The notes under the pieces are model-generated. The model was not told the origin of the DNA, made no database searches, and saw only the letters and a list, made by a program, of their open reading frames with translations. A program made the translations under genes and the position numbers. A DNA stretch of 38,190 nucleotides from a virus: positions 1 through 38,190 of the IMG/VR virus record IMGVR_UViG_3300019761_000003. One strand, 5' to 3'. Positions 1 to 38,190 of this stretch are shown here, piece after piece; position 1 is the first letter of the stretch, and each line of letters opens with the position of its first letter.

Positions 1-123
1 GTTGAGTTTAGCACACCTGCTGGTGGAGGCGATATGTTGGCAAGTGTTTATGACCCTACAAATGTAAATGATGACGCTTTTGATATGGATAATATGGTTG
101 AAGGAACAACCAATAAAATATTA
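1..123. repeat. Direct terminal repeat, left copy
   Basis: These 123 bases are identical to 38068-38190. The repeat lies inside a coding region and keeps one reading frame across the junction, so it most simply shows that the contig is circular or circularly permuted and was cut within the tail-fibre gene. A true short direct terminal repeat of the virion DNA cannot be excluded from sequence alone. Confidence 0.95.
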
Positions 124-765
124 ACAGCAGCGGAAAGGACTATTTTAAGCAATACAAGTGGTACTAATACAGGCGATCAAGATTTAAGTGGGTTACAGCC
201 TAAACCAGCCGAAGGGCAATTTGTAGATGGAGATAAGACTAAATTAGATAGTATTGAATCAGGGGCAGAAGTAAATAATATAAGTGATGTTAATGCAACT
301 GACTTAACAGATGGTGGAGATAGTACTTTACATTATCATAGTAGCGACAGAAATAGGACTAACCATACAGGGACGCAAACAGCAAGTACAATTAGCGATT
401 TTGACACAGAAGTTAGTAATAACACAAATGTTTTAGCTAATACAAATAAATTAGCAGAACCAAACGCAGATATAATAACCACAACAGTAAGTATAACCCA
501 AGCAACTTTAACAGATAGTGGAGATACACAAGAAGGCAAAGTAATAGGTATAAGCAATGGCGTTAATGCAATAAACTATACAGTTAACGGAGCAATTACA
601 GCAAGTTATGTATTATTAGGTACAGGTGCAGTAACCTTTGTACAAGGTGCAGGGCGTACATTAGTACAAGCTAATGCAACAGCTATTTTAAATGGAGCAG
701 TTGGTAGTACTGCAAGTATAGTAAGTTATGGTACAACAGATTACTTATATATAAATAATATTTAA
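1..765 (+). CDS. Tail fibre / receptor-binding protein, C-terminal part
   Basis: This is the 3' end of the fibre gene that starts at 36895. Joining 36895-38067 to 1-765 gives one uninterrupted frame of 645 residues. The part here has stretches typical of phage fibres: SNTSGTNTGDQDLSGL, a TKLDSIESGAEVN segment and LHYHSSDRNRTNHTGTQ, all low-complexity collagen/beta-helix-like shaft sequences seen in siphovirus and myovirus fibres. The C-terminal 100 residues are rich in small and beta-branched residues, probably the distal tip that contacts the host surface. There is no start codon at the left edge because the gene is cut by the contig end; the internal ATG at 34 is not the real start. Fibre identity is confident, receptor unknown. 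Confidence 0.85.
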   Translation, partial: VEFSTPAGGGDMLASVYDPTNVNDDAFDMDNMVEGTTNKILTAAERTILSNTSGTNTGDQDLSGLQPKPAEGQFVDGDKTKLDSIESGAEVNNISDVNATDLTDGGDSTLHYHSSDRNRTNHTGTQTASTISDFDTEVSNNTNVLANTNKLAEPNADIITTTVSITQATLTDSGDTQEGKVIGISNGVNAINYTVNGAITASYVLLGTGAVTFVQGAGRTLVQANATAILNGAVGSTASIVSYGTTDYLYINNI

Positions 766-767
766 TT

Positions 768-1685
768 ATGAGTTTTAATCCGCATCAATGGTATTTAAAT
801 GGTTTAAGTCAGGGAGATGTTGCAGACTATAGTGAAGCGGCACAAATATATTCTTTAAAAAAGATAATTCCAAGTTGGAATATTGCGCCTATACAGTTAA
901 GACGTAGTAGTGATAATAATTTAAAGTATGTTTTTTTTGATACTAATGGAGAATTATCATTGAGTAGTTTTGTTGCGGATGGAAGTGAAACACCAACAGC
1001 AACTACTTTAGCTACTTGGATAGGAAGTGACGATGCTTATATTCAAACTTGGTTACCTCAAAATCCAACAGGTGCTATTGTTTCTAACGATATTATGCAG
1101 CAATTAGGGTCATCAAATCAGCCTAAGTTTATCACGGCTGGTATTATTGAAACTAAAAACGGAAATCCAACGATATTATTTGATGGAATAAATGATTTAT
1201 TACGTTTGAATTTTGCAAGTGGTTTAAGTTCTATTAATGGAGATTTTTCAATATTTACGACATCTCACCAAGATACAGCACTTGGGACTGAACTAGGATG
1301 TCTGCTACATACCTCAGATACTTCTTTAACCACTGGATTGGCTGTGTGGCAAGATAATAGAATTGAGAAACGAGCATCTACATTATATGCTACAGGAGGT
1401 ACTGTATCTGTTGATATGGATATACAGATAAATACAACCAACCAAAAATTAGTTTCTGTGATAAAAAATGCTACTGAAATTACAGGATATGGGAATGGTA
1501 ATATCGGAAGTACACTTTTATGGAGCGGTACTTATGTGAATGATGATTTATTTTTTGGAGCAAGAGATAGGGTAGGAAATTTTTTTAAAGGTGGTGTTCA
1601 AGAGATAATAATATTTCCAAGTGACGTAACAACAGATGCAGGTATTATCCATACAGATATAATTAACAGATGGAATATCCCTTAA
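768..1685 (+). CDS. Tail-tip protein with LamG/concanavalin-like fold (putative)
   Basis: A 305-residue protein starting two bases after the fibre stop. The C-terminal two thirds (about residues 100-300) resembles LamG/jelly-roll modules found on phage appendages: a strand-rich region with ILFDGINDLLRL, then a final part reading LFFGARDRVGNFFKGGVQEIIIFP, followed by a short helix. Such domains bind glycans or act as fibre heads. Position directly after the main fibre supports a role in adsorption as a second receptor-binding or chaperone-like protein. No enzyme motif is visible. The fold call rests on pattern recognition only. Confidence 0.6.
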   Translation: MSFNPHQWYLNGLSQGDVADYSEAAQIYSLKKIIPSWNIAPIQLRRSSDNNLKYVFFDTNGELSLSSFVADGSETPTATTLATWIGSDDAYIQTWLPQNPTGAIVSNDIMQQLGSSNQPKFITAGIIETKNGNPTILFDGINDLLRLNFASGLSSINGDFSIFTTSHQDTALGTELGCLLHTSDTSLTTGLAVWQDNRIEKRASTLYATGGTVSVDMDIQINTTNQKLVSVIKNATEITGYGNGNIGSTLLWSGTYVNDDLFFGARDRVGNFFKGGVQEIIIFPSDVTTDAGIIHTDIINRWNIP

Positions 1686-1696
1686 AAATATAAAAT

Positions 1697-2056
1697 ATGT
1701 TAAGATTAAAGACAAAAACAGAAAAGCAAGTGCCTTATGGTAGAGGAGTAACAACAGCTATTGTACATTTAATAATAGATGAGTTAAGAGTAAATAGAAA
1801 CAATGCAACAGGTATAGGGTATTACTATTACTATAACCAAAGTAATGAGGTTGTAAAATTATCCGAAATAAAAACAGTTACTGAAATACCTTTATTTACT
1901 GAAATTGAAACCAATCTTTTAGCACCATTAGAAAGTTCACAAAATTTATTCCCAAACCTTAAACAAAGGTTAAAAGAAACTACTTTAATGAACATAGCAC
2001 AAGAAAACGGAGAAAGCTATGGTATAACCCCTCAAGATTTAGAAGATGATATATAG
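1697..2056 (+). CDS. Small tail-region protein of unknown function
   Basis: A 119-residue protein following the fibre-associated genes. I recognise no family. It has no signal peptide or membrane segment. It starts with basic residues, has a tyrosine-rich run (YYYYYNQ) near residue 43 and ends acidic (EDDI). Its last bases overlap the start of the beta-barrel gene at 2046, so the two are translationally coupled. A minor structural or fibre-assembly role is possible from position alone. Confidence 0.6.
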   Translation: MLRLKTKTEKQVPYGRGVTTAIVHLIIDELRVNRNNATGIGYYYYYNQSNEVVKLSEIKTVTEIPLFTEIETNLLAPLESSQNLFPNLKQRLKETTLMNIAQENGESYGITPQDLEDDI

Positions 2057-2513
2057 AATTTTATTAATATTATTATTTCCATTTTTACTAACAGCACAGC
2101 AAGTTAGTTTAGGTTTTGATGTATCAAATGCGTTATATGGTAGCGAAGTAAATAAGCCAAGTTTAGATATACAATTTAAGGTTACAAGTATAGAGAGTTG
2201 GGGAGAAATAGGCATACAATATGAATATTTTAATGAGATAAAATACTTTAGCTGGGGTATGTTTGCGAACAAACAAGTAAATATAACAGATAATATAAAG
2301 TTATTAGCAGGTGTTGAGGCAATACAAATAATTAGGGGTAAAGTAGGTTTTTTAAGCTATGGATTTAACGCAGAAACACGCTATTGGATAACTGAAAATA
2401 TAGGAATATCAGCACAATATAATTATAGGTGGAGAGAAGATTTAAGGCAATTATATGACGATGGTAGGTTTGTGAATAGTGGATTTTTAAATATAATATA
2501 CAAATGGGAGTAA
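2046..2513 (+). CDS. Secreted outer-membrane beta-barrel protein (putative)
   Basis: A 155-residue protein with a clear Sec signal peptide: MIYRILLILLFPFLLTA followed by QQ, with cleavage likely after residue 17. The mature part alternates polar and hydrophobic residues with many aromatic girdle residues (for example IQYEYFNEIKYFSWG and AQYNYRWRED), as in small 8-10-strand outer-membrane barrels. The C-terminus ends YKWE, near the usual aromatic end. It overlaps the gene before by 11 bases and the holin-like gene after by 10, so it belongs to the lysis operon. It may block the phage receptor (superinfection exclusion) or help weaken the outer membrane at lysis. No close family is recognised. 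Confidence 0.65.
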   Translation: MIYRILLILLFPFLLTAQQVSLGFDVSNALYGSEVNKPSLDIQFKVTSIESWGEIGIQYEYFNEIKYFSWGMFANKQVNITDNIKLLAGVEAIQIIRGKVGFLSYGFNAETRYWITENIGISAQYNYRWREDLRQLYDDGRFVNSGFLNIIYKWE

Positions 2514-2689
2514 TAGATAAAATTTTAAATTTTACAATTAGTAAAAAATTAACAGTTTTTATAATTGCAACATTCTTGATATTTGCTCAAAAATTGTCGT
2601 CAGACCAGTGGGTTAATATTGCTATGATGTATATAGGAACTCAAGGTGCTATAGATATTTTAGTTCAATTAATAAAAGCTAAAAAATAA
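2504..2689 (+). CDS. Holin-like small membrane protein
   Basis: A 61-residue protein with two hydrophobic segments, about residues 15-29 (LTVFIIATFLIF) and 36-56 (WVNIAMMYIGTQGAIDILVQLI), and a basic tail KAKK. Size, topology and position before an endolysin fit a class II-type holin that would permeabilise the inner membrane at lysis. It overlaps the preceding gene by 10 bases and the next gene by one (TAATG). Functional assignment is by context and topology, not by a specific motif. Confidence 0.6.
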   Translation: MGVIDKILNFTISKKLTVFIIATFLIFAQKLSSDQWVNIAMMYIGTQGAIDILVQLIKAKK

Positions 2690-3024
2690 TGTCCGATCAC
2701 TATAATAGATTAACTCAAAAACAAATAGCCTTGCAAAACCAAACTTCAATAAAAGATTTGGCGGAGAAATTCGCTTCTTTAGAAAAAAAACAGGAAGAAA
2801 CAAACGAAAATGTAAAGCGTATGTTATTCTATTTTAATAGTGATTCTGAAACAAAAAGTGAGGGATTTATTGAAAAAAGCAATAGACATGATGTTGAAAT
2901 AAAGGATATTCAGAATAAATATAGAGATTTACAGACAACTGTTAAGGTTACATCTATTATATTCGGAACTATATCTTCAATTATAACATTTGTAATATTA
3001 ACTTGGCAAAAAATAAAGGGATGA
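2689..3024 (+). CDS. Coiled-coil protein with C-terminal membrane anchor (XhlA-like)
   Basis: A 111-residue protein. Residues about 10-85 form a charged heptad-like helix (IKDLAEKFASLEKKQEETNE) and residues about 87-105 form one transmembrane segment (TSIIFGTISSIITFVILTW), ending KIKG. This layout resembles haemolysin XhlA and other holin-associated or antiholin proteins. It lies between the holin-like gene and the endolysin, with TAATG and ATGA overlaps on both sides, so a role in lysis timing is likely though unproven. Confidence 0.55.
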   Translation: MSDHYNRLTQKQIALQNQTSIKDLAEKFASLEKKQEETNENVKRMLFYFNSDSETKSEGFIEKSNRHDVEIKDIQNKYRDLQTTVKVTSIIFGTISSIITFVILTWQKIKG

Positions 3025-3383
3025 TAAAAAATGTATTTTTCAAATTAAGAGAATTTGATAGTCCAGATTTAAAAGGTAGCGGTGCATTGATGGATGAAAC
3101 TTTAATAGATATGCTTATTGAAGCTAGAAGTAATGCTAAAATTCCATTTATAATAAATAGTGGATATAGAACGAAAGAACATAATAAAAAAATTGGAGGG
3201 GTTAAAAACTCAAGTCATTTAAAAGGATTGGCAGTTGATATAAAGTGCGTAGATAGTAGAAGTAGAAGTGTAATACTGAATGCACTTATAGGCGCTGGAT
3301 TTAATAGAATTGGTATTGCTAAGACATTTATACATTGCGATATAGACCAAGACAAGCCAAAAAATGTTATTTGGATGTATTGA
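3021..3383 (+). CDS. Endolysin, M15 family zinc peptidase
   Basis: A 120-residue protein from ATG 3021, whose ATGA overlaps the previous stop; the TTG at 3003 is a less likely start. It matches the short Peptidase_M15 type: SGYRTKEHN around residues 47-55, the zinc motif SSHLKGLAVD (His66, Asp73) and a second zinc motif HCDID (His105, Asp107). These enzymes cut peptide crosslinks or stem peptides of peptidoglycan. There is no signal peptide, so export depends on the holin. The gene is followed by a strong terminator, closing the lysis operon. Confidence 0.85.
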   Translation: MIKNVFFKLREFDSPDLKGSGALMDETLIDMLIEARSNAKIPFIINSGYRTKEHNKKIGGVKNSSHLKGLAVDIKCVDSRSRSVILNALIGAGFNRIGIAKTFIHCDIDQDKPKNVIWMY

Positions 3384-3385
3384 AT

Positions 3386-3420
3386 AAAAAAACTACATAA
3401 ATATATTATGTAGTTTTCTT
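3386..3420 (+). terminator. Rho-independent terminator after endolysin gene
   Basis: An 11-bp perfect stem (3390-3400 with 3406-3416; AACTACATAA and its complement) around a 5-base loop, followed by TTCTT and preceded by an A run, directly downstream of the endolysin stop. The A-flank/T-flank symmetry could let it work in both directions. Confidence 0.85.
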
Positions 3421-3483
3421 ACTAACCCATCAAACTTTAACTATGAATACTAATTTAAAGCTATTCAAATATAGTAATTAATA

Positions 3484-3492
3484 TTTACTTTG
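3484..3492 (+). promoter_or_regulatory. Possible promoter before the spanin gene
   Basis: The sequence TTTACTTTG just upstream of ATG 3502 approximates the Bacteroidetes -7 box TAnnTTTG with one mismatch and follows the terminator at 3386-3420, so a new transcript start is expected here. No clear -33 TTG is seen at the right distance, hence low confidence. Confidence 0.3.
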
Positions 3493-3501
3493 CAAATTAT
3501 T

Positions 3502-3933
3502 ATGAGAAAAAATATTTTTTTTGTTCTTTTATTACTACTTTTATCATGTAAATCAAAAAAAGAGGTTATAGAAACCAAAACTTCAGATACTATTTATCAA
3601 CGAGAAATTTTAAAGATAACTCCAAAACAACTAAATAGAATAGTTGTAGATGATATATGTGATAGCATAAGACCTTTTTACTATACATTGAAGATAGGAA
3701 AAGATAAGACTATCATAAAGACTGTGGATAATAAATTAGTTGTAGAGAATGAAAGAGATAGCATTGTTGAGCGAGATAGTGAATTAAAGAAAACATCTAT
3801 CAAAAATGAAAAAATAGTTGAAATAAAAGAAATTAAAAATCCAATAAACTTAAAACTACTCATATATAGCATTATAGCTACTTTATATATATTGAGAAAA
3901 CCATTAATAAAATTAATAAAAATAATAAAATGA
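3502..3933 (+). CDS. Unimolecular spanin candidate (lipoprotein with C-terminal TM)
   Basis: From ATG 3502 this is a 143-residue protein. It begins with a lipoprotein signal, MRKNIFFVLLLLLLSC, with the lipobox cysteine at 16 followed by KSKKE, and it ends with a transmembrane segment at about 117-131 (LKLLIYSIIATLYIL) and a very basic tail. One protein with both an outer-membrane lipid anchor and an inner-membrane anchor is the defining layout of u-spanins such as T1 gp11, which fuse inner and outer membranes in the last lysis step. It directly follows the lysis operon. An upstream TTG at 3490 is less likely as start because the lipoprotein signal begins at 3502. Confidence 0.65.
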   Translation: MRKNIFFVLLLLLLSCKSKKEVIETKTSDTIYQREILKITPKQLNRIVVDDICDSIRPFYYTLKIGKDKTIIKTVDNKLVVENERDSIVERDSELKKTSIKNEKIVEIKEIKNPINLKLLIYSIIATLYILRKPLIKLIKIIK

Positions 3934-4799
3934 TTAGCGAAATCCAAAGGAATGTTCACGTTGTTAATTTACCATTAAAACAACATAAAGTAAAATACTT
4001 ATTAATATCTGACGTGCATTAGGATAATCCTCATTGTGATAGAAATCTACTAAAAAAGCACTTAGATGAAGCTAAATTGAATGATAATAAAGTTTTTATA
4101 AATGGCGATTTGTTTTGCGTTATGCAAGGAAAATATGATCCAAGAAGGTCTAAACTAGATATAAGACCCGAACATAATAAAGTTAATTATATAGATGCTA
4201 TAATAGAAGATGCAGCTGAATGGTTTAAGCCATACGCTGAAATTATAAGTGTAATAGGATATGGAAACCACGAAACAGCTATTTTAAAGAATTTAGAAAC
4301 TGATATGATTCAAAGATTTGTTGAGAGATTGAATACAATAGCAAATCCAACTAATAAAGTACATGTTGGAGGATATGGAGGTTGGATAATAACAAGATTC
4401 AATAATTCAGAAAATGGAGGGAGACAAAACTACAGAATAAAATATCATCACGGATATGGAGGTGGAGGACCAGTAACTAAAGGTACTATACAGCATAATA
4501 GATTTTCAACATATATAGAAGGTGCTGACTGTATATGGATGGGTCATGTACATGAAGATTACGAGATGACTTATAGCGTTGAAACTTTAAAAAGCAATTT
4601 CAAAACAAAACAAAAGGATATAATGATGCTTAGAACAGCATCGTACAAGGAGGAATATGATGATGGATTCGGAGGATTTCACATAGAGAGAGGCAGACCT
4701 GTTAAGCCTTTAGGTGGTAGATGGCTAGAAATATATCTACAATTCACAGACAATAAAATAGTCGAAGCAAAAAGCTATAGTTACAGAACTAAGAATTAG
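3930..4799 (+). pseudogene. Metallophosphoesterase interrupted by in-frame TAG
   Basis: Reading from ATG 3930 (ATGA overlap with the spanin stop) gives MISEIQRN...LLISDVH, then TAG at 4020-4022, then DNPHCDRNLLKKH in the same frame to the stop at 4799; full length would be 289 residues. All calcineurin-like phosphoesterase motifs are in this single frame: SDVH-x-D, INGDLF, GYGNHE, YHHGYGG and MGHVHE. The stop splits the first metal-binding motif at a position where tryptophan (TGG) would be expected. No good in-frame restart keeps the motif; a TTG at 4077 would lose it. Either a recent nonsense mutation, readthrough/suppression, or a sequencing error. TAG is a normal stop elsewhere in this genome. 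Confidence 0.75.
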
Positions 4800-4856
4800 T
4801 AAAAAATCTAAAAAAAAAAGGATTAAAAAATAATCTGTAAATAATTATATTTTAAA

Positions 4857-4888
4857 TTTGTTTATTTTATTTATTTTACATACATTTG
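4857..4888 (+). promoter_or_regulatory. Bacteroidetes-type promoter for early genes
   Basis: TTTG at 4857-4860, 20 bases, then TACATTTG at 4881-4888, an exact match to the TTG - about 20 - TAnnTTTG pattern known from Flavobacterium and Bacteroides. It stands in a non-coding AT-rich gap after the phosphoesterase gene and about 28 bases before the small gene at 4916. A second -7-like box, TAAATTTG, overlaps it at 4853-4860. Confidence 0.6.
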
Positions 4889-4915
4889 ATTATTATTAAC
4901 AATTATTAAAAAATT

Positions 4916-5041
4916 ATGATGAATCAAATAACACCTCCTGAGTATGATACTGAATTTGAAAATGAATGCAGTTATTGCGGAGAACCTTGCAAAAATGATT
5001 TTTGTAATAAAGAATGTAGAACAAATTATTTTAACGATTAA
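4916..5041 (+). CDS. Tiny zinc-binding protein, 41 aa
   Basis: Short frame beginning MMNQITPPEYD and holding a compact zinc-knuckle pattern CSYCGEPCKNDFCNKEC (residues 18-34), the CxxC...CxxxC form typical of one-finger phage and bacterial proteins. First gene after the promoter at 4857-4888. The second ATG at 4919 is an equally possible start. Function unknown; nucleic-acid or protein binding is inferred only. Confidence 0.6.
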   Translation: MMNQITPPEYDTEFENECSYCGEPCKNDFCNKECRTNYFND

Positions 5042-5052
5042 ATTAATAAATT

Positions 5053-5301
5053 ATGAAAGAAATGAAAGAAATTAAATACTTTAAATCAATAAGAGGAGCT
5101 ATCTTTTTAAAGTGCTCAAAAAATTTAATATTATCTATATCTGAATCAAATATAGGATTAGAACCTATAGTGGATAGTATGGAAGATGAAATTGAACGTT
5201 ATAAATTATTCGATATTCATTTAGTTAAATGTAGTAGGGAAGAATTTGATAGCGAATTTATAAAAGTAGTGAAAGATATTAACGAATTTTCAAAAATATA
5301 A
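5053..5301 (+). CDS. Hypothetical early protein, 82 aa
   Basis: An 82-residue acidic protein with no recognised family. It begins with a lysine/glutamate-rich helix and alternates short hydrophobic strands with charged turns (for example FDIHLVKCSREEFD), suggesting a small globular alpha/beta protein. No signal or membrane segment. It lies 11 bases after the zinc-protein gene and three before a small membrane protein, so it is part of the early operon. Confidence 0.55.
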   Translation: MKEMKEIKYFKSIRGAIFLKCSKNLILSISESNIGLEPIVDSMEDEIERYKLFDIHLVKCSREEFDSEFIKVVKDINEFSKI

Positions 5302-5304
5302 ATT

Positions 5305-5382
5305 ATGAAAACATTATACAGAATAGTGGTAGGAGTTCAAGTTATAATATTATTGTTAGTAATTATAGGTCTTATTTTTTAA
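5305..5382 (+). CDS. Single-pass membrane micro-protein, 25 aa
   Basis: MKTLYRIVVGVQ followed by a hydrophobic stretch VIILLLVIIGLIF to the stop. It starts three bases after the previous stop with leader AATT before ATG, like its neighbours. A lone hydrophobic helix of this size is common among early phage genes that act on host membrane proteins, but no specific function can be given, and a chance ORF is possible. Confidence 0.4.
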   Translation: MKTLYRIVVGVQVIILLLVIIGLIF

Positions 5383-5410
5383 CAAAATAATTGCTTTAAA
5401 AATTATATAT

Positions 5411-5632
5411 ATGGATAAACAAAGAGAAATTTTAAAACTTTATGAGAAAGTTGAGTGGAAACGAAGAAATCTAATATGGAAAAGTATTGGAAAAAAATGC
5501 AATAGGAATTTTAAAAGCGTTCGAAATTGGTTTTGTTCATGGAAAAAATTTCCTATAAAATTTGAGAGTTTAATAATTAAAACATTAAAAAATGAGATTG
5601 ACAACAGAAGAAAAGTTAAGGATAATGAGTAA
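5411..5632 (+). CDS. Small basic helix-turn-helix-like protein
   Basis: A 73-residue, lysine/arginine-rich protein. Residues about 18-50 (IWKSIGKKCNRNFKSVRNW followed by KKFP) resemble the helix-turn-helix of small Cro/CI- or excisionase-like DNA-binding proteins, where the second helix carries TVRNW-type residues. It could be an early transcription regulator. It overlaps a short frame that starts at 5592 or 5625. Identification is by motif shape only. Confidence 0.45.
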   Translation: MDKQREILKLYEKVEWKRRNLIWKSIGKKCNRNFKSVRNWFCSWKKFPIKFESLIIKTLKNEIDNRRKVKDNE

Positions 5633-5738
5633 TAATATAAATAAAATAAAGTGTCCTATTATTCTATTTGAAATGAATAAATTATATAGGGATTTAGAAA
5701 ATAAGCGATTGATTACGCCCGAAGGCAATTGTGTATGA
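5625..5738 (+). CDS. Hypothetical small protein, 37 aa
   Basis: Frame MSNNINKIKCPIILFEMNKLYRD... ending GNCV at 5738, starting eight bases before the previous stop (ATGAGTAA overlap). An in-frame ATG at 5592 would add 11 residues. No family recognised. Its stop overlaps the degenerate left end of the first attC-like site. It may be a real coupled gene or a decayed remnant. Confidence 0.35.
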   Translation: MSNNINKIKCPIILFEMNKLYRDLENKRLITPEGNCV

Positions 5739-5929
5739 ACGGTAAAGTATAAATGTAGTTGTGTGAATTTTAAAATTAATAATTATGATAAGCAAAAAAA
5801 AATTTAAGAAATTAGCAGATAAACACTTATTTGCATTGGAAAAGCCTAGAAATGCTTTTGGAAGAAATGAATTAGAAGTATTTGGCAAAGAAGAACTATA
5901 TAAACAATTACATTTATACAATGTTAGCC
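5734..5929 (+). repeat. attC-like site 1 (196 bp, ORF start in loop)
   Basis: Left core TATGAAC is degenerate; right core GTTAGCC 5923-5929. Arms GTATAAATGTAGTTGT (from 5747) and ACAATTACATTTATAC pair with one G.T wobble. The start of the 5785 gene lies in the loop and the ORF crosses the right core. Confidence 0.6.
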
Positions 5930-6039
5930 AACAAAGTGAACTGTTAAAGAGTTTTGCTGATTGGTTGCAAGGTGAAGTTTGGAATGATAAATACGATGAT
6001 TTTAGCGACTATGTTGAAGATTACATTGAAACTCTTTAA
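5785..6039 (+). CDS. Cassette protein 1, attC-spanning, unknown function
   Basis: An 84-residue protein of no recognised family. Its first 48 codons, ending LYNVS, lie in the loop and right arm of attC site 1; the remaining 36 codons (QQSELLKSFADWLQGEVWNDKYDDF and an acidic end) belong to the cassette body that closes at 6044. The C-terminal part is acidic and tryptophan-containing, probably helical. The crossing of a recombination point in frame means the N- and C-terminal parts could have separate origins. Leader before ATG is A/T-rich without a Shine-Dalgarno site. Confidence 0.55.
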   Translation: MISKKKFKKLADKHLFALEKPRNAFGRNELEVFGKEELYKQLHLYNVSQQSELLKSFADWLQGEVWNDKYDDFSDYVEDYIETL

Positions 6040-6043
6040 TTGT

Positions 6044-6238
6044 GGCTAACTTTACACGAATAAGATTAGAATAGATTAATTACAAAAAATATTATTATGA
6101 CTAAAGAACAAATATTAAAAGTATTAAATGATAAAAGCACTTACATTTTAGACTTTAAAGACATAACACATAATGCAATAGAGTTTGAGGATTTTAATGA
6201 TGTTGCAGATGCTATTTTAATTTTATTTGGAGTTAGCA
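6044..6238 (+). repeat. attC-like site 2 (195 bp, ORF start in loop)
   Basis: Cores GGCTAAC 6044-6050 and GTTAGCA 6232-6238. Arms AATAAGATTAGAATAG and CTATTTTAATTTTATT pair with two G.T wobbles. The left core pairs with GTTAGCC at 5923, closing cassette 1. Confidence 0.7.
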
Positions 6239-6345
6239 TTACCGAAGGGCAGTCTTGCAAATGTGGAAATAAAACGTTTACGCATAGGCACACAAATTGG
6301 ATAGAGTGTACTTCCTGTAATAGAATAAAAGTTTTGCAAGATTAA
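6097..6345 (+). CDS. Cassette protein 2, attC-spanning, C-terminal zinc ribbon
   Basis: An 82-residue protein. The first 47 codons (ending ILFGVS) are inside attC site 2 and are acidic and helical; the cassette part from residue 48 contains a zinc ribbon, CKCGNKTF...WIECTSCNRIKV, with two CxxC-type knuckles about 19 residues apart. Zinc ribbons of this kind bind nucleic acids or proteins. The stop TAA is immediately followed by TGCTAAC, the left core of site 3. Function unknown; the two halves may be a recombined pair. Confidence 0.6.
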   Translation: MTKEQILKVLNDKSTYILDFKDITHNAIEFEDFNDVADAILILFGVSITEGQSCKCGNKTFTHRHTNWIECTSCNRIKVLQD

Positions 6346-6469
6346 TGCTAACGTACTAGTGTATGAGCAGTAGTCTTACACGAACTTAGATAAATGAACA
6401 GAACTTTAAATTAATAACCAAGCGATAGTTAAAAGGCTGACGGACTATTGCTTATACACATTGTTAGCC
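6346..6469 (+). repeat. attC-like site 3 (124 bp)
   Basis: Cores TGCTAAC 6346-6352 and GTTAGCC 6463-6469. Arms 6360-6375 (TGTATGAGCAGTAGTC) and 6443-6458 (GACTATTGCTTATACA) pair over 16 bp with two G.T wobbles. No ORF in the roughly 67-base loop. A clear type example. Confidence 0.8.
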
Positions 6470-6481
6470 ACCGTTTTTATT

Positions 6482-6727
6482 ATGGAATTTACAAAATACA
6501 GAAGAACACAAATTGCTGAAATGCGACCTGTGACAAAAGAAGAAATTGAACTTGGTAGATTAATAGTTACCAAAACTAGAAGCCGAAAAGCAATTAGTGT
6601 TTCTGAGCCTGATTTACAAAATGGTTCTCCTAAAAGTGGCGATATGATTGCCCGAAACCCAAAGAACCACGATGACCAATGGTTAGTAGCTAAACAATAC
6701 TTTAAGGACAACTTTAAGCCACTTTAA
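6482..6727 (+). CDS. Conserved phage-type hypothetical protein in cassette 3
   Basis: From ATG 6482, 13 bases after the right core of site 3, an 81-residue protein. Its C-terminal half reads PKSGDMIARNPKNHDDQWL VAKQYF, a pattern I associate with small hypothetical proteins of many phages; the biochemical role is not known to me. No membrane segment. The stop is three bases before GTGGCTAAC, so the whole gene lies in one cassette in the classical integron layout. The longer frame to 6461 would start inside the attC site and is unlikely. Confidence 0.65.
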   Translation: MEFTKYRRTQIAEMRPVTKEEIELGRLIVTKTRSRKAISVSEPDLQNGSPKSGDMIARNPKNHDDQWLVAKQYFKDNFKPL

Positions 6728-6732
6728 ATGGT

Positions 6733-6867
6733 GGCTAACGGACTAGTATATGAAGCGTTGCATTATTAACAAATAAACACAGAATTATGAATACAGCAGA
6801 TTTTGAACATAAATTGAATGGAACTACGCCAATGCCAAAATGCAATGATTTATATACATTGTTAGGT
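6733..6867 (+). repeat. attC-like site 4 (135 bp, ORF start in loop)
   Basis: Cores GGCTAAC 6733-6739 and GTTAGGT 6861-6867. Arms GTATATGAAGCGTTGCAT and ATGCAATGATTTATATAC pair with wobbles and one mismatch. The 6787 gene begins in the loop. Confidence 0.75.
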
Positions 6868-7077
6868 GCAGTTAAGGTTAAAGACTATAAATGCCCTAAA
6901 TGCGGTAAATGGCATAATGATAATGACGAGCAATATGAAGTGAACAACGAGCAATACCCTAAATGCTTCAATGAAAGTAAAGGTGCTACTATGGATGGTA
7001 GTTATTGGGATTGGGATGAAGTGCATTGTTGCGAAGATTGTGGAACTAAATATTGGTTTAGTAATGGTGCGTACTAA
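6787..7077 (+). CDS. Cassette protein 4, zinc-binding, attC-spanning
   Basis: A 96-residue protein with a zinc-ribbon pair: YKCPKCGKWH (Cys about 38 and 41) and a late CCEDCGTKYWF knuckle (about 82-88) around an aromatic, acidic middle (MDGSYWDWDEVH). The first 25 or so codons lie in attC site 4 and the arm is translated as DLYTLLGA. The gene closes directly against TGCACCTAAC, which is the exact complement of the cassette opening GTTAGGTGCA. No enzyme family recognised; a structural zinc protein is likely. Confidence 0.65.
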   Translation: MNTADFEHKLNGTTPMPKCNDLYTLLGAVKVKDYKCPKCGKWHNDNDEQYEVNNEQYPKCFNESKGATMDGSYWDWDEVHCCEDCGTKYWFSNGAY

Positions 7078-7081
7078 TTGC

Positions 7082-7212
7082 ACCTAACGTTATATGTATA
7101 AGAATAGTAGCGGATAGAACGCACTAACCTTTCAGATTATGAGAAACAAAAAAGAAAACACTAACCAACAGATTAAGCACACAACCGCTATTATTTTTAT
7201 GCGGTGTTGTAC
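7082..7212 (+). repeat. attC-like site 5 (131 bp)
   Basis: Cores ACCTAAC 7082-7088 and GTTGTAC 7206-7212. Arms 7098-7113 (ATAAGAATAGTAGCGG) and 7185-7200 (CCGCTATTATTTTTAT) pair over 16 bp with two G.T wobbles at the standard positions. Confidence 0.8.
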
Positions 7213-7232
7213 ATCTGTTAAAAAATGAGTAT

Positions 7233-7844
7233 ATGTACAGAAGTAAGATAGAACTCCATAACGTTGATTGTTTGCCTTTTATGAAGCAATGCGAGGATAA
7301 ACAATTTGATTTGGCAATAGTTGACCCACCTTACGGAATAGGCATAAGCTCTAACCCTGTACGCCAACAACACGAAAAGAAAGGATGGGACAATGCAATA
7401 CCAAGTAAAGAATACTTTGATGAACTAAAGCGAATAAGTAAGAATCAAATTGTTTGGGGTGGTAATTATTTTTTGCAATACTTGGATAATACACAATGTT
7501 TCTTAATATGGGATAAAAAGCAACCATTTGACTTTAGCCTTGCAATGTGTGAAATGGCTTGGACTAGCTTTAGCAAACCTGCAAAGATTTTTACTCAAAG
7601 CGTATTAAAAGAAAGATGTAAAATACACCCAACGCAGAAACCAATTGAGCTTTATAAATGGTTGCTTACTCACTATGCAGAAAAGGGGCAAAAAATACTT
7701 GACACTCATTTGGGAGGTGGAAGCATTGCGATTGCTTGTGATGAACTTGGGTTTGATTTGACCGCTTGTGAAATTGATAAGGATTATTTTGATAAGGCAA
7801 ACAAAAGACTAAACCCTTATAGAAAGCAACAAAGCCTTTTTTAA
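7233..7844 (+). CDS. DNA adenine/N4-cytosine methyltransferase, beta class
   Basis: A 203-residue amino-methyltransferase of the N6_N4_Mtase family. Motif IV, DPPYGIG, is at residues 31-37 and precedes the AdoMet-binding motif I, LDTHLGGGSIAIA, near the C-terminus, the order of the beta class; HPTQKP before motif I is also typical. It methylates adenine N6 or cytosine N4 in DNA; target unknown. No restriction partner is adjacent, so it is probably a solitary enzyme protecting phage DNA. It fills cassette 5 exactly, between GTTGTACA at 7206 and TGTACAAC at 7848. The motif I phenylalanine is replaced (HLGGG instead of FxGxG). Confidence 0.85.
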   Translation: MYRSKIELHNVDCLPFMKQCEDKQFDLAIVDPPYGIGISSNPVRQQHEKKGWDNAIPSKEYFDELKRISKNQIVWGGNYFLQYLDNTQCFLIWDKKQPFDFSLAMCEMAWTSFSKPAKIFTQSVLKERCKIHPTQKPIELYKWLLTHYAEKGQKILDTHLGGGSIAIACDELGFDLTACEIDKDYFDKANKRLNPYRKQQSLF

Positions 7845-7848
7845 TTGT

Positions 7849-7912
7849 GTACAACGTTGAGCATATGATTTGACACGATTAAAAATAACGAACCTTTAAA
7901 TTAAACACGGAA
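7849..7912 (+). repeat. attC-like site 6, left half only
   Basis: Left core GTACAAC 7849-7855 and a typical left arm with GCATATGATTTGACACG are present, matching the opening of cassette 5. I could not find the matching right arm or a GTTRRRY core downstream, so the site appears truncated or rearranged; only the left portion is annotated. Confidence 0.5.
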
Positions 7913-8586
7913 TGAAAGCAAAAAACTTTAGAATAGGGAACCTTTATATTGACATAGACGACAATATATGTGAAATGTCTGGTTACGAACTTTGGCAAAT
8001 GTCTGTGAAGGAAAATAACGAAACGAACCAAGCAGCTAAAAGAATTTATACAAATATGAAATTAAGTAAGAAATGGGCAATGCCTAACGGAAATACATTT
8101 GAGATAAAACCGATTAAGGAATTTATACAGTTTTACAATTCTAGCAATTTGGAATCTGCTGACCCTTTTGCAAACCGTAACAGGATTGCCAAGTATGTTA
8201 ATGACCTAGACCCTGAAATGGGAACAGAATTTAATATGGATGCGATAGACTTCTTAAAAACCTTTGAAGATGAAAGTTTAGACCTAGTGTTTTTTGACCC
8301 ACCATACAGTCCTAGACAAGTAAGTGAATGCTATAAAAAACTTGGCAAGACTGTGAATATGCAAACGACACAAGCAAGTTTCTGGTCAAATATGAAAATA
8401 GAAATTGCTAGAATTTTAAAACCTAACGGAATAGCACTATGCTTTGGGTGGAACTCTCAAGGAATAGGTAAGACAAGAGGTTTTATTATGGAAGAAATTC
8501 TTTTAGTTGCGCACGGTGGACACCATAATGACACTATTTGCACAGCCGAAAGAAAAAGCACAGACCTTTTTAGTGCTTGTAGATAA
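7912..8586 (+). CDS. Phage-type DNA adenine methyltransferase
   Basis: A 224-residue protein with DPPYSPRQVSECYKK at residues 129-143, followed by a helix and the strand LKPNGIALCFGWNSQGIGK, a combination seen in small phage DNA adenine methyltransferases. A separate FxGxG motif I is not obvious, so AdoMet binding must use a divergent loop. The first 25 residues (MKAKNFRIGNLY) resemble the start of unrelated small Bacteroidetes phage proteins, hinting at an N-terminal fusion. The stop overlaps the core AGATAAC of site 7. Target unknown; protection against restriction is the likely role. Confidence 0.75.
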   Translation: MKAKNFRIGNLYIDIDDNICEMSGYELWQMSVKENNETNQAAKRIYTNMKLSKKWAMPNGNTFEIKPIKEFIQFYNSSNLESADPFANRNRIAKYVNDLDPEMGTEFNMDAIDFLKTFEDESLDLVFFDPPYSPRQVSECYKKLGKTVNMQTTQASFWSNMKIEIARILKPNGIALCFGWNSQGIGKTRGFIMEEILLVAHGGHHNDTICTAERKSTDLFSACR

Positions 8587-8711
8587 CGGCTATTGTATGA
8601 GTAGTAGCCGATTAGAAAGCACAAAGTATCGACTTAAAAATTAACTTAATAAATGGTAATAGCATTAAAAACAAGCACTACAACGGCTATTACTTATACA
8701 AATTGTTGTGG
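8581..8711 (+). repeat. attC-like site 7 (131 bp)
   Basis: Left core AGATAAC 8581-8587 departs from RYYYAAC; right core GTTGTGG 8705-8711. Arms 8595-8610 (GTATGAGTAGTAGCCG) and 8684-8699 (CGGCTATTACTTATAC) pair over 16 bp with two G.T wobbles. Confidence 0.8.
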
Positions 8712-8725
8712 TGCGTTATTTGATT

Positions 8726-8953
8726 ATGGAAGCAATAAAATTAGAATGTTCAAAAGGTTGGGTAAAAGTTGAAAGATTGATTGATGAAGATAAAGAAGCT
8801 GTAAAGTTGACTACAAATATTGATGACGAAGGAGAGCTTGGATTGACACTTTCTTATGATGAAATAGAAAAAGCAGATAAATCTTTTAAGAATTTATCGA
8901 ATCAAAATCCTGACGAGTTACAAGTAGCAATCCTTCAAATGTTAGGTCTTTAA
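8726..8953 (+). CDS. Hypothetical acidic protein, cassette 7
   Basis: From ATG 8726 a 75-residue acidic protein with no recognised family; the upstream GTG at 8708 is inside the attC core and unlikely. Sequence suggests a strand-rich start (AIKLECSKGWVKVERL) and a helical end. Start and stop both fall within the cassette bounded by GTTGTGGTGC at 8705 and GCACCACAAC at 8955, the classical layout. No membrane or metal-binding features. Confidence 0.6.
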   Translation: MEAIKLECSKGWVKVERLIDEDKEAVKLTTNIDDEGELGLTLSYDEIEKADKSFKNLSNQNPDELQVAILQMLGL

Positions 8954-8957
8954 TGCA

Positions 8958-9154
8958 CCACAACGAATTACGTATATGCTTAGTTGCGATTAATTAAACT
9001 TAAAATTTATAAAAAATGACAAATACTGAAATAAAAGTTAGATTAGAAAAAATATTATTTAGAAACGAACAAAGGACTGCAAATAAGCTAATACCTGCTG
9101 ACATACTTGATATAAAAGACATTATTAAGCGATTAAGTATATGCGATGTTGTGA
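8958..9154 (+). repeat. attC-like site 8 (197 bp, ORF start in loop)
   Basis: Cores CCACAAC 8958-8964 and GTTGTGA 9148-9154. Arms TATATGCTTAGTTGC and GCGATTAAGTATATG pair using two G.T and two T.G wobbles. Confidence 0.7.
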
Positions 9155-9300
9155 GTGGTAGCGTAGAAAAAGAACTATTGATTGCGGAGTTAGACGACAA
9201 AAGATGTATAGGTGTAGAAATGAACGAAGATATGTGGTATCTATGTCGTAAGGAAACAGCACAGCACTTATTAGATAATTACGAAATAAAATCTAAATAG
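9016..9300 (+). CDS. Cassette protein 8, attC-spanning, unknown
   Basis: A 94-residue protein without a recognised family. Residues 1-47, ending ICDVVS, are coded in attC site 8 and are helical and lysine-rich; the rest, starting GSVEKELLIAELDDKRC and ending acidic/basic, is coded in the cassette. The stop TAG lies seven bases before the closing core. The junction residues VS recur in other attC-spanning ORFs of the array. Confidence 0.55.
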   Translation: MTNTEIKVRLEKILFRNEQRTANKLIPADILDIKDIIKRLSICDVVSGSVEKELLIAELDDKRCIGVEMNEDMWYLCRKETAQHLLDNYEIKSK

Positions 9301-9307
9301 CTATTAC

Positions 9308-9724
9308 TTACAACTTTACAGTAATATGAAAAGTGCGATTAAAATAATATAAATTTATAAATTATACAAAATGAAAGATTATAATAAAATAGCCGAATAC
9401 CATAGATTAATGGAAACGGACAAATGGAGTAAAGAAATACCTGAAATAGCTTTTAAAAGTGATTGGAAGATTAAAATAACACCAGGCTTTGCTGGTGCGG
9501 TTGTAAGGTTTAGAGTTTACAAAGGCGATGCAGAAGTTAGTGTTTATTTAGATTGCTATGACCAATTAGGATGTTATGGAGAACCTTACTGGGAAGTTTA
9601 CCCACACGAAGATGACGTTTATAGATGTGATATGGCTAATGTTGATGCACTTTTAAAAGCTATTGAGCAAAGTATCACCGAACAATTAAACGAAAGTTAG
9701 CATTTTTTATATTACGAGTTAGTA
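9308..9724 (+). repeat. attC-like site 9 (417 bp) with a whole gene in its loop
   Basis: Cores TTACAAC 9308-9314 and GTTAGTA 9718-9724. Arms 9321-9336 (GTAATATGAAAAGTGC) and 9700-9715 (GCATTTTTTATATTAC) pair over 16 bp with two G.T wobbles at the same positions as in short sites. The 9371-9700 gene is enclosed, its stop codon touching the right arm. Confidence 0.7.
9371..9700 (+). CDS. Hypothetical protein enclosed in attC site 9
   Basis: A 109-residue protein, strand-rich in the middle (VVRFRVYKGDAEVSVYLDCYD) and with YWEVYPHEDDVYRC before a C-terminal helix. No family recognised, no signal or membrane segment. It is unusual in lying entirely between the two arms of an attC-like hairpin rather than in a cassette body. 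The ATG follows an A/T-rich leader with AAATTTATAAATTATAC, as for several neighbours. Confidence 0.65.
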   Translation: MKDYNKIAEYHRLMETDKWSKEIPEIAFKSDWKIKITPGFAGAVVRFRVYKGDAEVSVYLDCYDQLGCYGEPYWEVYPHEDDVYRCDMANVDALLKAIEQSITEQLNES

Positions 9725-9821
9725 GCTTTTTAGGAATGGTTTACACGACAAAAATAAATAATACAAATACTTAAAAGACTGAAATAAGTATCGTAAAAAT
9801 GCAAATCAAACCTAAATTGCA

Positions 9822-11029
9822 TACTAACTTTAGAGAGTATGGCAAGTAGAATGAAATTTAGAAGAATGCAAATTGGCGGTAGCCAAAATAACACGAAATT
9901 ATGAGTAAACACAAATTTAATTATGAATGGACTTTGAAAGATGCAAAGTTTACAAAAGACAAAGGGACTGTATTTAGTTGTTTTGCTTGCGGTGGTGGTT
10001 CTACAATGGGTTATAAACTTGCTGGATTTGATGTTATAGGAATGAATGAAATTGATGAAAGATTAGCAAAAGCATATATTAAAAATCACAATCCAAAATT
10101 CCCATTTATTGAAGATATAAGAACCTTTAAGGAACGTAAAGATTTACCAATAGAATTATACAATTTAGATATTTTAGATGGCTCGCCACCTTGCAGTAGT
10201 TTTAGTATGGCTGGAAATAGAGAAAAAGACTGGGGAAAAGAAAAATATTTTAGAGAAGGACAAGAATGTCAAGTTTTAGATACGTTATTTTTTGATTTTA
10301 TAGATTTAGCTAAAAAACTACAACCTAAAATTGTAGTAGCTGAAAATGTAAAAGGTATTTTGATGGGAGATGCTAAAGAATATGCTAAAAAAATACTTGA
10401 AGATTTTAACAAAGCTGGATATGTTGTGCAAGAATTTTTATTAAATAGTATGAGAATGGGTGTTCCACAAAAACGTGAACGTGTTTTTTTTATTGCTATT
10501 AGAAAAGATTTAGCGCTTAAATTACCACAAAATATTAGTGTAATGTTTAGTGAATATCCTTTATTAGATTTAGTTTTTTTTGAACCTATAATTAACTTTG
10601 GAAAAATAAAAGATGAAAATTATATTGATGAAGATTGTACAATGACAGATGTTAAATTAAAGATATGGAATAAAAGAGAATATGGGGATTTAGATTTTAG
10701 CTGTACTTTAGGGAGAACAGAAAATAGACCAAATAGTATGTTTAATAATAATTATATTTATGATAATAAAGTTATGAATACTATTACATCTAAAAAAAAC
10801 GATGTTTTAATGAGTGAACCAAGACATTGTAATTTTAATGAGAATATTAAATCTTCAACTTTTCCAAAAGATTATGATTTTTTAGGAATGCCTTATAGAT
10901 ATTTATTAGGGATGAGTGTTCCTCCGATAATGACAGCCCAAATTGCAAGTAGAATTTATACGCAATGGTTAAGTAATTAAAAAAGGGCAAAGGCAAATTT
11001 TATTTTATTTGCTATACGCATAGTTATTA
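9822..11029 (+). repeat. attC-like site 10 (1.2 kb) enclosing a methyltransferase gene
   Basis: Cores TACTAAC 9822-9828 (complement of GTTAGTA at 9718) and GTTATTA 11023-11029. Arms 9837-9859 and 10995-11017 pair over all 23 positions: 19 Watson-Crick and four G.T pairs. The loop holds the complete C5-methyltransferase gene. Confidence 0.7.
9901..10980 (+). CDS. DNA cytosine-C5 methyltransferase
   Basis: A 359-residue Dcm-type enzyme with motifs in canonical order: motif I VFSCFACGGGSTMGYKLAGF (residues 24-43), motif IV GSPPCSSF with catalytic Cys98, motif VI ENV at 148-150, motif VIII QKRERVFFIAI at 190-200, and motif X PPIMTAQIASRIY at the end. It transfers methyl to cytosine C5; recognition sequence unknown. 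No endonuclease is adjacent. The gene lies wholly inside the arms of attC site 10. It is more AT-rich than several other cassette genes, closer to phage composition. Confidence 0.9.
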   Translation: MSKHKFNYEWTLKDAKFTKDKGTVFSCFACGGGSTMGYKLAGFDVIGMNEIDERLAKAYIKNHNPKFPFIEDIRTFKERKDLPIELYNLDILDGSPPCSSFSMAGNREKDWGKEKYFREGQECQVLDTLFFDFIDLAKKLQPKIVVAENVKGILMGDAKEYAKKILEDFNKAGYVVQEFLLNSMRMGVPQKRERVFFIAIRKDLALKLPQNISVMFSEYPLLDLVFFEPIINFGKIKDENYIDEDCTMTDVKLKIWNKREYGDLDFSCTLGRTENRPNSMFNNNYIYDNKVMNTITSKKNDVLMSEPRHCNFNENIKSSTFPKDYDFLGMPYRYLLGMSVPPIMTAQIASRIYTQWLSN

Positions 11030-11123
11030 TTACGTTTTAGGGAAGTTTACGCTTTAATAATAGATTAGTAATAACTTTAGGTGAACATAAACTTTAAAAA
11101 CAGATAAAGACAGCTAAAATTAA

Positions 11124-11318
11124 TTATAACGGTACTCGTGTATGATTAGTTGCGTGAATTAATGACTTAAATAAATAAGCAATGAGTAAAAGATGTAAAC
11201 TTCAAAAAGAATACTATAAAGAATTTGGTAATTACAAAGGTATTGGAAAATACACAGACCATTATGTAAATTGGTTAGAAAGCAAGGTATTAGCAATTAA
11301 TTATACACGTTGTTATGT
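11124..11318 (+). repeat. attC-like site 11 (195 bp, ORF start in loop)
   Basis: Cores TTATAAC 11124-11130 (one mismatch to the complement of GTTATTA at 11023) and GTTATGT 11312-11318. Arms GTGTATGATTAGTTGC and GCAATTAATTATACAC pair over 16 bp with two G.T wobbles. The 11023-11130 segment before it codes for nothing I can see. Confidence 0.75.
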
Positions 11319-11436
11319 GAGCGAAGCTGAACAGTTTTTTTGTTTGGATAAAAAAGGAAAGCTAAGTAAACAATGTGAAAGCCAATGCAACGTATGTTTT
11401 AGATATGAGCGAAACAATAAAAAAAATTGCACATAA
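11182..11436 (+). CDS. Cassette protein 11, cysteine-rich end, attC-spanning
   Basis: An 84-residue protein. The first 47 codons, ending RCYVS, lie in attC site 11 and are basic and aromatic; the cassette part carries four cysteines in the pattern C-x12-C-x3-C-x2-C (CLDKKGKLSKQ, then CESQCNVCF) suggesting zinc binding. No family recognised. The stop overlaps the closing core ACATAAC. As for its relatives, halves may have been joined by cassette recombination. Confidence 0.55.
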   Translation: MSKRCKLQKEYYKEFGNYKGIGKYTDHYVNWLESKVLAINYTRCYVSEAEQFFCLDKKGKLSKQCESQCNVCFRYERNNKKNCT

Positions 11437-11560
11437 CTGAAAATTATATGATTTGTGCGTATAAGTAAGCACATCAACTTTGATTAAAAAAAGAATAAAT
11501 AAATAAGATATTAACAATTAAATAAGACCTAATTAGCATAAATTATATGAATAGTTAGGC
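11431..11560 (+). repeat. attC-like site 12 (130 bp)
   Basis: Cores ACATAAC 11431-11437 and GTTAGGC 11554-11560. Arms TTATATGATTTGTGC and GCATAAATTATATGA pair with wobbles. No ORF in the loop. Confidence 0.7.
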
Positions 11561-11572
11561 ACTTTTAAAATT

Positions 11573-11716
11573 ATGTATAAAGTAATAACAGGAAATGCAA
11601 AAGAAGTAGAAAGCCAACTAAACAAATTAAGAAATGACTGGTTTTTAAGTATTGAAGGAATGTCTGCAACAAATGAACAGACAACTGTATTGGTTGAAGT
11701 ATTAGGAAAGCAATAA
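11573..11716 (+). CDS. Small DUF1737/DUF4177-like protein, 47 aa
   Basis: MYKVITGNAKEVESQLNKLR followed by NDWFLSIEGMSATNEQTTVLVEVL. The form (a first strand, a helix, then a conserved W and G before a second strand) resembles the small DUF1737/DUF4177 proteins of unknown function. Start and stop are both inside the cassette GTTAGGCAC ... GTGCCTAAC, the classical layout, which supports its reality despite its size. Confidence 0.6.
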   Translation: MYKVITGNAKEVESQLNKLRNDWFLSIEGMSATNEQTTVLVEVLGKQ

Positions 11717-11726
11717 TTTTTATTGT

Positions 11727-11921
11727 GCCTAACTTTAGAGTGCATAATTAGTGCGATTAAATAAAAAATAAATTTATAGATTATGGAAACAATAACAATA
11801 AATATACACGAGTTAAATAAATTACTTCAAGAAAAAGTAAAAACAAATCCGTTTTTCACATACCATTTAAGTAAAGAATTACTTGAAGAAGTGAAAGCAT
11901 TAAATATGCACATAGTTAGCA
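11727..11921 (+). repeat. attC-like site 13 (195 bp, ORF start in loop)
   Basis: Cores GCCTAAC 11727-11733 and GTTAGCA 11915-11921. Arms GTGCATAATTAGTGC and GCATTAAATATGCAC pair over 15 positions with one wobble and one mismatch. Confidence 0.7.
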
Positions 11922-12082
11922 GACAGTTTAAGGACAAAGAAGCAAAAACTTTCATTGAATGGTATTTAAGTGAGGGATACATACCAACAGAAAGAACAGG
12001 AGTTTATAAAAATGGATGTAACATTGTGTTAGGTGAAGATTTGTATCTTAAATATACAGAAGCGATAAAAGTCAAACCTTAA
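11783..12082 (+). CDS. Cassette protein 13, attC-spanning, unknown
   Basis: A 99-residue protein with no recognised family. Residues 1-46 (ending NMHIVS) lie in attC site 13 and form a probable helical domain; the cassette part begins RQFKDKEAKTFIEWYLSEGY and looks alpha/beta. The gene ends five bases before the closing CTGCTAAC. No metal-binding or membrane features. Confidence 0.55.
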   Translation: METITINIHELNKLLQEKVKTNPFFTYHLSKELLEEVKALNMHIVSRQFKDKEAKTFIEWYLSEGYIPTERTGVYKNGCNIVLGEDLYLKYTEAIKVKP

Positions 12083-12087
12083 ATTAC

Positions 12088-12294
12088 TGCTAACGTATTA
12101 CGGGTATGAATAGTTGCGAGAATAAACACGAAAATTTATAAATATGGACATAATTAGAGAAACAGCAGACAAGTACCAACCGCTTTTTAATTTAATGAGC
12201 GAAGAACACGGATTGACACTTACTATTAGTGAAATGGACGATATAATTGCAAAAGTTGACGAAGTAAAGCAATTATTTATACCCATTGTTAGCA
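12088..12294 (+). repeat. attC-like site 14 (207 bp, ORF start in loop)
   Basis: Cores TGCTAAC 12088-12094 and GTTAGCA 12288-12294. Arms 12102-12117 (GGGTATGAATAGTTGC) and 12269-12284 (GCAATTATTTATACCC) pair over 16 bp with two G.T wobbles. Confidence 0.8.
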
Positions 12295-12482
12295 CTCGTA
12301 CTTTTGAAAAAGAGATTGAACTTTATGTAGATACTGATACTGATGAATGGGTGCTAAAGCATAAAGGCGTAATAAAAAAGAGAGCAAAGTCTAAATTTGA
12401 GTGCTTAGTTACCAAACAAGAAATAAAGAAACGATTAGGTGTATTAGTGCTAACGGACGAGTATATGAGTAGTGGCAGATAG
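12144..12482 (+). CDS. Cassette protein 14, two-site-spanning chimeric ORF
   Basis: A 112-residue frame. Residues 1-50 (ending FIPIVS) lie in attC site 14; the part HGLTLTISEMDDIIAKVDEV recalls small stand-alone Bacteroidetes proteins. The middle (FEKEIELYVDTDTDEWVLKHKG) comes from the cassette. The frame then runs through the left core of site 15 and ends inside its arm, so the last ten residues (LTDEYMSSGR) are coded by attC sequence. This layout suggests a chance fusion or a cassette trimmed at its end; the natural stop may have been lost. Confidence 0.5.
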   Translation: MDIIRETADKYQPLFNLMSEEHGLTLTISEMDDIIAKVDEVKQLFIPIVSTRTFEKEIELYVDTDTDEWVLKHKGVIKKRAKSKFECLVTKQEIKKRLGVLVLTDEYMSSGR

Positions 12483-12576
12483 AAAGCACCTACTTATAGG
12501 AAAGCAAAAAGTAAATAGATAAACAAAAATTAAGAATTAAACAATAACCTGCCATTACTTATATACATTGTTATAT
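12448..12576 (+). repeat. attC-like site 15 (129 bp)
   Basis: Cores TGCTAAC 12448-12454 and GTTATAT 12570-12576. Arms 12461-12478 and 12549-12566 pair over 18 bp (GTATATGAGTAGTGGCAG with CTGCCATTACTTATATAC) with two G.T wobbles; the longest clean stem of the short sites. Confidence 0.8.
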
Positions 12577-12606
12577 ACTGTATTGGCGACTTAAAAAGCA
12601 CGAACC

Positions 12607-13161
12607 TTGAAAAAATACGAAATAATTTATGCAGATCCAGCTTGGCAATACAAAACAAAAGAAAGCCTTGCTAAAAAGAGTATATTAAATGGCAAGATAA
12701 ACAGCCATTATGGAACGATGACTATTGCCGAGCTTGAGCGTTTGCCTATGGATAGCATTTCAGATAAAAATTGTATGTTATTTATGTGGGTTGTAAGCCC
12801 TATGTTAGATGATGGTATAGACTTAATGAAAAAATGGGGTTTTAAATACAGCACAATAGCTTTTATATGGCACAAACAAAGAACAAACCCTGGACATTAT
12901 ACAATGAGTGAATGTGAAATATGTATAGTTGGCAGACGAGGTAAAATACCAACTCCAAGAGGTGCAAGGAATGTTCGACAATTTTTATCTGAAATGCGTG
13001 GAAAGCACTCTGCAAAACCTAATGAAATAAGAAAGCGAATAGAATTGATGTTTCCAACACAAAGTAAATTAGAAATGTTTGCAAGGCAGAGTGCCGAGGG
13101 TTGGGATGTGTGGGGAAATGAAGTTGAGGATAGCATAGACCTAAGCCAATATTGTATATAA
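12607..13161 (+). CDS. MT-A70 family adenine methyltransferase
   Basis: A 184-residue protein of the MT-A70 type, with the catalytic motif DPAW at residues 10-13 (usual form DPPW), then HYGTMTIAELERLP, a strand MLFMWVVSP and the helix that follows, all typical of phage and bacterial MT-A70 proteins that methylate adenine N6 in DNA. The start is TTG at 12607; no in-frame ATG precedes the catalytic motif. It fills the cassette GTTATATAC ... GTATATAAC. A third adenine-type methyltransferase in one array points to DNA protection. Confidence 0.85.
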   Translation: MKKYEIIYADPAWQYKTKESLAKKSILNGKINSHYGTMTIAELERLPMDSISDKNCMLFMWVVSPMLDDGIDLMKKWGFKYSTIAFIWHKQRTNPGHYTMSECEICIVGRRGKIPTPRGARNVRQFLSEMRGKHSAKPNEIRKRIELMFPTQSKLEMFARQSAEGWDVWGNEVEDSIDLSQYCI

Positions 13162-13225
13162 CGAAATGAATATGCGGCGGCTTGTGTTGCGCCTGCGGCA
13201 AGCTGACATATATTCGGTGTTACCA
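13156..13225 (+). repeat. attC-like site 16 (70 bp, compact form)
   Basis: Cores ATATAAC 13156-13162 and GTTACCA 13219-13225. GAATATG and GGCGGCTTG on the left face CAAGC and CATATATTC on the right around a GC-rich loop, giving a short classical attC-like hairpin unlike the AT-rich long sites. Confidence 0.65.
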
Positions 13226-13287
13226 ACTGGCGGTTTATGCAGGCGTTTATTAAATGAACAGAAGTAATAATTAAAAATAGCGAAGCG

Positions 13288-14226
13288 ATGGCAAAAAAAG
13301 AATTTAAAAAGTACCAGCACATTGAAAGATTTGGCACTACAGAAGTGCAAAACATTGAATTAGGAGAATGTTATATTTTCCCGAAAGTTGACGGAACAAA
13401 TGCAAGTATATGGCTTGACGAAAATGGAGAGCTGCAAGCAGGTAGCCGCAAGAGGCATTTAAGTATTGACGATGATAATGCAGGTTTTTGTAAGTGGGCT
13501 AAAGAACAATCTAACTTGCTTGCTTACTTGCAGGAAAACCCAACACATAGATTGTTTGGAGAATGGCTTGTGCCGCATAGTTTGAAAACTTACCGTGAAG
13601 ATGCTTGGAGGCACTTTTATGTATTTGATATTGCTTTAGATAAAGACGAAAGTGATATTAAGAACGAAGGAGATAGCCAGCATAAATACTTGCATTACCA
13701 CGAATACAAGCCTTTACTTGAAAAACACAACATTGATTACATACCACCTTTGGCAATTATTGAACGTGCCAGTTATGAGCAGTTTATTAGCCAACTTGAA
13801 AAGAATGTGTTTTTAATTGAGGACGGCAAAGGAGCAGGAGAAGGTATTGTAATTAAGAACTACGACTTTTTTAACCGGTATGGGCGACAAACTTGGGCTA
13901 AAATTGTAACCTCTGAATTTAAGGAAAAACACAGTAAAACAATGGGAGCACCAAAAGTTGAAGGCAAAAAGATGGTTGAAGAAGAGATTGCAAAAAAGTA
14001 TGTAACTACTGCCTTGTGTGAGAAAGTAAAAGCTAAAATTGAACTAGATAACGATGGATTTAGCAGTAAGCAGATACCAAGGCTTTTAAATACCGTTTAC
14101 TATGATGTGGTAAAAGAAGAAAGCTGGAATTTTGTAAAAGAGTTTAAAAACCCAACGATTAATTATAAGACATTACAGCATTTTATTTTTGCACAGGTGA
14201 AAGTATGTGTCCCGATGTTATTCTAA
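13288..14226 (+). CDS. RNA ligase, T4 Rnl2-like nucleotidyltransferase family
   Basis: A 312-residue protein of the RNA_ligase family. Motif I is KVDG at residues 33-36 (nucleotidyl acceptor Lys33), motif III HFYVFDI around residue 110, motif IV EGIVIKNY around 186-193 and motif V WAKIV around 205. It seals 3'-OH/5'-phosphate RNA ends via an AMP intermediate, and phages use such enzymes to repair tRNAs cut by host anticodon nucleases. It sits alone in the last cassette, bounded by GTTACCAAC and GTTGGTAAC. Local GC is about 43 percent in a sampled line, versus about 27 percent in the primase gene, so acquisition by transfer is likely. Confidence 0.85.
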   Translation: MAKKEFKKYQHIERFGTTEVQNIELGECYIFPKVDGTNASIWLDENGELQAGSRKRHLSIDDDNAGFCKWAKEQSNLLAYLQENPTHRLFGEWLVPHSLKTYREDAWRHFYVFDIALDKDESDIKNEGDSQHKYLHYHEYKPLLEKHNIDYIPPLAIIERASYEQFISQLEKNVFLIEDGKGAGEGIVIKNYDFFNRYGRQTWAKIVTSEFKEKHSKTMGAPKVEGKKMVEEEIAKKYVTTALCEKVKAKIELDNDGFSSKQIPRLLNTVYYDVVKEESWNFVKEFKNPTINYKTLQHFIFAQVKVCVPMLF

Positions 14227-14376
14227 TCGGTTTGAAAAACCGAAAGCGGGGAGGGCTATTTTTAATTATGGTCAAATTTGCAGAACCCTTGATTAAATGC
14301 ACTGCCTTTCTTCCGCTTGTTGGTAACTATGGATAACATTAACAATTAATGTATTTATTAATTTAAAATACTGATT

Positions 14377-14643
14377 ATGAATAGATATATGTACATATAT
14401 TCAAAGTACAGATTTAGAGGATTGCCATTATTGGTATTGTCTGATAATAACAAATTCTACAGACTTCCATTTAATAAAAATAAAAAATACTATGATATAA
14501 AAGAATTAAAAGTTCATTATCATCAAGGGCAAAATAAATTATTATATAATGGTAAAAGATATACTAAAAAGAAATTAAATGAATTAAAATATAAACATAA
14601 GGAACTCATAAAAACAGATATAAATAAATTTTATTTGCCTTAA
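14377..14643 (+). CDS. Hypothetical basic protein, 88 aa
   Basis: First gene after the cassette array; 88 residues, very rich in lysine and tyrosine, ending KFYLP. No recognised family. The alternation of strands (GLPLLVLSDNNKFYRLPF) and a basic helix suggests a small nucleic-acid-binding protein. AT-rich codon use matches the phage backbone rather than the array. Confidence 0.55.
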   Translation: MNRYMYIYSKYRFRGLPLLVLSDNNKFYRLPFNKNKKYYDIKELKVHYHQGQNKLLYNGKRYTKKKLNELKYKHKELIKTDINKFYLP

Positions 14644-14646
14644 TTA

Positions 14647-14677
14647 TTGTTTATTTAATTTATTTTAAATATATTTA
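14647..14677 (+). promoter_or_regulatory. Possible promoter before the SSB-like gene
   Basis: TTG at 14647-14649, 20 bases, then TATATTTA at 14670-14677 (TAnnTTTG with the last G changed). The same TATATTTAC string occurs at 16136-16144 and 20764-20772, each just upstream of a gene block. Confidence 0.4.
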
Positions 14678-14689
14678 CAAACAAATAGA

Positions 14690-14706
14690 GCCGAAGCGGT
14701 GACGGC
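14690..14706 (+). other. Small GC hairpin in the leader of the SSB-like gene
   Basis: GCCG and CGGC enclose AAGCGGTGA and are followed by ATTTTT. It stands out in an otherwise AT-only leader. A weak terminator or attenuator is possible; the stem is only four base pairs. Confidence 0.3.
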
Positions 14707-14736
14707 ATTTTTCATCGTGATTTAAAATAAATAATT

Positions 14737-15417
14737 ATGTCTAGATTAAACAGACCTACAGCAAAAAGTGAAAATCCAACTACTAAATTTTTAAGTTGGA
14801 AATCTTCAAAGAACTCTTTTTCTTATTATGACAAAGAAAAAGAAGATAATATTGTCATTAAATTACCTCTTAAAATAGCATTCTTAGAGCATTATCATAC
14901 AATTAAAGGCTTTCATAATAAAAGTGAAAGTGGCATCTTCTCAAATGAAGTATTTAGTATTGCAAATGAAGAATTAAATGTAAGGTCATTTAAAGGGGGG
15001 AAGATAGACAGTGGTTTATATAAGGATATAAAGCATAATGTTAAAGATAATGGAGGTATCTACCATAGGTCTATATATTGTGTAGATACTAATTATAATT
15101 TAATAAATTTATCTTTTAAAGGTAGCGTTGTATCAGCTTATTCTGATTTTTGTAAAGAGAATAGTAATAAATTTGAGCAAAAATGGATTGAAATAACTGA
15201 TTTTGTTAAAAAAACTAAAGGAGCAACAAAATATACTGTTCCAATATTTAAGATTGGAGATAACTTTACTAAAGAGGAAGATAATAAAATTGTTGAAGTT
15301 GCAAGTATTTTGCAAAAATATATGGATAGTTATTTAGATAATTCTATTGATAATTCTAAATCAAAAGAATATCTAAATAATATAGAGGTAAAAGATGAAG
15401 AAGAAGCACCATTCTAA
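14737..15417 (+). CDS. Single-stranded DNA-binding protein (putative)
   Basis: A 226-residue protein with a strand-rich body and a very acidic tail ending DEEEAPF. That end mimics the conserved acidic tip of bacterial SSB proteins (DDDIPF type), which recruits replication and repair partners. Position before the primase-helicase supports a role coating single-stranded DNA at replication forks. Core similarity to known phage SSBs is not certain from sequence reading; the acidic tip is the main evidence. Confidence 0.6.
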   Translation: MSRLNRPTAKSENPTTKFLSWKSSKNSFSYYDKEKEDNIVIKLPLKIAFLEHYHTIKGFHNKSESGIFSNEVFSIANEELNVRSFKGGKIDSGLYKDIKHNVKDNGGIYHRSIYCVDTNYNLINLSFKGSVVSAYSDFCKENSNKFEQKWIEITDFVKKTKGATKYTVPIFKIGDNFTKEEDNKIVEVASILQKYMDSYLDNSIDNSKSKEYLNNIEVKDEEEAPF

Positions 15418-15419
15418 TC

Positions 15420-15842
15420 ATGAGTAAAGATTTATTTTTTGAATCTAGAAGTCAAGAGATTTCTGATTTAGTAAACAGTGTAAAAAATGGAGAAAAAAGA
15501 GCTTTAATAGCTTATGCAACATTGAAAAGATATAATGACTTAATCAATAATGGTTTAAATCAAATAAAAGATTTAGCTTTAGATGAAGCTAAACTTTATG
15601 GTACTAATAATTTTAATGAAAGTGGATTTAACTTTGAATATAGAAATGGATCTACAAGATATTCTTATAAAAACATAGCTATATGGAATAAAAAGAATAA
15701 AGAATTAAAAGAAATAGAGCAAAAAGCTAAACACGCTTTTTTATCAAGACAAAAAAATATGATAATAAGTGATGAAAATGGAGAAGTTATAGAATTGCCT
15801 GATATAACTTATACTCCTGATGTTTTGATAGTTAAAAAATAA
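15420..15842 (+). CDS. Replication-region protein of unknown function, 140 aa
   Basis: A 140-residue protein, helical in the first 60 residues (SQEISDLVNSVKNGEKRALI), then an aromatic turn-rich part (FNFEYRNGSTRYSYKN), a lysine/glutamate helix and a C-terminal PDITYTPDVLIVKK. It has the feel of a conserved phage protein found beside SSB genes, but I cannot name the family. It starts three bases after the SSB-like stop, so they are co-transcribed, and a terminator follows. Confidence 0.6.
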   Translation: MSKDLFFESRSQEISDLVNSVKNGEKRALIAYATLKRYNDLINNGLNQIKDLALDEAKLYGTNNFNESGFNFEYRNGSTRYSYKNIAIWNKKNKELKEIEQKAKHAFLSRQKNMIISDENGEVIELPDITYTPDVLIVKK

Positions 15843-15863
15843 TATTTTTTAGCTAAAATTATT

Positions 15864-15892
15864 AAACCACATTTTTACAATGTGGTTTTTTT
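15864..15892 (+). terminator. Rho-independent terminator after the SSB operon
   Basis: Ten-base stem AAACCACATT (15864-15873) with AATGTGGTTT (15879-15888), loop TTTAC, followed by a T run to 15892. It lies 22 bases after the stop at 15842. Confidence 0.85.
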
Positions 15893-15898
15893 ATGCCT

Positions 15899-16015
15899 AA
15901 AAACAGCAAAACAGAAAAACAGTAAAAAAGCGTTATACTATATATATATATTATAATATTATAAAAAAATTTTTTTTTGTTCCAAAATTTAAAAAAATGC
16001 TGTTTTGCTGTTTTT
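15899..16015. repeat. Inverted-repeat AT-rich region, possible replication origin
   Basis: A perfect 16-base inverted repeat, AAAAACAGCAAAACAG (15899-15914) and its complement (16000-16015), flanks 85 bases that are almost pure A/T with (TA)n and an A/T run. The left arm continues as further CAG-A(n) steps. The gap between 15842 and 16172 holds no convincing gene. Location just before the primase-helicase gene fits an origin; a regulatory stem is the alternative. Confidence 0.45.
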
Positions 16016-16135
16016 TTTCATATTTTAAAGCAAAAATGATAGTAAGAATGCTTATATGATGATAGGCATATTTGCAATAATTACTTTTTTTGTAAAATTT
16101 CTTATAATTTAAAGCTTTATTTTAAAAAGATTTTA

Positions 16136-16144
16136 TATATTTAC
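16136..16144 (+). promoter_or_regulatory. TATATTTAC box before primase operon
   Basis: TATATTTAC 28 bases before ATG 16172, the second of three copies upstream of gene blocks. No -33 TTG at the usual distance was found, so it may be a divergent -7 element or a phage-specific box. Confidence 0.35.
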
Positions 16145-16171
16145 ACTTATATTAATTTAAATTTATTACTT

Positions 16172-16381
16172 ATGAAATTATTTGTAGTCAACAAAAAAGA
16201 ATTTGATATTGCCTTTCAGGAAGAAGCAAAAGAATGTCATAAAGAAGCTTATAATTTATTATTAAAAAGTATAAGTGTTGAAGAAGTTATACCTATCTAT
16301 ATCAACATAGACAATTGTACTTTTGAGTTGAATAAATATAGCCGTAGAGATGATATTTACTTTTATGAAGCATTATTTTAA
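16172..16381 (+). CDS. Hypothetical protein coupled to primase, 69 aa
   Basis: A 69-residue protein with a helical first half (EFDIAFQEEAKECHKEAYNL) and short strands after it. No recognised family, no metal or membrane features. Its TAA overlaps the ATG of the primase-helicase gene by one base, so it is translationally coupled to it and may act in replication. Confidence 0.55.
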   Translation: MKLFVVNKKEFDIAFQEEAKECHKEAYNLLLKSISVEEVIPIYINIDNCTFELNKYSRRDDIYFYEALF

Positions 16382-18726
16382 TGGTTACTATTTTCGCAAA
16401 CATAAAGGACGTTCAAAATCCTTTTTTTAAGGAAATTGATGAAGTATTATCCGAAATAAAAAATGGATCTAATAAATCTAAAATTGATAGAATTAGATCT
16501 ATAAAAAAAAAGGATAAAAGGAACATAGAAAAATCAAAACTAAAATCTATTTGTTTTAGTGGTGAATTTTCTTACAGATCAGCAAAAAATTGTATAAAAC
16601 ATTCAGGGTTTGCTTGTTTAGATTTTGACGATGTTGTTGATGCTGAAAATCTAAGAAATGAATTAAAACAAAACGAATATATTTATGCTGCATTTATAAG
16701 TCCTAGTGGAAATGGAGTGAAGGCAATTGTTAAGATACCTCCTGAAATAAATAATCATAAAAAATATTATGAGGCTTTATGTGAAACTTTTGATACTGAA
16801 TTAGATACAAAGACTAAAGACATATCAAGAGTATGTTATGAAAGTTATGATCCTAATTTATTCATAAACCATAACTCCAAAGTGTGGTCTTTAAAAAAAG
16901 AATATACAGAAGTAACTATTAACAATAATTATCCTGATTACTTTAAAATATCTGATACGAATAAAAAAGTAGATGTTATATTAAAGTGGTTCAATAAAAA
17001 ATTCACATTAAATGCAGGAGAACGGAATAATAATTTATTCAAACTCGCCTGTGGATTGAACAAAGCAGGTTTAGAAAAGAATGAAGCGTTAGGTCTATTT
17101 AATAATTTCTATTCAGCAGGATTAAAAGAAAGTGAATTAAATTCTATAATAAATTCAGCATATAAGAATTCATCAGACTTTAATACCTTAACATTGATAG
17201 ATGACAACAAAATTTATGAAGCACAAAGAATATTAAAAAAAGGAGTTACTAAAGCAAAAAGAGAATTTAGAAAGGAAGGATTACAAGATGAGGATATTGA
17301 AGATATTATTGATTTTGACTTTGAGGATGATTTTTTAATATTCTGGGACACAGATAAAAATGGTAAAATTAGCCTTAACGATTATAAATTTAAACTCTTT
17401 CTTGAAAATAGAGGCTTCTATAAAGTACAATTAAATGAAAAAGAATTTACTTTTGTAAAAGTGTATAACAACATTATAAATGAAGTAAATGAGACTAATA
17501 TAAAAGATTTTATACTCAATCATGTTGTAGAGGTAGACATAAAAGTATATAATTATTTTGCTAAATCAACCACTAAATTTAGTGAAAATTATTTAAATCA
17601 ATTGTCTACCAAAGAACTGTCAATGGTTAGAGATAATGAAAATGAAAGTTATATATTCTTTAAAAATAAAGTTGTAAAAGTTACTTTAAATAAAATAGAA
17701 TTTATTGATTATATAAATATTGGTGGATTTGTATGGGAAAGGAATATAATACCTTATAATTTTGAAGTCAATAAATCTAAATCAGATTTCGAAACATTTA
17801 TAAGAAATGTTACAAATAAAGATGAAGAAAGAAAGCTTATATTAGAATGTGCAATAGGTTATCTATTGAATACTTATAAAAGACAAGATGAAGGATTGTC
17901 TGTTATTCTTTATGATGAGACTTTAAATGATAATCCAAGCGGAAGAACTGGTAAGACTTTAATTTCAGACGCTATAAGTAAAGTCCGAAAATTAGTTACT
18001 TTAAACGGTAAAGAATTTGATAATAAAGGTAATTTTCCTTATGATACTATCTCATTAGATGATAATATTATATGTTTCGATGATATGGAAAGAAAATTCA
18101 AATATGAATCAATGTTTAGCATCGTAACAGGTAATTTAACATTAAAAAAGAAATTTCAACAGCCGATTGTAATACCTTTTGAAAGAAGCCCTAAATTATT
18201 ATTCACTTCAAATTATATTCTATCAGGTGTTGGAGATAGTCATGACGATAGAAAATTAGAAATTGAATTATTTAGACATTATTCAAAAAATTTCAAGCCT
18301 ATAGACGAATTTGGTAAATTATTTTTCAGTGATGATTGGTCTAAAGATGATTGGAACTCATTCTTTTCATATATGATCTCGAATATTCAAAAATACTTTA
18401 AAAATGGACTTATAAAATCTGAGTTAAAAACTGGTAAAACAAAAAAATTAATAGCGAATACTTGCGAAGATTTTTATGATTTTTGTGAAAATGAATTTTA
18501 TTGGAAAGAGAATGAGCCATACACAACGAAAGAAATATTACAAAAATATAATGATGGAGCTAGAGAGATACCGGGAAGAATGAATGTAAGTTGGTTCGGA
18601 AGATGGCTTGGAATGTTCTTTGATTTTAAACAATGGAAACGGGAAGATAGAACATTTAATGGTAAGAGGACATTCTTAGTTAGCGGATTTATCGAAAAAA
18701 AAGAAGAACCTGATGTTCCTTTTTAA
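16381..18726 (+). CDS. Primase-helicase, BT4734/VirE-N primase fused to SF3-like helicase
   Basis: A 781-residue replication protein. Residues about 1-180 resemble the BT4734-like/VirE N-terminal primase domain common in Bacteroidetes, with ICFSGEFSYRS, CLDFDDV and ISPSGNGVKAIVKI. A PriCT-like helical region follows (about 195-270). The C-terminal ATPase has Walker A SGRTGKT near residue 521, Walker B IICFDDME near 563, and a sensor-like KLLFTSNY, the order of SF3/D5-type phage helicases. It would open DNA and make primers at the origin, with a host polymerase, since none is encoded here. Confidence 0.8.
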   Translation: MVTIFANIKDVQNPFFKEIDEVLSEIKNGSNKSKIDRIRSIKKKDKRNIEKSKLKSICFSGEFSYRSAKNCIKHSGFACLDFDDVVDAENLRNELKQNEYIYAAFISPSGNGVKAIVKIPPEINNHKKYYEALCETFDTELDTKTKDISRVCYESYDPNLFINHNSKVWSLKKEYTEVTINNNYPDYFKISDTNKKVDVILKWFNKKFTLNAGERNNNLFKLACGLNKAGLEKNEALGLFNNFYSAGLKESELNSIINSAYKNSSDFNTLTLIDDNKIYEAQRILKKGVTKAKREFRKEGLQDEDIEDIIDFDFEDDFLIFWDTDKNGKISLNDYKFKLFLENRGFYKVQLNEKEFTFVKVYNNIINEVNETNIKDFILNHVVEVDIKVYNYFAKSTTKFSENYLNQLSTKELSMVRDNENESYIFFKNKVVKVTLNKIEFIDYINIGGFVWERNIIPYNFEVNKSKSDFETFIRNVTNKDEERKLILECAIGYLLNTYKRQDEGLSVILYDETLNDNPSGRTGKTLISDAISKVRKLVTLNGKEFDNKGNFPYDTISLDDNIICFDDMERKFKYESMFSIVTGNLTLKKKFQQPIVIPFERSPKLLFTSNYILSGVGDSHDDRKLEIELFRHYSKNFKPIDEFGKLFFSDDWSKDDWNSFFSYMISNIQKYFKNGLIKSELKTGKTKKLIANTCEDFYDFCENEFYWKENEPYTTKEILQKYNDGAREIPGRMNVSWFGRWLGMFFDFKQWKREDRTFNGKRTFLVSGFIEKKEEPDVPF

Positions 18727-18736
18727 AAAATAATCA

Positions 18737-18982
18737 ATGGAAAAATATAGAAAAATAAAAATAGGAAAGAATTATTTTGAATATTCTTTAAAAGAACAAA
18801 TAAGCCCTTTAGGTCGACCTTTTAGAATGAGTGGAGTATCCTTGAATGGAGATGTTAAGTATATCAATAGGAAGCCTTGTTATAGTTGGACTTACACTTT
18901 TAAGTACTTAGATGAAAAAGGTGGATTTGTGTCATTTATGTTCGACTACAATAATCAATTTGTTAAAATGATAGAAGAATGA
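18737..18982 (+). CDS. Hypothetical protein between replication genes, 81 aa
   Basis: An 81-residue, strand-rich, basic protein (IKIGKNYFEYSLKEQISPLG; then YSWTYTFKYLDEKGGFVSF). No family recognised. It starts 10 bases after the primase-helicase stop and its own stop overlaps the helicase start in ATGATAG fashion, so it is part of the replication operon. Confidence 0.55.
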   Translation: MEKYRKIKIGKNYFEYSLKEQISPLGRPFRMSGVSLNGDVKYINRKPCYSWTYTFKYLDEKGGFVSFMFDYNNQFVKMIEE

Positions 18983-20583
18983 TAGAATTAAGAGATTATC
19001 AAACAGATATAGTTAATTCATTAAGAACTGAACTAAAACAATATAATAAAGTTTTAGTTTACGCACCAACAGGCGCAGGAAAAACTAAAATATCTCAATG
19101 GATAATCGAACAAATAATAAATAAAAACAGAAAGGTATTATTCACAACACCTAGAATTAAATTAGCAACACAAACACAAAAATCTTTTGGTTTTGGTAAT
19201 TTAATTCTAGGTAGTAAAACAAAAGATAATCAATCTAATTGCACTATTGCTTCTGTTCAATCTTTATACTCAAGGAAAGTAAAAGAACATTTTGACTATA
19301 TTTTTATTGATGAATGCCATTTTGCACACGGTTCTAAATATTTAGAATACATTTTTAAGACTTATAAAAAATCAAAAATAATAGGTCTTTCTGCTACTCC
19401 AATAGATGAAAATGGTTATTTATTACACGGATATCAATCCATTGTAAAAGAAGTAGGTGTAAAAGATTTAATCGCAAAAGGCTATCTTACAGATGTGGAA
19501 GTTTACACGTCTAAAAAACAACCAGATTTTAGTAAGGTAGATATAGTTAACGGAGATTACAACCAAACTCAGACAACTAAAATACTTCAAGAAAACCAAG
19601 TATTAAAAAACACTTTAGAAGAGTGGTTTAGATTAGCAAATAAAAAGAAAACTATTGTATTTGCAACAGATATTGAACATGCTGAAAAATTAAAACAAGG
19701 TTTTCAAGACTTAGATAATAAAGTTAGTATAGTACACTCTAGGCTATCAGAGAAACAAATAGAACGCAACTATAAAGAGTTTTCTAAAAATCCAATAGGT
19801 ATACTTATAAACGTTGATATGGCTACATTTGGATTTGATGAGCCATCTATTGAGTGTATGTTGTTTGCGCGAGGTATAAAATCTTTACGTCTTTATAAGC
19901 AAATGGTAGGTCGTGGAATTAGAACATTTGAAGGTAAAAAAAAATGTCTAATGATTGACTGCGCTAACGTTGTATTAGATAATGGTTATCCTACTGATGA
20001 AATAGCATTCATTAAAAAGCCAGTAGTAAACAAAATTGTTGACAAAATTGCTAAAGTAGAACGTAATACAGATGGTTCTATTAATACAGAGCGCACAACT
20101 AAAGAGCGTATTGATTATCTTGAAAAGATAGGTAGTTTAATTGATTTATATGCTAATAAAGAATATAATAAGGAGCAAGATTTAGTTGATGACTGTAAAA
20201 AAATATTAAAAAGAGCAGGATTTTATATGTGGCGCCAAAATAGTGGCAAAGCTTATATAGATGGTAGATGGGTTCATTTTACAGATAAGAATGGGCTTCC
20301 AGATATAACATTGATTTACTATTCAGTTTATATAGGATTAGAGTTAAAATTGCCTAAAGGTCGATTGACAAAGTATCAAAAAAAAACATTGCCAGAGTTT
20401 ATTGAGAATAAAGTACACTTTTTTATTATAGAAAATGTTATAGACTTATTCGAGTCTTTAGAAAAATTACAAAAAAATATTATTAATACAAATGATGGTG
20501 TTTTAATAAAAAGTGAATTATTTAAATTAAGTGAACGACAACATAAATATAGATTAAAATACAAACTAAAATGGAATTATTAA
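18979..20583 (+). CDS. SF2 helicase fused to VRR-NUC nuclease
   Basis: A 534-residue protein. The N-terminal part is a DEAD/DEAH-type SF2 helicase: RDYQ near residue 5, Walker A PTGAGKT at 30-36, FIDECH near 110, GLSATP near 135, and the arginine motif MVGRGIRTF near 312. The C-terminal part (about 395-500) has the VRR-NUC signature: QNSGKAYIDGRW, GLPDITLIYY and GLELKLPKGRLTKYQKK, giving the D...ExK metal-binding centre. VRR-NUC domains cut branched or flapped DNA. The fusion suggests a helicase-nuclease that resolves replication or recombination forks. Confidence 0.85.
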   Translation: MIELRDYQTDIVNSLRTELKQYNKVLVYAPTGAGKTKISQWIIEQIINKNRKVLFTTPRIKLATQTQKSFGFGNLILGSKTKDNQSNCTIASVQSLYSRKVKEHFDYIFIDECHFAHGSKYLEYIFKTYKKSKIIGLSATPIDENGYLLHGYQSIVKEVGVKDLIAKGYLTDVEVYTSKKQPDFSKVDIVNGDYNQTQTTKILQENQVLKNTLEEWFRLANKKKTIVFATDIEHAEKLKQGFQDLDNKVSIVHSRLSEKQIERNYKEFSKNPIGILINVDMATFGFDEPSIECMLFARGIKSLRLYKQMVGRGIRTFEGKKKCLMIDCANVVLDNGYPTDEIAFIKKPVVNKIVDKIAKVERNTDGSINTERTTKERIDYLEKIGSLIDLYANKEYNKEQDLVDDCKKILKRAGFYMWRQNSGKAYIDGRWVHFTDKNGLPDITLIYYSVYIGLELKLPKGRLTKYQKKTLPEFIENKVHFFIIENVIDLFESLEKLQKNIINTNDGVLIKSELFKLSERQHKYRLKYKLKWNY

Positions 20584-20723
20584 AAAAATATGGAGATGAA
20601 GTTATTGAATATTTTTATAATAATGAAGAAAATGGATCTCCTACAATAGCCAAAAAATTTAACTTAAAAGTAAATCAAGTTAATTATATACTAAATCATC
20701 ACTTTAAAAAAAAGAAAATTTAA
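20571..20723 (+). CDS. Small helix-turn-helix protein, 50 aa
   Basis: MELLKKYGDEVIEYFYNNEE then GSPTIAKKFNLKVNQVNYIL NHHFKKKKI. Residues 23-44 form a helix-turn-helix like those of small terminase-linked or resolvase-type DNA-binding proteins. It overlaps the helicase stop by 13 bases. It may assist the terminase small subunit downstream or regulate late genes. Confidence 0.5.
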   Translation: MELLKKYGDEVIEYFYNNEENGSPTIAKKFNLKVNQVNYILNHHFKKKKI

Positions 20724-20746
20724 TTTTTATTTTTAAATATATGTTA

Positions 20747-20772
20747 TAACTTTGTTGAAAATGTATATTTAC
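20747..20772 (+). promoter_or_regulatory. Promoter before terminase genes
   Basis: TAACTTTG at 20747-20754 matches the -7 box TAnnTTTG, and TATATTTAC follows at 20764-20772, right before ATG 20777. The -33 TTG is not clear at the usual spacing. The position at the start of the packaging/head block supports a late promoter. Confidence 0.45.
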
Positions 20773-20776
20773 AATA

Positions 20777-21196
20777 ATGGGAACAACTAGAGAAAATGTA
20801 AATTTAGGCGGCAGACCTAATGTATATACTCCTGAAGAATTTGCAGTTAAATCTATGGAATATTTTAAGTGGTGCGAAGAACATCCTCTGTATGAAGAAG
20901 AATTAGTTAAATATAAAGATACTTACGAGAAAGTAAAGTTGTCTAAGATGAGAGCATTTACTATTCAAGGTCTATGTATTTATCTGAATATATGCTCTAA
21001 AACATTCTATAATTTAGAAAAGAATCCAGAGTATTTACAAATCATTACACGTGTACGAGATATTATTTACAATCAAAAATTTGAGGGATCAGCGGCTAAT
21101 TTACTAAATAGTAATATAATAGCTAGAGATTTAGGTTTAACCGATAAGACAGAAAATACAGTAAAAGTAGAGCAGCCTTTATTTGGCGATGAGTGA
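20777..21196 (+). CDS. terS: Terminase small subunit
   Basis: A 139-residue protein that reads like phage small terminase subunits: GGRPNVYTPEEFAVKSMEYF near the start, a helix-turn-helix around AFTIQGLCIYLNICSKTFYN, and LLNSNIIARDLGLTDKT near the end. It would recognise the packaging site and load the large subunit. Its last eight bases overlap the start of the large subunit gene, as expected for a coupled pair. Confidence 0.85.
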   Translation: MGTTRENVNLGGRPNVYTPEEFAVKSMEYFKWCEEHPLYEEELVKYKDTYEKVKLSKMRAFTIQGLCIYLNICSKTFYNLEKNPEYLQIITRVRDIIYNQKFEGSAANLLNSNIIARDLGLTDKTENTVKVEQPLFGDE

Positions 21197-22346
21197 TTTT
21201 GTCTATACAACAGCGATAAAAAAATTACGTAAACTAAAAAAAAGAATACGTATAGTACCAGGTGGTACATCCGCTGGTAAAACTTTTGGTATATTGCCTA
21301 TCTTAATAGATAGAGCAATAAAAACAAAAGGATTAGAAATTAGTGTAGTTTCAGAGTCTATACCACATTTAAGACGTGGAGCATATAAAGATTTTGAAAA
21401 GATAATGAGGTCAACGAATAGATGGATAGAGGGTAGTTTTAGTAAGTCTTTATTGAAATATACTTTTGCTAATGGTTCTTTTATTGAGTTCTTTGGGGCT
21501 GACCAGCCTGATAAATTAAGAGGTGCAAGAAGGAATATTCTATATATAAATGAGTGTAACAATGTTCATTTTGAGGCATATCAACAATTAAGTATTAGAA
21601 CTAGCGATGAAATTTGGTTAGATTTTAACCCTACGAATGAATTTTGGGTACATACAGAATTAACTAATGATGAAGATAGTGAAACTTTAATATTAACATA
21701 TAAAGACAATGAAGCATTATCTGAAAGTATTATAAAGGAAATAGAAAAAGCAAAAATAAAGGCTAAAACATCCTCCTATTGGGAAAATTGGTGGAGAGTA
21801 TATGGGTTAGGACTTATAGGTAGTTTAGAAGGAGTTGTATTTTCTAATTGGAAACAAATAGATAGAATACCTGATAATGCAAGGTTATTAGGTTATGGAT
21901 TAGACTTTGGATATAGTAATGACCCGACAGCTATTGTTGCTATATATAAGTATGATAATGTAAGAATATTAGATGAAATATTATATACTAAAGGTCTTGT
22001 TAATAGTGAAATATCAAAATATATACCTGATGATTCAATAACTTATGCTGATAGTGCAGAACCTAAATCAATAGAAGAGATAAGAAGATTAGGTAAACGT
22101 ATATTGCCAGTTCAAAAAGGTGCTGATAGTGTAAATTTTGGAATACAAGTAATGCAAGACCAAACTTATCTAATAACAAGTAGGAGCACTAATATAATAA
22201 AAGAATTTAGGTCTTATTGTTGGGATGAAGATAAGACTGGAAGGAGATTAAATAAGCCTATTGATGATTATAACCACGCAATTGATGCTGTTAGATACCA
22301 CGAAATGATGAGTATTGGACTAAAGAAAACCTTTTTTGTTGTATAA
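21189..22346 (+). CDS. terL: Terminase large subunit
   Basis: From ATG 21189 a 385-residue packaging motor. Walker A GGTSAGKT is at residues 25-32, Walker B YINECN near 120, and the RNase H-like nuclease centre is shown by LDFGYSNDPTA near 239, YADSAEP near 283 and DYNHAIDAVRY near 361. This is the Terminase_3 (PBSX/SPP1-type) family. It pumps DNA into proheads and cuts the concatemer. With the circular contig, headful packaging is plausible. A TTG at 21183 is the less likely start. Confidence 0.93.
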   Translation: MSDFVYTTAIKKLRKLKKRIRIVPGGTSAGKTFGILPILIDRAIKTKGLEISVVSESIPHLRRGAYKDFEKIMRSTNRWIEGSFSKSLLKYTFANGSFIEFFGADQPDKLRGARRNILYINECNNVHFEAYQQLSIRTSDEIWLDFNPTNEFWVHTELTNDEDSETLILTYKDNEALSESIIKEIEKAKIKAKTSSYWENWWRVYGLGLIGSLEGVVFSNWKQIDRIPDNARLLGYGLDFGYSNDPTAIVAIYKYDNVRILDEILYTKGLVNSEISKYIPDDSITYADSAEPKSIEEIRRLGKRILPVQKGADSVNFGIQVMQDQTYLITSRSTNIIKEFRSYCWDEDKTGRRLNKPIDDYNHAIDAVRYHEMMSIGLKKTFFVV

Positions 22347-22369
22347 TAAAATATATAATTGTACTTTTG
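22335..22369 (+). promoter_or_regulatory. Bacteroidetes-type promoter before the portal gene
   Basis: TTTG at 22335-22338 and TTG at 22339-22341, then 20 bases to TACTTTTG at 22362-22369, an exact TAnnTTTG box. The portal start is at 22391. Part of the -33 region overlaps the end of the terminase gene. Confidence 0.55.
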
Positions 22370-22390
22370 AATTAATTTTTATGTTTTAAA

Positions 22391-23743
22391 ATGGGGATAT
22401 TAAACTTTTTAAAAAGAAAACAAGGTAAATATTCGTTAAACTGGATTATATCCCAAAACAATTGGATATTTCCAAACGATAGTGGAGATACATATATTGA
22501 AAAAGGATATAAAGAGCTTCCAAACGTGTACTCAATAATATCTTTAATTACTCAAAAATCATCCATAGTACCTTTTGAAATTTATAAAGTAAAAAATAAA
22601 GCATCTTATAACAAATATAAGTCTTTATTGAAATTAGCTAAATCAACAAAAGACTTTGCAAATTTAATTAAATATAAGAATGATTCTTTTGATTTAGTTG
22701 AAAATACAGAATTAGAAGATTTGTTGCTAAAACCTAATAATTTACAATCAACAACCGAATTTTTTGAATCATTAGATGGATATAAATTATTAACTGGAAA
22801 TGCTTATGCTTTTGGGTTAACGCCTGATATTGGGGTAAATGCTAAAAAACCAAAAGAGATATATTCAATACCTTCACCAATGGTATCTATTATCCCTAAA
22901 TCTATCTTTGAAGGTGTAGATGGCTATAAGTTTACTTTTTTAAATAATGATATACCTGCTGATGCGGTAGGACACTTTAAATTCTGGAATCCTTTAACTT
23001 CTAATTCACAATTAAATGAGATGTTCTATGGGCAAAGCCCACTTCAATCTTGTAGAATGGCGTTAGGTAGATATAAAGATGCCGATATATCACAAGGTGC
23101 TATGTTTAAAAATCAAGGTCCAGCAGGAATATTAACAGGAGAAGGAAATTCAGATTTACAAGAATCTCAAGCTTTATCTATTAAAGACAAATTTAAGCAA
23201 ATATACCAAGGAGTTAATAAAATGGGAGACATAATGATAACTCCTGCTAAATTATCTTGGCAACAGATAGGACTCTCACCAGTTGATTTGAATGTTATTG
23301 AAGGCAAAGAGGAAATACTCGGAGAAATTTGTAACGCTTACCACGTTCCAATAGGATTGTTTACAAAGGTAAATTCTACAGAGAACAATATGATTGAAAG
23401 TAGGAAGATGATGATAACTGATGCTGTTATTCCTTTAGTTGAAGCAAGAAAGGGTGTTTTAAATAGATGGTTAGCACCGAAATTTGGAGATGATTTAGTT
23501 ATAGAGTTTGATTATACGGTATTTACCGAAATTCAAGAAGATTTAAATATGTTGGCAGATACAATGTCTAAAATGTATTGGCTAAATCCGAATGAAAAAA
23601 GAGCAGCTACAGGCTATGACCAAGATCCAAATCCTTTAATGAATAAATTATATTTCCCAAGCGGATTGACAACTTTAGAGGATTTAAATATGGAAGTACC
23701 TGATATTAATGAGAATTTATTAGAAGATGCCGAAACCGACTAG
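22391..23743 (+). CDS. Portal protein, HK97 family
   Basis: A 450-residue portal protein. Recognisable parts are MGILNFLKRK at the start, ELPNVYSIISLITQKSSIVPFEIYK (helix bundle entry), LKPNNLQSTTEFFESLDGYKLLTGNAY, and late EEILGEICNAYHVPIGLFTKV, all as in the Phage_portal family of HK97-like siphoviruses. Twelve copies form the ring at one capsid vertex through which DNA passes. Its last 17 bases overlap the MuF gene. Confidence 0.9.
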   Translation: MGILNFLKRKQGKYSLNWIISQNNWIFPNDSGDTYIEKGYKELPNVYSIISLITQKSSIVPFEIYKVKNKASYNKYKSLLKLAKSTKDFANLIKYKNDSFDLVENTELEDLLLKPNNLQSTTEFFESLDGYKLLTGNAYAFGLTPDIGVNAKKPKEIYSIPSPMVSIIPKSIFEGVDGYKFTFLNNDIPADAVGHFKFWNPLTSNSQLNEMFYGQSPLQSCRMALGRYKDADISQGAMFKNQGPAGILTGEGNSDLQESQALSIKDKFKQIYQGVNKMGDIMITPAKLSWQQIGLSPVDLNVIEGKEEILGEICNAYHVPIGLFTKVNSTENNMIESRKMMITDAVIPLVEARKGVLNRWLAPKFGDDLVIEFDYTVFTEIQEDLNMLADTMSKMYWLNPNEKRAATGYDQDPNPLMNKLYFPSGLTTLEDLNMEVPDINENLLEDAETD

Positions 23744-24572
23744 ACAAGAGCTATTAAATCATAAGAAATTTCTTCAAAGACAAGCTATCTTTGAGAAGAA
23801 GTATTATAAATTATTTTATAAATATTTAAATTCTGTAAACAGATTCATAGCTAAATCTATTGAAGTAAATGGATTTAATATTGACTTTAACCAATTTTTA
23901 AATAACGATAAAGTTACAAGTATATATAGTAAGTTATATTATGATATATCTATAGTTGAGGCGAAAGATACATATAATAATGAAATAAAATTAGAATCAG
24001 GAACAAAAGATATAATAAATGATTTAGTTTCTATATTAGGGGTTGGAGCAGATGAAGGTAATTTAGTTAGCTTTTGGAGGTCTTTATTGAAGGACTTTAT
24101 AAGTGTAAGAATTACCAATAGAATAACGAAAGTCAATGATACGACAAGGAGGCATATAGCTTTAATTATTCAAAAAGGTATAAATGAAGGGTTGGGTGCA
24201 AAAGAAGTGGCATCTTTAATAAGGAAAGATACTAATTACACTAAGACAAGAGCATTAGCAATAGCAAGAACAGAAACTATAACCGCAGGAAATCAAGGTA
24301 GATATTTAGCCGCTTTAAGCTCTCCTTATGTAATGATAAAGAGATGGATTCCTGCAATAGATGCTAGGACAAGAATAAGTCATAGAGGAATGTATGATAC
24401 CCCATATATAGAGATGGAGCAAAATTTTTGGGTGGCAAATAGTGATGGAGTAATAGAACCAGGGTTATATCCATGTGCCGAAACTTTTACAGCTTCAAAT
24501 GTTATTAATTGTAGGTGTGCTGTATCTTTTAAGGTAAAAAGAGATGAAAACGGAAGAATAATTAGAAAATAG
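23727..24572 (+). CDS. MuF-like minor head protein
   Basis: A 281-residue protein whose C-terminal half shows the Mu gpF pattern: KTRALAIARTETITAGNQGR, IPAIDARTRISHRGM and a final cysteine-containing end ASNVINCRCAVSFKV. MuF proteins bind the portal and head inside and are involved in head morphogenesis and sometimes ejected. The N-terminal part is helical. It overlaps the portal gene, as usual. No toxin domain is attached. Confidence 0.88.
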   Translation: MPKPTRQELLNHKKFLQRQAIFEKKYYKLFYKYLNSVNRFIAKSIEVNGFNIDFNQFLNNDKVTSIYSKLYYDISIVEAKDTYNNEIKLESGTKDIINDLVSILGVGADEGNLVSFWRSLLKDFISVRITNRITKVNDTTRRHIALIIQKGINEGLGAKEVASLIRKDTNYTKTRALAIARTETITAGNQGRYLAALSSPYVMIKRWIPAIDARTRISHRGMYDTPYIEMEQNFWVANSDGVIEPGLYPCAETFTASNVINCRCAVSFKVKRDENGRIIRK

Positions 24573-24577
24573 ATTTT

Positions 24578-25126
24578 ATGAAACAAAAACATGAAACAAT
24601 AAATAAAATTATTGAAGATAACAATTATATTAGTTATCTCGAAATAGGTGTTGCGAATAGAGCTAACTATAATGCCATAAGATGTAATAGAAAAATAGGT
24701 GTAGATCCAAAATGTACAGCTACTGAGAATATATACAAATTAACATCTGATGACTTCTTTTTATCTAATGAGGATACTTTTGATTGTATTTTTATAGATG
24801 GATTACATCATTCAGAACAATTAGAGCAGGATATTATTAATGCTTATAAGGTATTGAATAAAGGAGGTAGAATTATATTGCATGATATAAATCCTTTTAC
24901 AGAGGAGATGACAATAGTTCCTAGAATACAAGAACAATGGACTGGTGATTGTTATAAAGTATGGTGTGGAATAATTGATAACACAAAATTAAAAACAGAA
25001 TACTATCCTGAAAAATATGGGTTAGGAGTAATAGTAAAATCAAATGCAAAACCTAAAGTAGGAATGACAAGTAATATTTCATATATTGATTTTATTGATA
25101 ACAAATATAGATATATAAATGAATAA
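24578..25126 (+). CDS. Class I SAM-dependent methyltransferase-like protein
   Basis: A 182-residue protein of Methyltransf_24 style: YLEIGVANRANYNAI (AdoMet-binding glycine-poor motif I), IGVDPKCTA, DDFFLSNEDTFDCIFIDGLHHSEQ and GGRIILHDINPF. Such proteins usually modify small molecules, sugars or proteins rather than DNA. It is followed by a glycosyltransferase-like gene, and both are inserted between head genes, so they may act together on a glycan or on the virion. The motif I region is unusual (LEIGVANRAN), so activity is uncertain. Confidence 0.7.
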   Translation: MKQKHETINKIIEDNNYISYLEIGVANRANYNAIRCNRKIGVDPKCTATENIYKLTSDDFFLSNEDTFDCIFIDGLHHSEQLEQDIINAYKVLNKGGRIILHDINPFTEEMTIVPRIQEQWTGDCYKVWCGIIDNTKLKTEYYPEKYGLGVIVKSNAKPKVGMTSNISYIDFIDNKYRYINE

Positions 25127-25146
25127 ATACAAATATATACTTTAAA

Positions 25147-26334
25147 TTGAATAAAAGACTATTATATACAGCTTTATTTGGAGATTACGATGTTGTAAAG
25201 CCAATTCATCAAAAAGACTTTGATTGCATTATATTTACTGATAATAAAGATTTAAATATAGATGGATGGAGAACTATTTATATAGAACCTAATGGAAATG
25301 CTAGAAAACAATCAAGGAAAGTAAAAATATGCCCTCATCTGTATATTGATAACTATGATTTATATTTTTATATAGATGCTAATTTTGAAGTAATAAATGA
25401 TTTAAATGAATATGTTAATAGTTATTTTAGAGGAGGCTTTTTGACATTACAGCATCCTAAAAGAAATTGTATATATAAAGAGTCAGATGCTATATTAGCT
25501 TTAAAAAAAGAGAATGAAGATACATTATATACTCAATTAAATGAATATATAAATAAAGGACATAAGAGAAATCAAGGCTTATATCAGAATGGAGTATTAG
25601 TTAGAGATAATTCAGCTAATGAGATGTGTGAATTATGGTATAATGAAATTGAAAAGTATAGTTATAGAGACCAAGTATCATTGCCTTTTATAGTTCAAAA
25701 ATATAGATATAATATATCTGTTATTCCTTCTCAAAGAATAAATAGATTTTTAAAATATCACCCTCATAAAGTAAATGAGGTAAAAGATGAATTTAAGGTT
25801 TGGTACTTTAATCCAGGTAGAGGAGATAAAAACTTAGGGAAAGCATATAATGAACATTGTGATATAGTGCCTAACGATAATGATTGGATATGTATGACGG
25901 ATGGGGATATAATGCACATGTTACCCTATTGGAGTAAGCAAATAGAGGATATCATAAGAAAACATGGCAATGAGTACTCTTTAATTAGTTGTGTTACTAA
26001 TAGATTAGGCTTAAAATGGCAATTGCCGAAGGGATTTAGTGATGACCCTAATGTATTGAATCATTATGATATAGCTGATGAATTATATAATAAACATTAT
26101 ATAGAAGTTGAAAATAGTAGAAAACCTACAGCTGGGCTAATGATGTTATTCCCTAAGCGAACTTGGAATAAGGTGAAATTTAAAGAAGGGTTAACCTGTG
26201 GGGGTAAATTTATAGATTGGAGATTTAGTGAGGCTGTTTTAAATATTGGAAAAATAGGCATAGCAAAAGGATTGTATGTATTCCATTTTTATAGATTTAA
26301 CAAAGATAAAAAAGATATTAAACACTTACTATAA
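25147..26334 (+). CDS. DUF616-type glycosyltransferase with second GT-A-like domain
   Basis: A 395-residue protein starting at TTG 25147. The N-terminal 200 residues match the DUF616 pattern (LYTALFGDYD, CIIFTDN, GWRTIYIEP, KICPHLYI and YFYIDANFEV), and a second domain from about residue 218 has a GT-A-like layout with VWYFNPGRGDKNLGKAYN and WICMTDGDIMHM carrying a DGD metal-binding motif. It probably transfers sugars; acceptor unknown. Placement among head genes suggests modification of virion proteins. The gene ends one base into the next start. Confidence 0.65.
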   Translation: MNKRLLYTALFGDYDVVKPIHQKDFDCIIFTDNKDLNIDGWRTIYIEPNGNARKQSRKVKICPHLYIDNYDLYFYIDANFEVINDLNEYVNSYFRGGFLTLQHPKRNCIYKESDAILALKKENEDTLYTQLNEYINKGHKRNQGLYQNGVLVRDNSANEMCELWYNEIEKYSYRDQVSLPFIVQKYRYNISVIPSQRINRFLKYHPHKVNEVKDEFKVWYFNPGRGDKNLGKAYNEHCDIVPNDNDWICMTDGDIMHMLPYWSKQIEDIIRKHGNEYSLISCVTNRLGLKWQLPKGFSDDPNVLNHYDIADELYNKHYIEVENSRKPTAGLMMLFPKRTWNKVKFKEGLTCGGKFIDWRFSEAVLNIGKIGIAKGLYVFHFYRFNKDKKDIKHLL

Positions 26335-26510
26335 TGAAATATAAAATTTTAAAAAAAACATACGAAGAAGATAACGATAGATGGATTTGTGAAATTGAGT
26401 TATGGGAGCATTGTCAATGCGAAAAGGAAAGCGCAACGGTCTATGTTTATCAAACTAAAGAGCCTAGGATGAGGGAAATTATAAAAAGTTATATTGACAA
26501 TAAAAAATAA
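26334..26510 (+). CDS. Small hypothetical protein, 58 aa
   Basis: MKYKILKKTYEEDNDRWICE, then LWEHCQCEKESATVYVYQ and a basic end. TAATG overlap with the glycosyltransferase stop indicates coupling. Three cysteines (residues 19, 27 and 29) may bind metal, but no family is recognised. Confidence 0.5.
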   Translation: MKYKILKKTYEEDNDRWICEIELWEHCQCEKESATVYVYQTKEPRMREIIKSYIDNKK

Positions 26511-26547
26511 TTTTTTTAAATCAAATAAAAGGTTTTAATTTTACATT

Positions 26548-27213
26548 ATGAATTTTAAGCAGTTATCATTTGATATAAAAAGCCTTGATGAAAAGCAAGG
26601 AATTATAGAGGCATACGCCAACGCATATGACTATAAAGATAGTGATGGTGATATATCAGCAAAAGGCTCTTTTAATAAGACTGTAAAAGATAATTACAAA
26701 AGAATTAGAGTTTTAAAAGATCATAATCCAACTATAAGTTTAGGTGTTCCATTAAAAATAGATGCTAACGACCCTTACGGTTTACTAACTGTTACTCAAT
26801 TCAACCTAAAAAAAGAAGTAGCTAGGGATATGTTTACGGACATTCAGTTAATGAAGGAAAATGGGTTAAATGCTGAATTATCTATAGGTTATGAGATTAT
26901 ATCAAGAGATAAAGAGAATAAATCTATCATTAAAGAATATAAATTATATGAATATTCTTTTTTAACGAGTTGGGCAGCTAACGAATTAGCAACTGTTAGT
27001 GATATTAAATCTATAAAAAGTCATTATGGATTGATGGAATTAGCACAAAAGATGTATAATTTACCTTATTCAGATTATAGATTAAAAAAATTAGAGAGTA
27101 TTTTAAAATCACTCGACAATGAAGAGCCGTTACAAAGTAACACTCCTACGGATGAGCCGATTGATGTACATAAATTAAAAAATGAATTATTAACAATTTT
27201 TAAAAAGTATTAA
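26548..27213 (+). CDS. Prohead protease, S78 family
   Basis: A 221-residue HK97-type maturation protease. Conserved parts: IIEAYANAYDYKDSDGDI, LKDHNPTISLGVP with catalytic His59, and AELSIGYE with catalytic Ser112. It removes scaffold and the capsid delta domain during head maturation. It stands directly before the major capsid gene with one base between, the standard order. Confidence 0.92.
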   Translation: MNFKQLSFDIKSLDEKQGIIEAYANAYDYKDSDGDISAKGSFNKTVKDNYKRIRVLKDHNPTISLGVPLKIDANDPYGLLTVTQFNLKKEVARDMFTDIQLMKENGLNAELSIGYEIISRDKENKSIIKEYKLYEYSFLTSWAANELATVSDIKSIKSHYGLMELAQKMYNLPYSDYRLKKLESILKSLDNEEPLQSNTPTDEPIDVHKLKNELLTIFKKY

Positions 27214-27214
27214 A

Positions 27215-28444
27215 ATGTCAGAACAAAAATTAGACATAAAAGACATTCAATCGATTGTAGAAGAAGGGTTGAAGGTTACCAAATCGAATTGGGATGCTGA
27301 GCGTGCAAAAGACAAGGAAGCATTCGATTCTAAAGTGAGTGATATACTTACACAAGTTGAACAAAAAGGATATTCTTCCAAAGAAGATGTTGAAAAGCAT
27401 GTTAAATCTATGCAATCACAATTCGATGAGTTGGCGGTTGCAATGAAGAAAAAAGGTGAAGATGTAAAGCAAGTTAATTTTAAACAAGCAATTGCAACAG
27501 CTTTAAAAGAATCTCATGAAAAGATAAATAGTGTTGAAAAAATTAAAGGTAATAGTATTATTCAAATGAAGGATATTACTTATGCTGATAATTTTACTGG
27601 ATTAGATCCTTGGAGAACAGATTATCGAAATGAGTTTATATCTGTAGATAGAGATATGTTCCATTTAAGAGATATTATTTCAGTAGGTTCAACAACTTCT
27701 GATACAATTAAATATCCTAGAGAATTAGCAAAGACAGGTACAGGACCAGCATCTTGGGAGCGTGCAGCTACAATAGCAGGTACGACTGCAAAACCAGCAT
27801 TTGAACCAAATTTTGATACTTATTCAACACCAGTTGAATGGATTGCAGGTACAATGAGAATACCAGTTGAAATGTTGGCAGATTTACCTTTCTTAACTTC
27901 TTATTTACAAAATTTTGCACAAGCAGAACTATTAGAAGTAGAAGATTCACAGATTTTAAATGGAAACGGTACAGCTCCTCAGTTAGACGGTTTGATTCCT
28001 AACGCTACAGCATATAACGGAACAAAAACAGTAGCGATTGAGCGATTGGTAGATGCAGCTTTTGGTCAATTAGCACAATCTAATTTATCTCCTAATAACA
28101 TCTTATTGAATCCTAGAGATGTAGTAGATATTATATTGAATAAAGCTGATACAAGTGGAGAATATAACTTACCAGGTGGTGTAGTTGGATTTGTAAACGG
28201 ACAGTTAAATATTGCAGGTGTTTCGGTTAGAAAAACAAATAAAATAGATGCAGGGGATTTCTTACTTGGGGATTTCACTAAAGCACAAATATTTCAAAGA
28301 ATGGCACCTCAATTGAGATTCTTTGAGCAGGATCAAGACAATGTGGTGAAGAACTTAGTAACTGTAAGAATAGAAGAAAGATTGGCATTAGCTATTCTTA
28401 AATCAACAGCATTTATTACAGGTACTTTGGCAGCAGGAACTTAA
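27215..28444 (+). CDS. Major capsid protein, HK97 fold
   Basis: A 409-residue protein. Residues 1-100 form a charged coiled-coil delta domain (scaffold) of the kind removed by the S78 protease. From about 120 the HK97-fold shell follows: FRNEFISVDRDMFHLRDIISVG, EWIAGTMRIPVEMLADLP, and the late GDFTKAQIFQRMAPQLRFFEQDQ typical of the A and P domains. The delta boundary is near residue 110-120 by inspection. A strong terminator follows. Confidence 0.93.
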   Translation: MSEQKLDIKDIQSIVEEGLKVTKSNWDAERAKDKEAFDSKVSDILTQVEQKGYSSKEDVEKHVKSMQSQFDELAVAMKKKGEDVKQVNFKQAIATALKESHEKINSVEKIKGNSIIQMKDITYADNFTGLDPWRTDYRNEFISVDRDMFHLRDIISVGSTTSDTIKYPRELAKTGTGPASWERAATIAGTTAKPAFEPNFDTYSTPVEWIAGTMRIPVEMLADLPFLTSYLQNFAQAELLEVEDSQILNGNGTAPQLDGLIPNATAYNGTKTVAIERLVDAAFGQLAQSNLSPNNILLNPRDVVDIILNKADTSGEYNLPGGVVGFVNGQLNIAGVSVRKTNKIDAGDFLLGDFTKAQIFQRMAPQLRFFEQDQDNVVKNLVTVRIEERLALAILKSTAFITGTLAAGT

Positions 28445-28482
28445 TAATTTCTCTTTTTCTGATTTCTTTCATAATGCGGAAG

Positions 28483-28508
28483 CCCCTCTCTTTGAGGGAG
28501 GGGTTTTT
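28483..28508 (+). terminator. Strong terminator after the major capsid gene
   Basis: GC-rich stem CCCCTCTC (28483-28490) with GGGAGGGG (28496-28503), one T.G pair, loop TTTGA, then TTTTT. The GC content of the stem stands out sharply from its surroundings. It would lower expression of the connector and tail genes relative to capsid, or need antitermination. Confidence 0.9.
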
Positions 28509-28521
28509 AAAATAATTTACA

Positions 28522-29061
28522 ATGGATTACTATAAAAATGCAGATTACTACTTAACAACAACTACAGATGAACCTACATTATATGGGGTACAGTATAGTG
28601 TTATAAGTGATTTAGCAACTGAACCAGTCGATTTAAATTTTTTTAAACAACATGCGCATATAGATTTTGAAACAGATGACAATTTATTGTCAAGTTATTT
28701 AAAAGCAGCTAGACAAGAATTGGAGCAATTTACACAATTATCTTTTGGGGTAAAAACAATAGGATTAACAGCCTTATATTTGCCAAAAAATTATAGATTA
28801 ATGTATGGGAAAGTAGATGAAGTAACAACTGCTGATTTTACAAATGTAGGCGATATTCTAAAAGAAGGAGGGAAAGATATAGATATAGAATATACAACAA
28901 CAGGTATTATAAATGAAACTATAAAAATAGCTATATGTAAATATGCTGCTGGATTGTACATGTTTAGAGAGAACATAGTTGAAAGCAAATACAACTATAA
29001 AGACTTATTAGATGAAAGTAGAAAAATGGTGAGAGCATTTGGAAATATAACATTATTCTAA
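28522..29061 (+). CDS. Head-tail connector, gp6-like
   Basis: A 179-residue protein. The region NFFKQHAHIDFETDDNLLSSYLKAARQELEQFTQ (described by key residues HxxxDxxxDD and an amphipathic helix) is the hallmark of Phage_gp6/HK97 gp6-like connectors that form a ring under the portal. First gene after the capsid terminator; its TAA overlaps the next ATG by one base. Confidence 0.85.
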   Translation: MDYYKNADYYLTTTTDEPTLYGVQYSVISDLATEPVDLNFFKQHAHIDFETDDNLLSSYLKAARQELEQFTQLSFGVKTIGLTALYLPKNYRLMYGKVDEVTTADFTNVGDILKEGGKDIDIEYTTTGIINETIKIAICKYAAGLYMFRENIVESKYNYKDLLDESRKMVRAFGNITLF

Positions 29062-29462
29062 TGAGATTGAAAGCAGGGAGTTTAAGGGAAAAAATAATAT
29101 TCAAAAGACCAGTTAGAGCTTCAAATGGTAGTGGAGGTTATGATACATCATATAATGAGATATTAAGTACATACGCTAGTGTAGAGGAGATTAGTTCTGA
29201 CCCATCACTTATAGCTTCTCAAGAAAATATAAGTCAAGTGGTTAAGATTTATATAAGGTATAGACCTATTATAAATGTAAAAAATGGAGATGTAGTTTTT
29301 TGGAGAGATTTTGAATTTGTAGTTAATAATATAAAGGTAGATATATTCAGAACATATATAGAATTTACTTTAACTACTATAATAGATAATAGTAATAGGA
29401 GTGGGTTGATTCCAACTGCTGAACTATTTTTTGATGAAACATTTGATTTAACATTTAACTAA
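29061..29462 (+). CDS. Head-tail joining / closure protein
   Basis: A 133-residue protein that matches the SPP1 gp16/Phage_H_T_join pattern: AGSLREKIIFKRPVRASNGSG near the start, then YDTSYNEILSTYASVEEIS and a strand-rich DVVFWRDFEFVVNNI. It plugs the portal channel after packaging. It is coupled to the gp6-like gene by a one-base overlap. Confidence 0.85.
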   Translation: MRLKAGSLREKIIFKRPVRASNGSGGYDTSYNEILSTYASVEEISSDPSLIASQENISQVVKIYIRYRPIINVKNGDVVFWRDFEFVVNNIKVDIFRTYIEFTLTTIIDNSNRSGLIPTAELFFDETFDLTFN

Positions 29463-29463
29463 T

Positions 29464-30048
29464 ATGACCTTAAAGAGTAGAGCGACAGAAATAAAAGTTG
29501 AAACGGTGGCGAACGCCAATACAGCTGAAAGAGTAGGAGGCTTATTGGAAGATATGACGCAACAACATTATATAATGGGGGTTGTAGATTATAATCACGG
29601 AGGCTCTACTCAAAACTATACAAGTGGAGAAATGGTGTTGATAAACGATGAAACAGGTGTTAATACTTACAAAGGTGGATTACCAGAGGGTGTAACTGAT
29701 ATATGGGATAAGACCACAAATACTTTTGATTTTTCTGATTTAAGTATAAATGATACTGTAAATATTAGATTGGATGTAAATTTTACAACAACATCTCCAA
29801 ATCAAAATGTGGATATAAAATTAGTACTAGCACAAGGTACTATTGCAGAATATGAGTTACCTTTTATAATTGATAAGACTTTAAAGACAGCAGCTCCTCA
29901 TAGAGATATAAGATTTAATGGATTATATATTGGCAATGAATATACTAGAGATAATCCAGCACAATTTGTATTTTCAAGTGATAATACAGCTACAGTAAGC
30001 GTAAATGGCTTTTATTGTAACATATTCAAAAAATCCAAAGATAGTTGA
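29464..30048 (+). CDS. Putative structural protein in the connector block
   Basis: A 194-residue protein with an N-terminal segment VANANTAERVGGLLEDMTQQ that is common in Bacteroidetes phage appendage proteins, followed by a strand-rich C-terminal domain (SINDTVNIRLDVNFTTTSPNQNVDIKL...), probably a jelly-roll of TNF or lectin type. It is not a usual member of the connector block, where HK97 gp10-like follows gp6 and closure proteins. It could be a head or collar fibre. Family unknown. Confidence 0.55.
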   Translation: MTLKSRATEIKVETVANANTAERVGGLLEDMTQQHYIMGVVDYNHGGSTQNYTSGEMVLINDETGVNTYKGGLPEGVTDIWDKTTNTFDFSDLSINDTVNIRLDVNFTTTSPNQNVDIKLVLAQGTIAEYELPFIIDKTLKTAAPHRDIRFNGLYIGNEYTRDNPAQFVFSSDNTATVSVNGFYCNIFKKSKDS

Positions 30049-30452
30049 AAATAGGGATAAAAATACAAGGCAATAAAGCAATTTTAAAAAAAGTACCTGA
30101 AAAGGTTAGGGAATTTTTAGAAGATGAAATTGCTGCGACAACTTCTGATATAGCTGATGATGCTAGAGCTAAAGTGAGAGTTGATACTGGTGTATTGAAA
30201 GGAAGTATAGTTGATGCAGCAACAGGATTGAATGGAGAAGTAAATGTAGGTGCTAAATATGCTCCATATGTAGAATTTGGCACAGGAGGGTTGGTAAATG
30301 TTCCTGCAGGGGTAGAAGATTATGCTATAAAATTTAAAGGAAAAGGAATAAAACAAGTAAACTTACCTCCAAGACCTTTTTTATTTCCTTCTTTTTTTGA
30401 CAACATAAATAAAATGAGTGAAAGGATAAAAGAAGAAATAGAAAGTAAGTAA
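30045..30452 (+). CDS. HK97 gp10-like tail completion protein
   Basis: A 135-residue protein with a TTG start overlapping the previous stop as TTGA. KVRVDTGVLKGSI followed by VNVGAKYAPYVEFGTG and PPRPFLFPSF are the hallmarks of the HK97-gp10 family, which joins tail to head. Its TAA overlaps the next ATG by one base. Confidence 0.9.
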   Translation: MKIGIKIQGNKAILKKVPEKVREFLEDEIAATTSDIADDARAKVRVDTGVLKGSIVDAATGLNGEVNVGAKYAPYVEFGTGGLVNVPAGVEDYAIKFKGKGIKQVNLPPRPFLFPSFFDNINKMSERIKEEIESK

Positions 30453-30886
30453 TGGAACTAAGTTTAGCTTTAAGAAAAGGTTATTATAATGCTTTGAATG
30501 GCAATGTAAAATACAATGATAGATTTGTACCTATATATGATGCTTATGCCATACCAGAAGATATAGAATATCCATATATATTGCTAAGCTCACAAACGGA
30601 GGCGCAAAGAATAATTAAGAAATGTAAGATTTTCAATGTAACTTTGTTAGTAGATGTAGTTACAGGTAATATAAATCCTATAGGGAGAGAGCAAAGTGAA
30701 ATTATAAATGAAAAAATAGATAACATTATAAATCCTGATACATTTACGGATTTAGACTTATCTACTTACGGTTATACTATTGGAAATACTTATAGAGGAA
30801 GTAGTTTTGACATTACAGATAAAAATAAAAATATATATGTGTTTAGAAAATTAACACGTTACAATCATATAATCTCTAAAAATTAA
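30452..30886 (+). CDS. Tail completion / terminator protein, DUF3168-like
   Basis: A 144-residue protein in the position of the tail terminator. The start LALRKGYYNALNG and middle PYILLSSQTEAQRIIKK with VTLLVDVVTG resemble DUF3168/gpU-like terminators that cap the tail tube. It sits between the gp10-like gene and the tail tube gene, as in most siphoviruses. Confidence 0.75.
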   Translation: MELSLALRKGYYNALNGNVKYNDRFVPIYDAYAIPEDIEYPYILLSSQTEAQRIIKKCKIFNVTLLVDVVTGNINPIGREQSEIINEKIDNIINPDTFTDLDLSTYGYTIGNTYRGSSFDITDKNKNIYVFRKLTRYNHIISKN

Positions 30887-30891
30887 ATAAA

Positions 30892-31326
30892 ATGGCAGAA
30901 ATTAAATCTAAAGACATTGGTCTTTATTACAATTCAGGGACAACAGAAGTACCTGTATGGAAGTTAATTGCTTGTTCAACATCTGATGGGTTTAGTGGAT
31001 CAACAGATGCAGTAACAGTAAGCAATAAATGTGAGGATGGTTGGGTAAAGAGTTTACCTGGGGATAAAAGTTGGTCGTTTTCCAACTCTAGTTATGCACA
31101 AAAAACACCAACTGCAAGTCAATATTCTTATGAAGAGGTATTTGAATTGTGGGTAAATGATACGGTGGGGCAATGGAAACTAGAAAGCATAAATGCTGAT
31201 GAATACCTAAGAATAGGTGAAGGTTGGATAAGCGATTTAGGTGAAAGTGCAGAAAGTGGTGATTACTTAACATTTGACATAACCATAACTGGAAATGGTG
31301 CTGTTTCTAATTCAATAGGAACGTAA
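30892..31326 (+). CDS. Major tail tube protein
   Basis: A 144-residue protein like TP901-1/lambda-type tail tube subunits: KSKDIGLYYNSG, LIACSTSDGFSGSTDAVTVSNK, and the closing strand LTFDITITGNGAVS. Hexameric rings of it build the tail. It is preceded by the terminator gene and followed by the chaperone pair, fitting position. No Ig domain is attached. Confidence 0.88.
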   Translation: MAEIKSKDIGLYYNSGTTEVPVWKLIACSTSDGFSGSTDAVTVSNKCEDGWVKSLPGDKSWSFSNSSYAQKTPTASQYSYEEVFELWVNDTVGQWKLESINADEYLRIGEGWISDLGESAESGDYLTFDITITGNGAVSNSIGT

Positions 31327-31365
31327 AAAATGAGGATTTTAAAAACTATAAAATAAGCGGGAATT

Positions 31366-31740
31366 TTGAGCAAAATTGTAAGATTAAAGATAGGAGAAAA
31401 AAATGTGGTGTTAAATTTTAATATGATATTTGGAGAGCAAATAGTAAAAATGTTAAAATTAGAAAACCCACAGCCTGAAATTATATTAAATGCTTTATTA
31501 GAACTTAATAATAAGAGTAGTTTTTTAATGTACAAGACTATTATTTATTGTGGAATTTTAGGCAATGATTATATTACAGGAATTGAAGAGAGTGTTACAC
31601 AAGAGGAAGTGGCTAGTCTTATACTAGAATGTAATGCAGAACAATTGAATGAGGTGTTTACAACTTTATCTAAAGAGTTGGGATTTAATTTAAATGTTGA
31701 AATTGAGGATGGAAATGGCAATGTTGAAAAAAAAAATTAA
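31366..31740 (+). CDS. Tail assembly chaperone (gpG-like)
   Basis: A 124-residue acidic, helical protein from TTG 31366, in the place of lambda gpG between tail tube and tape measure. The end of the frame runs into ten A residues at 31727-31736 before TAA at 31738. A -1 shift there would continue into the downstream frame to make a longer gpGT-like product that binds the tape measure during tail assembly. The TTG start is chosen because no ATG lies near; the tiny frame at 31330 is not in phase. Confidence 0.8.
   Translation: MSKIVRLKIGEKNVVLNFNMIFGEQIVKMLKLENPQPEIILNALLELNNKSSFLMYKTIIYCGILGNDYITGIEESVTQEEVASLILECNAEQLNEVFTTLSKELGFNLNVEIEDGNGNVEKKN
31727..31736 (+). promoter_or_regulatory. 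Programmed -1 frameshift site
   Basis: A run of ten A residues contains the slippery form A AAA AAA in the frame of the chaperone gene (31728-31734). Shifting back one base gives K-L-T-Y-D-E-I-L and joins the downstream frame, predicting a fused protein of 223 residues. In the new frame the only upstream stop (TGA 31725-31727) is just before the run, as expected for a real frameshift region. Confidence 0.75.
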
Positions 31741-32036
31741 CATATGACGAGATTTTAACTTTGGCTTTTGGAGAAATAGGACTCCTTCCAGATGATTTCT
31801 ATCGAATGAGTTGGAGGGAGTTTTTTTTAACAGTAAAAGGATATGACAATAAAAAATGGAAAGAATGGGAGCATACGAGATTGATAAGCTATACAATAGC
31901 TTCTACTAAAAGAACAAAAAAAAGATTACCATCTATGCGAAAATGGATGCCATTACCAACAGATAAAAGTACAGATAGAACATTTGATGAAGATAAAATG
32001 AATGCTGTATTTGAAGCACTAAAAAATAAAAAATAA
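31734..32036 (+). CDS. Tail assembly chaperone, T-like part made by -1 frameshift
   Basis: This 100-codon frame has no good start of its own (TTG at 31761 is the first) but is open from the A10 run. The residues right after the run, TYDEILTLAFGEIGLLPDDF followed by YRMSWREF, are typical of the downstream part of gpGT-like chaperones. It therefore is translated as a fusion with the 31366 gene. It ends one base into the tape measure start. The part after it is basic (KRTKKRLPSMRKWMPLP). Confidence 0.75.
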   Translation, partial: KLTYDEILTLAFGEIGLLPDDFYRMSWREFFLTVKGYDNKKWKEWEHTRLISYTIASTKRTKKRLPSMRKWMPLPTDKSTDRTFDEDKMNAVFEALKNKK

Positions 32037-34165
32037 TGCAAGAAGATTTTAAAGTTTCAATAACTGGTGATATTTCAGGATTAAAAAAAGCCGTTGATGG
32101 TGCTGAAAAAGAATTATCAGACTTTGCTACAAAAAGCAAGGCTTTAAAGACTGCTATTGCTGAAAATACAGCAATTACAAGAGGGTATGATAAAGCTATT
32201 GAAGATTTAAAAAGAGCATTCAAAAGCGGTAAAATTACGCAAGGAGAATTTAAAGAAAGTTTAAATAGATTAAAGCGTGATGAAAAAGAAACTGCTATTG
32301 AAACTAAGAAATTAAAGCTAGAGTTAATAAATTTAAATAGGGCACAAGCAGGATTGCCTAAAGTAGCCCCTAAAGTTGGTAAGGGATTAAATACTATAAA
32401 GAAAGGTGCTGCAAATGCCACACCTACTATGATAGAATTTAGTAGGGTAATACAAGATGCTCCTTATGGAATCCAAGGGGTTGCTAACAATATTACTCAA
32501 TTAGTGACTAACTTTGGGTACTTGCAAAAAAGTGCTGGAGGTTCAAAAGCTGCTATAAAAGGTCTTTTAGCTTCACTTGCTGGGCCAACAGGGATTATCG
32601 TTGGTATTTCATTGGTAACATCTTTATTAGTTCAGTATGGGGATGAATTAGTAAATATTGGTAATGAGAGTGTAAAAACTGCAAAAAAGCAAGAGCAATT
32701 AGCCAAAGTACTTGAATCGACAGGTTCTGTATTAAATGCACAAATAGGAGCATTAGACGCTCAAATTGAACTATTAAAATTACAAAAAATACCGACAAAA
32801 GAGTTATTAGATGAAAAGTTAAAGATATTAAAAGTTTCATTACAAACAACGGTACAAGAACGTGCTGCATTAGAGAATCAAATAGATGCCTTAACTGTTT
32901 CAGGAAAACAATTATCTCTTTCTGAAAAGATATTTAATTTAGCTGCTAAATTGAGAGGATTACCTCCAGTAAGGGTTGCTGGATTAGATGCTGATGAAAT
33001 AATACAATTAAATGAATTAAAAGCCAAATCTAAAGATTTAGAAAGAACTATAGCTGAAATTTCTAAAGCAATTGGAGAAATAGAAAATCCAACAGTTTTT
33101 GACCCTGAAAAAAACAAAGAAGTATTTAAAAAATCTGAAAGTGCTACAGTAAAATATTTTGAAAATTTAATAAAAATAACTGACGGAGCAGAGCAAAAAT
33201 TATATAAAGAAAGATTAAAATCATTCCTAAAATTATCTGAATCTGAAAAGAAAGAAAGAGATAAAAAAGTAGAATCTTTAATAAAAGCAGAAGAAAACAT
33301 AAATGAAGAATTAAGAAAATCAGCAGAAAAAAGAAGTAAACAAACACAAGAACAATATGCAAAAGACCAAGAGATACTTAATAAATATTTAGATGAAAAA
33401 ATACAATCTGAAATAGATGCAGAAGATAGAAAAATAAGTCAGTTAGCGTCTATTTTAAAAGATATAGATATACCTCCTAGTTTGTTTGGGCAATTAACAA
33501 GTTTATCTATTAGTGAATTAGACGAATTACAGAATAAATTAAATGAAACAAAAATAGTTGCGGATATATTCACTAATGCCGTTGGTTCAGGATTTAATGC
33601 TTTATCAAATCAAATAGTAAATAGTTTAGAAACAGGGAATGCCGTTATAGACGCAATAGTTCAAAGTTTAGTGTCTAGCTTAGCTCAAATAGCTAGTGCT
33701 CTTATAACACAAGCAATCACTGAAAAATTATTAACAGCTCAAGTAATAGCGACAAATACAGCTAAATCAAATGCAAATGCTGTTACAATTGCTACAAGTG
33801 CTGCCGCCGCTCTTGGACCAGCAGGGATTGTTGCATTACCAGGTTTGATAGCTTCTCAATTAGCATTAGTAAATAGCACAATGGGTGCTATAGCTGCCGC
33901 TGGGTCTTTTGCAACAGGAGGTATAGTTCAAGGAGGTTCATTTGTAGGAGATAAAGTACCTGCATTTGTAAATAGTGGTGAGATGATATTGAATACAAGA
34001 CAACAAAGTAATTTATTCAGCATATTAGATGGAAATTTAAGAAAATTAGGAGGTAATAATAAAATAGAACCAATAGAAGTGGTTGGTGAATTAAGAGGTC
34101 AAACTATTTTATTAGCTAATAAGAGAGCGGAAAAAACGAACACAAGATTTTACGGACGTTATTAA
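32036..34165 (+). CDS. Tail tape measure protein
   Basis: A 709-residue protein, the second longest in the window reading frames. N-terminal 100 residues are charged helices (DISGLKKAVDGAEKELSDFATK), then hydrophobic stretches near residues 180-205 and 590-625 (ALGPAGIVALPGLIASQLAL), long coiled coils at 380-480, and a C-terminal FATGGIVQGGSFVGDKVPAF with SGEMILNTRQQ, typical of tape measures. It sets tail length (709 residues would suggest roughly 100 nm at 0.15 nm per residue). No lysozyme or peptidase domain is evident. Confidence 0.88.
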   Translation: MQEDFKVSITGDISGLKKAVDGAEKELSDFATKSKALKTAIAENTAITRGYDKAIEDLKRAFKSGKITQGEFKESLNRLKRDEKETAIETKKLKLELINLNRAQAGLPKVAPKVGKGLNTIKKGAANATPTMIEFSRVIQDAPYGIQGVANNITQLVTNFGYLQKSAGGSKAAIKGLLASLAGPTGIIVGISLVTSLLVQYGDELVNIGNESVKTAKKQEQLAKVLESTGSVLNAQIGALDAQIELLKLQKIPTKELLDEKLKILKVSLQTTVQERAALENQIDALTVSGKQLSLSEKIFNLAAKLRGLPPVRVAGLDADEIIQLNELKAKSKDLERTIAEISKAIGEIENPTVFDPEKNKEVFKKSESATVKYFENLIKITDGAEQKLYKERLKSFLKLSESEKKERDKKVESLIKAEENINEELRKSAEKRSKQTQEQYAKDQEILNKYLDEKIQSEIDAEDRKISQLASILKDIDIPPSLFGQLTSLSISELDELQNKLNETKIVADIFTNAVGSGFNALSNQIVNSLETGNAVIDAIVQSLVSSLAQIASALITQAITEKLLTAQVIATNTAKSNANAVTIATSAAAALGPAGIVALPGLIASQLALVNSTMGAIAAAGSFATGGIVQGGSFVGDKVPAFVNSGEMILNTRQQSNLFSILDGNLRKLGGNNKIEPIEVVGELRGQTILLANKRAEKTNTRFYGRY

Positions 34166-34168
34166 AAT

Positions 34169-36889
34169 ATGGCTTATTCAACAAAATATTATCATAATTA
34201 CTGTGATAGCAATAATCTAAGTTGTAAAATTGAAATATTACAACGAGATTATGTTGGGGTAACAACAGAAGTAGAGGGGCAAGATATACCTATAATTATA
34301 GATTATGAAAGTAGTGAAGATTTTAAATTTAGTCCTATTAGACCAAGTTCAGCAGAAGTATTAATGACTTTTGGCACTGGAAATGATGTGGATTTTGAAG
34401 AGTTTTGGACTGCTGATGAAAGAGAATTTCAAGTAAAACATTATATTGATAGCAATTTAGATTGGATAGGTTTTGTTATTCCAAATGGATTCTCTTATGA
34501 GTTAAGAGGGGGTAAATATTATGCAGCTATACAAGCTAGTGATGGATTGAGTACTTTAAAGTCGATTGATTTTAAAGATGATATTACAGGATTACCTTAT
34601 GGAACTCAAGATTTAGATTATAACAATGGATTTGAATATCCTTTTATACTTATAGCTACTGAAATTCTAAGAAAATTAGATTTAAATATAAGTGTATGGT
34701 CTTGCATAGATAGTTATGAAAAATCTATGACTAAAACAGGAGACACAAGAGAATCTGATCCCTTAGCAACTTCATATGTAAATGTAAAGACATATATTAA
34801 TGACACAAATAGAAGAGATATACCTTATTGGAAAGATGTAGGTGAGGTATGGGATAGTGAAGAAGTATTAGTGAATTTATGTAGAATATTCGGAGCTAAA
34901 GTATATCAAGAAAAAGGTGTATGGAAAATAAAAAGTATAAATGCAGATATAGACTATGGAAGTGGAGATACTCAAAGATATTGGCATAAATATAACACAT
35001 TAGCTGTTTATTTAGGTAGAGAACCCATTAATAGTATTCAGAATATTACTTGTGATACAATGATTGGGAATGACCATACAATGGCAATGGGTGATGTTTA
35101 TAAGGCATTTAGAATGAATTATGAATATCAATTTGTAAGAGATGGAGATAGCCCAGTAAATTTGTTACAAAATGGTAATTTTTATGATTTTGATAACATA
35201 TATACTTATAGTGCACCTAACTATTGGAGTAGATATGGTATTCTACCTTATTGGAAGCCACCTAAATTAAAAAGTGTAGATGTAGATGAGATTGGAGTTC
35301 CATTTAATAAAGCTATACAATTTGGAATACAAGAACCTGCATTAGATGATGATAGTACATCACAAACAGCTAGATATGGTAATGGATTATTATACAAAGA
35401 ATTGATACCTGTTAATAAAGGTGATAAAATAACATTTAGCCATTGGGATAAATTAAAACCATCTAGAGATGATGATGAGGTAGGTTATTTATGTTTATTT
35501 AGAATTACTTTGGAGATACCAGCTACAGACGAAAATCCTAGTAGAACTCTTTATTTAGGAAATGGAAACACAGCAGAAAATGGTGTAAAAGATTATCAAT
35601 GGAGTGAGGAGGAATGTTTTTTCTTGAATACATTTAACTTTATCGACTATGATTATAGTGGTTTTGAAAAATATGAATATAAGTGGAGGAAATATTTAAT
35701 TGAATTAGAGATACCTGAAAATGCTAATTTAACATTTATGATAAAAGGGTTAACAGCAACAACTGGAAGCTGGGATAACAAAAGTTACAAACCTTTATTA
35801 ACATATGTTGGCACTTCAGGATATAACACTAAACTAACAAGGAGTAGAGGTAAAGTAATAAAAGGTAATTGGATAGATAAAGGAGGTTATATTCCAAGAT
35901 TACAAATAGGAAATGTATCTTTAGGAGTTATACCTAGTACAAGCGAAGTTGCTAAAACTCAAGACTATATATATACTAATGAGAATCCTTATTATTCATA
36001 TGTGCCTGACCCTATAACTATATATAATGGAGATATTCAAGATGTTAGACATTTATCTAATATTATAGTTCCATCAAATATAAGTGGGCAAAAGAATTTT
36101 TGGAATACTATTGATGATAAATATGAGAATAGTAGTTTAGGATTACTTACGGTAAAAAGTATTATGAATCAATATTATAAACCTTTTAGAATTTTTGAGG
36201 GTACAATAAAAGGTGTTAATTTAAATTTTAGTGATGTATATACCTTTGATATATTACCAGGTAAAAGGTTTATAATGCAACGAGGCAAATTCAATAAAAA
36301 GAAAAATTATGTAGAAAGTGCTACTTTAATGGAATTACTTACAGATGTATTACCAAATGGAGGTACTGAGGGAGGCAATAACACTGACCCTAATTGGCAA
36401 CCTACTGGAAATACAAGATGTAGAAAGGCTGGATTCCTTAATTCTGGATTTGTTGAATATGAAGAACAAGATGTAAATTCTAATAGTGAATCTTATGAGC
36501 AGACTAGATGGCAATTAGCTGGATATGATGATACAGCTTGTCCGCTGGGAGAACCAGATGGTTTTTACTGGGGAGCGAAACCATTAGATTATAATACAAG
36601 TTTAGGTGGGTTTCAAAGTTATCCTATAATAGCATATAATACAGCCGAATTTCCTAATACGGTAGTAGTTGAATATGATAATGCAGGTGATTTGGCATTA
36701 TACTTTATTCATTTGGATGCTTTAGGAGTTGTTGAAGAAATTACAACATCGGTACAAGGGAATATAATTTCTGATTGGCAATATTTGGATGATGTTACTT
36801 ATAATGGTTATCTTTACAATGTTTTAAGAACAAATTATACCTTAGCTGATTTTACAGAGTTAGAAGTACGATTTAAATTTAATAGTTAA
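34169..36889 (+). CDS. Large tail tip / baseplate protein
   Basis: A 906-residue protein directly after the tape measure. Its start (CKIEILQRDYVGVTTEVEG, then FSPIRPSSAEVLMTFGTG) looks like the N-terminal Dit/Tal-like part of Bacteroidetes phage tail-tip proteins. The middle part is aspartate- and tyrosine-rich and strand-rich, as in carbohydrate-binding baseplate modules, and the C-terminal 150 residues contain a repeat-like module with CRKAGFLNSGFVEYEEQD and GEPDGFYWG. It probably links tube, tape measure and fibre. The exact family is not named. Confidence 0.7.
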   Translation: MAYSTKYYHNYCDSNNLSCKIEILQRDYVGVTTEVEGQDIPIIIDYESSEDFKFSPIRPSSAEVLMTFGTGNDVDFEEFWTADEREFQVKHYIDSNLDWIGFVIPNGFSYELRGGKYYAAIQASDGLSTLKSIDFKDDITGLPYGTQDLDYNNGFEYPFILIATEILRKLDLNISVWSCIDSYEKSMTKTGDTRESDPLATSYVNVKTYINDTNRRDIPYWKDVGEVWDSEEVLVNLCRIFGAKVYQEKGVWKIKSINADIDYGSGDTQRYWHKYNTLAVYLGREPINSIQNITCDTMIGNDHTMAMGDVYKAFRMNYEYQFVRDGDSPVNLLQNGNFYDFDNIYTYSAPNYWSRYGILPYWKPPKLKSVDVDEIGVPFNKAIQFGIQEPALDDDSTSQTARYGNGLLYKELIPVNKGDKITFSHWDKLKPSRDDDEVGYLCLFRITLEIPATDENPSRTLYLGNGNTAENGVKDYQWSEEECFFLNTFNFIDYDYSGFEKYEYKWRKYLIELEIPENANLTFMIKGLTATTGSWDNKSYKPLLTYVGTSGYNTKLTRSRGKVIKGNWIDKGGYIPRLQIGNVSLGVIPSTSEVAKTQDYIYTNENPYYSYVPDPITIYNGDIQDVRHLSNIIVPSNISGQKNFWNTIDDKYENSSLGLLTVKSIMNQYYKPFRIFEGTIKGVNLNFSDVYTFDILPGKRFIMQRGKFNKKKNYVESATLMELLTDVLPNGGTEGGNNTDPNWQPTGNTRCRKAGFLNSGFVEYEEQDVNSNSESYEQTRWQLAGYDDTACPLGEPDGFYWGAKPLDYNTSLGGFQSYPIIAYNTAEFPNTVVVEYDNAGDLALYFIHLDALGVVEEITTSVQGNIISDWQYLDDVTYNGYLYNVLRTNYTLADFTELEVRFKFNS

Positions 36890-36894
36890 AAAAT

Positions 36895-38190
36895 ATGCCA
36901 GACACAATAATATCTCAATTTGATAGAGCTTTTAATGAACCTATAGAGACCAATAGACAGGTTAACTTTATTAGTGATAGGGATGCAATACCTACTAATA
37001 GAAGATGGGAGGGTATGAAGGTTTATGTTATAAGTGAGGGAAAAGATTATCAATTGATAGGTGGTATTGATAATTTAAATTGGAGTGCATCTTCTGAATT
37101 TGTAGATTCTGAATATACTAAAAATGGAGGATATGAAGGAACTGCACAAGATATAGTTGATTTAATAGACCAAAATACAGGGGAAATAACTAAAGTAATA
37201 GTTACCAATGTTGGAAATTTAAATTATCACGTAATAGCAGATCCGGGGGAAGTAAATGGAGAATATTATTATGCCACTCCTACAACGGTAACTTTAAATA
37301 ATGGAGATGCAACGCATCCTAGAATAGATGTAATATATTTAGATACAGATGGGCTTATAGGGGTTGTAGAAGGAACACCAGCAGCATCCCCATCTAAGCC
37401 TACACTATTATATACACAGAGTGAATTAACATTTATAACCGTTCCTGCAACAGCTACAACAGACCCTACTGTAACAAATGAATTAGCTTACGATGAAGAT
37501 TTAGGCACGGCAGGTGGTGAATTTGATATTACAGGGATAAACATAGGTGCAATAGATACATCTAGCACAGCTGTAGCCTTTAGCGGAACAAAATCTATAT
37601 ATTATAGCGGTTCAGGTTCTTTTATAGCATATTTTAGAAATGATGTTGCTTTTGATGTATCTGATGTTACTAATTTCTATTTTAGAATATATGTAACAGA
37701 AGTTCAGACAACCAAGCACGGAATGTACTTTAGACTAGAAGATGCTAGTAATGTTGGTAATGGTCGTTATATATTAGTAAAGGATGGCAAATACGGATTC
37801 AATAGAAATACGTTAAATGAATGGCAAGTTATATCTATACCAATTGAAGATTTTAGACTAACAACAAGCAGTATAAAAGGGTTCAGTATGTTGCCTTACA
37901 ATAGTGCTAGATTGAAATGCTACATAGATACTATCAATTTTCAGTTTAACGATGCACAACCTCCAGCACCAGTAAATCCAATAAGATTAACAGAGTTATT
38001 AGACACTCCAAGCACATATAGTGGTCAAGGAGGTAAGGCTGTAACTGTAAAAATTGACGAAACAGGAGTTGAGTTTAGCACACCTGCTGGTGGAGGCGAT
38101 ATGTTGGCAAGTGTTTATGACCCTACAAATGTAAATGATGACGCTTTTGATATGGATAATATGGTTGAAGGAACAACCAATAAAATATTA
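36895..38190 (+). CDS. Tail fibre / receptor-binding protein, N-terminal part
   Basis: This frame starts at ATG 36895, six bases after the tail tip stop, and runs off the window end; it continues at base 1 because 38068-38190 equals 1-123 in the same frame. The full protein has 645 residues. Early parts (INFISDRDAIPTNRRWEG-like stretch near residue 25) are typical of fibre N-termini that attach to the tail; residues about 200-350 resemble a strand-rich carbohydrate-binding domain (SGSGSFIAYFRNDVAFDVSD), followed by LTELLDTPSTYSGQGGKAVT, a linker found before fibre shafts. The shaft is coded at 1-765. Confidence 0.85.
   Translation, partial: MPDTIISQFDRAFNEPIETNRQVNFISDRDAIPTNRRWEGMKVYVISEGKDYQLIGGIDNLNWSASSEFVDSEYTKNGGYEGTAQDIVDLIDQNTGEITKVIVTNVGNLNYHVIADPGEVNGEYYYATPTTVTLNNGDATHPRIDVIYLDTDGLIGVVEGTPAASPSKPTLLYTQSELTFITVPATATTDPTVTNELAYDEDLGTAGGEFDITGINIGAIDTSSTAVAFSGTKSIYYSGSGSFIAYFRNDVAFDVSDVTNFYFRIYVTEVQTTKHGMYFRLEDASNVGNGRYILVKDGKYGFNRNTLNEWQVISIPIEDFRLTTSSIKGFSMLPYNSARLKCYIDTINFQFNDAQPPAPVNPIRLTELLDTPSTYSGQGGKAVTVKIDETGVEFSTPAGGGDMLASVYDPTNVNDDAFDMDNMVEGTTNKIL
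38068..38190. repeat. Direct terminal repeat, right copy
   Basis: Exact copy of 1-123. See the left copy for interpretation. Confidence 0.95.

Follow-up and report, generated by a model that had tools for sequence, protein, structure and literature searches.

A putative integron cassette array without an integrase in a Flavobacteria phage, with genes inverted relative to their attC sites

Canonical chromosomal integrons, exemplified by those of Vibrio, comprise an IntI recombinase, an attI site and a long array of attC sites beside this tyrosine recombinase. They have in common with the arrays described here the RYYYAAC and GTTRRRY cores, a site that acts as a folded single strand, and an own-end rule whereby the two ends of one cassette are complementary. 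The gene of a canonical cassette is typically co-oriented with its attC, whereas the viral units considered below are inverted. The 'reverse integrons' of Treponema, with the stop codon at the R'' core, also have gene and attC co-oriented (PMC3607928, PMC7691350), unlike the phage units. The closest precedents are 17 phage CALINs, including that of Polaribacter phage P12002L, presented in the sections available to us of the report by Qi et al. 2023 (PMC9892861). These are likewise attC arrays without an integrase and with DNA methyltransferase cargo, having few attCs per phage and 'divergent directions' in P12002L; in E. coli, IntI1 recombined an attC of P12002L that is not necessarily among the sites found here.

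Here we analyze an array in an IMG/VR virus record (IMGVR_UViG_3300019761_000003), the whole 38,190-nucleotide stretch of which is termed the window. A sequence-only reading had described phage cassette arrays as very rarely reported and as not known with this arm consensus; P12002L, one of the 17 in the consulted sections of PMC9892861, has sites of the same attC family. Beyond what those sections describe, we find a systematic gene inversion, an R''-to-R'' unit, gain and loss of units, and a link to chromosomal arrays of Flavobacteriaceae; neither the inversion in the phage pool nor the Flavobacteriaceae integron family was found in the literature searched. With a probability of roughly 0.8, we interpret the array as an integrase-less group of integron cassettes carried by a phage of marine-type Flavobacteria, and its units as mobilized in trans by a recombinase of the host, most likely the XerA-like enzyme at the head of chromosomal arrays whose attCs are of this family.

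All 16 attC-like sites of the sequence-only reading, with RYYYAAC...GTTRRRY cores and inner complementary arms, were recovered between 5734 and 13225, on the minus strand. The leftmost (5734-5929) has a degenerate core TATGAAC (5734-5740), arms at 5747-5768 and 5898-5919 and a GTTAGCC core at 5923, and ORF 5785-6039 starts in its loop. It is followed by sites at 6044-6238 (181 nt between AAC and GTT; ORF 6097-6345 starts in the loop), 6346-6469 (110 nt), 6733-6867 (121 nt; ORF 6787-7077 starts in the loop) and 7082-7212 (117 nt; covariance match of 58 bits, E 2.6e-11). The sixth (7849-7988) is degenerate, with a weak stem and a match of 7.2 bits (E=5), and its left core pairs with the opening at 7206 over 8 bases. 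Next are 8581-8711 (117 nt; 57.7 bits, E 2.9e-11), 8958-9154 (183 nt; 20 bits; ORF 9016-9300 starts in the loop) and the weak site 9308-9724, where a stem formed by 9321-9336 and 9700-9715 bounds a loop of about 400 nt holding the whole of ORF 9371-9700. The tenth (9822-10016; 181 nt) has a weak stem and the start of a C5 methyltransferase ORF in its loop. The remainder lie at 11124-11318 (181 nt; ORF 11182-11436 starts in the loop), 11431-11560 (116 nt; weak), 11727-11921 (181 nt; ORF 11783-12082 starts in the loop), 12088-12294 (193 nt; 30.5 bits, E 3.3e-5; ORF 12144-12482 starts in the loop), 12448-12576 (115 nt; 63.9 bits, E 1.3e-12) and 13156-13225 (56 nt; 19.1 bits, E 0.012). A terminal core TGGTAAC, also on the minus strand (14321-14327), ends the last unit, pairing with 13219 over 9 bases, and no stem follows the array end. 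The attC lengths fall into discrete classes; a 35-nt ladder was considered for them and dropped, the periodicity being unconvincing.

The own ends, a GTT... opening against an ...AAC closing, are complementary over at least 7 exact bases in 14 of the 16 cassette bodies: 12 pair over at least 8 bases and two more over 7 (9718/9828 and 10010/11130). One further body (9148/9314) has, by eye, a single mismatch, and for the degenerate body closing at 8587, with its opening near 7982, a matching opening was looked for and not found. This tally of 14 exact, one near and one without a matching opening is close to the 13 exact and two one-mismatch pairings among 15 segments claimed earlier. The claim that such pairing is hard to obtain by chance is borne out by an automatic scan of 5700-14400, which recovered 9 own-end pairs of at least 8 bases, where 300 dinucleotide-shuffled sequences averaged 0.02 such pairs and never exceeded 1; the same scan found 10 strong stems against a shuffled mean of 0.1. 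A search likewise confirmed that the window has no integrase gene, and hence is not a complete integron.

The cargo, encoded on the plus strand, consists mostly of small proteins of no known family and of DNA methyltransferases. The latter include an N6/N4 DNA methyltransferase (7233-7844; PF01555, E 1.8e-14), a methyltransferase-like protein with a weak Cons_hypoth95/D12 match (7912-8586), a C5 cytosine methyltransferase (9901-10980; PF00145, E 6.4e-47) and an MT-A70 methyltransferase (12607-13161; PF05063, E 1.1e-23); an RNA ligase lies at 13288-14226 (PF09414, E 2.1e-20). Four small cassette ORFs (5785-6039, 6097-6345, 6482-6727 and 6787-7077) and four others (11182-11436, 11573-11716, 11783-12082 and 12144-12482) have no Pfam match, and three (8726-8953, 9016-9300 and 9371-9700) have no strong one. 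As far as function can be predicted from such matches, this combination is suggestive of an exchangeable kit for anti-restriction or host takeover.

Roughly half the ORFs in the array begin within an attC and cross its GTT core, so that the GTT-to-AAC segments, taken as cassettes by the sequence-only reading, are not gene units. Comparisons across arrays bear this out. In chromosomal arrays the gene is co-oriented with its attC in 308 of 318 cases (10 against), while in viral arrays it runs against the attC in 91 of 93 (2 with), and among viral ORFs of at least 80 aa the ratio of with to against is 0:64. Since the viral gene opposes its attC and often starts in the loop, the mobile unit is delimited by one R'' core and the next, which keeps the gene whole. 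We accordingly considered the earlier delimitation in its strongest form, namely units bounded by successive GTT cores, with core-crossing ORFs representing exon-like halves that are shuffled. Core-spanning ORFs occur in 46 of 99 viral units, as this proposal would have it, and the own-end rule by itself cannot tell the two possible crossover points apart. The boundary tests rule it out, leaving it very improbable: 7 viral homology blocks begin at R'' and extend into the gene, none showing the reverse arrangement, and where a cassette is shared between viral arrays only the preceding attC travels with it (2:0). Between chromosomes it is only the following attC that does so (19:0). That whole-cassette comparison replaced a raw count of block boundaries in chromosomes (151 vs 222), from which nothing could be learned given the excessive similarity among chromosomal attCs. 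Two exact gain or loss events, set out below, also keep the ORFs whole and break at R'', and the attC polarity is opposite to the canonical one.

The first event concerns the near-identical contigs L082 and L100, which are set apart by precisely one unit, of 280 bp and containing a single complete ORF; in the second, L106 differs from L080 and L126 by exactly two units. In addition, viral contig L073 has a unit that shares 95% identity with window unit 11126-11437. Such exact differences, together with the block boundaries, indicate that units move as if cut at G|TTRRRY on the canonical strand. A cause that involves no site-specific recombinase could be envisaged, namely repeats undergoing homologous recombination or replication slippage, given that phages recombine readily and that flanking cores have TAAC in common at the junctions. 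However, at the L082/L100 junction these four bases are all that the flanking cores share, the attC loops of neighbors differ strongly, the own-end match is the product of core-specific cutting, and host arrays with the same sites adjoin a recombinase; we therefore judge this route improbable. In the site-specific scenario we prefer, consecutive RYYYAA|C cores (R'') would delimit the mobile unit, which would consist of one whole gene with an attC ahead of it, an ordinary attC with an inverted gene when read on the minus strand, and each gain or loss would involve one or two units.

The reach of the site family was investigated with a covariance model trained solely on 45 chromosomal attCs. It matches the window at E values of 1e-12 to 3e-5; all of these matches fall within the array, opposite in strand to the genes, as do nearly all its matches in other viral arrays. 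Chromosomal arrays are matched on the gene-sense strand. Judged by these matches, the window sites and the long Flavobacteriaceae chromosomal arrays constitute one attC family, which supports the proposal of an integron-type array in a phage lacking its own integrase. The flanking gene 14737-15417 retrieved no relatives, and the primase retrieved 44, mostly without arrays; in nine array-free relatives the model gives a single weak match. Thus, instead of the same genes in the same order without repeats, a possibility raised at the outset, relatives mostly have no array at this place. The empty site predicted by joining the two flanks had no match in IMG/VR.

The stem has two wobble positions that appear as fixed G.T on the gene-sense strand (G.T/A.C positions), and this strand folds better than the antisense in 13 of 13 window sites tested. 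Extrahelical bases, the canonical feature for strand choice, were sought as a constant bulge, and none was found in either arm; in their place are two fixed mismatches and spacers of unequal length (6 and 3 nt). The better gene-sense hairpin, and the start of each gene in or just after it, might equally befit RNA elements of an invariant phage operon, for instance terminators or hairpins in 5' leaders, with mobility incidental. Yet the repeats have no Rfam match, most relatives lack the sites, own-end complementarity is needless for an RNA hairpin, and the repeats occupy variable gene junctions with precise gain and loss of cassettes, all of which render a non-mobile RNA family highly improbable. 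For integron-type movement, the folding preference points to the gene-sense strand as the one that would recombine, forming an attC hairpin with two fixed G.T pairs that is cut at RYYYAA|C.

The covariance search also led, as had been anticipated for Bacteroidota, to arrays beside a recombinase of integrase-like type: long Flavobacteriaceae arrays lie directly downstream of a XerA-like tyrosine recombinase transcribed toward them. This gene was at the array in all 10 array-selected genomes inspected, and, among loci sampled regardless of arrays, an array adjoins 16 of 20 integrase loci against 0 of 20 XerC/D-like controls. Its nearest families are XerA/XerC/D recombinases (NF040815 of NCBIfam; PDB sequences 4a8e and 5hxy), from which it differs by about 105 extra N-terminal residues and by its fixed linkage to a cassette array. 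The catalytic R..K..HxxR..H..Y is present, with R240, K268, H329, R332, H355 and Y364 invariant in A1. Against TIGR02249 it scores 179-211 bits where the cut-off is 265, and in alignment with VchIntIA (2a3v) 20 of its residues stand opposite 63 chain residues, about 43 being absent; by this comparison the IntI-specific extra domain near the C-terminus appears to be missing. These features, and transcription toward the array, set it apart from canonical integrons. The viral units might still be true cassettes moved by a canonical IntI of other bacteria or plasmids, as IntI1 did recombine an attC of P12002L (PMC9892861), and P12002L arrays are of this site family. But none of 19 array-bearing host genomes has an IntI match above the TIGR02249 cut-off, and the XerA-like gene adjoins the array in each of the 10 inspected, making such a mover quite improbable. 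The XerA-like enzyme acting in trans is the more plausible candidate; no match to the host type was found in the window or in 46 of the 47 further viral records that bear arrays.

If this interpretation is correct, a group among the commonest of marine bacteria has phages that swap anti-defense genes as cassettes by borrowing a host enzyme. The chromosomal arrays themselves are apparently large and unrecognized, and this integron family can be expected to escape standard detection, which recognizes IntI by a domain that the integrase here lacks. We lean, though only slightly, toward a broader picture of a widespread Flavobacteriaceae family whose XerA-type integrase without the IntI domain may have arrived independently at recombining folded single-strand sites, with phages keeping a separate, mirror-image pool whose genes run counter to attC, which would prevent cassettes of host and phage from being expressed in each other's arrays. 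Because the units of one array have to share a single attC polarity, those of the phage are all read in the direction of phage transcription, whereas a unit crossing between the pools would land antisense. Two questions thereby become testable: is the IntI extra domain required for recombining folded attC sites, and does gene direction within a cassette pool separate phage from host?

As a separate observation, an ATATAACnnGTTRRRY-like sequence lies right after the integrase stop codon in several host loci and is a candidate attI.

Sixteen attC-like sites were counted at positions 5734-14327 of the window, in agreement with the sequence-only reading, which had described as many sites with these same cores. 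Each has an RYYYAAC core (R''), followed after about 6 nt by the first arm; a loop of about 10 to 360 nt separates this arm from its complement, and about 3 nt further on stands a GTTRRRY core. Two positions in the stem are fixed, as G.T when the gene-sense strand is read and as C.A when the other strand is. The rule noted in that reading, that the GTT opening of a cassette body is complementary to its own AAC closing, is likewise borne out: 14 of the 16 bodies match exactly over at least 7 bases, and an automatic scan of the array recovered 9 own-end pairs, against a mean of 0.02 in 300 dinucleotide shuffles. Searches for Rfam families and tRNAs gave no match. The site at 9308-9724 has a loop of about 400 nt enclosing a complete ORF (9371-9700). 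Across the window (5734-13225) and all other arrays, attC lengths fall into discrete classes of about 38-42, 50, 82, 117, 182-190 and 210-220 nt.

The window is an entire IMG/VR record of 38,190 bases and, being classed as linear, is possibly a fragment. It encodes a terminase, a portal, a major head protein, a primase and a helicase; since the terminase is 65% identical at the DNA level to those of Flavobacterium psychrophilum phages, its host very likely belongs to the Flavobacteria. A pattern built for the second attC arm matched 85 viral contigs, many of them bearing arrays, and a scan of both strands of about 130 contigs (phage P12002L and the viral loci collected by that stage) yielded 342 own-end pairs versus 12 in shuffled sequence. 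A concern raised beforehand, that related phages might carry the same genes in the same order without the repeats, is not borne out: the array is absent from most phages sharing the window's primase. In five viral stretches with a primase of this type (L008, L014, L019, L021, L036) the array is placed elsewhere relative to that gene, which suggests that arrays have landed repeatedly and independently in these phages.

The own-end rule cannot identify the crossover point, because it is the same for both possible points; homology can. Viral homology blocks begin at an R'' core and extend into the gene in seven cases, and the mirror case was found in none. Window positions 11126-11437 share 95% identity with a single R''-to-R'' unit on viral contig L073, and the similarity stops there. 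Only the preceding attC is conserved with shared viral cassettes (2:0), and only the following attC with shared chromosomal ones (19:0). Two viral contigs, L082 and L100, are 99% identical and differ by one 280-bp unit with one whole ORF of 91 aa, the junctions being TGATTTAAC[GGAATGAG...GTGGCTAAC]TTATATGG versus TGATTTAACTTATATGG; between L106 on the one side and L080 and L126 on the other the difference is two units, an insert of 648 bp whose ends are of the same kind. These comparisons show that precise cassette gain or loss occurs in phages, with genes kept whole, and dispose of the doubt that the repeats might never lie at variable gene junctions. A published IntI1 assay on one attC of Polaribacter phage P12002L, whose site may differ from those matched here, is supportive of cassette recombination (PMC9892861).

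Among bacteria, second-arm matches are confined almost to Flavobacteriaceae, with arrays in 72 of 118 matched stretches. A tyrosine recombinase gene heads the array in all ten array-bearing genomes inspected, one copy being broken, so that the search for arrays beside integrases in Bacteroidota suggested by the sequence-only reading gave a positive answer. The enzyme retains the catalytic residues, and its nearest relatives are XerA-like. An alignment of it gave some match at E <1e-40 in 120 of 121 family genomes, and a full-length form with an N-terminal extension, for which a Pfam search returned no match, was present in about 75 of them (counted by eye). Among 20 full-length loci picked without regard to arrays, 16 had an array directly downstream, versus 0 of 20 XerC/D-like loci; two of the four array-less loci have contig ends within about 1-2 kb. 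Aligned by sequence with VchIntIA, the host enzyme lacks about 43 residues, which make up the IntI-specific domain there. IntegronFinder 2.0 recognises IntI by this extra domain, and for Bacteroidetes proper lists a Salinibacter integron alone (PMC9024848); because of these two points we infer, from the open-access literature searched, that the Flavobacteriaceae family has been missed by scans based on the IntI domain.

In the chromosomal stretches L261-L270 and L277-L296 the recombinase is transcribed toward the array, an arrangement common in Flavobacteriaceae. Just 3' of the integrase stop, L262, L263, L265 and L269 have a candidate attI, ATATAACnnGTTRRRY-like, which resembles a simple Xer site. 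Within a single chromosomal array, in L261, consecutive cassettes are exactly duplicated (7124-8646 and 12691-14211) with junctions at the canonical core, which points to recent recombination.

The gene is co-oriented with its attC in 308 of 318 scorable chromosomal units, ending just before it; in viral arrays gene and attC are opposed in 91 of 93 units. A covariance model built from chromosomal sites alone matched the window array on the minus strand throughout, opposite to the genes (best E 1.3e-12), the only two plus-strand matches being weak (E 0.64 and 0.95) and outside the array. Nearly all matches in other viral arrays are oriented as in the window, and those in chromosomal arrays fall on the gene-sense strand. 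The gene-sense strand folds better in 13/13 window sites, whereas at chromosomal sites the antisense strand does so in 286 of 307; the viral count, 95/95, is partly circular, since the wobble positions behind it had already been used to sort the units. Keeping the expression of the host pool apart from that of the phage pool follows from this inversion and is not a proven reason for it.

As the sequence-only reading had noted of integrases, the window holds no match to the host enzyme, and of 47 other viral records with arrays, some of them fragments, 46 have none either; one 162-kb record (L056; G034:C1:143501-144058) has a partial tyrosine recombinase of the host type. Most likely the cell supplies the recombinase for phage arrays, which would fit the host enzyme acting in trans on phage cassettes. 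Window cargo comprises methyltransferases (C5, N6/N4, MT-A70 and D12-like), an RNA ligase and about eleven small proteins of unknown function. Methyltransferase families match roughly a third of 51 larger viral cassette proteins, though families may overlap; protection from restriction would be the natural reading. Homologues in the sampled chromosomal arrays, distant ones included, were found for only 9 of 126 viral cassette proteins, which is consistent with two separate pools.

The division into gene segments drawn in the sequence-only reading fails for many window ORFs, among them 6097-6345, 11783-12082 and 12144-12482: they start inside the loop of an attC, some 50 nt beyond its AAC core, and continue through the second arm and past the GTT core. 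Such ORFs occur in 46 of 99 viral units. Where ORFs start in attC (window 5785-12482), the second arm and core are translated, and recurring peptides (such as AINYT.. or EQLTLTDVS) appear in otherwise unrelated small proteins.
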